Shown here piece by piece: positions 1 to 64,000 of a stretch of 64,000 nt of DNA. Origin of the DNA: Parelaphostrongylus tenuis (lineage: Eukaryota; Nematoda; Chromadorea; Rhabditida; Metastrongylidae); NCBI GenBank assembly GCA_019055375.1, contig JAHQIW010000448.1, positions 1 to 64,000 on the forward strand, read 5' to 3'. The notes beneath the pieces are model-generated. The model saw nothing but the letters and a program-made list of their open reading frames with translations. It was not told the origin of the DNA and did no database searches. How positions within the stretch are numbered: the first letter of the stretch is position 1; every line of letters starts with the position of its first letter. A program made the position numbers and the translations under genes.

Positions 1-1870
1 AACGACATTATCAGCAAAGCGAAGATAGTATGATTGTCGACCGTCAATTTTCACTCCCATATCGTCCCATTCTAATGTTCGCATGACGATTCGGAGGTTG
101 TAATGAGCAGTTTTGGCGAAATTGCTCGCCTTGTCAAACCCCTCTTCTTACATTGATGGTGATATTGTCGTAGAAAGGACGCGAAATTTTTATACAGCTC
201 ACGAAGGATCGTGAATCGTGATTGTACCGAGTAGAGACGCCCTGGTTATGTAGAGCCTGTACGGCCGCTTCTGTTTGTACTGAATTAAAGGCTCTCTTCT
301 GATCAACGAAGGTGAGACACAGCGGTATTTCGTACTCTCGTGAAATTTCAATGAGTCTTGTAATCGTGTGGATGTGGTCTATGGTACTAACTCCTTTTCG
401 GAGCCTTGTTTGTTCGCATGGCTGTCTTTCGTCCAGTGTTCTGTCAATCCTGTTTGCGATGACTCGATTGAAGAGTTTGCAGACCACGGACAGCAAGCAA
501 GTTGGGCGATAATTGCCTATGTTGTGAAGGTCATTCTTTTTAAACAACAACGTGTTTCTGCTGGTTTCCCGTTGATTGGACACCTTGTGTTCTGACAGGA
601 AGCGAGTGAAGAGTTGAGCCAGGGTGTTGATGAGAACTGGAGGTAAGTTCTTCGGGTGTTTCTGGTCTGATCCTGTCTAGACCGGGTGTTGTTGTGCTCT
701 TCATCGATGATATAACATGTCGGAATTCGGAAGAAACGACCAGTGAAGCAACAGATTCATCCTCTTTCAATTTATATGACAAAAGGACATGGCTAGAGAA
801 GAGATCCGAGTAGTACGGGTAGACGATATTCTCCATTGCCCTTCTGGAAGCTGTAAGTCATTCTAGTCCGTGTGTTCCAATGTGACGCTCTTCAGACGTT
901 CTGCTAGGTCTAATTTTTGCCCTAAAATTTCCACCAATGGCCTTGAGGAAGGTATGGTCTTCTCTGAAGAATTCTTGAGGTCCACATAGAACGTTTTCGA
1001 CTACTTCATCGTTACCTCGATGTTGGTGCGTAAGCAGCGTAGGTGGTCATAGACTGCATTGAACCACATCATTTCAACCGTAATCGACCAGTAATGGTTG
1101 CTACTTGTTCAGGTGAATCTATCTTTTCGGTCAAACTTAATATGACAAGGAAACAACGCCACAGAAACTTCTGCTATTGCATGTTCCAAGAAACAGTTCT
1201 TCTCCGGTGTCATAAACAGTGTGAAACGGATGGCGTCTTCTCGTCTCAGCCAGGCCAACGGCATTGTTCCTTATCCTTCTTGCTTGAATTAATAGATCTT
1301 CTATAGCAGATCTGTTAACAAGTGTTCTTGCATTGTAGGTAGAGTTCGCCACTTCAGTCCGTTTTGATTTGGCAGCCTGGTTTGATCCTGAGATTACAAC
1401 AGCCTCTCCATACTCGTACTGCATGGCGCGGCCGTACCAGGGGCACTTTCGGGGTCGAGGAATGGGCCCCATATTTATTGTTGCTTCTAGCATTTTTGAT
1501 ACTCAACGTATAGCTTACTAGGTTTTAAACGTGGGAGTTGAATACTTACAAGTATCTAGCCGGTTTCTCTCGGAGGAGCGGGAAAAGCTTGTTTGTTGGA
1601 AAGCGACTCCTCACCGCCTCTAATGTACTTCCCAGCAGCTTGAAAATCAGGGCTTCTGGCCGACTTGACTCGTAGAAACAACTTTGTCAAGTCAGCGCTG
1701 CAGAGTCCAAGAGCTCACCCCCTGAATCTACCTGCGTCTCTGTTAAGCACACGGTCGCTTTTGGTTTGCGTTCAGTTCGCCTATCCATCACTTGTTGGCG
1801 CGCCTTGTGCCCTCTCGATTAACTGGGAAAGAATCCCTTAAAGAGCGAGATCCGTGGGCAATCCAGTAAA
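1..1870 (-). mobile_element. RTE-type non-LTR retrotransposon, 5' half, cut by window edge
   Basis: Reading the minus strand, about 1870-1500 is a 5' untranslated leader that recurs at 8.3 and 50.1 kb. About 1493-1137 encodes the start of an APE-like endonuclease, with an N-A-R-T-L block, an I-E-D-L-L-I-Q-A-R-R-I block and G-L-A-E-T-R-R, whose Glu is the usual catalytic residue. About 840-540 encodes the linker and first reverse transcriptase (RT) blocks (S-D-L-F-x-S-H-V-L-L, T-P-G-x-D-R-I-R-P-E). About 583-1 holds N-Y-R-P, D-R-T-L-D-E and motif A, with F-V-D where FID is usual. At the left edge the F-A-D-D catalytic motif reads F-A-D-N. Frames break repeatedly, so the copy is dead. The 3' half would lie outside the window. 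Confidence 0.88.
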
Positions 1871-2204
1871 GGTATCAAAATGAGGTGAATTAATACTTGC
1901 AGTGTGCTTCTTCTTGAACAGCAGGAGATGGTGTTGGGCTTAAAGTATGGTTTTGAATAAGACTCTTCCACATAATCAAAGTCTAAGGTTTTGGTAACAT
2001 CCTGAATAAAGCAGCTTTCCCTGCCAACATGTGAATTGATTCAGGTTACACCACAAGAGTTGTTTTTATTTTGTAACCGAGGGGGATTTGTTAGTTGGGT
2101 TGGCAACTATGGAAGTTGTGTGGATTAGCGGTGTGATAGTACAGTGATTATTATGATAGTACTTGTTTGGCTCCCTCCTCAGTGGTCAGCTGCAGTATAT
2201 GCGG

Positions 2205-2645
2205 TAACCCATTTGCTTAAAAGATTAAACGAGGAAAAGAGCGTGATTTCGTGTGATGGTGACGCACACGTCCTTCGGGTTCATTTCGCGCGTTCTTGGC
2301 GTTTATACAAAAATGCCTCAAGAGCTTTGTGCGTGGAGACTTTGAATCGTGCGCCAGGATTGTGACAGTCACATCGAAATCTTTGTTGCTGTGTTTTTGT
2401 GTTTTATGTAAACCTAAAGGCTTGGTTTTATCTATTTCAGATTTGCTATATAGATGTTCTTTTATGCGAATGATAATGGTCTGCCGTTTCGCCTATATAT
2501 TCTTCCACGCATGTCTTACATGTTAGCAAATAAATTGTGCCCGATCTCGTACAACCCTCACCCCCTTTCTTCCCGTTAGGGTAGATTATACAGTTTGTGG
2601 TTTTGCACAATCGATCGTAAAGTCTATTGCGAGTCAGCTGATGGC
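2205..2645 (-). mobile_element. Penelope-like element GIY-YIG endonuclease remnant (arm 1 of palindrome)
   Basis: On the minus strand about 2535-2210 translates in two frames into a GIY-YIG nuclease C-terminus: L-T-C-K-T-C, E-Y-I-G-E-T, then K-P-L-G-L-H-K-T-Q-K-H, D-F-D-V-T-V-T-I-L-A and I-N-A-K-N. These blocks match those in the open ORF at 27.4 kb of this window. In PLEs the domain nicks DNA for target-primed reverse transcription. Stops and frameshifts make it non-functional. The flank 2536-2645 also repeats, inverted, at 2808-2880. Confidence 0.82.
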
Positions 2646-2650
2646 GTAGG

Positions 2651-2670
2651 AGGAAGGGGGGGGGGGAGAG
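2651..2670 (+). repeat. poly-G tract in palindrome loop
   Basis: A short G tract interrupted by A residues, lying in the spacer between the two inverted PLE remnants. It is a minor low-complexity feature. Confidence 0.7.
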
Positions 2671-2807
2671 AAATTACAATAACTACCACGGATTTCAAGA
2701 CTGCATCTTTTTAGGCACCTTTTAAACCGCGCTGCTGATTTCGTTTGATATAAATGGCAGTTTGAAGGGAATTCTATTCAGGTGTGAAGTGATGTTCAGC
2801 TGATCCG

Positions 2808-3220
2808 CGATAGACCATATGATCGATTATGCAACAACAGAAAGTGTATAATCTACTCTTAGGGAAAGGAGAGGATTGTATGAGATAAGGTGGAATTTAT
2901 TTGCTAACATGTAAGACATGTGGGATAGAATTTATAGGCGAAACGGGTTTAGACCATTATTCATCCGTATGAAAGAACAAATAGATAGCAAACCTAAAAT
3001 CGATAAAGCAAACCTTTAGGTTTACATAGGGCACAAGAAGTCAACAACAAAGATTTTCATGTGGCTGTCACAATCTAGAGCAGAAATAAAAAAATCCAAG
3101 CGCAAAATCTTGTAGGCATTTTGGATAAACGCCCAAAACCTCAAAATGAACCGGAAGGACGAGTGCGTCCACCATCACGCAAGATCTCGCGCCCTTTCTT
3201 CGTTTGATCTTCTACACCTG
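2808..3220 (+). mobile_element. Penelope-like element GIY-YIG endonuclease remnant (arm 2 of palindrome)
   Basis: Plus-strand mirror of the 2205-2645 fragment. It starts with a leader matching the reverse complement of 2536-2645, then encodes L-L-T-C-K-T-C-G and F-I-G-E-T-G near 2900-2935, and degraded versions of the later nuclease blocks up to about 3215. Internal stops are frequent. The two arms differ by many substitutions, so this is not a recent assembly fold-back. Confidence 0.78.
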
Positions 3221-3224
3221 ACCT

Positions 3225-4980
3225 AGGCAGCATATAAATAAGATCATCCGAATCATTCAAATAGACTAATACAACATACGCCCAGGCTCTGAAAAAGGCG
3301 GGTAGCCCAAACATAAGCCGAGTTACTACGACTAATTTACAAACCTCGCGTCAGCTAATCAAGATAAGTTTTCTTGATTTTCAATAATCAGCTAGTTCTG
3401 CCGAAGTTTATAGAAAGTCGAACTTTTGAATTGACTGGTATATAATTTATCTATTTAAAAACAAGATGGAGTTAACAAGCGAGCAATTAGGTTGTTGATG
3501 ATGCACGAATGGCTGTTGGGTTCACATGCAACGGTGGCAAGTGAACGCATGAATCTGGCTTGGAGTGGAGACACAGTTGGCAAAAGTACGATGTTTAGTA
3601 GTGCAAAAATAGCAAAAGTGAATGAAGAAGTAAAAGCAAAAGTTTGACTATAAATTATGTCGTTGTTCGAGTGTAATAGGCGGCAACTTTTTCCCCCGCC
3701 TATTAACACACGGGTCCCTCACAACTTTTGTGGGTAAAGGACACGGGCCCTACACGAGATTATGAAACCTCATCGCTAAGACTTTAAAATCATGCTGGGC
3801 TTACACTATGAGTTCAGTCATGAGCTATCAGTCCATGAGCCACAGAAACGGAATGCCTATCTGTCACGCATGACATGACACAGTATTTATGAGTGTTGTG
3901 TTGATATGGGAGGAACATTTCGGCTTAATGCGAATATCGCACACTTGGTCATCGCTATATAACTCAGTGTAATCAATAACAAGGTAAGAATATTAAAGAT
4001 TATGTGTATAATTCGGTGGAAATCCGACCCTGCTAAGTTTTGTGATAGAACAGAAGTGCTTGGCGATCTGCGTAATGAAGAACCTGATCTTTCCAAGTTT
4101 TGAAGATGGCAAAACCGTTAAAACGTGAACTAATTGAATGAACTTTGTAATATCAGCCTCGGATTCAGCTAGCAATAAAAAGATTGCGATTTTTTGAACA
4201 ATGCCAAGGTTAACTGATAGTCACACATGGGAATAGCAGTACCAAATGGAATCTATAACAGCAATCAAGACCGACTCATAATATTCAGAGATTCTCTTAT
4301 CAGCTTATCATTGTCGTCCTATAACTCGTCAATGACTCAGGCAACCGTCAGTAAGACATTTTTTTTCATCTCCTGAAAAACTGTTCCAATGAGTTCTGAT
4401 GTTTCTTAAGAATCAGTGAGCACCATAATTTCCTTCTAGCTTTTTTGTGGAAACAGGAGACCATTAACCATCGAGTCAGTCGTCTCCTTGTTTGTGCGTT
4501 TGACATTTTGAAAATTTCAGTCATTTTTGATTCGCGTCCATCAGCTGTCGTTCAAAGGAATTACGTCTCCAGCTCACGTGGACTTCGACAACTTGTCATG
4601 TGGAACGGCTCTCATTGAAAGTTAGGGAATACAGCTAACGTCGATATTCCAACGTCACGTTCAATGATACCAAGTGATTTTACATTCTGCTTAGGTGGCT
4701 ACCAGGTCTCTGAAAAAAAGAATAATGTGGTATGGTCGTTGAGTTGAAGAAAAAAGCGTAAGGTCGGGAGTCTTGGTTTTTTCGCTATATTTTTTGTTTT
4801 ATTCACTATATTTCCAAATTTCTTAAAAACTTCTTCAGCCCACTCGCTTTCTTCTTTTCAAGTGTAGAAATAAGTCGTCAATCACAACGATTTCCCGACA
4901 TGAATACACGTAGCTAAAATAATTGAAGATATTAGTACTGAGCGCGAACGGCGCATCCAAAATCTTTTTTTTACAAAGAC
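3225..4980. other. no recognisable gene
   Basis: AT-rich sequence with only short open frames. Around 3285-3350 there is a short match to a motif also seen in the mariner-derived arm near 38.38 kb (aggcgggNNNccNaanataagccgag). Around 4200-4235 there is a faint match to the 3' end of PLE-type repeats seen at 28.0 kb. Nothing else can be named. Confidence 0.4.
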
Positions 4981-4984
4981 TGCT

Positions 4985-5830
4985 TGGTTTTATTTAGCCA
5001 ATAAACTAATAATTCCACAAACATAGCTAGTCTGTAATGGTTCTGTTTGACTGATGCCCAGTGTTATGAACAATGTTCCCAGCAAAGCTAATATGGTGTA
5101 ATTGTTGAGCATGGCTTTTCGGCCCTCATCTTGTTCTATTTCAGTGTCCTCGTAATATTCTAAAGAGTGACAATAAAGATGGTTTTCTCCAAATGGCTTC
5201 ATCGCAGTGAAACTCACACAAAATATCTACAGTATTATCTCTATATGACAGCGATGATATGGTTGTAAAATCTTCTCCAAGCTCACGTGCAACCAAATTT
5301 GTACTGAGTGAAATTGCTTTGACCCTCCGAAGCTGTTGGTCTTTCTGATGAAATCAAAGACCTTGTTCATAGCGATGATAGTAGAACAAAGGCCTCTCTC
5401 ATCACTGGCAAGACTTTAATGAGTGTTGTGTTTGTGCAATTGATCCATAATACTTGATTCCACTCAAGATGTTGGTTCTTCGCATGTCAGTCCCTCGTAT
5501 AGTGTTCTGTCAATCCTGATTAGTGTGACTCTTTCAAACGATTCAAGGTGACACATAGAAAGCACATGGGCGATAATTCCGTTGCGTAAGGATTTCTTTT
5601 TCCATTAAACAATACGGATCAGTAATGAATGCTCTACTCTTTAGCGACAAAGTTGGAACGTCGAGTCTCAGAATCGAGTGTTAGTGAAGTGGTAGTTTAC
5701 CACTTTATTTCACTTAGCATTATAAGGAAGTGGCTATTTGGGAGATCTGAGTAGTATTTCCAAAAAACTTCCTCCATTGCCTTTCGCAAAGCAGTTATTT
5801 TTCTCCACTCGTTTTCAGTGTTTCTAAAGA
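4985..5830 (-). mobile_element. ancient RTE reverse transcriptase remnant
   Basis: Minus-strand translation in shifting frames recovers diluted RT blocks in the right order. Near 5500 there is R-I-D-R-T-L-Y-E-G (family form R-I-D-R-T-L-D-E-G). Near 5370 there is a degraded motif A region, near 5270 E-D-F-T-T-I-S-S (family D-F-T-T-K-I-S-P), and near 5140 N-I-T-R-T-L-K. The 75-residue ORF at 4990-5217 falls inside this and is a by-product. It is much older than the other RTE copies in the window. Confidence 0.6.
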
Positions 5831-6460
5831 CCATACTCAAATTTCGTTATGCCCAATAATTATTCTTTGAGCCATGCATGTGGTTTGTCATGGGCACTTA
5901 CACAGTGTGATACACGTGTTCCGGCCTTTCAGTATCTCAGCTGCATAGCGCTTTTCTTCTAGACCAATCCATGTTGGTGGAGAATTACACGGAGAAATGG
6001 TAGATATGATATTTATACGTGCCGTCAAGTGATTGAAATTGTCGAACGGGTAGTGTTCTGCATTCTACTGTTCTTGGCTGCAATTGTGAATATCATAGCA
6101 TTTGTTTCGCGTGTTTTCTTAGAACTACATCAGCATTTTAATGTGTCGGATGCTTATTTTTAGTTGACCACGTGGTCTGTCATAGGCACTTAGATACTGC
6201 AATATACGTGTTTCCGCCTTAGGAAGTTTGAGAACCTCTCGAGACGAATGATATGATATTTCATAAATACCAGCCAAGAGCAATCGAGTGTGAAACACTG
6301 CCATTTAATGATTTATTTTACTTTATGACACATGTAAATTGGCTCAAGCGAAAGATACCGTGGCTACCGACGAGGCTGAAAGGCCGAAAACACGTGTATT
6401 ACACTGTATAAGTGCTCATAGCAGGCAGCATGCATGACTCAAAAATTATTATCAGGCATA
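5820..6460. repeat. degenerate hammerhead-bearing repeat cluster, mixed orientation
   Basis: Three units of the ribozyme repeat lie here: two on minus with cores near 5905-5945 and 6190-6230, and one on plus with core near 6361-6404. The shared flank (ending in a 'tcaggcata'-type segment and a 'ttttctta' junction) is present. None has an intact core. The plus copy has CCGACGA for CUGACGA, a good GGCU-GAAA-GGCC stem II, an extra A before stem III and no stem I pairing. Confidence 0.6.
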
Positions 6461-6858
6461 CTGTTATTGCTCGGTTAGGGCGTCGAAATGTAATCATCTT
6501 GAATATGTGATTAGCGAAGCTTTAGTGAGCTCTGCTTGGACTTCGTAAATCTTGAGCAGTAATAATCAGAACACATAACCTATATAATTTGCCATTCTGA
6601 TCCTGTCTATGTGCAACTTGTTTCTTTTTAATCTGGAAACAAAAGATACTTTCTAGATTTTAAATTTTGAATTTTCTTTTTGATAAGATTCTATTCCATG
6701 CAAAGTTTTGAATAAGTTAGAAGAGCACCAAAATTTTTCAGTTGTGCATAGTAACTCACTGATATTTTTCTGTAGCTATTGTTTCTTCAAGACAACAGCT
6801 CCAAAAAATCACATAAATGTAATATCCAATCAAGAAGCTCCTTGGCTGATTTTTCGTC

Positions 6859-6989
6859 TCACGAGACGGTGGCTACTGCCGAGAAGAATTGCGACCCAAG
6901 GGGACCCAGTGCCAAGGCTCAGACCACTCAGTTCACCACTCCTTGTCACATATCTTTCGGATATTTCGCCATGATAATATTTTGTTGTC
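6859..6989 (-). pseudogene. last-exon remnant of the small secreted protein family (copy D)
   Basis: Minus-strand sequence follows a good acceptor (ctttgcag) and matches the final exon of the copies at 17.7, 40.9 and 53.0 kb. It has a decayed T-T-x-I-I-M-A-K start, then Q-G-V-V-N and a clear end F-F-S-A-V-A-T-V-S stop. A 1-base insertion near the start and three internal stops disrupt it. No upstream exon was found on the minus strand as far as about 7.25 kb. This is the most decayed of the four copies. Confidence 0.65.
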
Positions 6990-8280
6990 TGCAAAGATTC
7001 TATTCTGTCGTAAAAACAGAATTATCAAAAAATGGACTCGCTTCCGTTGCAAGGCACGGGATGGAGACACACCCCTTTTTGTTGAAAAAAAAACTCTTCA
7101 AAAAAAGTAGCAAATGTTCGAATGCTCAAATCCCTGGCTACTGCATTAAATGGCTGTTTCACAGATAAGTCTCTGTATAACGCTGTAGCAGATAGAAAGC
7201 ATTTTTGTTTCACCCACGCATTCTTTCTCGCAGGATAGAACTCTCTTCTCAAATTAAAGTAACCATGCGATAGCTTAAGTTCTCACAATTCCACTACTTT
7301 GCCTGTTTTCTGGAGAGACTGTTTAGCTGCAGAGTAGCAGGGAAGATAGAATTGAGTTTCACATGCGCGGGATTGTTTTTTTCGGCATGTATGTAGGCTA
7401 GATGAGGAAAACAGGTGCTAACCGCGAATTCGATAAGGCGATCGATCGACAGTGTCGACGCTACACACCATGTGGTGTGCAATAATTATTGGTTAAATTA
7501 GGTTTTTTCTCCGCTTTGAAGAAACTCCAAATAAAACGTATACTATATTACTATAAGTTTTTGTCTACCGTTCATATGCTTTTTGTGTTTCCAGCGAAAT
7601 AATGTAAAAGTCGCTGCTAGTGTAAGACATAGATTTATCTTGATTGCTTTAGCGTCACAGAAGTGCCTTTTTGAAAAAAAAAAACACGTGAGGCCCCAGC
7701 CAGTGTTAAGCGTTCTAACGATTACTAACACTCCTATAAGAAGTTTCTGTCCAGTGAAAGGGTTCGTGTCCTAATCATGTGCGATCTAATAGAAAAGTAC
7801 TAAATTATCATTTTCGAACCGAAAAAGATCTTAAATTGTCATGTATTGGTCGGAGATAGCGTCGACCATAATCATTGGACCAGGACCGCTTAGCTTACAT
7901 CTATCCTGGTTGCGTAATGCGGCCACTGTACACCAAAGATTACGTATTTTGGCCTCATCATCATCATTGCTGCATATAATCTCTTAACAATCGTTATTTT
8001 CATCCAAAAGCCGAGTGCCGACGGGAATTAAGTTTTGTAAACTCTTCTTCTTATTGGTGCATGAGCATTCGATGAGGATTCTGCCTGGTAAAGCTTAGCC
8101 GCATAAGCACACTTCAAAGTAGACAAATGATCTGAAAGAAATCTAGCACTTTTCGGCTATAAGGGAACAAATGAATATTACCTCATTTGCTGTATGAGAT
8201 TCCACAGGAGCGTCAGTAATAATCTTAAATCTGTGACGAGAGCACTATGTGGTTGGTTTTTCAAAAGACCCCTTTATCAT
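6990..8280. other. no gene; contains a copy of an unnamed interspersed repeat
   Basis: No supported coding exon. About 7565-7770 matches an unnamed repeat also at 12.54-12.84, 28.56-28.80 and 59.10-59.33 kb; the shared blocks are a 'tatgctttttgtgtttccagcga' type start and a 'gattactaacactcctat' type end. The rest is unassigned. Confidence 0.45.
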
Positions 8281-8281
8281 C

Positions 8282-8705
8282 TTTCCGAGTCAGGGAATGA
8301 GGCCCATATTTGCTACTGTTCCTAAAATTTATGCCCAACGTATAGCTTGTTAGCACTCTAAACGTGGGGGCTGTGTATTCATGAATAGCTTGCCAGTCTT
8401 CTTCGGAGGAGCGGGAAAGGCATATTTGATGGAGACGACTCCTAATCGCCTCCCATGTACCCCCCCAGCCGCTTGATTTCGGGCTTTTGGCCGACTTGAC
8501 TCATAGTAATAGATTTTTGTCAAGTCGACGCTGCAGAAGCAGGGAGCTCAACCCCTGAATTTACATGCGTTTCTGGGAAGCACACGGTCGCTTTTGATTT
8601 GCGTTTATTCTCCTATCCACCATCTGGGGTCGCCGGCCACGTGACCTCGCGCGATTAACCGGGCGGGATTCCTCAAAGAGGGATGTCAGTGAACCCTTTT
8701 CATAA
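8282..8705 (-). mobile_element. RTE 5' leader fragment (no ORF)
   Basis: Matches the untranslated leader upstream of the endonuclease in the copies at 1500-1870 and 50040-50455: the same 'caacgtatagctt' block, the 'acacggtcgctttt' block and the 'cctcaaagag' end. It stops just before the coding start, so only the 5' end of an element is left. That is the opposite of the usual 5' truncation. Confidence 0.75.
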
Positions 8706-8824
8706 GGCTGTAGAATTCAAAATAAAATTATCTCACACAACCACTCGTTTTTTTCTAACTCTGCATAAATAATAAAATGACTATATGAATAGGAAATAAT
8801 GATTGGTTCGTCAAAATTAGCCTT

Positions 8825-9731
8825 TCACCTTCATCAGCTGTCGTCCCGTTGATCGTTGAGTGACTCGAGCGGGTACCAACAACTCTTCCATTTTTCCCTA
8901 TCGGCGTGCAAGAGTAGCCCAGTGGGTCCTCCTCGTTTCAGAGATTCGCTGAGCATCATTTTTTTCTTCTATCGCTTTCGTGAAGAAATCGGACCAAGCG
9001 GGTCAGTGGTCTTCCTTTAGAGAGCTTGACGTCCCGTGAAATCCAGTCGGTAACGGCTCTCGTCCATCGGTTGTCGTTGAAGCGCATCACGTGTCCGGCT
9101 CCACCTTATTTTCGATATCCTGGCATGTAGAACGGCGTCTCTGATTTTCGATCATTGACGCAGGTCGGAACTTCGGATCCTTTCTCTCATTTACGAGATT
9201 GTGGATACTCCTAGCATCAATCTTTCGACTGAGCGTTCAATAACGCCAAGTAATCTTTCATTCCGCTTACGTAGCGACCAAGTTTCCGCTGCATACGTCA
9301 GAGCAGGGATTATCGTCAAACCGAAAAGGCGGGTATGGAGTCGGATGTTCCTTGTCCTCTTCACTACATCTTCAATGCCCTTAAACGTCTCCAAGCCGCT
9401 CGTTTCCTCCTGCTCAACTCTGGAGCTAGGTCGTTCATCATGTTGACTTCACCTCCTATGTAAACGTAACAAAAGCAATCTTTTTTTCCAAAGAGCAAAA
9501 ACGATTTTCTTTCCGTTGAGCGTGAATGAGCATTCAAAACCCATCCGTTCCTCATGAACATCGTTTTCATAGGATCTAGTTGAAGACCAATCTTTTCATA
9601 GGCGCTGTCGAAATCGGTTAGCATTCGTTTGGCTTGACTGATTCTTGGTGTTATGAGGATTATATCACCAGCACAGCGAAGGTAGGTTAATTGTTAGCCG
9701 CCTATTTTCACTCCCATATTGTCTCATTCTC
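8825..9731 (-). mobile_element. RTE 3' half, minus strand
   Basis: Minus-strand translation runs from the segment just before RT motif C to the 3' end. The catalytic F-A-D-D reads C-A-G-D, so the first catalytic Asp is Gly. It continues through S-Q-A-K-R-M-L-T-D-F-D, the M-F-M-R-N-G-W block, a Y-I-G-G-E-V block and A-L-T-Y-A-A-E-T-W-S to the common 3' end near 8830. The copy is inactive. It is head-to-head with the plus-strand copy at 9732 and forms an inverted repeat with that copy's 3' half. Confidence 0.85.
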
Positions 9732-11345
9732 ATAGCCATGTCCTCCTATTGTCATATACATTGAAAGAGGACGAATATGTCGTCCCACCGGTCCTACCTT
9801 CCGAAATCCGACATGCTATATCGTCGGTGAAGAACAGAACAACACCCGGTCCAGACAGGATTAGACCAGAACATCTGAAGAATCTGCCGCCAGTTCTCAT
9901 CAACACCTGGCTCGGCTCTTCACTCGCTACCTGTCAGAATGCAAGGTCCCTATTCAATGGAAAACCAGCAAGACCGTATTGTTGTTCAAAAAGGGAGACC
10001 TTCACGACATAGGCAATTATCGCCCAATCTGCTTGCTGTCCGTTGTCTATAAACTCTTTACTCGAGTCATCCTAAACAGGATTGACAGAACACTGGACGA
10101 AGGACAGCCATGCGAACAAGCAGGGTTCCGAAAAGGATTTAGTACCATGGACCACATCCACACGATTACAAGACTCATGAAGTTTCGACGAGAGTACAAA
10201 CAACCACTCTGTCTCACTTTCATCGATCTGAAGAAAGCCTTTGATTCAGTGGAAACAGAAGCGGTTATAGAGGCTCTGGATAACCAGGGCGTCCCTACTC
10301 GGTACATAATGATCCTTCGTGAGCTTTATAAAGATTTCACGACCAAAATATCTCCATTCTACAACAATATCACCATTGACGTAAGAAGAGGGGTTCGACA
10401 AGGCGATACAATTTCGCCAAAACTATTTACTGCCACCCTACAAAACGTCATGCGAACATTAGAATGGGACGAAATGGGAGTGAAAATTGACGGTCGACAA
10501 TTAAACCATCTTCGCTTTGCTGACGATATCGTTCTCATAACACCAAACATCAGCCAAGCGGAACGAATGTTGACCGATTTCGATAACGCCTGTGGAAAGA
10601 TTGGTCTTCAACTGAATCTAACGAAAACAATGTTCATGAGGAACGGATGGGTTTCTAATGCCCCATTCACGCTCAACGGAACGACAATCTCCGAATGCTC
10701 CAGTTACATCTATCTAGGTCGTGAAATCAACATGATGAACGACCTAGCTCCAGAGTTGAGCAGAAGGAAACGAGCGTCTTGGGGAACGTTTAAGAGCATC
10801 GAAGATGTAGTGAAGAGGACAAAGAACATCCGACTCCGTGCCCACCTTTTCGACTCGACAATTATCCCTGCCCTAACGTATGCAGCAGAAACCTGGTCGC
10901 TACGTAAGCAGGATGAAAGATCACTTGCCGTTATCGAACGCGCAGTCGAAAGGTCGATGCTAGGAGTATCCTGTATTTCGCAAATAGAGACAAGGATCCG
11001 AAGTTCCGACCTACGTCAACGATCGAAAATCAGAGACGCCGTTCTACACGCCAGGATATCGAAAATAAGGTGGCCGGACACGTGATGCGCTCCAACGACA
11101 ACCGATGGACGAGAGCCGTTACCGACTGGATTCCTCGGGACGTCAAGCGCTCTAAAGGAAGACCACTGACCCGTTGGTCCGATTTCTTCACGAAAGCGAT
11201 AGAAGAAAGATATGATGCTCAGCGAATCCTAGAGCGAGGAGGACCCACTGGGCTACTCTTGCACGCGATAGGGAAAAATGGAAGAGTTGCTGGTACCCGC
11301 TCGAGTCACTCGACGATCAACGGGACGACAGATGATACAGGTGAT
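9732..11345 (+). mobile_element. RTE, 5'-truncated, best-preserved copy
   Basis: Begins in the linker before RT (S-H-V-L-L, K-E-D-E-Y-V) at about 9733 and runs through the whole RT and C-terminal region to the family 3' end near 11340. The endonuclease is absent. Two frameshifts separate three open stretches: about 9719-9905, 9979-11085, and 11070-11369 (G-H-V-M-R, W-T-R-A-V-T-D-W-I-P-R-D, G-R-P-L-T-R-W-S-D). Adjacent minus-strand RTE pieces lie at both ends, so it sits in a nested or rearranged cluster. Confidence 0.88.
9979..11085 (+). CDS. RTE-clade reverse transcriptase (368-residue ORF)
   Basis: Longest ORF of the window. RT copies element RNA at a nicked target site. Visible blocks are N-Y-R-P-I at residues 13-17, motif A F-I-D-L-K-K-A-F-D at 81-89, R-Q-G-D-T-I-S-P-K-L-F at 140-150, motif C F-A-D-D at 180-183, and Y-I-Y-L-G-R-E-I at 243-250. 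All three catalytic Asp residues are present. The first Met is internal: homologous coding continues upstream in another frame to about 9733, and the C-terminal part continues downstream in another frame after a frameshift near 11070. It is therefore a fragment of a multi-domain polyprotein and is unlikely to work alone. Confidence 0.85.
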   Translation: MLFKKGDLHDIGNYRPICLLSVVYKLFTRVILNRIDRTLDEGQPCEQAGFRKGFSTMDHIHTITRLMKFRREYKQPLCLTFIDLKKAFDSVETEAVIEALDNQGVPTRYIMILRELYKDFTTKISPFYNNITIDVRRGVRQGDTISPKLFTATLQNVMRTLEWDEMGVKIDGRQLNHLRFADDIVLITPNISQAERMLTDFDNACGKIGLQLNLTKTMFMRNGWVSNAPFTLNGTTISECSSYIYLGREINMMNDLAPELSRRKRASWGTFKSIEDVVKRTKNIRLRAHLFDSTIIPALTYAAETWSLRKQDERSLAVIERAVERSMLGVSCISQIETRIRSSDLRQRSKIRDAVLHARISKIRWPDT

Positions 11346-12440
11346 TGTCTCATTCTAATGTTCGCATGACGTTTTGAAGGGTGGGCAGTGAATAATTATT
11401 GCAAAATTGTATCGCTGTCGAACCCCTGATATGATGTAGAATGGAGATATTTTGGTCGTGAAATCTTTATAAAGCTCACGAAGGATCATTATGTACCGAG
11501 TAGGGACGCCCTGGTTATCCAGAGCCTCTACAACCGCTTCTGTTTCTACTAAATCAAGGGCTTTTTCACATCTATCAAAGTGAGACAAAGTGGTTGCTTG
11601 CACTCTCATGAAACTCTGATGAGTCATGTGATCGTGTGGATGTGGTCTATAGTACTAAATCTCCTTCGAAGCCCTGCTCGTTCGCATGGCTTCCCTTCGT
11701 CCAGTGTTCTGTCAGCCCTACTTAAAATGATTCAAAAGAAGAATTCATACAGAACTGACGGCAAGCAGATTGCGCGATTATTGCCTATGTCGTGAAGGTC
11801 ATCCTTTTGAACAACTATACTTTCTTGCTGATTTTCCATTGGGTGGGAACCTTGCATCTGACAGGTAGCAAGTGAAGAGCCGAACCAGGATGTTGGTGAG
11901 AACTGCCGGCAAGTTCTTCAGATGTTCTGGTCTAATCTTGTCTAGACTTAATGCTGATCTGTCCTTCACCGACGATATAGCATGCTGGATTTTGGAAAGG
12001 AGGACAGATGGAACGACATATTCATCCTCTTTCAATCTATATGACGGTGAGAGGACATGGCCAGCGAAGAGATCCGAGTAGTATTATTGGATGATTTTTT
12101 TCCATAGCCCTTCTGGAGCCTGTAAGTGTCCCGTCAGGGCATCAGAGTGCAATCGTCTTGGTCTTGTAATTGGTGAAGCTTCATTGGGTTTTGCAGTTGC
12201 TCTTCCCAGCTTTCGTGGCTTCTGCGACAAGCGCGTGTTCGTAAACATCCGCGCACTTGGCGTACATAGAGCCAAAGTGAAGATATCCAACGAGCCGGTC
12301 GTATTGTTCGTCGATGTTGTCGACAACGGGATCTTTCCAAGAGCCGACTAACGATTTGAAAAGTACCAATTCATGGTTGTTCTGGGACTTAAAACGCTCA
12401 TAGCAGTGTACATTTAGAAGGGAAGCCACCGCGACGACTT
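11346..12440 (-). mobile_element. RTE middle fragment (endonuclease end to RT motif B)
   Basis: Minus strand: about 12429-12181 encodes the end of the endonuclease and linker (S-L-V-G-S-W-K-D-P-V-V-D-N-I-D-E-Q-Y-D-R). About 12035-11799 gives K-E-D-E-Y-V-V-P-S-V-L, and about 11627-11355 gives motif A remnants with D-R-C-E-K-A-L-D and D-F-T-T-K-I-S-P-F-Y. It stops at the start of the family segment before F-A-D-D, directly abutting the 3' end of the plus-strand copy. The two pieces are therefore separate insertions or a rearrangement. Confidence 0.82.
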
Positions 12441-14483
12441 ATTAGTAAGGTAATCGCTTGATCTACCCCGTAGCTCAATGTTGATTTACCACACTATACA
12501 TTAAAAAGGCTGCAGATATTGTTATTTTGCTGACGTTTTTATACCGCATCGACAGGAACTCTAGATAAAAACACATGAATGTAATAATACGGAAAATGTT
12601 CCACACACTGATATGCTCATCGTGCTTCCAGCGATTTATACTCGTGGTAAAAATGAAGGACAAAGGCAAGTGACAAATAAAATTTAGTCCTGGATATTAC
12701 TTCGTTATAAAAAGATGTTTTGAAGAACTGGAAACGCAATGTTGTAGCCAGAGATCTAACCTTAGTAATGATTACTAGCACTCCTACGAAAATTTCCTGT
12801 CCAGCAAATGAGATTGACTTGAAAATTTGTCTCCTCCTAACATATGTGTACCAAAAAAGTATTATGCTTCACTTCTTAACAACTTTTTTCACGCTTTAGA
12901 GCCAATCTTGTTAGTCTTTTGAAATCTTTCTTTTTCCTTTTTGCTTTGGGTAAAAAATTTTAAATACATCTCGGCACCACTTACAATTGTTATTAGAAAA
13001 GAAATATACTTTATGTGTTGTCCACATTAAACTTTATTTTTGATTTTTCTGGCGGGAGTAGAAGAGACGTGAAAGGAGAGCTGTGACTGTAACAGAAGCT
13101 GGAGTAACGAATAGAACATAACGATATCCTTCTATTCTGTTCAGGGACAGTATTCAAAAGCGTAATGTTGTGGAGAGGTTTTGATACACTTGATGATATT
13201 TAACGTTGTCTGGCCTCAACCAAAATTATATTTGGCCGGTAATGATATCTGTTTAGCAGAACGTTGTAATTACAGGATATCACTCAGACATATAAGATGA
13301 GCACTAATCTGTGAGCACTCTCACCATTACCTTTTCTATCAGAACCGTTTACCCGATATGATTACGAAAATGATGCCATTACTTTTTGAGAAGCTCATAG
13401 AACAAGGTAGAAGAGGCAGGGTTTGGTAGTCCACATTCTTCAGCTTTCACAGCATTAGCTTCATGTCACAAAGCGAATCATCATCTCACAGCGAACCCTA
13501 TTTAAGTTTAATATGTGTGGCTGTGAAGTAATTATGTGGAACAGTCTTTCTTACAGAAGACGAGATGTCAAAACATTGACCGACTAAAACTATTATTATA
13601 TCCTCGTGCTACCTTAGTAATCTTGGTAAATATGCAACACTTGCTTGTGAGGAGCGTTTAATCATTTTTTACTAGCTATAAGTCAATGAAACGCAATACT
13701 CGCATGATTTTATGTGCCAACATTTTTCCTCTATGGCTGCTCAGATAGGATTTGGAATAATTATTGCACGACTTCCGCCACCGAAAACAAAGAAACTTCG
13801 TGTCGATTTGCGGGCTTAAGTTCAGCCTTGTGAAATGTTTCAAACCAGCAGCTGGCTCTTCTCTTCCTGGTTACATGACTCTCTTTTGTTATCGTGTAGA
13901 TCCGTGATTCGAGTTCAAATGTTGTCAAAAATAATCCTTTCTGCTTTATGAATGAACACTGAACAGACTATTCATGCTTTCAGGCTAACACTGCTTTGCC
14001 ATTGTTTCATGCTACATTTACTCAGAGCTTTACCGCCGTTTTCATTTTGTCTTACCAAGACAAAAATTTTAACTGCTGACTGGTTGAAGATGAGCTTTCT
14101 TGCAACGCCCAAATTCTTGGATGATACGTATCTCCCCGATCACACCATGGATTCAAGAAAAAATGTAAATATATCTAAAAGGTTTCCACGACTCTTTGCT
14201 GTTGCGCAACTATAGTAGCCGAAAGATGTCGACTTTCTACACCCACTTTGATATGTAAAAGGGATTAGAAACAGGAAATTTCTCTGGCAAATTTCGTTAT
14301 CCACGGATGGTGAATTGAAGGCACAGTCATCAACATGAAAATGTCAGCCAATGTACTGGAAAATTATGATTGACTGAAGGAAGCTGAATAAGCAGCTCAA
14401 AACTGTCTTAATTCCATTGCCAAGCGACAAGCAATTTCGCCATGCAATTGTTCTCGATCCCACTAACTGTTTTTTGAAATCAG

Positions 14484-14583
14484 GGAACGCCGGTTATCAA
14501 AAAAATAGATGATAAGTTGAGCATGCAAGTATGTTTACCAGAGATCGAGAGCAGGCACCAAATGTTGGACATCAAAAATGCAG
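14484..14583 (+). pseudogene. candidate host exon in duplicated block, copy 1
   Basis: A 100-nt segment bounded by a gaaatcag acceptor and a g|gtactcc donor, open in one frame: K-K-I-D-D-K-L-S-M-Q-V-C-L-P, then E-S-R-H-Q-M-L-D-I. The copy at 60969-61068 keeps the same length, both splice sites and the open frame with about 20 of 33 residues identical, which argues for past coding. The L-P-x-x-E-S-R-x-Q-M-L-D-I pattern faintly resembles the region after the arginine fingers of AAA+ ATPases, but this is too short to call. No complete gene could be built around it. Confidence 0.35.
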
Positions 14584-14744
14584 GTACTCCGCGCCTGCCT
14601 ACAAAGCGATCACGACAAAATGCTCGCTTAATCCAAAAAGAACGCGAAGAAGAAACAAGTGTGCTTTCCATATTTGGAGGACTGACTTTGGAAGGGAGTT
14701 TTTGATGGGCCCTGAGGACGGCGAAAACATCGAAACGTCAGTTG

Positions 14745-15525
14745 TGATGCATCACCTGTACCACCTGTCGGTTCCGTTGATCGTCGAGTGACTCGAACGG
14801 GTACCAGCAACTCTTCCATTTTTCCCTATCGCGTGCAAGAGTAGCCCAGTGGGTCCTCCTCGCTCTAGGGATTCGCTGAGCATCATATCTTTCTTCTATC
14901 GCTTTCGTGAAGAAATCGGACCAACGGGTCAGTGGTCTTCCTTTAGAGCGATTGACGTCCCGAGGAATCCAGTCGGTAACGGCTCTCGTCCATCGGTTGT
15001 CGTTGAAGCGCATCACGTGTCCGGCCCACCTTATTTTCGATATCCTGGCGATGTAGAACGGCGTCTGTGATTTTCGATCGTTGACGTAAGTCGGAACTTC
15101 CGATCCTTTCTCTTATTTGCGAGATACGGGATACTCCTAACTATCGACCTTTCGACTGCGCGTTCGATAACGCCAAGTGATCTTTCATCCTGCTTACGTA
15201 GCGACCAGGTTTCTGCTGCATACGTTAGGGCAGGGATAATTGTCGAGTCGAAAAGGTGGGCACGGAGTCGTATGTTCTTTGTCCTCTTCACTACATCTTC
15301 GATGCTCTTAAACGTTCTTCAAGCAGCTCGTTTCCTCCTGCTCAACTCTGAAGCTAGGTCGTTCATCATGCTGAATTCACGACCTAGATAGACGTAGCTG
15401 GAACATTCGGAGACTATGTCGTTCCGTTGAGCGTGAATGGGGCATTCGAAACCCATCCGTTCCTCATGCACATTGTTTTTGTTAGAATTAGTTGAAGACC
15501 AATCTTTCCACAGGCGTTGTGGTGC
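14745..15525 (-). mobile_element. RTE 3' fragment inserted in duplication copy 1
   Basis: Minus strand from the K-I-G-L-Q-L block through Y-V-Y-L-G-R-E, A-L-T-Y-A-A-E-T-W-S and the G-R-P-L-T-R-W-S-D block to the family 3' end. It is absent at the matching position of copy 2 (near 61235), so it inserted after the block duplicated or was lost from copy 2. Flanks on each side share a short gttgtg(a/g)tgca-like string, a plausible target-site duplication. Several frameshifts are present. Confidence 0.88.
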
Positions 15526-15766
15526 ATAAATTGCATACGATCAACCACGTATATGCTTAACAAGAAAAACTAAGTAAGTATAAAAACGTGGTCAAAACAC
15601 GGCCGAGAGTAAGGTAGGGAGAGGACCTCTACGGCTCAGTGAAATATCTAGTGAAACCTTGGAAAGAATATCACCGGTCCGAATCTATCTAAGGTTCTAA
15701 ATTTTGCTCATTTCTCAGCATTGTCGTTGCTAGGTAAGTTAATTTTGACAAAATTTGCTTTCACAG

Positions 15767-15854
15767 GTATACAACAATTTGTCAAAACTGGACGTTGTTT
15801 ATCGAGATCTGGAAGAGCAACCATTTCCACTACTTGAGGCTGATTTAAATGCAG
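15767..15854 (+). other. candidate exon-like segment with acceptor and donor
   Basis: Bounded by a tttcacag acceptor and an aatgcag|gtgagg donor, with one open frame (L-S-K-L-D-V-V-Y-R-D-L-E-E-Q-P). The matching segment at 61489-61573 has the splice sites but its frame ends in a stop. Phase does not join directly to the 14484-14583 exon. It is either a dead exon or chance. Confidence 0.25.
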
Positions 15855-16929
15855 GTGAGGGAGAAGGCCACACCCCAATCATAGCTGTTCTGCCCAGTCG
15901 ACGTTTGAAGCGTTCAGTCTCACGTGCAATGTGCTAAGAATATTTCATTCTGCACAATGACTCTGCCATGAATCACTGACAAATGTTTAGTGAGTAATCG
16001 AGCCTGAACGTGAAGGCCTCCAGATAGATGATAAACATCAAGATGGAAATCATTAAAAAAAGTTGTGTTCAATCACTTCATTTTCATTTTGACTTACAAC
16101 ATAGAGCGCAGAGGTACCGTGCAGTGCTTACAAATGAATTTAGAGTTCTAATGCACACACGTTTTTCTTTGTTCAGAAAAAGACTCGAAGGAGACACCAA
16201 ATTTTATAAAACAACCACCAATTTGACCGCCTTTAGCTTGCGAAGCCTCATTTTTTCGGACAATACGTTCGAAACTTTTCATGTCGTCACCTATGAGAAA
16301 CAACTACAGTACCATTGAGCTGCAGCCAATCTATCACCTTTCGAGGTTCGAAAGTCCTGACAAGAGTATGCTAATATGGAGAACCGTCTCAAATTCTCCT
16401 TTGTTCTTTGGTGAAGAGAAAAAATGGGGTATGGGCGATTTTTGTGTAATGATCGTTTATTCTACATAGTTAACATAGTTAGTTTGGTCTACATAGTTAG
16501 TTAGTTAATTATATTACCTTACGGTTTATTTTGCTTTAGAAATGATCAGATTAAATTAATTCCTAGGTGGAAGAAAATTTTGTTTGTTATAATAATTCTT
16601 TTCGTTCGTGGAATTATGTGAGATATTGAGATACTGCAGAAAACAACTGTAGTCACTAGTGATCAATGCTTTGCCTACGTTGATCAGTGTTCATCAGCTT
16701 TCCAGCATTTTTAGCAGCACATGATAAAAGAACACGTTCACCGAACTCACAAAATTATTTGCCACTCGGGGCTTTTGTGTATGTGAAGGTTCGAACTCTT
16801 CATCAATGACTACTCAACAAGAAAATTGAGTAATTTTGTAAACATATTGGGCTAACCATGAGCGCAACTTCCCGTGACGATTAATCTGAGTCCCAAGACC
16901 GACTATCTATTAACCTCGGCATAGTTTGA

Positions 16930-17360
16930 TTAAATGAGTATTTTCTTCTGTTTTAGCCGTTTCGAGGTGTTATTGATATTATTTATTGAATACTAGCGAA
17001 GTATGCAACATAACAGTTAGTAATGCAGCATGATTATCGCATAATCGAGGTCTCTAACGTTTCGGCGGTCACCATCCTTCAGAGCCTGGAAAGATCAAAT
17101 TGATCTACAATCCACTAGACCAAAACCTCCATAACTAAAGCAGAAAATGTAGGAAATGAATTTGGATCTCATAGTAAAAACTTCATTTCAAAACACTCAC
17201 TGTTTTGATGTTTGGTCTATCAATTATTTATTGCAGACCAGCCGCTTAGGGTTAGTGCATCAATGGGCTGTGCCTAACTCAGGCCGGAAAGATCAACCTG
17301 AGGTGTAGTTCGAGGTCACGCGTGATTACGAGGCACTCCTCTTTCTGCTCATTTTGGGCC
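16930..17360 (-). mobile_element. Penelope-like element 3' end remnant
   Basis: Minus strand: about 17355-17279 encodes the last residues of the endonuclease (E-E-C-L-V-I-T-R-D-L, stop). The 3' untranslated region follows, containing a hammerhead-like motif near 17090-17050 (CUGAAGG ... CCGAAACGUU). It ends in sequence shared with the PLE at 28.0 kb (gaccgactNtctattaacctcggcat). It lies at the right end of the duplicated block. Confidence 0.75.
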
Positions 17361-17707
17361 TTTAAATGATTCGAAAGTTTCCACGTAACTACAATATGTA
17401 ATGATGATCCCTTCAGTACAATATTTTCGTTGTCATTCTCCTTACATTTCCATACAAACCTACCAGCATTAGGAGATATTTCACAACTATCAACGTAGAG
17501 GTTTCCTTTTGCTAATTTTCTTCGTGCCAAACTCTAAACAAATCAGAGGAGCACCAAAGATTTTTCCATCCTGCACATCTTAGTAAAAAATTTTACTCTG
17601 GTGATTACTCAGTATACTTTTCGCTAACCACTTTATTATTTCAGAAGACAACGGTTTGAAAGATAACATATCAGTGTGCATCGAAGCCCTCCACAAAAAT
17701 TTTGGTA

Positions 17708-18050
17708 TCATGAGACGGTGGCTACAGCCGAGAACAAGTGCGATCCCAGCGACCCGCTGCCAAGGCTCGAGCCGCTCTATTCACAACGCCTTGCCACATC
17801 TCTCTCGAACAATTGGCCAATATGATGTTTGAGGTCTACGGAAATTTTTTTCCCTTGAATTTGAAAACAATTGAAATATAAACCGTGATTGTTGCTGAAA
17901 TTGACAATGCTGTGGTCTGTACACTTTCGATCATCATTTGACCACTTGGTATGCACATCACCATTTTGGTTGCATATTGCAGTCACCATATTGCCAAAAA
18001 TTTGGCACTTCGGTGGCACCATGAACATAAATGCAAACAACTGCTTTATT
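17708..18050 (-). pseudogene. small secreted protein family, last two exons (copy C)
   Basis: Minus strand. The penultimate exon, about 18050-17884, encodes K-C-Q-I-F-G-N-M-V-T-A-I-C and then, after a frameshift, I-S-A-T-I-T at its donor. A 48-base AT-rich intron (17883-17836) ends in ttccgtag. The last exon (17835-17708) encodes T-S-N-I-I-L-A-N-C-S-R-E-M-W-Q-G-V-V-N-R and, after another frameshift, G-S-H-L-F-S-A-V-A-T-V-S, stop. The same C-x10-C pair and intron position occur in the copies at 40.9 and 53.1 kb. No signal-peptide exon was found upstream. At least two frameshifts make it a pseudogene. Confidence 0.72.
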
Positions 18051-18423
18051 CAAGCGCTTATTTCTTTTCGGAAATCAAACAGCGATAAGATCGAGTTTTG
18101 TGATTGGTTTTAGCTTTCATTGAGTAAACATTCGATTGTACAATCTTTGATAATATGAACCATTCAAAAACACTTCATTGGACACTTATATAGTTTCAAA
18201 AAATTTCTTCTCAACAACAGTTCAGAAATAGCTGGTGATTGATTTGGAAGATTATTCCTTGAAACAATTTCGTGATTGTGAATACACGAAAATCTTTCTT
18301 GAAAGAACAAAACCTTCTTCCTTCTTTCATCAGAAGTTTTGTGCTGTTTTTCTTCTTTTCTTTGTCTGTGCATGTTACTACCTATGTGTTGTTTTAAAGC
18401 ATTTTAACATACTAATACAAAGA

Positions 18424-18725
18424 TAAAGCTCCCGGCGTTGAACAATCCCCTGAGAGATGCACCCTGCATTCGTCTTCATTTTTAAACCTCGTTTGAAGTA
18501 ATTGAATGCATATCTGGCCTTTATAATGACTCGCGGTGGCCTATTGCTGAACCGAGTCAGTGCTGCTTATCCCCCGAGACAAGCCTGAGACCATTTCCAT
18601 ACTAATTTACCAACCCCGGAGAGATGGATGGCTTGGTAAGCCATGAGCGCGAGATCGAAACCATTGACTTCGTGTGCGACGCGGATCACCTCTAATCACT
18701 TGCGCCGCATGCGCTCTTTAGATGC
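18424..18725 (-). mobile_element. tRNA-derived SINE
   Basis: Reverse complement starts with a pol III promoter-like head (gcaagtgatt then a gatcgcg/cgatctcgcgctcat B-box region). It continues with a body shared with 29.75-30.06 and 33.60-33.90 kb, including 'gcgagtcattNNNaaggccagatat', and ends in 'gccgNgagctttat'. The A box is poorly kept in this copy. Confidence 0.72.
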
Positions 18726-19194
18726 TCATAGTAAACTTGAAGTCAAACTATAAACATTTTTGAGTTTACTGCATGTTTATACCATGACTACAAATAACTC
18801 CAGAGTGTAAACTAGACGCTAAAAAAGAAATACGTTTCATGAATCGATTTACGATGGAAAGTCCACAGATTCTCCATGTAAGTAAAATACACATATTGGT
18901 CGCCCAATTCGATAAAATCTGTATTTAGAAAAGCTGATATGTTCAATGCACACAGTTTCTTCGTGCATTAGAGTTGTTGACATCGCTGGATAATTTCTTA
19001 AAATCTAAACATTAGCAACGTTCCTAGGTAGTGTGAGCAATTTCTGATCTCAGGTCCTGATGTCTAACGAATGTTACGTTGAATGATGATTACTCATAAT
19101 CGGTTGTGTAAGGCCTGCGCTGACATCTACATCTTACCGTTCCAGTTGTTGATAGTTTACCTCATTTATCCATCGTTTACTTCATTTTTTTACT
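18726..19194. other. no recognisable feature
   Basis: AT-rich spacer between a SINE and a ribozyme repeat. No open frame of note. Confidence 0.4.
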
Positions 19195-19450
19195 AATTGT
19201 CTTTTGAGCCAAGCATGTAGTCCGTGATGAGCACTTATAGAGCCCAATACACGTCTTTCGGCTTTGGCAGCCTCGTCAGTTGGGCAGTATCCCTACGTCC
19301 TAGCCAGTCCTCTTTTGGACAATTCAACTCTCTTATATAGCGTAGGCGACGACGTACCATATACATCTGCTGTTAAGTGAAAGAAAATCTTTGTCCTACG
19401 GAGAACACATGTGTGTAGAAAAGGATTTTCAGTTTTTCCGTGCTACAGCG
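19195..19450 (-). repeat. hammerhead-bearing repeat unit (retrozyme-like)
   Basis: Minus-oriented unit of the roughly 330-bp family, carrying the ribozyme at 19285-19242. It shares with other copies the 'tNttNgagccaNgcatgtNgtc' flank on one side and the 'tagccaNtcctcttttgg' flank on the other. Confidence 0.72.
19242..19285 (-). ncRNA. hammerhead ribozyme, type I (one stem III mismatch)
   Basis: Minus strand 5' to 3': stem I GCCCAA; core CUGACGA; stem II GGCU, loop GCCAA, AGCC; core GAAA; short stem III GACGUG; cleavage triplet GUA; stem I UUGGGC. Stem I is 6 perfect pairs and stem II 4 perfect pairs. Compared with the copies at 29 kb (GCCCGA/UCGGGC and GAUC/GAUC), both helices changed sequence while keeping pairing. 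The one defect is G for C at the second stem III pair. Confidence 0.8.
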
Positions 19451-21010
19451 CAACAAAAACCTTCTCAAGAAATAAGCATAGTTTTGAAACAGTCGAGACC
19501 TACAGTATCGTATAATTACTAACATCTAGAGGAAAAGCCTCTCCAGCAAAATTGTACACAATAGCGAACGTTGGGTGTAAAATATATTTTTTTCTACTGA
19601 TACACCGCTGTAAGAAGGTTTTTTCAAAGCAGATGCATTTGTAATTTTTCGTTGCTTATGTTCTTGATGATTACCGAGATTCTTTGCGCTATAAAAAGGT
19701 CTGTTCAAGAAAATGTTGCTTTTTCATCTTCCTGCAGCCACCGTAAACTTGCAACGGAATGGTTGACAATTTCATGCAAATAATATATCTTCGATTTGTC
19801 ATCCATAGAAAGAAGAAAATTTCGAAAACATTTTCTTTTCTGAAATTTTTTTTCTCATTTGAACTGAGTAAAAACTCATTTTTCAGTAACCCAATAACAT
19901 TGGAGTAGTGAAATTTTAGAAGACATCTGGCAAAGCAGTGATAGTCTGAAAGTAATAGGCTCAATTTTGACGATATTGGACTCGGAATGTGAATCTACTT
20001 GACAAAAAACGCGTGTAGTGTACCAGCAAGGGAGGGACCAGTCAATGGTTTTAGACATTTCACAACACTCAATGTACGTCCGCTATTCGTCATAAGGCTC
20101 ATTCGTGTTTATATACGAAGCCGCTTAATAAATCTTCTGTTCACATGATTGCAGCAGAAAAATGCTGTCAACGATTTTATGGATCCCTGCGAATATAGCG
20201 TAGCACTTCTCCAAAACTGGTCAAAAATTACTTCGCACGCAAGTGTTGCTCGATATTTTTTTTAAACACTGAAGAGCTAGTACGAGGTCATGGTTAATGT
20301 TCCATTCAGACGCTTCGTCTTCCTCTAACAAGAATGAATCTGTTGATTTCTTAACAGGTACTCATACCAAACTTGAACACGGTCCGCTGAAAAACATTGG
20401 TTTACTATAAAATCTAGTGCATACCTAATGCTGCGAAAATTCAAAATTTGAACCACAAAGCTCTAATTCATTTGCCGTATTCTCTAGACCTCTCGCAATG
20501 GATTAACCGCTATTATAGAGTCGTAACGTATATGCAACTTTGATTAGAAACTGGACGGTGACAGGCTACTCAATTATAGTGGCCAATCCGTACGTCAAAG
20601 GGGACGTTCGATGAAACCAATAATAAAGAATATCATTTAGTTGCTATGCCACAATTTAGATTGTCCCACAATTGATCAATTCACCTTTTCCACCTCATCT
20701 ACTCTCACCTGAAAAAATTAGAAAGAAAGTCTGGTATTATGGACGACAAGAAATAGATATCTTTTTTCTTATCAGATATATAATATGTAATGCTATATTG
20801 ATATGTAATGCTTCAATAACGTAAGGAATTTTTAGCCAAAGCAAAAAAAAAGAAAAGATCTCAAAGTTTGCAACATTGGCTCTAAACCGTGGCAAATGTC
20901 GTTGTGTAGTGAAGTACAGAACGTTTTCTTATTAATATTCGTTATCCAGTGGAGCAATGAAACCGATAGGGGCTGCCATCTTCGTCACTGATCAGAAAAG
21001 TCATAGAGAA
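19451..21010. other. no recognisable gene
   Basis: AT-rich stretch without supported exons. Short open frames on minus around 19.69-20.06 kb lack homology blocks or convincing splice context. Confidence 0.4.
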
Positions 21011-21014
21011 GCGT

Positions 21015-21172
21015 AAGCGTAGTGGCGGTTCAGCGGGAGGTCACCGCGAGTCATTGTAAAGGCCAGATGTGCATTCAATCACCTCAAACGAAGTTAGAAA
21101 TTGAAGTCGAATGCATGGCGCCTCCTCTGGGATTGATTTACGCCGAGAGCTTTATCCTTTATCCTACCGATT
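21015..21172 (+). mobile_element. tRNA-derived SINE, 3' part only
   Basis: Matches the SINE body and tail: 'accgcgagtcattgtaaaggccagatgtg', then 'tcacctcaaacgaagttagaaattgaag', then 'acgccgagagctttatccttta' (each shared with the 33.6 kb copy). The promoter-bearing head is missing. Confidence 0.72.
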
Positions 21173-21309
21173 CCTAAGTAGTGATAGTCAAAACTGATAT
21201 CTTCTTGATACTGCCTGCAGGGCATAAGCTGCACTCGTCCATTTCTAGCTTTGCAAAACTTCTTCAGAATCTACGAGAATTCTTTTTTATCGCCTCGATA
21301 GCAACATTG

Positions 21310-21690
21310 CTATGTTTTGACATACATTCACGAGTTTCGACCTTGGCAGTCTTACCAGTCGAGCAGTACCCTTCGTCTTTAGCCAATCCTCTCGGGGGAA
21401 CCCAACCCCTTAAGACATGGCGACGCCGAACTTTTTACACGGTGCCATTGAGTGAAATATCACTGAATGAAAAGTGTTGTACACTCGATTTGCTCTTGGC
21501 TAATATCGTTCAACATATCACAGCTGTCGTTCAGAGTGTTTTCTTGAGACACGCTCAAATTTCAATATACCTTATGATCATTTACATATAACTATAACCT
21601 ATAACAGACCACATGCATGCCTCAACAATGATCATTAGACATACTGAAATATGAGCGTGGTCTTAAGCATTCGAAACGAATGGTATGATA
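21310..21690 (-). repeat. hammerhead-bearing repeat, decayed core
   Basis: Minus-oriented unit with the ribozyme position at about 21370-21325. The core reads CUGGUAAG in place of CUGANGA, so it is not a functional hammerhead, although the downstream CCAAGGUCGAAAC part survives. The unit continues to about 21560, where a second unit end begins ('ttttcttgagacacgctcaaatttcaatat'). A short inverted end follows up to 21690. Confidence 0.65.
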
Positions 21691-21861
21691 TATTCAAGTA
21701 ACTTTAGAATCGCAGAAGGAATTATAGCAGAAGAAGCGCAGTGAATAGTCATGCGTCCTGTGGAAAGGGAGAGCAGGTTCAATTCTCGCGTGAGGTGCAG
21801 ATTTTGCCTCTCACTCAACATTTTTGGGTACTTAAGAATCAATCCCTTTCCCATTAACCAC

Positions 21862-23025
21862 CGCCTCGTAGAATATCTTCACGTTAGCGCGATGAAAGCC
21901 GAGAGTCCTGAAGTCACGAAGAGACGCTTGGCCCGCAAACACTGAGCTGATACGTCAACGTGGAATCGCATGAGCTACAGGCAACCGAAACCTTATGCCC
22001 CAACTTGCGAAACGCTGCAGAGAAGCGGTAATAGAAGAGCTCAAAGAGAGACGAGCAGCAGTTATGGCAGAAGCTGCAGAAGCTGGGAACAGCACCCACA
22101 AAAGACAGCGAGGCCTCGTCAGTTATAAGATCAAGATGATTGCACTCCTATGTCCTGACGGGACACTTACAGCTTTCAGAAGGGCAATGGAGAAAATTAT
22201 CCACCGATACTACTCGCATCTCTTAACTAGCCATGTCCTCTTACCGTCATAAAATTGATCAAGGATGATTCTGTCGTCCCACTGGTCCTCCCTTCCGAAA
22301 TCCGACATGCTATATCGTCGGTGAAGAACAGAACAACATCCGGTCCAGACAGGATTAGATCAGAACACCTGAAGAACCTAGCACCAGTTCTCATCAACAC
22401 CTTTACTCGGCTCTTCACTCGCTACCTGTCAGAATGCAAGGTCTCCATTCAATTGAAAACCTGCAAGACCGTATTGTTATTCAAAAAGGAGACCTTCACG
22501 ACATAGGCAATTATCGACTGATCTGCTTGCTGTTCGTTGTCTATAAACTCTTCACTCGAATCATCCTAAACAGGATTGACAGAACACTGGACGAAGGACA
22601 GCCATGCGAACAAGCAGGGCTCGAAAAGGATTTACTACCATGGACCACATCCACACGATTACAAGGTTCACTGAAGTTTCACGAGAGTACAAACAACCAC
22701 TCTGTCTCACTTTCATCGATCTGAAGAAGGCTTTGATTCAATGGAAACAAAAGCGGTTATAGAGGTTCTGGATAACAAGGGCGTCCCTACGCGATACATA
22801 ATAATCCGTCGTGAGCTTTATGAAGATTTCACGACAAAATGCCTCCATTCTACAACAATATCACCACCGACGTAAGAAGAGGGGCTCGACAAGGCGATAC
22901 AGTTTTGCCAAAATTATTCACTGTCACCCTCCAAAATGTCATGCGAACATTAGAATGAGACGATATGGAATGAAAATTGACGGTCAACATTAACCATCTT
23001 CTCTTCGCTGATGATATCGCCCTCA
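21862..23025 (+). mobile_element. RTE internal fragment, ends at RT motif C
   Basis: Starts in the endonuclease-RT linker (A-M-K-A-E-S-P-E-V-T-K-R-R-L). An open stretch at 21995-22252 encodes L-A-K-R-C-R-E-A-V-I-E-E-L-K-E-R-R and C-P-D-G-T-L-T-A. RT blocks follow in several frames (S-E-I-R-H-A-I-S-S-V-K-N-R-T-T, I-G-N-Y-R). It ends at N-H-L-L-F-A-D-D-I-A-L-I-P, where a PLE fragment begins. Catalytic F-A-D-D is kept, but multiple frameshifts kill the ORF. Confidence 0.85.
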
Positions 23026-23840
23026 TACCCTTTCTCGTCTTTTGCTCAAAAATGATTATTAGGCTATTATTAGTAAATGTAGTCCTAAACAAAAAATTCG
23101 ACAATCTCTTAAGCAAATCACAAAAACAGCTTTCACAAGACATCAAAGTACCTTTCAAGAAAGTCCCAAAACTCGATCTGTGCTTGATAATGTGCCAGAA
23201 AAATCAAGGGTCACCGTATTGGGAGGCATGACTCTTCCTGAGGACGCGCGCTCACTATTAGAACTGAGTCCAAGCTTCTCACCATTGCAGCCCACTTCTA
23301 AAGAAACCCTGCGTAGGATCGCGTGCAGTCTGCACCAACTTCATGACAAACTTCTTTACAGAGCAAAGTTAGACTCATTGCACAAAGTGGGAAAACAAGA
23401 AGTAGGAGCAATTCCAACACGTCCTTTCCCTCGGACGTTTTTCAGACAACAACAATTCAACGATAAAGTTGATTACAGATTTCGCAATTTTTCGATCGAT
23501 GCTCAGAAAATTCTCAATCACTATCGTTGTGAAAAAACTATCCCAACCTCACACCCACACAAAATGTGGCTTACGTAAGGTCTGAGAACTAATAATATCT
23601 AAGACTATCAGACCATCAGTTAAGGACAAAGGCGGAAAGTTTGTTGTAATCCTTCGTCAGTTGGATGTCAGTAATACGGAAAAACATCTAGAAGACCGTT
23701 CCCTATACTGCCCATCGTCTGTTAAAGAATTTCGAAGTCAGTACCGAGAATTAACCACGGAATGGGCCCAATTGGCAAGAGCAGCAAGTTTGAAGCAGTC
23801 ACACTCAGCATTCTATTTATGCCAAAAAATTCGTAACAAC
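23026..23840 (+). mobile_element. Penelope-like element N-terminal fragment
   Basis: Three open stretches encode the N-terminal region typical of PLE polyproteins. The first (23180-23578, 132 residues) has V-T-V-L-G-G-M-T-L-P and L-L-E-L-S-P-S-F-S-P, then H-Q-L-H-D-K-L-L-Y-R-A-K-L and P-F-P-R-T-F-F. After a frameshift come K-G-G-K-F-V-V-I-L and L-D-V-S-N-T-E-K-H-L-E-D-R-S-L-Y-C-P-S-S (23661-23830). The homologous K-G-x-x-S-V-I-I block also occurs at the start of the 45.4 kb PLE. RT proper and the endonuclease are missing. Confidence 0.8.
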
Positions 23841-23919
23841 GTTCAACTCTATTATGACAACATCATACGGGTGCATGGAAGCACTACATTGCGTATTTTG
23901 TTCAAATATAAATAAGTAC

Positions 23920-26900
23920 ATAAATGAGAACTGGTGCTGTTGCTGGCGTGTTTCAACGGTTTTGGCTTACTTTTCAGCTTTTCATCAAAAAATCCAATGA
24001 TTATTTGACAGCAAAAAGCTGACAAATTTAAGTGCTTTTGGTTCTCCAAAAAATTTTTTCTATTGCGTTGCAACACTAGAATTAAGATTGCGTTTCATAG
24101 CCTCGCGCATACTTTGTGCATTGATATGTGGATGAATTTCGCAGCACTGACATTAAGCGACTGCGTTTTTTCAAAACATTCTGAAGTCATGATACCGGCG
24201 ATTTTATCAATGTGCTTTATATCTGAAATGGCTGTGAGAGCAGAAATAAAATTATGTTTCACACTCGAGCACTTTTGGCTGAGCAAATTTTTTCCCTTAG
24301 ACTTTTCCAAACCATTTGATGGTTCAAATCTCGACAATTCATAAAATAGCAGGCTTTTCAGAAAAATTTTCGATGAGCTGTAGCAGCCCAAAAAAAATTG
24401 GGTTTTCCAAATAGTTGCTATTTTGCAAATAGCGCGGTGTGTTGCGAAATTCCATCGAGATAACGGAGCAAAGAGTACGCGCCGTGTTTGAAATTCAATA
24501 TTTATTTGACTGCTGCAGCACATTCAGAAGTTTTCTCTTAATCAAGTACATCACTGAAATTTTCGAGATTTGAGCTGTCGAATGACTAGTCATGTCTGAA
24601 AGAAAAGTGCTGTCCAGCGCAAAATACCTGAGTGTGAAATGAAATTTTATTTCTACTAACGATGTATTTGCTTTTTTTATAAGGTCTGCTATGGGCTAAT
24701 GAAAGATATATGTTTTCACATTACCACCTTGTCATTTACACGGTGCTTTTTTGTTCAGTCACTTCCACGGCGATCTATTCCTATAAAGCGGAATCGCCGA
24801 CGAACTTTCTACACGCGATGTAAGGTGGAAGGCTCGAAATACATTGTGAAATTGAGTTGATCTTGAAAAGGTCTCAATTTGTCGATTGTAAGTTTCCCTA
24901 CATATGCTCAAGTAACAGCCATGCGCCATGCTATCGACAATCCATCACTCTGAAAGAACGCCACGGTGAATGATACACCGTACGTCGCGCGTAAAAAGTT
25001 TGTCGATTCCTCTATATAGCTGTAGAGGAACTGACTCTACGATAAGGTACCTCACAACCGACAAAGCTGTAAGACTGAGCACATTTCTCAAATTGTATAG
25101 GTTCCCATAGCAGACCTCATTATAAAATTCAGAATACATTGTCAGATTATACTCTTCTTTGGCAATGTCTCAATATAGTTCATTAGAATGGTTATTTCTA
25201 CTGCTACTGGGCAATATGAAGTCCATTTTGAAAACTGAAGTACACCGTTCATATTCTTGAGATTCAAGTTATCGTATGTGACTACTAAACGTCGATAATA
25301 AGTGAGAAATACGTTTTCTTGAATATGGATGTGGTTAGAGAAAAGTACTAAAACCTTTGTTCCATCGTTTTATAGGTCAGAGCTTCAAATTTCATCCCAT
25401 TATATATTGTCTGAGAAACCCGCCAATGAGACTAAAGCCTAATCCTAGGCATAGGAGCGCAACCGTGGTCTTCTTTTCTGCTCTTCTAGCTCTTCATGAA
25501 AATTCTAAATAGACCAAAGTCAGCTTAAGAATTTCAAAAGTATATGATATCAAGTAACTACTAAGAGTCCGTTGAAAGACCACCGATAGACCCTGGACGA
25601 GCAAAAAATGCGCTCTGAGTGCGAAACCTGATCTTACTCTTGAACCTGCTACAGTGCTTCAGAAGGGCTTTTTTTCAAAAACAAGTACGGTATCAAATTT
25701 GTTAAGATGTGAGCTGCTGAATGATATATAGCCCGGATAAGTAAAAAGACTCTGCTGTCAAACGGTTAAGAAAGAAAATAAGATGTAGGTTTTGGACCCA
25801 GAAAAGTTAATTGACAACAAGAAATCATTATTCGATAAGTAGGAATTGTAAGGACTTATCTGCGGATTTTCTGGTTTAAAATCCATCAGTTTTTAGTGAA
25901 TTGATAAACTCTGTGTGATTACTGTTCAATAAGCTCTTCATCAGAAACTTTGACTCGAGAAATGAAAACAATCCTAATCAGGCAGGTGGCACCTGCTTTT
26001 GATAAGAGAGGCGCACATAAAAAGACTTGTTCAGTAGAGTGCTAACGTAATCAGCAATATGTTTCCCTCTTTTCCTACTCTCTTTGTTCTCGCTATATCC
26101 TTAACGATAGTGCATCAGGTACACACCAGTTTCCTAAGAAGTATAAAATTCATGTTTCTATATAGCAAGACTTTGCTGCAATTCAATATGAAACAGCACT
26201 CTCCATAGTCTTTAGGATCGCAAGAATCGCTGTTAAAATTACGCGAGTGGGGCTACACTTTTTTGGGGTTCTTCCTCTAAAGTGTTCTTCTGAGAGAGGT
26301 TCCAAATGTCAGTTCAGACCCACGGTAGAGGGGCAAATCATTCAACGTATTAAGAAAATCTCCTTTTTCGTCCACTTTGCTCTAGACTTTATTATAATCT
26401 TATCGGCAAAGAAGATGCACGGTTCACCCTTTAATGTGGATGCTTGTCTGCATAGTTTAACGAACTAATGTACTTTGAAGAAGAAAATAGCGATGTGGCT
26501 TGTGTTGGAAAAACTAATCATATACGGACACTGACGCAGAAGTTTGTTGATAATCTTTCGTTCTGACATGCTGAATGGATATCTATTTTGTTCTCGAGAT
26601 TAACTACAAACGCAGCGATCTATTCAGTGTGCTAGCAACCAAATTTGATTGGCTCTATGATCAATCTACAGCTAAAATATTGTGAATTTTAGGATAATGA
26701 TGTAGAAAGAAAACCAAAGTGAAACGTTTCGGCACTGCTTTCAAATCGTAGCAGCATTCAGGCAATACGTTCCTCATTAAATGGATAAAACTCTGATCAC
26801 TGTTTTTGGGAACAACGGTCCTGTATGGGACATGTTATTGGAGTTGCTGTGCAGAGTACGTTGATTTTCATCATCATACTGAGCTCTGATGCTTTCTCGC

Positions 26901-27380
26901 ATGGCTTTCATCAAAGCATATAGTGAAACCATTAAAATTCCCTTTTACCAGTCATGAAAATTCACTCAATAAATCGAACAGTTTCAGGTGTTTTTTTGCA
27001 ATATCTTCGGATTTCTTGGCTCTGGATATGAAGAAGAATGTGTGAAACACAGCAACATATCCCAAAAGTGGTGAGAAAGCAAAAGATCAACAATCAATGT
27101 TTATCAGACCTGTCACCTTATCGGGATGTGCCCACCAACTACAATAATTCATGCATGTGTAGTTTCTTTTCATTACATCAATAAATCACTTTCCAAAATA
27201 GTCTCCTATAAAGTTTCAAAAAGGCAGTGCTGCATTGCTAACAGGCTTGCCCTGATGATTGTGATGAATTCTACTCTGGAGGACACTATTACTTGGGTAA
27301 CTTTTACGTTATAGAACATTCACAATATCACAGTGGTAACAGCGAACGTATGAGATGAGGTACTTTTTAGTAATGAGGAG
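23920..27380. other. long stretch without recognisable genes
   Basis: AT-rich sequence. Open frames at 24.06-24.52 (both strands overlapping) and 26.25-26.47 show no family blocks, no consistent splice phase and no ribozyme, PLE, RTE or SINE signature. It is probably intergenic or an old unrecognisable repeat. Confidence 0.45.
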
Positions 27381-27386
27381 AGCGTC

Positions 27387-27692
27387 ATGTTTGCGTGTAG
27401 CGATAAATATATTGGCGAAACGGGTAGGCCGCTCTATGCCCGTATAGAAGAACACCTAGCTGATAAGCGTCTTATAAGACGGAACACCCCGTTAGGGACG
27501 CATAGAGAACAGAAACACGACGGAGCTGATTTTGAGATTGAAGTCACCATCCTTGCGCAGGAACAAAAAACATCAGCGCGAAAACTTCTTGAAGCACTTT
27601 GGATTAATACCACCAATCCAACTATGAACCGCAGGGAGGAATGCCTTGTTATCACACGTGATTTTAGTCAGTATATAAGACTGTTATTTTGA
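27387..27692 (+). CDS. GIY-YIG endonuclease domain of a Penelope-like element
   Basis: A 101-residue open frame. It shows K-Y-I-G-E-T-G-R-P-L (the YIG half of GIY-YIG) at residues 7-16, R-I-E-E-H at 19-23 with the conserved Arg, T-P-L-G-T-H-R-E-Q-K-H at 35-45, F-E-I-E-V-T-I-L-A at 49-57, and L-L-E-A-L-W-I-N at 66-73 with the expected metal-binding Glu. It ends with E-E-C-L-V-I-T-R-D. This is the C-terminal nuclease of a PLE polyprotein, which nicks target DNA for reverse transcription. The first half (G-x-Y block) and the whole RT are missing upstream, so the Met start is artificial. No internal frameshift is visible. Confidence 0.85.
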   Translation: MFACSDKYIGETGRPLYARIEEHLADKRLIRRNTPLGTHREQKHDGADFEIEVTILAQEQKTSARKLLEALWINTTNPTMNRREECLVITRDFSQYIRLLF

Positions 27693-28035
27693 TGTGTAAG
27701 GTGCATTACGAGCCTATGTGATCTCCTTGCGGTTGTCTCCACTTGAATCATTCAGTGGAACACATATAAAAAGCGGTGAGTATGTTGAGAGTTGATTTTG
27801 TGCTTGATGCGATTGAAATCTAGGTCTGGTGATTTTTTCTAAAAGAGTGTTGGAGGTGTTTGGCTTATTGGATTGCGGACAATTTGACCTTTCCAGGCTC
27901 TGAAGAAGGCGAACTGCCGAAACGTCAGCTGTGAATAAATTTTATTATAACACCTCGTGTTTTGCTTAAAGAAGAAAAACAGTAATTATATTGAAGCATG
28001 CCGAGGTTAATAGACAGTCGGTCTTGGGAATTGTA
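27693..28035 (+). mobile_element. Penelope-like element 3' untranslated region
   Basis: Directly follows the GIY-YIG stop. It is shared with 34.51-34.79 and 46.15-46.31 kb (plus) and with 16.93-17.28, 41.19-41.54 and 62.56 kb (minus). It contains the hammerhead-like motif at 27893-27930 and ends in a segment 'gccgaggttaatagacagtc' that recurs inverted at 16.9 kb. Confidence 0.78.
27893..27930 (+). ncRNA. hammerhead-like motif of PLE 3' end (incomplete)
   Basis: Reads GGCU, CUGAAGA, A, GGC-GAACU-GCC, GAAA, C, GUC, AGCU. Both conserved core boxes, a 3-bp stem II and a 4-pair stem I (GGCU/AGCU, one G-U) are present, with GUC as the cleavage triplet. Stem III has no loop, so a single strand could not fold canonically. 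Only a dimer or a non-canonical form could be active. The same motif recurs in every PLE 3' end of the window. Confidence 0.45.
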
Positions 28036-28039
28036 ATGA

Positions 28040-29039
28040 GGAGACTTTTGAAATTCGACCTCATTCGCTTGTTAGGAACTTTTCATAGCAGCATTAGTAG
28101 CCATTCGAAAGCTTAAATCTCTGGCTACAGCCCTACATAGCCGATTCTTGAAAAAACCACCTTAATTGTAATGGTTTAAAATTTAGAATAAAATCACGAC
28201 TACGCGCTTATTTTTTTCTTAGCGCACTTATAATTCGCTGGACAAAACTCCTTCCTTAGGGTGCCAGCACTCATTCGATACCACAAATTTCGGAAAACTT
28301 GAAAATATGCTTGCTTTTTGGAAAAGCTCTCGGATAGAGCTGTAGGAGTAAAAAAAGATTTGTGTTTTGAACCTTGTCTGCTTATTTCCTGGAAATCCCG
28401 ATTAGCAGCGAAAGTCGATCAAGCTTCACGTTTTTGGTTACGTTGTTTACAGGCTATTCGACAAGACGAAGACCAGGGCAGGAGGCAGGCAGTGACTGAG
28501 TGGTCGACTGCGTTTGAAATATGGTTATTCAATTGGGGATTTTTTTCGCCGCATCGGCAGAAACTCCGGGCAGAAACGTATAATTCTGATACTACGAAAA
28601 ATTTCCTACACGCTGATATGCTTTTCGTGCTTTCAGCGATATATGCACCTACAGAAGTGAAGGCACACGGCGGGTATTGAACATGTTTTTTTTTTCGAGA
28701 TGCTGCATCGTTATAAAAGGATCTCATGAAAAACCAGCGGCGTAGAACTGTAGCTTCAAGCCTCAGCTTTCGATGACCACTAATAATTCTATAGAAAGCT
28801 CATGTTGAGCTTATGAGGTAGGTTTTCACCTGTCCCCTTATGATTAAAAATTACAGAGATGAAAATTGACCATCGCTGATAAAAATTGAGATTGACTCTT
28901 GGAAAAATGTTGGGTTAGAGCAAGGTGGCTGTCCATACATAATGAATCATGAAGATCCAAGAAATTACAATATAAATAGAAGTAGAACTTTGAAACTAAC
29001 CCTATGCAGATAAATGAAATAATAATTCAAGAAATCTAA
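28040..29039. other. no gene; unnamed interspersed repeats
   Basis: About 28060-28300 resembles, inverted, and 28555-28800 resembles, direct, the unnamed repeat at the start of the duplicated blocks (12.54 and 59.10 kb), with shared blocks 'gctgatatgctNttcgtgctttNcagcga' and 'tcgttataaaaNgat'. The 120-residue frame at 28318-28680 overlaps this repeat and has no homology blocks. Confidence 0.45.
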
Positions 29040-29161
29040 GGCCTAACATATCTTTCATTTCGAGTGTTTTCTTAAGACCACAGCTCAAATTTCAATATGC
29101 CTGATAATCATTATTTGAGCCACGCATGTCAGTGGTCTGTCAATGAGGGCTGACTTATAGA

Positions 29162-29204
29162 GCCCGATACACGTGTTTCGATCTTGCGATCTCGTCAGTC
29201 GGGC
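29162..29204 (-). ncRNA. hammerhead ribozyme, type I, intact
   Basis: Minus strand: GCCCGA, CUGACGA, GAUC, GCAA loop, GAUC, GAAA, CACGUG, UA, UCGGGC. Stem I has 6 perfect pairs and stem II 4 perfect pairs closed by a GNRA tetraloop. Stem III is a short self-complementary CACGUG, and the cleavage triplet is GUA. All core residues match the hammerhead consensus. Confidence 0.9.
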
Positions 29205-29492
29205 AGTTGCCCTTTCTCGTCTATTGCTAATCTCTGCATTGACTGACCACTGACATGCGTGGCTCAAATAATGATTATCAGGCATATTGAAATTTGAGCT
29301 GTGGTCTTAAGAAAACACTCGGAATGAAAGATATGTTATATTAAATATACTAGCCACGAGCATTCGAGTGTACAACACTTTGTGTTTGGTGAGTTCTTCA
29401 CTGGACATAGAGTGTAAATGTAGGTCGTAGCTAACTCTTATTGTGGGGACTGGAGCACCCACAGAGATTAGCAAAAGACGAGAAAGGCAACT

Positions 29493-29535
29493 GCCCGACT
29501 GACGAGATCGCAAGATCGAAACACGTGTATCGGGC
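29493..29535 (+). ncRNA. hammerhead ribozyme, type I, intact
   Basis: Plus strand, identical in sequence to the minus-strand ribozyme at 29162-29204. Stem I is GCCCGA with UCGGGC, stem II GAUC with GAUC around GCAA; cores are CUGACGA and GAAA; the cleavage triplet is GUA. It lies inside the direct repeat of about 330 bp. Confidence 0.9.
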
Positions 29536-29747
29536 TCTATAAGTCAGCCCTCATTGACAGACCACTGACATGCGTGGCTCAAATAATGATCATCAGGCAT
29601 AAGGCCTAACACTTATGTAGAGCGTTGCCCGCTTTGTTTGATCAAGACGTGGTCAAGAAAGATAATCAAGTTCCTTGGCAGTGTACTAGGCAATGTATGA
29701 GCACTCAGAATAAATTGTATAACTTACGTCTATCTAGAGCCCATCTA

Positions 29748-30060
29748 AAGCGCATGTGGCGCAGTAGTCACAGGTGCTCCGCGTTGCACACGAGGTCTGT
29801 AGTTTGATCACGTGCTCATAACTCACCAAGCATTTTTCCCTCCGCGGTCGGTAAACTGGTAAGAGGACTAGTCTCTCTGACTTGTCTGGGATTATCAACA
29901 GCACTGACTTGATACACCGTGAGACTACGGCGAGTCATTGTAAAGGCCAGTTATGTATTCAATCACCTGAAACGAAGTTAAAAATTGAAGATAGATGCAT
30001 GACGCATCTCTCAGGGATCGATCAACGCCGAGAGCTTTATTTATTATTCAATCTGAAGCA
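29748..30060 (+). mobile_element. tRNA-derived SINE
   Basis: Head with an A-box-like 'tggcgcagtagtcacaggt' and a B-box-like 'gtttgatcacgtgctcat'. The body includes 'aaactggtaagaNgac', 'gcgagtcattgtaaaggccag' and 'cgaagttaaaaattgaag', and the tail is 'caacgccgagagctttat'. It is nearly full length compared with the 33.60 kb copy. Confidence 0.8.
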
Positions 30061-30896
30061 ACAAATTTATCCATATCTTAGCAACATTATTAAGAGATCT
30101 GCAGTTGAGCGCTAAATATATGACATGGTTGAAGTATGAACCACGTCTCTGTTGGGTCTCTCTGAGAGGGCTACTAAATAGAAAAAGTGAGACTGGAATT
30201 TTGGTTCTGTCAGCTGATCAGTGCCTACTTTGGAAGGCCATAGAGCGGACCATACTTTTAGATTTCTACGCCTAGGAAACAGCTACAAAGTAGTTTCAGC
30301 AATCTCAGCTACTGTCAAGCCTCTTTTATGTCACTGTTTTATGAATCAAAGCTTCCAACGATTCATGCTTTCTTAGGTGTGACTGGAGGAGCAGATAGAG
30401 ATGGCCAACGACTCTTCAAAGACTACCTACTCTTCGAAGATTTACTGAATTTTGTTAGTTCACGTCAGCGTGAATAGAGTTCTATATAAAAGGGCAACAT
30501 TGAAGACGCTACTTCATCCGGGTGATAATCCACCCTATGTGATTAGTTTTGAAGCGACGGCCGTAAGAACCAATATCAGAGAAACGAGTGCTGTTTGCAA
30601 TCGACTTCAGGTCACCTTTGCTCTGTAAAGGTGAAACCTCCAAATGTTAACAAAATAAGGATTTTTAGAAATCTTGAGTTAGCCGATCAGTAGAAAATAC
30701 GAACGCTGTGAATGACTCGAAATCGGAATTCAAAGTGGATATGATGCAGGAATCATTTGTCAATAGGTGTACCTTTTTCACCTCAATCCATTAACTTCAC
30801 CATGTCCTCATTTGGATGAAATAAAGACTCACGATGTGAATCTTGTTAAATCACTTACGATGCGTACAGTGAGAAGCAGATGACGAAAGTATTTAC
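30061..30896. other. no recognisable feature
   Basis: AT-rich spacer. A hydrophobic run on minus near 30590 has no start codon and was not accepted as a signal peptide. Confidence 0.35.
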
Positions 30897-31096
30897 GTGT
30901 GGCAGCTACGATAACACTGAGGCAGTTTTCGCCTATCGTGCAGGTCGTGTAATGGTCTGCGGGCACTGATAGAGCTGCAGTCATTTCAGAGCTGTCAGAC
31001 GCTTTCTCACACGATGAAGTCAACACAAAGGGAAAATCATATAGCCGACACACCAAACTCGTAACACGGCACTTGTAAGGCTCTCCTCGGCCACCG
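30897..31096 (-). CDS. candidate host exon, cysteine-containing, unknown
   Basis: Minus strand, 200 nt between an acceptor (tagttcag) and a donor (cacac|gtaaat), open in one frame. Reading it gives Y-K-C-R-V-T, then L-V-C-R-L-Y-D-F-P-F, S-S-C-E-K-A-S-D and a Y-T-T-C-T-I-G-E-N-C-L-S segment. The composition and cysteine density look like an extracellular domain, but the family is not recognised. Phases would require 2 nt from an upstream exon and leave 1 nt. No partner exons were found with confidence. It could be a chance frame. Confidence 0.3.
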
Positions 31097-31365
31097 CTGA
31101 ACTATGCATTACCGTGAGAATCATTTTACATCAATCTGCTGCTTCTATCTCGAATATAAGATCTCGTATAAACTATAAAAAGTTTTTATGAACTACGACC
31201 TTTAGCTCGGAGGAAACTGATGACTACAAAACCGGATTTTAGAACTGCACCCTCTTCACACATTCCATCGGTACTCGAGTATGGTGAGAGAAATCTCGTA
31301 CAATTCATGTTCAAAGAGGATTTTGAGGTCTGCAAATTTTGGTTGAAGGAATAAAAATCAGCGGT

Positions 31366-32035
31366 TCCTCATCAACGTCGAATGACTCTAACTGGTACCA
31401 GCAGCACTTCTTTTATTTCCTATCGCGTGCAAGAGTAGCCCAGTGGGTCTTCTTCGCTATAGGAATTCTCTGAGCATCATATCTTTCTTCTATAGCTTTC
31501 GTAAAGAAATCGGACTAACAGGTCGGTGGTCTTCCTGCAGAGAGCTTGATGCCCCGAGAAATCCAGTTGGTAACGGCTCTCGTCCATCGGTTGTCCTTGA
31601 AACGCATCACGTGTCCGGCTCACCTTATTTTCGATATCCTGGCGTGTAGAACGACGTCTCTGATTTTTGATCGCTGACGTAGGTCGGAACTTAGAATCCT
31701 TTCTCTCATTTACGAGATACTGGATACTTCTAGCATCAACCTTTCGACTGCGTTTTCGATAAAGCCAAGTGATCTTTCATCCTGCTTACATAGCCGCCAG
31801 GTTTCTGCTACATACGTTAGGGCAGGGATAATCGTCGAGTCGAAAAGGTGGGCCCAGAGTCAGATGTTATCTGTCCTCTTCACTTATCTTCGATGCTCTT
31901 AAACGTTCCCCAAGCCGATCGTTTCTCCTGCTCAACTCTGGAGCTAGGTCGTTCATTATGTTGATTTCACGACCTAAATAGACAACTGGAGCATTCGGAG
32001 ATTGCCGTTTCGTTGAGCGTGAATGGTGCAATGTA
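31366..32035 (-). mobile_element. RTE 3' fragment
   Basis: Minus strand from the N-G-T block before Y-L-G-R-E-I, through the T-Y-V-A-E-T-W block, to the family 3' end near 31370. Small indels break the frame. It ends at a sharp junction with unrelated sequence near 32035. Confidence 0.82.
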
Positions 32036-32357
32036 GCGTTCATATCTATGCATATATATTTCAGTCCATATTTTTATGGGGCCGGAGGAGCACGGGACTC
32101 ACACAATTTTTTTTATAATATCATCGCGTTTTTAACTTCCCGAAAAGAAAAGCAGAAAAGTGAAAAACTTTCAGGCTAGAAAAAGGTGGTCAATGAGTCA
32201 GCGCATTCAACGAAAAACGCAATCAGGGAGCCTCAAAGTAAGACTAAAAAGTGCGGTGTTAGGTCGTCCGAGAAACAAAAATTGTGCTTTGTTTTTTTCA
32301 TATCTTTCATAAATACCTAAGAAAACTGAGTGATTAGCAATAAACTGTTCCAAGCGG

Positions 32358-32581
32358 GAATCGTATCCTCATTCATCCTATCCGGGGACGCGTGCTCTAC
32401 CACGACACCACCGACGCACATTTGCACCACCACTCATTCTTCAACATCTCTATGTTAGCTATCAGCCACGAATCGTATCCTCATTCATCCTATCCGGGGA
32501 CGCGTGCTCTACCACGACACCACCGACGCACATTTGCACCACCTTTCATTCTTCAACATCTCTATGTTAGCTATCAGCCAC
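32358..32581 (-). repeat. 112-bp tandem duplication of a tRNA-like repeat
   Basis: Two near-identical 112-bp units (32358-32469 and 32470-32581) in direct tandem. Read on minus, each has a tRNA-like pol III promoter: an A-box-like 'tggtgtcgtggtagagca' and a B-box-like 'gatacgattcccgc'. The flank at 32311-32357 matches one terminal inverted repeat of the element at 43.80 kb, so this is a rearranged copy of that family. The low divergence suggests a recent duplication. Confidence 0.8.
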
Positions 32582-32714
32582 CAACCTTTAACAGGTTTGG
32601 TCGGATATGCGATTTCGCTTTATAAACCCAATTGAGCTGACAGCCATTATGATAAGTTATACTCAAAATCTTTGGTATTATTAAAGCCCTTTCGCAGTTT
32701 ATGATGTTTCATTA

Positions 32715-32796
32715 ATACTTAAGAGAATTGAGCGGTGAGCAAAAAATGGCCTCAGGCGGGAATCGACAGCTCACCACTCAGTTCTCTTAGGTATAT
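32715..32796. mobile_element. short hairpin element with terminal inverted repeats
   Basis: Left arm 'acttaagagaattgagcg' and 'gtgagc' mirrored by 'gctcac' and 'cactcagttctcttaggt'. A short spacer retains only a 'ggcgggaatcg' piece of the tRNA-like core. It appears to be an internal deletion derivative of the family at 43801-43930. Confidence 0.7.
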
Positions 32797-33600
32797 GTAA
32801 AACAGCACAGCACTGCGAAAACGCAGTAAAAACCCCAAAGATTTCGTGCATATTTTTCGTAATATTTTTTATGTAGGCTTTTACTGTGTGTAATAGAACC
32901 GTAATAAGTATTGTTATAATTTTTGCGAATCGAAATTCGGTCTTATTGCGTCGTAAACGGTTTGAAACATTAACAAGGTATGTGATAGGAAGTGTTAATG
33001 TAGGCGTAGCGAGCTGGATTGGGAAAATTATATTTCATGCAAACAGGCGCACATACGTACACGCACACACAGTCATACACTCTCATGCTTGTCAAACAAT
33101 CTTTTCATTCCGATAAGAAAAGAAGCCGGTGAAACGTGAGAGATTCTGAAAATGGAGTAATAAGAACTATATAGCAGCTATTAAGCTGAAGCACTACTAC
33201 TTTTTCTAATCTCTTATGCTTGTGATTATCAATTTATCTAGTTGCAGATAATCACTATGCTTATTCGTTGCGCAGTGAGTCACAACATCCGAGCCGTGTT
33301 TCTCACACAAGCTGGCCGATGCATTTGCGCAACAATAGCCAGCTTCTGTTCCAAACACATCCGGCAGTGTGTATGCGCAACACAAAGACTCGTGCCTTTC
33401 AGCTGGCAACCAAGAAATGTTTATTACGAAAATTCGGGCAGTCTTGTGCTTTACAGCTATTCACAGTCTAAACCGAAGCAGGATCTTGAAAAAGAGTCAC
33501 GCCCCAGATTTTCTACTCGTCTACAGACGCTACTTAGAACTCGGCTGAGACTTCCACCTTTCTTGGCTCTAGAATATCTTGGTCATATCGCATCGTAAAA
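32797..33600. other. no recognised gene
   Basis: A 118-residue plus-strand frame at 33242-33598 has a cysteine-rich first half (R-C-I-C-A-T, Q-C-V-C-A-T) built from an internally repetitive stretch. No domain was recognised and no splice support was seen. Confidence 0.35.
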
Positions 33601-33900
33601 GAGTGCATGTGGCGCAGTGGTTACAGGTGCTCTGCGTCGCACACGAAGTCAATGATTCGATCTCGCGCTCATGGCTCACCAAGCCATCCATCCCTCTGGG
33701 GTCGGTAAGCTGGTACTAGACAGGTCTCGGATAGGTCTGGGAGGAGAAGCAGCACTGACGTGATACAGCGGTATAACACCGCGAGTCATTGCCAAGGCCA
33801 GATATGTAATCACTTCAAACGAAGTTAAAAATTGATGATGAATACTGGAACATCCGTAAGGGATTGATCAACGCCGAGAGCTTTATCCTTTAACCTTTAT
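33601..33900 (+). mobile_element. tRNA-derived SINE, best copy
   Basis: A-box-like 'tggcgcagtggttacagg' at about 33610-33627 and B-box-like 'gattcgatctc' at about 33654-33664, spaced as in a tRNA. The body is common to the 18.4, 21.0, 29.7 and 43.3 kb copies, and the tail is 'acgccgagagctttatcctttaac'. Pol III transcription would be expected from the intact boxes. Confidence 0.83.
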
Positions 33901-34509
33901 CGCACTGTAGTTCATGTGGTTGTATATTGCCTATGTGTAAAGTCACTGCTTCTTACAATGTGTAGCTCCTCTCACTCATCCAGATAATTGTGGTTCGCGA
34001 CATCTAACAACTAGGCTCTCATCCATTGTAACATCACGAACTGTTAATATTGCGTTACATCTCGTAATTGTTGTATCTTCAACGGCGATTATGTTGCGAT
34101 TGCTACTTGCTATAGGTTGTTCGTCACGGTGATGAATAAGCTCCGTTCGCCTCAGGCTTGACGCTGTTTGTTATCAAATAATTAGTCAAAGACCCGCGTG
34201 GAAGGAATAATAGATAAAATCGAGTGACTCATCCGGCACACAGCACACACTAACTGGCATAGGGACCAAGGCCTAACTACCTCGTGCAACTGCCAAGAAA
34301 GGTAAACTAATCAAAGCACTCTCCATTATAAAACCAATGTAAACAATATGTCTACTCATCGAGAAGACTTTGGAAAAGGGCGCAGATGTACTAAAAATAT
34401 TCAATGACATAAAGACATATTAGTATACACGCAAATCGATGCAAGCATACACACATAAACACACTGCATTAAATATGGAATAGCTTCATAATTGTAGTTC
34501 ATGTAACTA
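33901..34509. other. no recognisable feature
   Basis: AT-rich spacer without open frames of note. Confidence 0.4.
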
Positions 34510-34790
34510 CCAGTCCTGGTGATCGCTGTTCGGTTGGTCTCCACTGAACAGCTCAATGGAGCACGTTTAACAGCGGTATGTTGGTAGTTATTTTGTGGCG
34601 GCCGATGTGATTGGAAATGGATTTGGTGATATTTTTCTTATGAAGTAATGGAGATGTTCGACCGAGTGGCTTGTGGGCAGCTTAATCTTTCCACTCTTTA
34701 GAAACGAGAACTGCAGAAACGTCAGCTGTTTTAATAAATTGTGTCATAAAAATCTCGCGTTTGTTTCAAAAAGAAAGACAAGAAACTACT
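34510..34790 (+). mobile_element. Penelope-like element 3' UTR, solo
   Basis: Aligns along its length with 27.72-27.98 kb: 'ggttggtctccactgaac', 'cagcggtatgttg', 'gNttgatgtgattg' and the motif region. The hammerhead-like motif is degraded (tagaaacgagaactgcagaaacgtcagc). No coding part remains. Confidence 0.72.
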
Positions 34791-37034
34791 TGATAAAACA
34801 CTCACAGTAGCATTCCGCATCACGTGTTGTAATGTTGATTCAAACAGTTTTCGTACTTTTTGTGAGTTCCTCAATTGAGAGCTCTTGCTCCTCAGATCCA
34901 GCGATGAACTATATGCTTAGTGCTGAAAGAATAGCATTCTATGACAGAAGAATATCTGCAGAATTTTAGACATTGACGAGAATGGTACAATATTAAAGAA
35001 AAATACCTGATATTAAGCACGGGTAAAGCATTTTGCTTTCATAGTGTTTCAGCGAACTCCTAATTCGATCCATTTGACTGTATTTATTGACTTTTTTTCG
35101 TTATTTGCACGAAATAATGCTGTCATATCAGTGAGCCCTCATAAAAAGTTCACCGCACTCTTTTGTTGAGAGAGCGCGGTTTGTCAAGCTTCCGAACAGC
35201 TGAAGCCAGCCTCATTACTAGATATCTTCAATTGTCATCACAGTCGTCTTTGGTTTTGTTGACTGTGAGTGGAAGTGGAGAAACTATTTTATGGGCCTTA
35301 TCAATAAATACTATTGAAAAAAATTACGTTATTTAAGAAATAATCTCAAATCCGTTCATAGATTGAAAAGAGAAGAAGACAGTGTTAGTTGATTATGAAA
35401 ATATAAATCAAATTCCATAATGGGTAAATAGCTCTATGATAATTGTGAGCGTTGTTCGTTCATCTCAGTATTACTGTCATTCTTGTAACTCCATTGAGGC
35501 GACAAAATGCATTTGTGCTTCCTATAATGACTTGTAGTCGTCTACCGTTCACCCTAAAGTGATTGGCAGTTCTTCACTCTATTGGGCTTCATTGAGAGAA
35601 ATTTCTTTTGAATGTGTCAACGACAACCACAGAGCACAAGAGCATTCGTAAATAGTGCGAAACTCATGTACTGCCATTTGTGAATGGTGGCATAATGATC
35701 GACGTAAATAAGTAGCGTCTGATCAGCACATTGAGCGTGTGGTGTAATATTACCATGGAAGTTATTCTGAAACTCATTTCTGAAACTGGACAAAGCCGAA
35801 CTTGCAAAAAACGGACACGTGAGTGCATGGATTACTTCCGATTACCTTCAAGAATTGTAGAGGTTTCTAAGTAATATCATGTCAAAACCATTCACAAAAG
35901 AAGCCTTGTGCAAGGGGAACGACCTGAACCGGATGGATCATCAACTGGTTAACCATTACTATCATGATTCTTAAACTTTCTCTGAGTGTGTATAATGATT
36001 TGGAATACAACTCGATGGAAGACAGCGAGCAGCGTGAGCCGAGCTGGAACCTTTGTCAGAGACCACTGGCCAATGTCATTATCCTAATACATCCACTTAT
36101 TTGACGCTACAGTCCCAGTTTTGCAGAATGTGGCGGGAACATGTGCCGGTATATCTTAATAGAACTACACCTTTTGAGAACACTTTCAACACTGGGCCCA
36201 GGTTTCCCAGTTCACATCTTGGAAGGATGCCCTGTTTTCGAAGCAGAGCAAAATACGCATCAACATCAAAAACAAGTATCATAGGGGGGCGGGGGGGGGG
36301 GGAGGGGGGGGTAGGCGTCTTTATAACGAGATGGGAAGATGACTGGAGAATGAAAAGAACAATGGAGTGGATCTTGGAAAAAGACCTAAGGCTGGACACA
36401 TAGTATGTTCTGTTGATAGCGGATGACGATAGACGTAAGCCGGGAGAATCCTTTGAAATGTCGAACACACAATAAGAAGGCCACCTGATACGGTCCAACT
36501 TCTTCAAAGCCCGCTATAGTCACTCGACAACAGCGAGACAACAGATTATATAGGTGATGGCATTCCATGCAAAAAAAGCGTCTTGAAATTCGAGGATTTA
36601 TAATTTTATGACAAAATCGTATTGAAAGTGCAGGAGATACTGTAGCGAAATTGTTCGTTGATCGGCAGTTCAACCAAATGACACGGAGTTCACACGAACG
36701 GTCTGTTCATTAGCGAAATAGTTGAAATAAAATTCACTACATTCAAGTCGGAGACTTTTCGCCAGCACTTTGGAAATCAATAAAACTTTCTGCTTCGAAC
36801 ACTATGTCGTTAGTCAATGGGATGAGACTTCCCACAGCGAAAAGATGATTACTCAAGACATTTCTCACTACGATTGCAAAGAAAATTCGGGTGCACTTCA
36901 ATAAGCATGGGAAAACTGCCATGCATATCATGGAAATATTGCACTTTCTCATGTGGGATTTTCCCAGCTATGAGTCTAGATATGATTCTTCTTTATTATC
37001 ACTTTCTTACAAGCCTTCGCTCTGTCTAACGACA
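34791..37034. other. no recognisable gene; G-rich tract
   Basis: AT-rich sequence apart from a G tract at 36284-36311. Overlapping frames on both strands at 36.05-36.67 kb carry no domain blocks. Confidence 0.45.
36284..36311 (+). repeat. poly-G tract
   Basis: Runs of 6, 11 and 8 G separated by single C or A, capable of forming a G-quadruplex on the plus strand. Confidence 0.8.
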
Positions 37035-37400
37035 TAATCGCAGTTCGTGTTTTATTGCGTCATCATTGGAGAATGGGTCTTTCACATCGAGCTACTCGGA
37101 AGTTGAAAGGGAAGGCACAACAAGCAAATCCGCTGATGGACGCTGGTTTCAACGCTTCTCAATGCCGGAGATCTTGACCATGGAGACAAGACTCGTTCAG
37201 GACGTCCAACAGAGTTGAGTGGTTCGATGAAGCTGAAGAAGCACGTCAAGAGTTCTTTGACTCGATGTCGAAAGAATGTACTCCGACCAGCTTTGAACTT
37301 GGCGGCCGATGGCAGAAAGTCGCAGGAAACGATGGCCTTTATTTTGACAAAAGTCATTATTGCTTTTTTTGGGATTCATGCATGAATTTTCAGTTTTCTA
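37035..37400 (+). pseudogene. mariner-family transposase, internally deleted
   Basis: Plus strand in shifting frames. The N-terminal DNA-binding region has V-L-L-R-H-H-W-R-M-G-L-S, then E-G-T-T-S-K-S-A-D-G-R-W-F-Q-R-F, G-D-L-D-H-G-D-K-T-R-S-G-R-P-T-E-L. It is joined directly to the extreme C-terminus G-G-R-W-Q-K-V-A-G-N-D-G-L-Y-F-D. The entire catalytic D,D34D core is missing, the typical state of non-autonomous mariner derivatives. Confidence 0.75.
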
Positions 37401-38557
37401 CGACTACTCCAGAACTTTCTTTTGAACCTAATAATTTGTTGGAGATGTACGATCACTAAAGAGCTCTTCAAAATTCGAAATCTCGGGTGAACATGAGAAC
37501 GAGTAACATTGTCCAACTGGGAAAATGTCGGAATGGCATCGAATTTTGTTGCTTTTTTCTCGTTGACAAAGCAATATCTCCTTCGAAGCGTTATTGTGGG
37601 TAGACATTTCCAGTTCTTCAAACCTCGAAAATTGATTGACTCGAATTGGTCACTTAGTGCAGTAAGAAAACTCCAAACTTTCCAAACGATTTTTCAAAAA
37701 CATTACAGAAATAGAGAGACCACTAAAGAAATTTTAACCACTACACAAGAAATGAGATTTCACTATATATGAAATGTGCAATAACAAATTTGTTTTGCCT
37801 GCACATCGTGCCGAAAATGCGCAAAGACGGCGTTCTGTGAACATCCACCTTGAAACGTTTGAAAAGATGAAGAGGATAGCGTCTGCTTATCATCACATCA
37901 ACTACATTCTTAAACATCGTCCACTGTGCTTTCCCGTTTCAATACATTGGCGATTTCATCGATGGAAAATATTTTCCTATTTCACGGCAACATTTGATTT
38001 CTTCATGCAGCTGTTTATTCTAGAACCCAATCCTGACACGATTTCCCGTTAAGGTCCTCATATAGGTGGTTTTTGCTAGCATCTAATTACACGCCTATTT
38101 CTCATCCATACTATTGAAATCCTATAGATCTACTCAATTTGGCTATCAGCTGACCACTCCGTTAAACTATAATTTATGAGCGCGCTAAATGTAAGAGGCT
38201 AACAAGAGCATCAAAGTTTCACAAACTCACTTTTTGCTAAGAAAGTTGTCACCGAAAAATTTTGCAATGAGAACTGCGCTTCGTTTTTATTAATCGATAT
38301 CTTCTTTGAAAGCTTTTTCTCAGAATTGCAGTTGTGATTCAGGCGCTTTGTCGATTGTCGCAGCATCAGAAATAAGAAGGCGGGAACCGAATATAAGCCG
38401 AGCAACTTGAGAAATTGGCGCATTCATTGGAATTTTTTTTAACTTCTCGCTCCCACGCTGTCCATTTTCATTCAAGATTTGACAGAGATTTTTTCATGTC
38501 GATAACTGGTCTTTTGAGCATCGCATTACCACAACATGTCACGAAATACGCTTCCAA
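37288..38557 (+). repeat. arm 1 of large inverted repeat (mariner-derived)
   Basis: From the transposase C-terminus through about 1.1 kb of non-coding sequence, this is the reverse complement of 44033-45283, with scattered differences and small indels. Shared landmarks: the W-Q-K-V block, 'gtagacatttNcag', 'tcacatcaactacattct', 'ctatcagctgaNcactccgt' and 'tgagcatcgcattaNcac'. The arms enclose the secreted-protein gene copy at 38.76-41.05 kb. Confidence 0.82.
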
Positions 38558-38739
38558 AGATTTTGTTCTGAATTAAGCGCAGTAAAGACTTTGAAGCACT
38601 TGAAAAAACCAGAAAAAATCAAAGACCGGCCAAGGCGACGTCACCCTCATATAGGTGCCGAGTGTCGAATCTGTTGTTATCTCGTCTGATGATCTCACGC
38701 AAGAGATCTAGACAGTAGTCTTAGTTGAGTCTATGATAC

Positions 38740-38757
38740 TTATTCTATTTTAGGAAA
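38740..38757 (+). promoter_or_regulatory. probable spliced-leader trans-splice acceptor
   Basis: A pyrimidine-rich attctattttag ends 4 bases upstream of the ATG at 38758, leaving only gaaa as 5' UTR. A 3' splice site with no room for an upstream exon is typical of nematode SL trans-splicing. A matching arrangement occurs at the paralogue (54710). Confidence 0.55.
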
Positions 38758-41048
38758 ATGATTATTCTTACGAACAAGACAGGGCCTTCAAGCGCTCCAT
38801 TTATGATTTTGTTGCTAGTCTCAATCTCAACCGTGTTTGGATGTGGAGTGATTCCTGGAGGTCAAAGTAATAAATAGGAATTATTATGGATCTACAAATA
38901 TTCCATTCTTAGATGGTTAAGAACTCTAATCAGAATGAGCATGCCTAGCACTCCATCATTGCTTTACTGTTGTCGCAGTCTGCGCTACCTATAGGCAGAG
39001 TTTTTAATTCTGTATAAAAGAAAGATTAAGCTAAGAAGTTTTTCAGTGTAGCGACTTTTATGACTTAGTAACACCAGCAGTTTATAAATGAACTTAATGG
39101 GTCAACGTTTGGAGTCTTCGTCATCTCGGAGCCCATGATTAGATTCGATTCTCCACTGTCGTTCGCCATCGCTGCAGTCTTCGTCTACGTTGTTGTGCAC
39201 GTCCAGTTTTCTTCAAAGGAACATCGCTCGAATGAAGAATTTCGCTTAGCGATGTTTCGTTTACAGAATGACTGCCATACAAGTTGTCAGCGTTAGTTAT
39301 AAGTTGATAGTGGTTTAGATGACAACATGCCACGACTTCACATCGTGAAATGTTGTCTTAACCTTTTCAAGGTTGATGGCATGCGGTTGTATAGATATTC
39401 GACTTCAATCTGCTGTTTGAAAATGTCACTTGAGAGCATCGATATATTCTGAAAGATTTCCGAAATCTACATGAGCCCGTAACATGCTAAACCTTGAAGA
39501 GGCTTGAAACAGTCCTCAGAATAGATCGAAGCTCTCAAACGAGATTTTCAAGATAGTCGATTGAGAAAAATTATTTATAAGAACAGTTCTATATCAATGA
39601 ACATTGCCGAGTGAGGTTTTCCATTCGTGGCGGTGCTCCACCGAGAAAAAGTCGACTTGAACGCCAACGAAAACGAATAATTCTAGACGATCAACTCGAA
39701 TTATCGGCTCTGAAGAAACGAAGACAACGAAGTATCGGGCGGATAAAGACTATTTTTCAACCACGTGATGTTAGCTAAATTTTAAAAGAAAGTGTTGTTG
39801 AAAATGACGAGGAGAGCCGATTTCCGAAGATTAGTAATTTATTTTACAACCATTCGCTACAAAAACTATGAAATTTCGTTGCAGCGAGCACTAGGACCTT
39901 CACTGCCAGCGGGTCCCAGCAACTTACCTATTATCGCGGTTTACACAGAAAACAGCGTGGTCTCTGCCCTAGTCCCTGGTATTGCAACCAGCAAGGGTGC
40001 TGTTCAGGCACTTGCACAACGTTTTGCAATGCAAACAGTGAGTTTACAACTTGGGCATTCCATTGTTCTTCGTGAATTCTGAAAAGATGCATGAAATGAG
40101 CTGCATTTTTCTCACAGATCTTCAGTCTCTAAAGCTAACCTAACTTGACAAATTTCACATATGTTCATTCAAAACACTTCCGAACCACTCGTCGAAAAAG
40201 TGAAGATTTACGTTTTAGGTCGTCGACGTTCTCGAAATCGAAGGTCGGAGAGCACTCTTGCCTGATTTTGTGATCTCTAATATTCTCGGTCAACTTCAAG
40301 TTAATACCACTTACGAACCATTGGAATGTCAGCTCTTAATGGGACCAGGGGAACAGCGTAAGTCTCCAGTAGTGGACATTCATTTAGGAATTTCCAATCC
40401 AAACTATGAGGGGCATTCAAAAAGCAGAGCAGTACTTTTTTTGCAAACAAAGACTTATTCTATCACCTTATTATAAAAATCTCAGAGTTTGAGAAAAACT
40501 ATCACAGAGCCATGAAATCAAAATCTTTCAAATCGAGGATATCTTTTCAAATGTTGCACATAATTTATTTTCAAAATGATATAGTATTCAGTGTACTAGA
40601 AGGTGAAGTTATGTAGGTTTTGAGAACTGAAAGGAAATTAGTGTTCAACATTGTTTTGCTTCTTTCAGTTGTCTATTGTGCAAAAGAAGAAGTGTTTCTG
40701 AGACCTATAGTTTCTTGCAGAGGCACCGATGGAAAGCTGTATTTACGTCGGTAGCACGGTGACGGGAATTTGCCCAATGAATGGGGGCGGGAATAATATG
40801 TGTCACAAGGTTGCAAAAGCTATCGACGAGCAAACACTTGTCCCTCTCAGGAACTCTCACGGTTTGGACGGTTTTATTATTTGCACAACTTCGTTCTATG
40901 AAGAAAAAATTCCATGTAGACTACGAACGTCATCATGGCTAATTGGTCGAGGTCGATGTGGCAAAATGTTGTGGACAGAGCGCTTCGATTGTTAAGATCG
41001 GGTCCGTTTGGTTCGCATTTGTACACGGTAACGGTCACTGTCAGCTGA
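38758..41048 (+). pseudogene. small secreted protein family, five-exon copy A (two frameshifts)
   Basis: Exons: 38758-38866, 39885-40037, 40219-40357, 40721-40861 and 40920-41048. Exon 1 is a signal peptide (36 codons, core P-F-M-I-L-L-L-V-S-I-S) ending C-G-V-I-P-G-G-Q. Exon 2 starts T-S-T-R-T-F-T-A-S-G and, after a 1-base insertion near the GGGTCCC string, continues L-P-I-I-A-V-Y-T-E and ends in M-Q-T. Exon 3 gives V-V-D-V-L-E, L-L-P-D-F-V-I-S-N-I-L-G-Q-L and P-L-E-C-Q. Exon 4 gives C-I-Y-V-G-S-T-V-T-G-I-C and, after another 1-base insertion, L-S-G-T-L-T. Exon 5 gives T-T-N-V-I-M-A-N-W-S-R-S-M-W-Q-N-V-V-D-R to stop. All introns are GT-AG and intron positions match copy B. Function unknown. 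Both frameshifts could be sequencing errors. Confidence 0.78.
39580..39777 (+). other. short basic open frame inside intron 1 of copy A
   Basis: Open from a stop just upstream (E-Q-F-Y-I-N-E-H-C-R-V-R-F) through P-P-R-K-S-R-L-E-R-Q-R-K-R and L-K-K-R-R-Q-R-S-I-G-R to a stop. It is strongly basic and helical in character. No Met start, no clear splice sites and no recognised family. It could be an old exon fragment. Confidence 0.2.
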
Positions 41049-41189
41049 AATTGAAAGTGAACTGTGATATTCATGAGACAAACATTTCTATCTGATCGAT
41101 GTTCATTGTGGCAGTACACTATCAATAAACAAGCAACCATATGGGTGTTGAACAATCAGAGTGGAGAGCAGTAAATTATATTGAAATGA

Positions 41190-41620
41190 GTATTTCTTCT
41201 GTTTAGCCGTTCCGAGGTATTATTGATATTATTTATTGAATAATAGCAAAGCACGCAACAACACAGTTAGTAATGCAGCTTGAATATACAAGAATTGGAG
41301 GTGGCTATTGTTTCGGCGGGTCACCTTCTTCAGAGCCTGGAAAGATCATAATGATCTACAATCCACTAAGCCAAAACCTCCATAAACCAAGCAGAAAACG
41401 TTAAAAAGGAATTTTGGATCGCATAGAAAAACTTCATTCTAAACACTAACTATTTCAATGTTTTCTGTCTAGCAATTATTGATTGAGAACCAGCCGCTGA
41501 GGGTCAGTGAATCAGTGGGCTGTGCCTAACTCGGGCAGGAAAGGTCAGTCTCAGGTATGATTCGAGGTCACGCGTAATTACGAGGCACTCCTCTTTTCGG
41601 TTCGTTTTTGAGCCTTCGCC
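41190..41620 (-). mobile_element. Penelope-like element 3' end remnant
   Basis: Minus strand: about 41620-41545 encodes the last endonuclease residues (R-K-E-E-C-L-V-I-T-R-D-L type). The PLE 3' UTR follows, with its hammerhead-like motif near 41335-41300 (CUGAAGA, AGGUGACCCGCC, GAAAC). It aligns closely with 16.93-17.36 kb and immediately follows secreted-protein copy A. Confidence 0.78.
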
Positions 41621-41629
41621 ATGTATCCA

Positions 41630-43321
41630 AAGGGCTTTTGGAATAAAATACACAATGTGATGAATTTGTGCTTACTACTTTACTTGAAAAGTAATTGAGA
41701 AGTTCACACATACATTCTTTATAGGCCGAATTTCTGCTGCGAAATAAATAAAATTATAAGGTTTAGAACAGTAGTGGAATTGATTTTACAGCAGCACCGC
41801 TCTGAAGTTTCAGCTAAAAATTCGCTCATTTGCCAATCGAAAAGTGACCAAATCCCATCTTCAAGCATTCACATTTTGGGTGCTCTGAAATCAATGCCAA
41901 TGAATGTGCTTGCTTTTATAGATGTTACTCATATCCACAATTGAAGTTGGTGAGTAGAAACAAAAATGAAAGCATTTGATCTTGTAAAATGGCGACTTGT
42001 ATGAAAAGCTGCCTCTTGTCTCATGAGAAATTTCCAAAATAATAGATAAGAATGTGGTCGTTTGAAAGATTCGGAACGCTCCCTTATGAGAGATCCATTA
42101 GGTTCTATTACATGTGTTTTGATGAAGTGTTCAAAAGCTGCAAGAAAAGCCACTGAAAAAACTTGAGGGCCTGCTCTAGTGAATTTAGAGGGTAGTTGAC
42201 AACGGTAACTATTCTAACACTTTCGGGATAAGTGATCTTCAAAGTGTTAACTCTGAAATTGTCGGAGAGGGCGGAAATGACTTTATGGTCAATTTTACCA
42301 TTCCTCATTTTTACACATAATTGGTTTTCATACACTTTTCAAGACTAGTCAATTTCCTATCGAGCACAGATGATGTGACGGGTGAAGAGCATTAAAAGGT
42401 GTCACATGAACCACTCACTTCAAGTTCAGGAAAACCTGTTGAACGACTCCACTATACTGGAGTAGGTCATTACACCGTTGAAAAACACTAACCAATCGTT
42501 CATCGTCTTTTCTGTGCTATATACAATGGGCTGAATTCTGAATTTGCTTGCATTTTTTTCAAAACTCCACTTGATAGTTTGACGAATTCCCCCATAGCAT
42601 GAATGAAAATTCACCTGTGGACCATCGCATCGAATAATACGATACTAAAGGCAGAGATGATGAGATAATAGTCGAATAATACATGCTACTAAGCTCACTT
42701 CAACCTAATATTGCAAGAAAATGATCATTTACGCATGCCGAGAATAGATCAAAGCCGACTTTTCTAGATATATTGAATTGTGCCATGATTTCGTTCGCAT
42801 TTCGACACTTTTGTTGATTCAGTTGTTAGTTATTTAACGAAATCAATCAACTGACAGCATAATCACTACCATGGTCGATGATACGCAACCGTTTGCTGAG
42901 AAGAAAATCAAATGCTCTCTCTCCAGATAGAATGAGGATAGCGTGCAAAAAAGTTAAAGACGTCACTTTTGAGCTTGCTGTGGTTTTTCAATTTTTGTCC
43001 CGCCGAAGCTGTCTCAGAGCTAGGAAGATGCTAATCTGATGGAGCAATATCAGGGATTTTACTGTGATTGTGGTACCGTGCTCCAGCCAAGTTCTTCAAA
43101 ATGTTGTCTGACGACTTTGCAGTGTTAGGTAGTCGGCCAATGCATGGTGTCTATCGAGACATCTTCCCGTAGTAATCTATTTCATTTCGATGGAGAACGA
43201 CGATATGACGGCAGTGTTCCTGTGTTTGTCCTAGCTACTAGAACATTCTCCACATATCACAGTCCTTTGACAACAGCCAGATTTGTAGAAAAAGACTAAG
43301 TAGAACAATAAACGATACTAA
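41630..43321. other. no recognisable gene
   Basis: AT-rich stretch. Minus-strand frames at 41.93-42.61 kb lack homology blocks and splice context. Confidence 0.4.
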
Positions 43322-43410
43322 GAATAAAGCTCTCGGCGCTAATCAAACCGTGAAGGATGCGTCATGCATTCGTCTTCGATTTTTAACTTCGTTTGAGGTG
43401 ATCTATATGC
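43322..43410 (-). mobile_element. tRNA-derived SINE, 3' end only
   Basis: Reverse complement matches the SINE end: 'gatcacctcaaacgaagtt', 'atgcatgacgcatcctt', 'agcgccgagagctttatt'. The head is missing. Confidence 0.68.
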
Positions 43411-43800
43411 GAACATCGATCACATCGTTATGAACAAGGTGGAATTAACTCAGTGTCAGTAGTTCCATAATTTTGAGTCTGACCACGACATTCTCCGTAT
43501 AAATATTCCATTTAGATAAGAGATGATCAAGAAAGTGTCATCAAGTGAAATGAGCAATCCGCATGAAACGAATCCGTTTTCAACAATGTCACATAATATT
43601 GAGGCAGACACAAAATTGAGGATCCGACACAAAACTAGGGGAAGCTGCTAGAAGTTTTCTGACGCTGTTTTCTGTAAAATCTTCCTAGTTTCAAGATAAA
43701 TTCTGTACTTTTACCAAGCGTGACTAGATATCATGCAGTAATAAAGTCTTTGCTTCAGATCTAGTGCTCTTACTGCTTTCATCGCAGTGTCAGATGTTTC

Positions 43801-43930
43801 ACATACATCTAAGAGAATTGAGTGGTGAGCAAAAACGCGGCCTTTGGCGGGAATCAAATCCTCGTCTTATCTTTAGCGGGGTCGCGTGCTACCACTACAC
43901 CACCTAGGTGCCTTTCTCTTAGGTATATGT
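43801..43930 (-). mobile_element. short inverted-repeat element with tRNA-like core
   Basis: Terminal inverted repeats 'acatacatctaagagaa' (43801-43817) and 'ttctcttaggtatatgt' (43914-43930). Inside, on minus, is a tRNA-like promoter: A-box-like 'tggtgtagtggtagcacg' and B-box-like 'gatttgattcccgcc'. The acceptor ends do not pair, so it is not a functional tRNA gene. Related copies lie at 32.31-32.58 and 32.72-32.80 kb. Confidence 0.7.
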
Positions 43931-44032
43931 TAAGCCTTCGCGCTAAATCGCTTCTGCTGCCTTCTGCCATACTCATAATAAATGGTTCCTAACACTAGGT
44001 GTGGGAGGTAGAGGACTGCCTTCATCGATATG

Positions 44033-45283
44033 GAGAGAAGCGTATTAAGTGACACATTGTGCTAATGCGATGCTCAAAAAGCCAGTTGTTGAGGTGAGAA
44101 AATCTATGTCAAATCTTGAATGAAAATGGACTGCGTGAGAGAGACAAGTTAAAGAAAAATTACAGTGAATGCGCCAATTTTTCTAGTTGCTCGGCTTTAT
44201 TCGGCTCCCGCCTTCTTATTTCTGATGCTGCGACAATCGACAAAGAGCCTGAATCACAACTGCAAATCTGAGAAAAAGGCAGTTCTCATTGCAAAACTTT
44301 CTCGGTAATAAATTTCTAAACAAAAATTGAGATCGTGAAATTTCGATGTTCTTGTTAGCCTCTCACAATCAGCACGCTCATAAATTATAGTTTTAACGGA
44401 GTGATCAACTGATAGCCAAATTAAGCAGATCTATAGAATTTCAATAGCAACAGTATGGTTGAGAAATAAGCGCGTAATTAGATTTTAGCAAAAATTCACC
44501 AATATGAGGAGGTTAACGGGAAATCGTGTCAGGATTGAGTCCTAGAATAAACAGGTGCATGAAGACATCAAATGTTGCCGTGCGATAGGAAAATGTTTCC
44601 CATCAGTGATATCGGCAATGTATTGGAACAGGAAAGACAGTGGACGATGTTTAAGAATGTAGTTGATGTGATGATAAGCAGACGCTACCCTGCTCATCTT
44701 TTGAAACGTTTACGTTTCAAGGTGAATGTCTACAGAACGCCGTCTTTCCGCATTTTCCGCACGATCTGCAGGCAAAACAAAATTTGTTATTGCACATTTC
44801 ATATGGTGAAATCTCAGTTCTCTGTGTAGTGGTTGCAATCTCTTTAGGGGTCCCTCGTTTGAAAAGTTTGGAGCTTTCTTACTACACTAAGTGATCAATT
44901 CGACTCAGTCAGTTTTCGAGGTTTGAAGACCTGAAGATGTCTACCCACAATAACGCTTCAAGACAGATATTTATGTTACAAAGAAAAAGACAACAAAATA
45001 TGATGCCACTCTGACATTTTCCCAGTTGGACAATATTACTCGCCCTCATGTTCACTGAATTGTTGCGCAGCATGCGATAGCCGAGATTTCGAGTCATGAT
45101 GAGCACTTTAGTGACCCTATATCTCCAACAAATTGTTAGGTTCGAAAGAAAGTTCTGGAGTACTTGTAGAAAACTGAAAATTCATTCATGAATCCCAAAA
45201 AAAGCAATAATGACTTTTCGTCAAAATAAAGGCCATCGTTTCCTGCGACTTTCTGCCATCGGTCCGCCAAATTCAAAGTGTTT
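44033..45283 (-). repeat. arm 2 of large inverted repeat (mariner-derived)
   Basis: Reverse complement partner of 37288-38557. It begins (minus) with F-E-F-G-G and W-Q-K-V-A-G-N-D-G-L-Y-F-D of the mariner C-terminus and runs through the same non-coding body. The N-terminal transposase piece seen in arm 1 is absent. The 85-residue plus-strand frame at 44572-44829 lies inside and is a by-product. Confidence 0.82.
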
Positions 45284-45369
45284 TTTGCTGATTCTTAACG
45301 AAAATCGCTAAATACTTATTTACTATCGACATAGAGGTTAATCTCCAATCTTACACATTGATAAAAATG

Positions 45370-47350
45370 AGTATACACTTGATCAGGAGTTTATAGGATG
45401 AAAACCTATCCGACTTTCATCAGTGATAAAGGTAGAGACTCAGTAATCATTTCAGATAATTGGATATTGAATTAAAAGAAGAACATCTCCAGGATACTGG
45501 TCTTGACCGGCTACTTTTCGAAAAGGTATATGAAAGTTAATACCAAAAATTTGAATAAAGAATGGATCAGCACGGCAAATGCCGTGTGTTTACTCCGTCA
45601 TTTTCCCTCTCAAAAATGATGCTCTAAATTATCTGGTCATATACCCAATCAACAAACTGCATAAGCTAACATCTACTAATGATTGTGTGTTAACCGATCA
45701 ATCAACATTCAAATTAGACCTATCATCAGCTGTGTAGGCAAATCTACAAATAGTGTGACACGGATGTTGGCTCTAATTATTGCTCAGGCGCTCAAATCTT
45801 ACCATTTTATTTGTCGAATACAAAAATACTTCTAAATTACCTACTGTGCGCGCATCTAAATAATTCGCAAGTGATAAAGTCATTTGATGTTACCTCCCTT
45901 TATACTGGCGTATCAAATTGCTCTGCATTGCAAGCCCATCTCGAACTTGATATGGAACATGAGAAAAATATAAATATGCATTGCTTATCATTCAAGCAAC
46001 TAATGCCCTTATGAAGCAATGTATCAATTGCTCAATCTTTCGGTGGTTAGGAAAATATTTCATGCAACTTAGAAAGTTAGGCATAGATCAACAGTTAACA
46101 ACACAGAGGAGGTCTGCCATCTGGAATCATTAGAATATGGATTAACTAGGTCTGGTGGTTTTTTCTCAAAGAAGTAATGGAGGTGTTTGATCGATTGGAT
46201 TGCAGACAACTTGACCTCTGCAGGCTCTGAAGGAGGCGAACTGTCGAAACGTCAGGTGTTGAATAAAGATATTGTATAAGACTTTGTGTTTGGCTTAAAG
46301 AAGAAAATTAGGAATTATCAACAGCTGGCTTCAACTCCTGCCATCACTTTTATGTGTAAGGTGAAAGCTCCAGTTTTCGTTAACTACCGATTGCTCTACA
46401 GTCGATGCATAGACGACTAATTCATTGTCTGTACCATACAAGAGGAAGTGGACAGATGTTTCGATGTTTTAAACGGGCCTTCAAAGCATATAAAGACTGC
46501 ACGAAGAAGTACAATCAAGAACTGGCTCCCGTGAACGAGAAATTTTAGAGATTTAGAAAAAGCTTCTAGAAAGTGACTACAATACAAAATGATACCATAT
46601 CAAATAACAAAAATGTATCAGTCCAAAGTTTTCTCTCATCCTTCACACATGAAAGCGACGATCAAAATAAGTACCGAGCAATTGAAAATGTGTGCCCAGT
46701 CAAAGGAGTTTAACGAATTGTTGTAGTTCACTCAAAAACAACCATTTCTATTGTCTAAGAATCATCAGCCATTGTGATAAGTCCAAACAGTAGAATTAGT
46801 TTCAAATGAATATTTCACGACTAAAATAACACTCCTTTCAAACTTCCATTTACATAACAAAATTAATAGCGCTATCATGAGATGCCCCAAAGTTGTGGCC
46901 TTGAAAATTTTGTCATACTCCACCTTCAACACTTCCTGCCAAGTAGTCACGATTACCTTTACGACTGATTATGCAACTCTAGAATTTGTATAGTCTAGAG
47001 AGAGGTTGTATTCTTCTGCATAAAATATATTTAATAACAGGCAAGATATGAGGGAATGGATACATTGGCGAAGCGGTTAGATCATTCTGTGACGGCATAA
47101 AAGAGAATCTATATGATAGATTCAAAATTGGAAAAGAGAACAAAACCACAACGGTAAAGATTTCAAAGTGACCACCAGGATGGCCCAAGAATCAAAAACA
47201 TCAACGGACACGGCCCATGAAGCTTTTTAAGTGTAGATTTTAAATATCCAAAAAATCGAGAGGACAAATGAATCACGGTCACTCGAAACATAGGACTTTT
47301 CTTCGTTTGATCTTTCCAGGCTGTGTATGAAAGTATTGATGAACCACGAA
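45370..47350 (+). mobile_element. Penelope-like element, nearly full length, decayed, with nested 3' end
   Basis: Plus strand in changing frames. N-terminal S-D-K-G-x-x-S-V-I-I lies near 45410. RT blocks: R-P-I-I-S-C-V-G near 45715; N-T-K-I-L-L-N-Y-L-L, then F-D-V-T-S-L-Y-T-G-V (motif A) near 45890; C-I-N-C-S-I-F-R-W near 46025. After an inserted 46150-46310 segment, RT resumes with L-L-Y-S-R-C-I-D-D (motif C, usually Y-x-D-D or Y-I-D-D), F-I-V-C-T and F-D-V-L-N. The endonuclease G-Y-I-G-E-A is near 47060, followed by decayed later blocks to about 47300. Stops are numerous. Confidence 0.8.
46150..46310 (+). mobile_element. PLE 3' UTR with hammerhead-like motif, nested in PLE RT
   Basis: Matches 27.83-27.98 kb (ctNggtctggtgNttttttctNaaag, then the motif caggctctgaaggaggcgaactgtcgaaacgtc written in pieces: CUGAAGG, AGGC, GAAAC, GUC). 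It interrupts the RT between motifs A/B and C. Short similar strings (tcaacagNt) flank it. Confidence 0.72.
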
Positions 47351-47535
47351 AATAATCAGACATTTGATTCGACATACGTGGAGATTCTGAAGAGGTTGAA
47401 ATCGTCAAAACTGTGGCTAACTTCACCGAATTACCACTCTTAGTCCAATCATCGTGTTCACAAAGGCCAACGTCACAGCTCCAAACACTCCATGGTGTTG
47501 GGCATCCCATCCGATCCGCAAATTCTCCTTAATAA

Positions 47536-48286
47536 TTAGCAATAAAGGACGCGAATCACATAATTGTTTACTTTAACGGCAATTTTTGGACAGCTGTGCG
47601 TATCCAAACACATTCGGATCCATTTGGCTTTCTTGTCCCACGATCCGCGTTTATGATGGTGGACTGGTTTCAATAAAGTGGCGAATCTGAGTCTCTTGGA
47701 GCGATCTGTAAGTGTCGGTAGTTGCGAGTGCGGCTGATTAATTTTGATAACAAACACGTCGATTCAAGGAGAACGTGGCCTCTCTCGGGAATGCACGTAA
47801 CCTTGTGTAGCACATTCTACTACTGTTCCTGTCCACCTTTCACCTCCACCTCCTCTCGTTATATGACCAGCTCTTCCGCACTTTGGTGGCTGTGCATTCC
47901 TCAGCTGTGAAGATGATGCAGATTTTCAAGATCTAAACATACTGCGTCTAAACGTTTTGTGTGTCGGTTACATTTCAGATGGCATCATTCAAGCATTGGT
48001 AATGCAAAATTTCATTAACATAGTTGATTTCTCAATTTCAGACTCGGCTGCAGAGCAGAGCTTGAGTAAACGTTCATTCGAAAAACTGAGCGCTGATTTT
48101 CAAAATTCTCACTACATCAGGGATATCTTTGAGAGCTCTGCTCCCATGCTTTTTCTTCCTTCTGCTCATTCTTCCTTAATGTTGCTTTTCATATACTACA
48201 GCCGTCTAAGGTACACTGCTGAATTAGTTTCTGTTGTCGTAGAACCATTTACTTCGCTTTTGATCTATGCGAAAAAGGTTTCGTGA
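47536..48286. other. candidate host exons on either strand, unresolved
   Basis: Plus-strand model: 47722-47909 open frame, donor ct|gtgaag; tiny exon 47988-48007 between tacatttcag and g|gtaatgc; then 48050-48286 after ctcaatttcag, a 42-base intron between. Phases join without a stop (I-P-Q-L-W-H-H-S-S-I-D-S-A-A-E-Q). Minus-strand alternative: an acceptor (cttacag) opens R-S-K-R-L-R-F-A-T-L-L-K-P and G-S-W-D-K-K-A-K-W-I-R-M-C to a stop at about 47536. Neither product is recognised. At most one is likely real. Confidence 0.3.
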
Positions 48287-48289
48287 GCC

Positions 48290-49760
48290 AAGTTTCGTTG
48301 TGATTCAAACGTTGTTCCATCCACTTCCTATGGCGTTTGGCTCATTTAGTCTAATGACTGATTATTTGCTCCACTTTTCACACATCAAAAGAGCTCTATT
48401 TCATTAGTGAAACGACGATTTACGAAAACGCTCCTAAAATTATACTTTATCCCACAATCGAGCGACTTCAATATAAGAGTATGGCAGAAAAAAACTTTGG
48501 CAATTCAGTGTCCCTCTGTTTAACCTCTTTTCGTAGAGATCTTGATGTCCGGTTTTGGCTGGGAATGTTGGTGATAACATTCGGAAAAACCGGAGTAAAT
48601 TCTTCTTTAAATTTCACTGCCAGTCCGGAGAAGATGGGCGGGATTGGTAAAGCCGACTATCAACAATGAGGCGATTGTTCACTCTCGTCTTCACCACTTT
48701 TCCAAACCCCAAGTAAGGAAATACTTAACACCTCCAAAATAGCAAAGAAAATTGCTTACATGGACCAGACTTGTACGCCATTCATAAAGAAGGCATAATT
48801 CACGAGCAGCACCTGAAGTATCATGTAAAAATATTTGAAGATTTTTGCAGAGAATAAATGCGAAGAAGTCAGTCGATTACAATAAGTGCTCAGATTCACA
48901 AGGTAAAGTGCGAGTACAGGTCGCGTGGATTTCAAACTATATGAAAAATTTCGACCATGCAGTAGAACAGTAATCGCATGAGTCCTGCGCTCCTCTCCTT
49001 TGCTGGTCACTGAGTTTCATAGGAATGAATTTTGGTGCGCATATGAATCGCGTTTTTGCGCTATTCAACAAGAGGCTGTCACGCTTGAATAAACAGTGAT
49101 GTGTATACTTCCCCTCCATTTCCAAAGATTTAGGCAGAATTATTGGGTTTCCAAAACAATGTAATATTTACAGCTTCACCTTTCTGCACGTGATCAGTCG
49201 ATGTTTTTATTCTAAATCTCAAAACCTATAAATCATTGCTAATCTCATCTCACCAAGCATAATCTAAAAGCGATTATATTAATTAACTGCAGGGCATCGA
49301 TAACTTCTTTCTTTACTTATATCGCCTGTGTGCTTTATCATATTTTTTGAGCCGCATGTTTTTTGTTAAATGATGGATTTTTGGCATTTTCAGTACAACT
49401 TGTAGTTTTGATTGGCTGCTTTATACACTTTCCAAGAAGAAATGGTCGCTGTGATCATAGTGATGACTGAGAGTTTTAACATATTACTTTGTCTTAATCC
49501 ATCGTTGACACGGCTAATTATGTAGATACCTAGAAGCCTCGAAGGGAAATTTGAGAATCTGTTGTAAACATTTTTGTACAGCGCTACAGTTGTTGGTCTA
49601 ATAAACGTGATTATTTTTTCATTTGAATGTATTTATTCGTTTATGCAACATTTCTCTACTGTTTAAATTTCTGAGAGAAAATTGTCAGAACTTTTTTCGC
49701 ATCCTGTGTCCATATAAGTTTGTCGAAGATTATAATATCTTGTCCTCGTACAGATACTCA
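48290..49760. other. no recognisable gene
   Basis: AT-rich spacer. No RTE, PLE, SINE or ribozyme blocks were seen. Confidence 0.4.
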
Positions 49761-49764
49761 CTAT

Positions 49765-50455
49765 CGTATTTACCATGGAGGGAACAGTTCTTTCCCGGTG
49801 TCATAGACAGCGTGAAAAGGATGGCGCCTTCTCGTCTCAACCAGGCCAATGACGTCGTACCTTATTCTTCTTGCTTGGATCAATAGATCTTCTACAGCGG
49901 ATTCGTCAGCAAGGGTTCTTGCATTGTAGGTACAGATCGTCATTTTAGTCCGTTTCGATCTTGGCAGCCCAGTTCGGCCCTGAGATTTTAGCAGCCTCTC
50001 CGTACTCGTCCTACCTGGCGCTGCCGTATCAGGGGCTCTTTCGGGGTCAGGGGAATGAGGCCCATATTTGTTGCTGTTTTTGGCATTTTGATACCCAACG
50101 TATAGCTTGCCAGGCTCTAAAACGTGGGGGCTGGATACTCACGAGTAGCTTGCCAGTCTCTCTCGAAGGAGCGACAAGAGCTTATTTGTTGGAGGCGACT
50201 CCTAACCGCCTCCCGTGAACTTCCCAGCCGGTCGATTGCAGGCTTTTGGCCAACTTGACTCGTAGAAATAGAGTTTTTGTCAGGTCGGTGCTGCAGGAGC
50301 AGGGGTGCTCTCCTCTGAATCCACCTGCCTCTCTGGGAAGCACACGGTCGCTTTTGGTTCACGTTTATTCCCCTATCCACCACCTTGGGGCGCGCCAAGT
50401 GTCCTCGCGACCATCCGGGCGGGATCCCTCAAAGAGGCAGGTCCGTGGAGAAAGC
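49765..50455 (-). mobile_element. RTE 5' end: leader plus endonuclease start only
   Basis: Minus strand: about 50455-50040 is the conserved leader. About 49980-49765 encodes T-L-A-D-E-S-A-V-E-D-L, then I-Q-A-R-R-I-R-Y-D-V-I-G-L-V-E-T-R-R-R-H-P-F-H. It stops abruptly inside the endonuclease. A 5' fragment without RT or 3' end cannot come from simple target-primed truncation, so a later deletion or rearrangement is implied. Confidence 0.83.
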
Positions 50456-50514
50456 ATTACAGTCAATAAATATATGCTAATGAAAAATTAATTTGGGCAA
50501 GTTGGTTCATTCCT

Positions 50515-50890
50515 GTAGCCTGCTATCGGTGTCTCGGATTCAACGTGCTCCTGGAAAGCATTCTGCATTCTGTTTGTTATGGGAACGTTTTTCGTGAAAG
50601 AACATTTTAGGATGATTGAAGAAGTGGTAGTCGGTGGGCACGATTCTGGAATATGGAGCAAAACTTTTTATAAGAATTCCTTCAGCTTTTGTACCGTTCG
50701 AAGTCTGACGTGTGGCTATCGACCAACTATAAGAAACAGCAAGTACTTTCGCATCCAACTTTTTTTACCTTTCCGTTTTGCTTAAATTGGCAACAACAGT
50801 AAAATGGTTGACGTTGAGTTTTACCGCAGCATCTCTTGTAATCTTTAGTGGATCAGCTTCGATGACTGCCTTTCCCATGATTTTTGATGA
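50515..50890 (-). pseudogene. mariner-family transposase, second internally deleted copy
   Basis: Minus strand. V-I-E-A-D-P-L-K-I-T-R-D-A-A-V-K-L-N-V-N-H is the DNA-binding helix-turn-helix end. It is joined to R-P-H-V-R, Q-K-L-K-E and P-T-D-Y-H-F-F-N-H, the block after the catalytic core, then N-A-F-Q-E-H-V-E-S-E-T. The first catalytic Asp region is missing and frames shift. It appears to be a different mariner lineage from the 37.0 kb copy. Confidence 0.72.
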
Positions 50891-50899
50891 GGTTGTTAC

Positions 50900-52950
50900 A
50901 GCGAGAGAATAATAATTATGAAGGGAGACGCCTTTACGTCGATGGATCAGCGTCGCATTCGTAAGGTCGCCATTATTTCAAGAAGAAAATCGCTGTTTTT
51001 CGAGTTTTACCAGGAACGGTCACTATTGGCTATAATATAGGACGAGAGCATATCGAAACTAAAAAGTGAATACTGTTGCTTTCCTTTTTTTTTGGAAATT
51101 GAAAAACAATTTTTCAACATATGCAGCACCAGTGTGACTGCTCTGAGGATGGGAAGTGGGGGGCGGGGTGGTGGTGGTGGGGGAGGGGGGGAGGGGAGGG
51201 GTGGGCGGGAGGTTTTTTTACTTTACGCGCAGAATTTATATATGATAATGCACTTTGCAGCAATGTAAGGTTTTGATGTGGCAGGAAGTTTCGAGCTTCG
51301 GAAAACGGCAGAAGTCGGAGCGGTGAATAAGTGTTGAAGAAGTAAGAGTAACATGAATATTGTAGTTCGTAAAGTTACCTAAATAGACGTGTATGGGAAC
51401 ATTTTGACTTCATTTACAGGTTAACTTCATTTACAAAAATAAGTATCGCAACGTTCTAAAACAGCACACAGAGAGCTGATAGAACCAGTGTGAACATAAA
51501 GTAAGAGAACTTGTTCTAACGAAGACTACATCCAAGGGCTTTAATGATCACGATGGAAGGAGCAAACTATATTAAAGCCAATAGCCAGTTCTTTTGAAAT
51601 GTTTGTAATAGAAAATGGCATGGCTAATTGCACACAAATGCGGAGAGAAGAAAGAAGACTTCAACAATAAAGACAAGTCAGTATTTGACGGAAAGGCTTC
51701 ATGTACGTGTTGTGCATGAGGTTCTCGCAGTGTCATTGGTATCCATTCGTAATGCCTCTACAACATCAGAAGTTAAGCTCCAATACTACACAGCTTTGTG
51801 ATTCTCGTCTGATATCGGGAACTCAGAACACAAAGTAACCTATATTAGCTGATGTGCTTCAATGATGTCTGCTACGTTGGAACTATATTCAAAGTGAAAT
51901 GCGGAAACAGCTCCATTTAGCTGTAGTTTACTTGGTGAAATATTTCCATAGCCTAACCATGAAAGTGCAAATCTAAATCACAACCACATCGCGGCAAACC
52001 TTTCAGGCATCCCTCTGGACAATTTTCACCTTAGTGGTTCTGCCAGTAATCAACGGATTTACTTAAAGAGTTAAAATGGTTTGCACCTTGCCAAGTGCAC
52101 GAATGACTACATTATATTTTCTCAATATTTTATTTTACAGCTTTTTATCACACTGCTGTAATGATTGCGTCGATACTTGATTGAGTCTTAGCTTAATTAG
52201 ATTACTGTATGAAATACGTATGTGGCTCACGTTTTATGACTGGCGAATAGGCATGACTACAAGTTTAGAATTATATATAAAGATGGAAAGGTTCGAAATG
52301 TCTTGAACTACTAAGGTTTCTTTGTATACCACTATAACTGTGTTTCATGAGATATGTAGCAGCTCCACCAGACGATCGCTAATTTACCAAGTCAATGTTA
52401 TTGTTCTGTTATTCTTGCTAACTATTCTCCAAGGTGGGTGTAAGGAACATTCTTACAGGAGAACAGCATTATACTGGACGATTTTATAGCACTCAGTATT
52501 CGAATAAATAAATTTTGATGAATGGTCCTTACTTCGAGACAGTCAAATAATTTAACTTACAAGGAAAGGTATTCTTGATGGACAGACGAATGAATTTCTA
52601 GTTTGAGTTATAAAGTGGAGCTGCTGTAAAACCATTTCCAGCTTATCATTCCGAGCGATTCATTATTTCTTTTTTGCAGTCTTCCAATTTTTTCCTTTAT
52701 GGGCAGCATTAAGACATTATTTTTTCTGAGTACAAGCGAAGAGTAATTTTTGTTCAGACTTTTAATATGAAAATCTCTTAACTTTGCAATAAATTTGCTG
52801 AATCAATTTCTATCACCTCCCACGCTTCAAGATAATTTGATGTGTTACCCTAACTTGTCAGCACTTATGTTATTTGGTAATCTATGAGAATCGCAATTCA
52901 ACATAGATTTTGTTTTGATGAAAATGTTCGTCTCAAAGGTATTGCAGTTC
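50900..52950. other. no recognisable gene; G-rich tract
   Basis: Apart from a G-rich tract at 51151-51212 the stretch is AT-rich and without supported exons. Confidence 0.42.
51151..51212 (+). repeat. G-rich low-complexity tract
   Basis: About 60 bp of G runs broken by A, T or C, including a short GGT triplet array. It has several potential quadruplex registers. Confidence 0.8.
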
Positions 52951-54319
52951 AGTTTCAGTTCCCGCCGACAGTGGCGCGTGCCGAGAAGAAGTGCAATCCA
53001 AATGGACCCGATGTTAGCATTCGAACGGCTCCATCCACTACACTTTGCCACATCATTCTCGACCAATTTGCCATGATGATGTTTGTTGTCTAAATAAATT
53101 TTTTACTCTTAAAGCGAGCTTATTAAAAAAATGTAAATCAAACCGAGAGAGCTCCAGAAATTGACGTGTAGTTGATCGGAACGGCCATTACACTCACATC
53201 TGCAGGTGGGTCGGAACACTTCTTTGTTTCCCTTTTAAGAGCGCAAATTCCCGTAACCGTGCTGCCGGCGATAATGCAGCGCTGCGAAATCTTTCCTGCA
53301 TCCTTCTCGACTACAAAAAGCCACAATTTTTGGGAATTTGCTTTCTTCTATTGCAACAAATCTGAAAAATGCTGAGAACTGTTTTCGGCATTGACATTAT
53401 CAATATTAAACAAAATCCTCTGAAGCATCACCTTACAAATCGACTACTATATCATTCTCAGGAAAAGATGCATAGAAGCATATTTGGAAAAGTACCTTCG
53501 ATTCTAAAGTTTTAACTTTAGTGCCATGGTGATCTTCTGATATTATAGATTAGTTTCTGATTACTTTGTGCAAATTTTTTCTGATGGACAGAAAAAGCAG
53601 CGCCGCCTTTTTGATGCCTGTTATACTGCTGTTCGAATTTCCAAGCTGGTTTCCATTATTGTCGACTCACCCATTTCCTCTAGGCTGAGCGCAACTCCCT
53701 GGCATTCCAATGGCTTGTAAGCGACGTAACATTAAGTTGACCCAAAATAGCAGAGATTATAGCATCAGGTAAAAGTGCACTACGAGCCTGACGTTCGAGA
53801 ACATCAAAGACCTCAACAACAATTTTTTGAAATTTCAGCAAGATATAAATCATGATAGAGTTAGGAGGTTTACGATTTGTTGGAAAACTGAAGCTCACAT
53901 TCTGTGCCTTTCCAAAATTCATAAAATGGAACAATCTACTCGGAAGAGCTGACAACTTACTGTTTGTGCCACAAGACGTTGTACAAATGCCTGGACCCCT
54001 CCTCTGTCATGTGCAATACCAGAAACCCGCGCTGATTCTCCTATATTTCGTGTGCAAACCATCGCAACAGGTAAAGAAAACCGTCTTACGGTGAAGGTCC
54101 TGGAGCTTGCTACAACAAGATGCTGTAGTTTTTCTCAAATTTAAATGGTCACAAGATGATTTACTTTATGGAAAATTTTTCGATCTTAATCACGCTTCTT
54201 ATTTCAAATTTACAATCTCTTTATTAGAAGCCTCTGATTACGATCGCTTTTAAGCACTGATGAAGTGGCTGATATATTTATTCTAATTTTATTCTATTTA
54301 TTCTAATTTTATTTTATTT

Positions 54320-54535
54320 ATGACATAGACACCTGACATAGAGTGGAAAGCGTAGGTCGTCGATAACTATATATGAGGAGTGTGACGCTCCCAAGAGAAC
54401 TGACTATGAAAAGATCGACAGACGACGGGTTCTGCCCGGCTGATGAGTCTGTAAGGACGAAACACGTGTCTCGGGCTGTACAAGAGCCTTTACCAGACCA
54501 CATGACATGTTGGCTCAAATAATAATGAAAGGATC
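54320..54535 (+). repeat. hammerhead-bearing repeat unit within intron 1 of copy B
   Basis: Plus-oriented unit, similar to 29.40-29.60 kb: 'gacatagagtgNaaaNgtaggtcg' upstream and 'gaccacatgacatgttggctcaaataataat' downstream of the ribozyme at 54434-54476. It lies inside the first intron of secreted-protein copy B, antisense to that gene. Confidence 0.78.
54434..54476 (+). ncRNA. hammerhead ribozyme, type I, intact, divergent stems
   Basis: GCCCGG, CUGAUGA, GUCU, GUAA loop, GGAC, GAAA, CACGUG, UC, UCGGGC. Stem I has 6 pairs (one G-U), stem II 4 pairs (one G-U) closed by a GNRA tetraloop, and the cleavage triplet is GUC. Differences from the 29-kb copies fall in N7 of the core, both stem II strands, the loop and the H17 position, all changes the hammerhead consensus allows. 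Confidence 0.9.
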
Positions 54536-54702
54536 TAATTTTAGTATAAAACTTTGCCTCAGTTTGAAAATCTCCGTAGTAAAATGTCAACATTGTGTTC
54601 TTTACATTGTCCTGTAGGCATTATGCCACATCCCAGTACTGTCGAAAATGTGATTAACAGCGAAATCATAAAGAGATCACTCAAATGTATTGCCATGCTC
54701 AT

Positions 54703-54718
54703 TTTTGTTCCTGAAAAC
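54703..54718 (-). promoter_or_regulatory. probable spliced-leader trans-splice acceptor
   Basis: Minus strand gttttcag immediately followed by gaacaaaa and the ATG at 54702: an 8-base 5' UTR behind a consensus nematode 3' splice site. The same arrangement lies upstream of copy A at 38753, which supports both start codons. Confidence 0.6.
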
Positions 54719-54870
54719 ACATTACATATTTAGTTGAAAGCAAACTTTACATTCGTAGTATGTAATCGTTCATATAAAAAACGAATCTAGTACTCAGCAT
54801 TTATATGCAGTGAATCTCAATCGGTTAATTCGAAGAAAAATGTTCTTGTCAAATTTAGAATGAGACTGGA

Positions 54871-54905
54871 AGGAGGTGGGGGGGGGGGGGGGGGGGGGGC
54901 GGGGC
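54871..54905 (+). repeat. poly-G tract (22 G in one run)
   Basis: An uninterrupted run of 22 G, then C and GGGG. It lies between secreted-protein copy B and the 54.95-55.20 kb repeat. Confidence 0.85.
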
Positions 54906-54949
54906 AGTGAAACTTTCAATAAAGGAAAAATTTCCAGAATGTGCAGATT

Positions 54950-55200
54950 CTCCAGGTGTCATGGAATGAATTTTGCTCCCGCCTTTGCATTTCTGATGAT
55001 AAGACATAAAATCCCAATTTTCCCAAAAATAAAACGCTGGAAATCGAGAATGAGCTGTCATTACAAATGCGTGTTCACGAGAAAATCTGTAAAAAAAAGT
55101 ATCGAATGTTGAAAACGAGCTCAAATTCAATGCGAAGCGTTTTTGGCAACAAATTCCCAAAAATCAAAAATAGTGATTGCTGAACTTCGATGTTCCCATT
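54950..55200 (-). repeat. partial relative of the mariner-derived arm
   Basis: Contains, in order, 'ctcccgccttNgcatttctgatg', 'gaaaNtgagNNgtcattNcaaa' and 'tgNaNttcgatgttc', which match 44.20-44.36 kb with moderate divergence. The transposase part is absent. Confidence 0.45.
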
Positions 55201-55559
55201 ATCCTCTTGCAAACTTCTTTTGCTGACGGAGAAGCTTGCTGGTAGTTAAAGCAAGATTTTTGCATAATTTCACTGAACGAGTCAGGTACAGGTAGAGAAT
55301 GAGGTGTCACCAAAAATCCACTATTGAGAAGAGGAAGAATAGAATATGTCTGGATTTGTCGCAGGGAAAGACTAGTGCATTGCGTCATCAGGTTTTGTTG
55401 TGAGTATAGATGTAGTGTATTGCGAGAAAATGGACGTTTTAGAAAGCGCGACGGACGTGATACTGAACTGAGGCATTCTGAGATGCAAGGTAGATGTTTA
55501 TGAACGCTATCAATTCCTTGAAATCTCTCCGCAATGTGCAAACAAAGGAATATCTTTTG

Positions 55560-56170
55560 TTTGTTTTTTTTTTTCAAAACCACGCTAAATCTCAATATGC
55601 CTGATAATTGTTTTTGGGCCATGCATGGGTCTGCTATGGGCACTTATACAGTGCTATACACGTGTTGCGGCCTTCCAGCCTCGTCAGATATACAGTGCAT
55701 TTCGTCTAAGGTAATACCTTTTGGGGGAATCCCTATTACATGTAGGAATTGCAGACCTACTCCTTACACGCTCCATCAAGGGAAAGATACCACTAAATGG
55801 GCAATGTACACTCGATTGTTGTTAGCTGGTATTTGTGATATATCATAGCTTTCGTTTCAAATGCTTTCTTAAGGACAATCCCAAGTTTCAGTATGCCTGA
55901 TAATTAATTATATTGCCCATTTAGTAATATATTTCACTCGGTGACGTATGTAAAGATTACGGCTACGATTCCTATGTAAGAGGGGCCTCTCTTAAAAGGG
56001 ATTGTCTCGGACGAAAGTTACGGTGCAACTGACGAAGCTGGAAGTTCGAGTCACGTATATTGCACTGTATAAGTGCCTAAAATAAGCCACAAGCATGACT
56101 TCAAAATAGTTATCAGGCATAAAGAAAAATCTTTTATGTCTTATTTCGAATAGTATTCTCAGAGAATTCT
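55560..56170. repeat. retrozyme-like cluster with two decayed hammerheads in opposite orientation
   Basis: Minus-oriented unit with core at 55693-55651: CUGACGA and GGCU-GGAA-GGCC are kept, but GAAA reads GCAA and stem I does not pair. The unit end ('cNaNtNtcaNtatgcctgataatt') recurs at about 55598 and 55891. A plus-oriented core lies at 56023-56065: stem I GUGCAA/UUGCAC is perfect and CUGACGA kept, but stem II and GAAA are mutated. Neither should cleave. Confidence 0.72.
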
Positions 56171-57310
56171 CACTCATTCAGTGTACTCAGTGGAAAACTT
56201 TCAGTGGTTCATCTCATATCTTCAAGTGTTTAATAACGAAAAATCGGGAAATTTCGATAAGCTGTCTTCTTATAATAAGTGATCATTTTGAAACGCTTCA
56301 CATCTTAGATTTCTAAAGTGATTAGGGAATAAACAAAGTGGTAGACATTCAACATGTTCCTATTCGTTAGGTAGTGGTTTCCTTCTGGTCACATGGGACA
56401 GCCACTGTTAGTGACACCACTTAGCGGAAAAAAGTTACTCTGCATAGAACTTCTAACCCTTCACCTGAGTCTTGATGCATTATAAGATTATTTAAAAATA
56501 CCATTTTGAAGCAAGTGCCTATGCATTCTTTATGGAAGTAACACAACTCAGAGCATTAGCAAGCATCATGTTCGTGTTGCAGCCGATTGAGCTATGGAGG
56601 TGCTGCTCTTTGATACCAGCAACTATTAATTAGTACTCCAACACTTTGGAGATAACACAGTAGAAAAAGTCAGCTATCGATTTATAGAAGTGATATGTAA
56701 AAAACTAGTAAAAACCTTCCACGAAGAGTTTCGAAGGTAGCAGTTAAGGAGTTATAATGAAGTGCTTAGGTCTAGATATCATCGACATAGGTTAGAGAGA
56801 GGAAAACTTGACTTGATTTCAGTATGTTAGAGAGAACTATCCCTATCTGGCATTCTGTTTCGTCTGCTTCGCGTTGGTTTTTTAATGAAAGCCGAATCGA
56901 AGTAAATGTGTGATTCCATGTTGTAGCGGTTTTGTGCTGTTTCAGCCAAATTTTTACATCTCTTTGTACCTTTAGTACAGTGTTACTAAGTCAACGAATT
57001 TCAACCACTGCCCTCACAAACTGTTCCATCCACTAACACGCGCGCAAAAATCTTCCACGACATTATTTTATAAGGGCAATGATGAGTAAACCGACTCTTC
57101 GCGTTGTGCTTCACATCGCCAGAATCTGACGACTGTCAGAGGAACACTGTAAAAGGAATAATTAGTGTATTTACTCGAATAAAACTATCGTGGCTTTTAC
57201 GAAAGCGAAACCACCGAAGCGCTGGTTATAACAATAGAGTTTCATAAAAACATTGTGCAAACTGACTTTTCAAACCAAAGCTTGATGATCTTTGATCAAT
57301 AAAAAAACGA
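56171..57310. other. no recognisable gene
   Basis: AT-rich spacer without supported features. Confidence 0.4.
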
Positions 57311-57316
57311 GTTTTC

Positions 57317-57940
57317 ATGTTTTTGGTTTTGAACAACACAATGCAAAACACTTGCAAGCACGAAAAGGCTTGCAAGGAGAGCATTATGGTGCCATACCTA
57401 CATAATGAAGTACCTTTTACACTACCTTTCATAACAGACCAAATAAGCGCCACTATTAGTAATTATCTACAAAACAGAGGTCTGGGAAATTGTGCAATAA
57501 TTGTAGAAATTCCCCTAAAATGTTGCAGCGCTAATTGGTTCGGAGCCGCTTGATATGACCGTCTATATAATACAAAGAACTGTGTGATTTGTTCAAATAG
57601 AAAAGACTGCGACTGAATGAGCATAGATAATAGATACCTGAACTCTTGTAAGATATGCGGTGACGAGTACATAGGCGAAGCATATAGATCATCCGCATTC
57701 AAAAACACCTAGACGGAAAGTTGGAAAAAGATTCAAACAAAGCAATAGGTACACTCAGGATACATTGGAATATCGATGGGACTTCGCGGTAGTAGCTAAA
57801 ATCCTAAGGCATGAATCAAAAACGGGGCCAAAAGCCCTTCAAGCTTTTTGGATAAATTTTAGGAACCCACAAATGAGAAAAAAGGGAACAGTGCCTCAAC
57901 ATAATCACATGGTACCCTACCTCGGACTGATTGTCTAGTC
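57317..57940 (+). mobile_element. Penelope-like element, RT end to endonuclease
   Basis: Plus strand. 57317-57553 encodes the segment between RT and nuclease: V-P-F-T-L-P-F-I-T-D-Q-I-S-A-T-I, then L-G-N-C-A-I-I-V-E-I-P. After a stop come Y-D-R-L-Y-N-T-K-N-C-V-I-C-S-N and K-I-C-G-D-E-Y-I-G-E-A-Y near 57650-57690, then frame changes to L-R-I-H-W-N-I, A-K-I-L-R-H-E-S-K-T-G-P-K-A-L-Q-A-F-W-I-N and R-N-P-Q-M-R-K. The nuclease blocks keep their order despite stops, including the Y-I-G, the Leu-Glx-Ala-Phe-Trp-Ile position (here Gln for Glu) and the Asn-Pro block. Confidence 0.82.
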
Positions 57941-58094
57941 TGGCTATCGGCTGACACCCTTGTCCGATATGACCTAGTGACATGGGTGCTTGTTCATACG
58001 TCATCCCACGAAAAGAACGTCGGTAGTTCCTGGACTAGATAACACAGTAAGTGATTGTTCTCAATTAAAATATATGAATGTTATACATTTTCAT

Positions 58095-59096
58095 TCTACC
58101 ACAGACCTCAACCGTCGTCTCATTGATCGTCGGGTGACTGAAGCGGTCACCAGCAGCACTTCCGTTTTTTCCAATCATGTGCATGAGTAGCGAAGCGGGT
58201 CTTTCTCGCTCTAGGGATTCGTTCACAATTATATCTTTCATTTAGGCTTTTTCTGAAGAAACTGGACCATCGTGTTTGTGGCCTTCCTATGGAGCGCTTG
58301 ACATCCTAAGGAATCCAGTCGGCGACGGCTCTCATCCATCGGTTATCGCTGAAACGGATTACGTGTGCGGCCCCACCTTATTTTCGATAGCCTGGCGTGT
58401 AGAGTGGCGTCCTTGATCTTCGGCCGTTGAGGTAGGTTGGAACTTCGGATCCTTTCTCTCATTTGCGAGATACGGGATACTCCTAGCATCGATCTTTCGA
58501 CTACGCGTTCGATAACGCCAAGTGATCTTTCATCCTGCTTACGTAGCGACCAGGTTTCTGTTGCACACGTTAGAGCAGGAATAATCGTCGAGTCGAAGAG
58601 GTGGGCACGGAGTCGGATATTCTTGGTCCTCTTAACTACATCCTTGATGCTCTTGAACGTTCCCTAAGCCGCTCGTTTTTCCTGCTCAGCTCTGGAGCCA
58701 GGTTGATCATCATGTTGATTTCACTACCTAGATACACGTAAATGGAGCGTTCGGAGATTGTCGTTCCGTTGAGCGTGAATGCTGCATTCGAAACCCATTC
58801 GTTCCTCATAAACATTGTTTTCGTTAGATTCAGTTGAAGGCTTATCTATCCACATTCGTTATCGAAATAGCTCAACATTCGTTCTGTTTGGCTGATGTTT
58901 GGTGTTTCGAGAACGATATCGTCAGCGAAGCGAAGATGGTTTGATTGTCGACGTCGATTTCCACTCCCATATCGTCCCAATCAAATGTTCGCACAGCATT
59001 TTGGAGGGTGGCAGTGAATAATTTTGGCAAAATTGTATCGCCCTGTCTAATCCCTCTTCTTACATCGATGGTGATATTGCTGTAGAATGGATAGTA
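58095..59096 (-). mobile_element. RTE 3' half adjoining duplication copy 2
   Basis: Minus strand from N-I-T-I-D-V-R-R-G-I-R-Q-G-D (near 59080) through L-R-F-A-D-D-I-V (near 58910, catalytic motif intact), Y-V-Y-L-G-S-E-I, A-L-T-x-A-T-E-T-W-S to the family 3' end near 58100. Frameshifts separate these blocks. Its 5' break at 59096 abuts the left end of the duplicated block. Confidence 0.85.
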
Positions 59097-60968
59097 AGGG
59101 AAATTTTCTACACATTGATATGCTCTTCTTGCTTCCAGCGATTTATACTCGTGATAAAAATGAAGGACAAAGGCGAGTGGGAAATAAAATTTTGCCCTAT
59201 ATTACAACGTTGTAAAAAAGTGTCTTGAAATAGTGGGAACGCAGAGTTATAGCCAGAGATTTAAGCTCTCTATTGATTACTAACACACCTACGAAAATTT
59301 TCTGCCCAGCGAATGAGATCGACTCAAAAATTTGTCTCCTCCTAACATATGTGTACCGAAAAGGTTTTATGCTTCACTTCTCAGCAACTTTTTCCAAGCT
59401 TTAGAGCCAGTCTTGTTACTCTTTCGGAATTTTTCTTTTTCCTTTTTGTCTCGGGTTGAAAATTTTAACTACATCTCGGCATCACTTACAAATGTTATTG
59501 GAGAAGAAAATATCCTTTTGTGTTGTCCACACTAAACTTTAGTTTTGATTTCTCTGCTGGGAGTAGATGAGACGTGAAAGGAGAGTCGTGAGTGCAAAGC
59601 TAGAGTAACGCACAGAACATAACGATATCCTTCTATTCTGTTCAGGAAACGATATTGCAGAAACGTAATGTTGTGGAGAGGTCGTGACCCTTTTGATGGT
59701 ATTCAGCGTTGTCTGGCCTCGACCAAAGTTATATTTGGCAGATAATGATATCTGTTGCAGAACGTTGTAAATACAGATATCACTCAGACATATAAGATGA
59801 ACACTAATCTGTGAGCGCTCTCATCATCACCTTTTCTATCAAAGCTGTTTATCTGAAATGACTATGAAAATGATATCATTACTTCTCGAGAAGCTCGTAG
59901 AATACGGTAGAAGAGGCAGGGTTCCGTGGTACAAATTCTTGAACTTTCGTAGCATTAGCTTCAAGTCACAAAGCGAATCACCATCTTAAAGCGAACCGTA
60001 TTTTAGTTTGATATAAGTGGCTGTGGAGAAATTATGTGAAACAGCCTTTGTTTTAGAAGAGGAAATGTCAGAACACTGACCGAGTATTACTATTACAATA
60101 TCCTCGTGCTATCTTGTAATCTTGGTAAATTTGCAACACTTGCTTGTGAGAAACATTTATTCCTTTTTACTAGCTAAAGTAAATGAAACGCACTACTAAC
60201 ATGATTTTATGTGCCAACACTTTCCGCTGTGGTTGCTCAGATAGGAATTGAAATATTTATTGCATGACTTCCGCCACCAAAAGCAAAGAAACTTCATATC
60301 CATTTTAGGCTTGAAATCAGCTTTGTGAAATCTTTCGAACTAGCAGGTAGCTCAATTCTTCCTGGTGATATGACTCTCGCTCGTTATCGTGTAGATCCAT
60401 ATTCGAGTTTACATGTCGTCAAAAAATAAACCATTTCTGTCAATGATGAAGCGCTGAACAGACTAATGCCTTCAGGCTAACATTGTTTTGCCATTTGTTT
60501 GATGCTACATTTATTCAGAGCTTTACCGACTCTTCATATTGTTACCAAGAAAATTTTCGCTGCTAACTGATTGAACAGGAGTCCTTTTGCAACGCCCAGA
60601 TTCTTGGATGATCCGTATCGCCCCGATCGCACCATGGATCTCAAGAAAAAAAAATGTGAAATATATCTGAAATATTTTCACGGCTTTATTGCTGTTGGGC
60701 GACTATAGTAGCCGAAAAATGTCGAGTTTCTACACAGTTTTGATGTGTAGAAAAATCAGAAGAAAATTTATCTGACAAATTTCGTTTTTACGGATGATGA
60801 ATCAAAGGTACAGTTATCAGCATGAAAATGTCAGCATTTATAATGGAAATTTATGATGGCTGAAAGAAGCTGAATAAGCAGCTCAAAGCTGTTTTGATTG
60901 CATTGCTAAGCGACAAGCAATTCTGCCACGTAATTGTTCGCGTTTCCATTATCTGTTTTTGAAATCAG

Positions 60969-61068
60969 GAAGCGTTAATGATTGAAAAAATAGATGAAAC
61001 GTTAAGTATGCAAGTATGTATACCAGACGTCGAAAGCAGGGACCAAATGTTGGACATTGAAATTGCAG
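60969..61068 (+). pseudogene. candidate host exon in duplicated block, copy 2
   Basis: A 100-nt segment with gaaatcag acceptor and g|gtacgcc donor. The open frame reads E-K-I-D-E-T-L-S-M-Q-V-C-I-P, then V-E-S-R-D-Q-M-L-D-I-E-I-A. Length, frame and both splice sites match 14484-14583, so the segment was probably coding when the block duplicated. Confidence 0.35.
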
Positions 61069-62559
61069 GTACGCCGCGCCTGGCTACAAAGCGATCACGA
61101 CAAAATGCTCGCTTAACCGAAAAAGAAACGCGACGAAGAAACAAGTACACTTTCCATATTTGGAGAACTGACTTTGGAGGGAGTTAATTGGCCTTGAAGG
61201 CGAAACCGTCGAAAAGTCAGTTAGTGTTTTAATGCACAACGTTTTCATGTGGTGCATTAACTGCATAATACTGACCACGTATATGCTTAACAAAAAAAAA
61301 ACTAAGTAAATATAAAAAACACGGTCAAATAAATTAGGGAGAGTACATTTAAGGTCCAGTGAAAGATTTAGTGAAATCTCGGGAAGGATATCACCGGTCC
61401 GAAGCCACCTCAGTTTCCAAGTTTTGCTCATTTCTCAGCACTGTCGTTGTGAGGTAAGTATAATTTGAAAAAAATTTGCCTTCACAGGTACATGAAATTT
61501 GGGCAGAACTGGATGATGCTATCGAGATCTGGGAAGCAACAATTCTACTACTTGAGCTGATTTGAACGCAGGTAAGGAAGGCCATTCTCCAATCCTAGCT
61601 GTTTGCGCCCAGTCAGCAGATCAGAGAGTTCAGTCTCGGGTCCAATGTGCCGAGGATATTTCATTTTGCATAAATGACTCTGTCATGAACCACTGACAAA
61701 TGTTTAGTGAGTAGTCGAGCTTAAACGTCAATGAGCCTCTCGGATAGGTGTTAATCTTTGAATGTGGAAACCATTAAAAAGTTCTGTTCATCCACTTCAT
61801 TTTTATTTTGACTTATTACATAGAGCGCAAAGGTATTGCGTAGTGCCAACAAGTGAATTTAGAATTCTAATGCACAAAGTTTTCACGTTTATTCAGAAAA
61901 GGACTAGAGAGGAGACACCAAATTTTATGAAAACACTACAAATTGAAAAGCCTTTAGCTTGCGAAGCCTCATTTTTTAGGACAATACGTTCGAAACTTCT
62001 CTGTCGCCACTTATGAAAACAACTACAGTACTTTTGAGGTGCAGCTAATTTATCACCTTTCGACGTTTCGAAGTCCTGACAGGAGTATGCTAATATGGAG
62101 AACCGTCACAAATTCTCCTTTGTTCCTTGGTAAAGAGGAAAAATGGGCCACTGGCGATTTCTGTATAATGATCGTTTATTCTACATAGTTAACAATTATA
62201 TTACCTTACGGTCTATTTGCTTTAGAAATGTTGAGGTAAAATTATTTCCAAGGTGGAAGACGATCTTGTTTGTTATTAAAGTTCTTTTTGTCCGTGGAAG
62301 TTTTATGAGATATCGAGATATTGCAGCGAACAACTATTGTCACTAGTGATCTATGCTTTTATTACGTTGATCAGTGTTCATCAGCTTTCCAGCATTTTCA
62401 GCAGTAGATGATAAAAGAACACGTTCACCAGCTCACAAAGTTATTTGCCACTCGGGCGTTTGTGTCTGTGAAGTTTCGCACCCTTCGTCGGTGACTACTC
62501 AACGAGGAAATTGAGTAATTTTGTGAAAATATTGGCGTAAGCCAAAATCTCCATTACCC

Positions 62560-62841
62560 TAAAACGTTAGAAATGAATTTTGGATCGCATAGCAAAAACT
62601 CCATTTCAAAACACTCACCGTTTTGATGTTTGTCTCTCCCAATTAATTATTCATTGGAAACCAGCCGCTTATGGTCAGTGCATCAGTGGGATGTGCCTAA
62701 CTCAGGCCGGAATGATCAGCCTGAGGTATGGTTCGAGGTCACGCGTGATTACGAGGCACTCCTCTTTTCGGTTCATTTTTTAGCCTTTGAATGAATCTAA
62801 AGTTTCCACGTAATTACAGTATGTAATGGTAATCCCCTACT
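62560..62841 (-). mobile_element. Penelope-like element 3' remnant, truncated
   Basis: Counterpart of the PLE at the end of duplication copy 1. The endonuclease tail (62790-62700) and part of the 3' UTR remain, but the hammerhead-like motif region is deleted. Confidence 0.72.
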
Positions 62842-62849
62842 AAGCACTT

Positions 62850-63495
62850 ATTGTTAAAATTTTTTGCTAGTGCATAACAAATCATAAACATGGTTGTAAA
62901 ATCTTATGGACGCCGAATATAGCTGAATGAGTAGCTTCGCATAGCTCTAATGAATGGATTAGCAATGAGCTGTATTTCCAGACCATTTTTCTCGCACTTT
63001 CCTTGCATCATCGCAGTCATAGAGCAAGGCTGTTAAAAATATAAATTCTGCAGTTATTTACTTTTCGCTTTACCACATCGGCAACACAAGAAGCTGAAGT
63101 ATAAGCATACAACGAGAAAAGTAACAACGCGGCATAACGGATATTGTCAATATTTCATAGCACTCTGACTATTGTCTTCAAGAATCACTACTCATCGAAG
63201 TATTGCAATACCATGCTGCAATAAATCTTGGGCGACACGAAAAGAGGGACCTTTTCTTTCATGAGAGCTCTAGAAAGGTCTAGTACAACGAAGTATTTCC
63301 TCAGAAGCACTCAAAAAGCTTGATAGTGGCCCATGGCGCAACTTCGCACCTAAATCACTAAGAGTTTCAAGACTGGCATGTTCTCACTTTTATCGTCTAT
63401 GACCGATTTAGATGGGGAGATTGAAAACTTTGATCTTCTTTCAAACTGAAAAGAATCTGATTTGATAAGAACAAATTTTTCGTCACTTACTTATT
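62850..63495. other. no recognisable feature
   Basis: AT-rich spacer up to the tRNA-like sequence. Confidence 0.4.
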
Positions 63496-63498
63496 AGC

Positions 63499-63840
63499 GG
63501 AGGCGCCGTCGCCGAGTAGTTGGGATACTTATCGCGGTGCGCATGGGGACGAACCCCACTTTTTTACAGTCGAAGGCACTTAACCCTTTGACTTCAACAG
63601 ACCCAAATCTGAGTGTCTAGCTGGCAAGGGTGGACTATCTGCCTCACCTTCTCTGCCACTCTCACCCTAGCATGAACAGCTCCACCTCTTCCTCTGCGAC
63701 TGCAGCCCCCTCCCTCCCTCCACCTACTTGTGAATCACTGTCTGTCTCACTCCTACTGTGTCAGTCGACACTCGTCCATCGGGAAGAAGTTACTGGTTCG
63801 ACCCCCTACCACAACATTTCACTGTGGTTTTTTGATACTA
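63499..63840 (+). mobile_element. possible SINE with tRNA-Ser-like head
   Basis: 63499-63560 has an A-box-like 'gtcgccgagtagttggga' and a B-box-like 'gggacgaaccccac'. A CT-rich body follows, and a second B-box-like 'ggttcgaccccct' lies near 63796. It is not a complete tRNA because the acceptor stem does not pair. It is the only copy in the window, so the SINE call is tentative. Confidence 0.4.
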
Positions 63841-64000
63841 TCTTTTTGTTTTCACTACAATATGCTCGAATCGTTGACACACCATATGTCATATAGTAAC
63901 ACCGCAACACAAAGATCAATGTGTATAATTTATTTATCATCACTATTCAACAATCTGTAACTTATAGCAAGAAATTTCAATAATCTGGAACTTCTAACGA

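Follow-up and report, generated by a model that had tools for sequence, protein, structure and literature searches.

The 64-kb stretch of DNA analysed here (the window) carries a hammerhead ribozyme, designated copy A, within a single truncated repeat arm. The arm and its candidate target-site duplications were placed as follows.

54302 to 54311, forward strand: candidate left target-site duplication TCTAATTTTA (tentative)
54334 to 54536, forward strand: single putative retrozyme arm of subfamily f3A, running from monomer position 118 to end position P1 (203 of 319 nt, 93% identical to the monomer of locus L042)
54434 to 54476, forward strand: hammerhead ribozyme copy A, identified by its match to Rfam RF00163 (Hammerhead_1) and by covariation, with a GUC cleavage triplet and a palindromic stem III, ACACGUGU
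54534 to 54543, forward strand: candidate right target-site duplication TCTAATTTTA (tentative)

The TCTAATTTTA duplication is tentative because the word is repeated at 54282 and 22 nt separate the left word from the arm. Copy A has an intact core (CUGAUGA...GAAA), a stem I of 6 bp including one G-U pair (GCCCGG/UCGGGC) and a stem II of 4 bp including one U-G pair (GUCU/GGAC) with the GNRA loop GUAA. The Rfam covariance model RF00163 matched copy A end to end (model positions 1 to 45) with 34.9 bits, the gathering score being 34, and an E value of 5.5e-5. This was the sole gathering-level match within the 64 kb, and no further hammerhead was found in the window by Rfam at E ≤ 5. The initial annotation had described an intact type I hammerhead with this core, these two stems, a GNRA loop and a GUC triplet, and had proposed a covariance-model search of the window as a check; the match above the gathering score agrees with that description.

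Stem III, which the same annotation had called short, is indeed so, since the self-complementary ACACGUGU has no loop and only about 2 bp are possible intramolecularly. The minimum-energy fold of the 64-nt RNA of copy A alone was not a hammerhead, which is consistent with a weak stem III. The loop-less stem III and this fold together suggest that the ribozymes likely act in pairs. In 2017 Luense et al. reportedly found that small hammerhead variants with a diminished stem III cleave as dimers. The sections of PMC7761336 covered here are in line with action in pairs for variants of this type. These variants resemble the ribozymes described here in the very short stem III and in the link to Penelope-like elements (PLEs), but they are minimal, whereas stem I is extended here and has a 6-nt bulge, possibly in contact with loop II. 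Past this bulge, the outer stem I reads GGGUUCU/AGAGCCC in A-type copies and was paired in 72% of cells.

Three more copies with an intact core were present in the window, all below the Rfam cut-off, together with five degenerate ones.

29493 to 29535, forward strand: hammerhead copy B, with a GUA triplet and stem II GAUC/GAUC
29162 to 29204, reverse strand: hammerhead copy C, identical in all 43 letters to copy B
19242 to 19285, reverse strand: hammerhead copy D, with stem I GCCCAA/UUGGGC, stem II GGCU/AGCC and a GUA triplet
55592 to 55785, reverse strand: degenerate copy E, divergent from copy H
55944 to 56122, forward strand: degenerate copy H, lost under stricter search settings
5846 to 6035, reverse strand: degenerate copy F, divergent from copy G
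6366 to 6462, forward strand: degenerate copy G
21327 to 21441, reverse strand: degenerate partial copy I

Stem III of copy D, AGACGUGU, contains one mismatch. Among the intact window copies stem I varies between GCCCGG/UCGGGC and GCCCAA/UUGGGC, and stem II between GUCU/GGAC, GAUC/GAUC and GGCU/AGCC, so that pairing was preserved despite the letter changes. The window also contains, at 32358 to 32581, a tandem duplication with a 112-bp unit, 98% identical.

The genome assembly containing the window comprises 481.5 Mb in 5105 contigs. The exact core pattern CTGANGAN{8,20}GAAACACGTGTH had 11,521 matches in it, and the reversed pattern had none, which rules out a chance origin of the core. The description of the locus as a dispersed nematode repeat is supported by this number and by the reverse transcriptase of an RTE element in the window, whose best named relative was a Parelaphostrongylus tenuis protein (96% identity over 84% of the query). 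The host is thus probably P. tenuis or a near metastrongyle. The Rfam search of the genome at E ≤ 1e-3 gave at least 31 matches (74 scored out of 119,811 candidates); as the window copy was absent among the matches listed, the list falls well short of the full set. A second family, f1, with a 285-bp monomer, accounted for the 30 loci retrieved from these matches.

Covariation was determined with 61 genomic copies (55 distinct) that were chosen by the core pattern, so that the conservation of the core in this set is by construction. The pairs of the hammerhead were formed in 83.5% of cells, compared with 74.0% after shuffling; double-sided changes numbered 96 against 45.8 ± 5.1, and the covariation score was 0.313 against 0.177. 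None of 500 shuffles reached the observed value in any of these three measures. Partners shifted by 1 to 3 columns gave at most 46% pairing. The number of pairs with a double-sided change (13 versus 10.8, reached by 57 of 500 shuffles) and the number of additional pair types (31 versus 30.7, reached by 277 of 500) did not go beyond the shuffles. Stems I and II thus covary across the 61 copies in three of five measures. As judged from the covariance model and this covariation, the hammerhead is real and structurally constrained.

For the analysis of insertions, 60 loci from searches and 20 fetched as stretches were combined with 5 window loci, and 7 overlaps or duplicates (L004, L006, L032, L037, L043, L047 and L049) were omitted before end statistics, leaving 78. 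All but L054 gave hits, so that 77 loci were available. At L040 and L044 the scored cluster is a neighbour of the hammerhead that had fetched the locus. L003 and L004 (G000:C821:12500 and 31757) mirror each other on a single contig at a distance of 19 kb; both have an f1 hammerhead, and one of the two was kept.

The monomers measured 285, 319 and 320 bp with a GC content of 0.43 to 0.44, within the retrozyme range of about 150 to 450 bp and low GC. Arms of more than one monomer numbered 33 out of 131 and were present in 29 of the 77 loci (for example L016, L039 and L079), which points to a circular or multimeric template. The longest circular frame from M to stop was 18 aa in f1, 33 aa in f3B and 168 aa in f3A, the last in one reference copy: the single 319-nt monomer of L042, read as a circle, has an open frame of 168 aa that takes more than one lap. 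Judged by size, ribozyme and tandem units, the repeats are to be classed as retrozymes. The earlier use of this term therefore stands for the family and fails for copy A, whose arm covers 203 of 319 nt and, being truncated and having one ribozyme, would not by itself release a monomer or circle.

The arrangement of the arms was mostly divergent. The 3' ends pointed outward in 48 of the 77 loci, while 28 loci, including copy A, had a single orientation and one was mixed. Core-pattern neighbours less than 600 bp apart formed 16 pairs among the first 100 places listed, of which 11 were divergent, 1 convergent and 4 on the same strand. The window contains one locus, at 29044 to 29600, that displays the full form.

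29037 to 29048, forward strand: left target-site duplication TAAGGCCTAACA, 12 bp
29044 to 29236, reverse strand: left arm of the divergent insertion, subfamily f3B, ending at P2 and thus with the tail
29237 to 29600, forward strand: right arm of the same insertion, exceeding one monomer and ending at P1
29600 to 29611, forward strand: right target-site duplication TAAGGCCTAACA, 12 bp

The outer ends clustered at two positions, P1 and P2, which lie 45 to 60 nt apart and both 3' of the ribozyme. One P1 and one P2 end were present in 37 of the 48 divergent loci, two P1 ends in 1 and an end elsewhere in 10; both outer ends could thus be classified in 38 divergent loci, and they were unlike in 37 of these. 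As the positions of P1 and P2 in this count were derived from the same loci that they score, centres were also taken from one half of the loci and scored on the other, which gave P1 plus P2 in 30 of 48 loci and no same-end pairs. Without any centres the outer ends were non-uniform (KS p of 5e-7, 5e-10 and 0.0095). The sequences GGCTCAAA and TTTGAGC (up to 2 changes) flank P1 in most of 74 stretches. A conserved hairpin at P1 was considered and discarded, as it was missing from the minimum-energy fold of the 2 retrozyme stretches folded, and it is not relied on.

The inner junction was distinct in 48 of 48 divergent loci at a resolution of 6 nt, and arm starts were compatible with a uniform distribution (KS p of 0.12 to 0.26). 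Three arms started at the cleavage site, against 3.9 expected; this lack of a pile-up means that ribozyme cutting left no trace here. The cleavage site was crossed by 44 of 57 arms lying off the locus centre, and 2 of the 57 started within 4 nt of it. Altogether 112 of 131 arms read through the site, a figure that is partly by construction because the loci were chosen via the hammerhead; for the same reason insertions from cut linear monomers escape detection.

Shared flank words of at least 9 bp, taken as target duplications, occurred in 30 of 76 loci (the word at L016 being false) compared with 2% of shuffled pairs, in flank windows that contain 12 to 14 nt of element per side. The duplications were AT-rich in the retrozymes and in the PLEs of the same genome (0.77 and 0.74 in the two sets), and no clear common target motif was found in the duplications of 18 retrozyme loci and 13 PLE pairs. 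The median length was 12 bp in both, but this equality is weak evidence, because the subsets were hand-picked (words of at least 9 bp for the 18 loci and of at least 11 bp for the 13 pairs).

PLE fragments lie in the same window, one of them with its 3' region.

2220 to 2673, reverse strand: older, diverged PLE endonuclease fragment, an arm of the divergent palindrome at 2218 to 3214 (72% between arms)
27354 to 27689, forward strand: PLE fragment, coding end of the GIY-YIG endonuclease (Pfam PF01541, E value 1.3e-4, score equal to the cut-off)
27900 to 27926, forward strand: hammerhead-like core in the PLE 3' region, CTGAAGAAGGC...GCCGAAACGTC
27975 to 27995, forward strand: P1, cluster of PLE outer ends
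28029 to 28037, forward strand: P2, cluster of PLE outer ends, measured on the window copy, which ends about there

The core at 27900 to 27926, which we take to be a PLE-type minimal hammerhead, had no Rfam match at E ≤ 5. The segments 23586 to 23912 and 45754 to 46011 presumably encode PLE reverse transcriptase, to judge by their motifs; neither gave a Pfam reverse transcriptase domain, and both had collinear hits in L069. The left flank of L069 has, by eye, the look of an inverted PLE end, in a nested or chimeric insertion.

Many endonuclease relatives in the genome were 97 to 99% identical among the best 150 of 16,079 candidates. These 150 included 24 neighbouring pairs less than 6 kb apart, and all 24 were divergent. 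Three pairs were left out of the end analysis: C3410:313 and C18:348, whose left end would fall off the contig, and C1257, which has no right stretch. Both outer ends were read in 21 pairs, which served as a positive control: 19 of them combined P1 with P2, and the remaining 2 combined a P2 end with another position (27939 and 27913). P1 and P2 were set from the first ten pairs (9 of 10), and eleven later pairs gave 10 of 11. Long PLE arms part from one another at P2, except that those of L088 and L089 do so about 11 nt further on in the alignment; the stretch from P1 to P2 is referred to as the tail. Flank words of at least 8 bp were shared in 16 of 21 pairs, against 3.9%. L099 and L100 form a young PLE pair that lies, by eye, within an f3-type hammerhead repeat near P1.

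Retrozymes and PLE have the order hammerhead, P1, P2 in common. The distances from the cut site (as placed by us) to P1 and P2 were about 44 and about 92 nt in f1, 66 to 68 and 117 to 126 nt in f3, and 49 to 69 and 103 to 111 nt in the PLE. The sequences at P1 and P2 of the retrozymes and of the PLE had little in common. Most of the loci examined were inserted in the manner of PLEs, with ends, junctions, duplications and form common to these elements: divergent arms with two starts and one tail were present in 37 of 48 loci (30 of 48 by split halves) and a target duplication in 30 of 76.

The repeats might instead be SINE-like and mobilised by the abundant RTE non-LTR retrotransposon. RTE is certainly plentiful: there were 25,651 candidates, of which the best 150 were scored, at 95% identity or more, and the RTE copy at 9700 to 11353, inserted into an RTE copy of opposite orientation, has a 13-bp duplication (ATTGTCTCATTCT); from this one case, duplication length does not discriminate between PLE and RTE. 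The window RTE copies that reach the 3' end, however, stop at a single place (equivalents of 11315 to 11345). Among the best 150 RTE copies there were no neighbours less than 6 kb apart, the nearest being 9.2 kb apart, against 24 divergent pairs among the best 150 for PLE; both lists consist of the best-scoring copies. The two-ended divergent form separates PLE from RTE, and mobilisation by RTE is improbable. Foldback or MITE-like DNA transposons holding a hammerhead, with the palindrome as the mobile unit, would account for long inverted repeats and target duplications. Their termini would match, whereas 37 of the 48 divergent loci had unlike outer ends, the inner junction was never the same twice in 48, and 29 of 77 loci had an arm of more than one monomer. 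The unlike ends and varying junctions led us to reject such a transposon, for which we see hardly any chance. Chimeric inverted repeats are a familiar artefact of amplified DNA, and the divergent arms could in principle have arisen during whole-genome amplification or assembly. Such artefacts would lack fixed end positions in the monomer and duplications of unrelated host flanks, and this explanation is very improbable.

The repeats could also be solo pseudo-LTRs of a PLE family with the same hammerhead, not separate elements. The common order of hammerhead, P1 and P2 with similar spacing fits this explanation, as does L069:876-1146, where an f3A arm adjoins PLE reverse transcriptase coding at the P2 end. 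Against it, the hammerhead repeat and the PLE at 27354 to 28031 were unmatched in self-comparisons of the window (E ≤ 0.01 for 53601 to 55400, E ≤ 1e-6 for the whole). PLE coding was found in the fetched flanks of only 7 of 73 retrozyme loci, and the reverse transcriptase plus GIY-YIG coding of an autonomous PLE was not found for the repeats. L016, L039 and L079, moreover, contain tandem monomers without a coding part. We consider the pseudo-LTR explanation unlikely.

We therefore favour, with a probability of roughly 0.78, the reading that the repeat is a metastrongyle non-LTR retrozyme whose circular or multimeric RNA is inserted by PLE protein. Tandem copies would be transcribed and their hammerheads cut, probably pairwise in view of the loop-less stem III. 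The monomers would then circularise, or uncut multimers would serve as template. As the duplications suggest, the PLE endonuclease-reverse transcriptase would make a cut in each strand of an AT-rich target, with about 12 bp between the cuts. To judge by the end positions, reverse transcription would begin inside the template, at P1 for one DNA end and at P2 for the other. Both cDNAs would run back along the template, stop variably and join head to head, as read from the junctions, and the outcome would be divergent arms with the P1-P2 tail on one only. Both the PLE protein as mover and the circular template are what we infer from the form of the insertions.

Cervera and de la Pena (2020; PMC7229834) described metazoan non-LTR retrozymes and, in the sections covered, named PLEs as a strong candidate for the mobiliser on the grounds of hammerheads in common, tandem copies and co-occurrence. 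As far as these sections go, their retrozymes are like the repeats here in the type I hammerhead and in tandem, low-GC monomers of about 300 bp without a reverse transcriptase of their own. They are tandem repeats, however, whereas 48 of 77 loci here were divergent and had two favoured end positions, along with duplications of about 12 bp. Neither of the strings 'inverted' and 'nematod' appears in the main text of that paper. Literature searches, with most subscription papers outside their coverage, found no report of a nematode retrozyme and no PLE end signature on retrozymes.

Further parallels come from the GIY-YIG PLEs. According to the sections of PMC11167929 covered, both DNA strands are cut by purified Anolis PLE protein, and its reverse transcription begins at two internal sites next to each other; the genomic 'tail' of 30 to 40 bp spans the distance between these two starts, the start site is alike on both strands, and the hammerhead is dispensable for insertion in vitro. 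The covered part of PMC3846280 describes PLE insertions of a rotifer: the pLTRs are inverted and one of the two has a 31-bp tail, the junctions are palindromic, and duplications of 8 to 10 bp are present in some insertions and absent from others. GIY-YIG PLEs in these two sources are thus like the repeats here in the inverted arms, the tail on one arm, the short duplications and the two reverse transcription starts 3' of the hammerhead. They differ in that PLEs have reverse transcriptase and endonuclease coding and minimal hammerheads, whereas the repeats have no such coding and an extended, bulged stem I, and in that the tail is 30 to 40 bp in the Anolis PLE but 45 to 60 nt here. Since no strand difference and a tail of 30 to 40 bp are described there, the rule of one end of each kind and the tail of 45 to 60 nt are left unexplained by the purified PLE as covered.

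What is new is the mode of copy insertion, and the PLE insertion form on these repeats, which was out of reach of the initial annotation, is the more informative observation. At the level of single loci, the end signature connects retrozyme insertion with the PLE mode, RTE serving as a contrast, and a parasitic nematode is added to the retrozyme hosts. The signature, namely one P1 and one P2 end, a variable junction and a duplication of about 12 bp, is applicable to any retrozyme genome, and retrozyme RNA with P1 and P2 is a defined candidate substrate for purified PLE protein. It seems rather likely that animal retrozymes are PLE satellites, in which PLE protein copies one circular RNA at two neighbouring sites from both DNA ends. 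If this is true, each insertion would consist of two arms joined head to head, exactly one of them with a tail, and the genome record, with more than 10,000 matching ribozyme cores, would be direct evidence for the long-suspected mobiliser.
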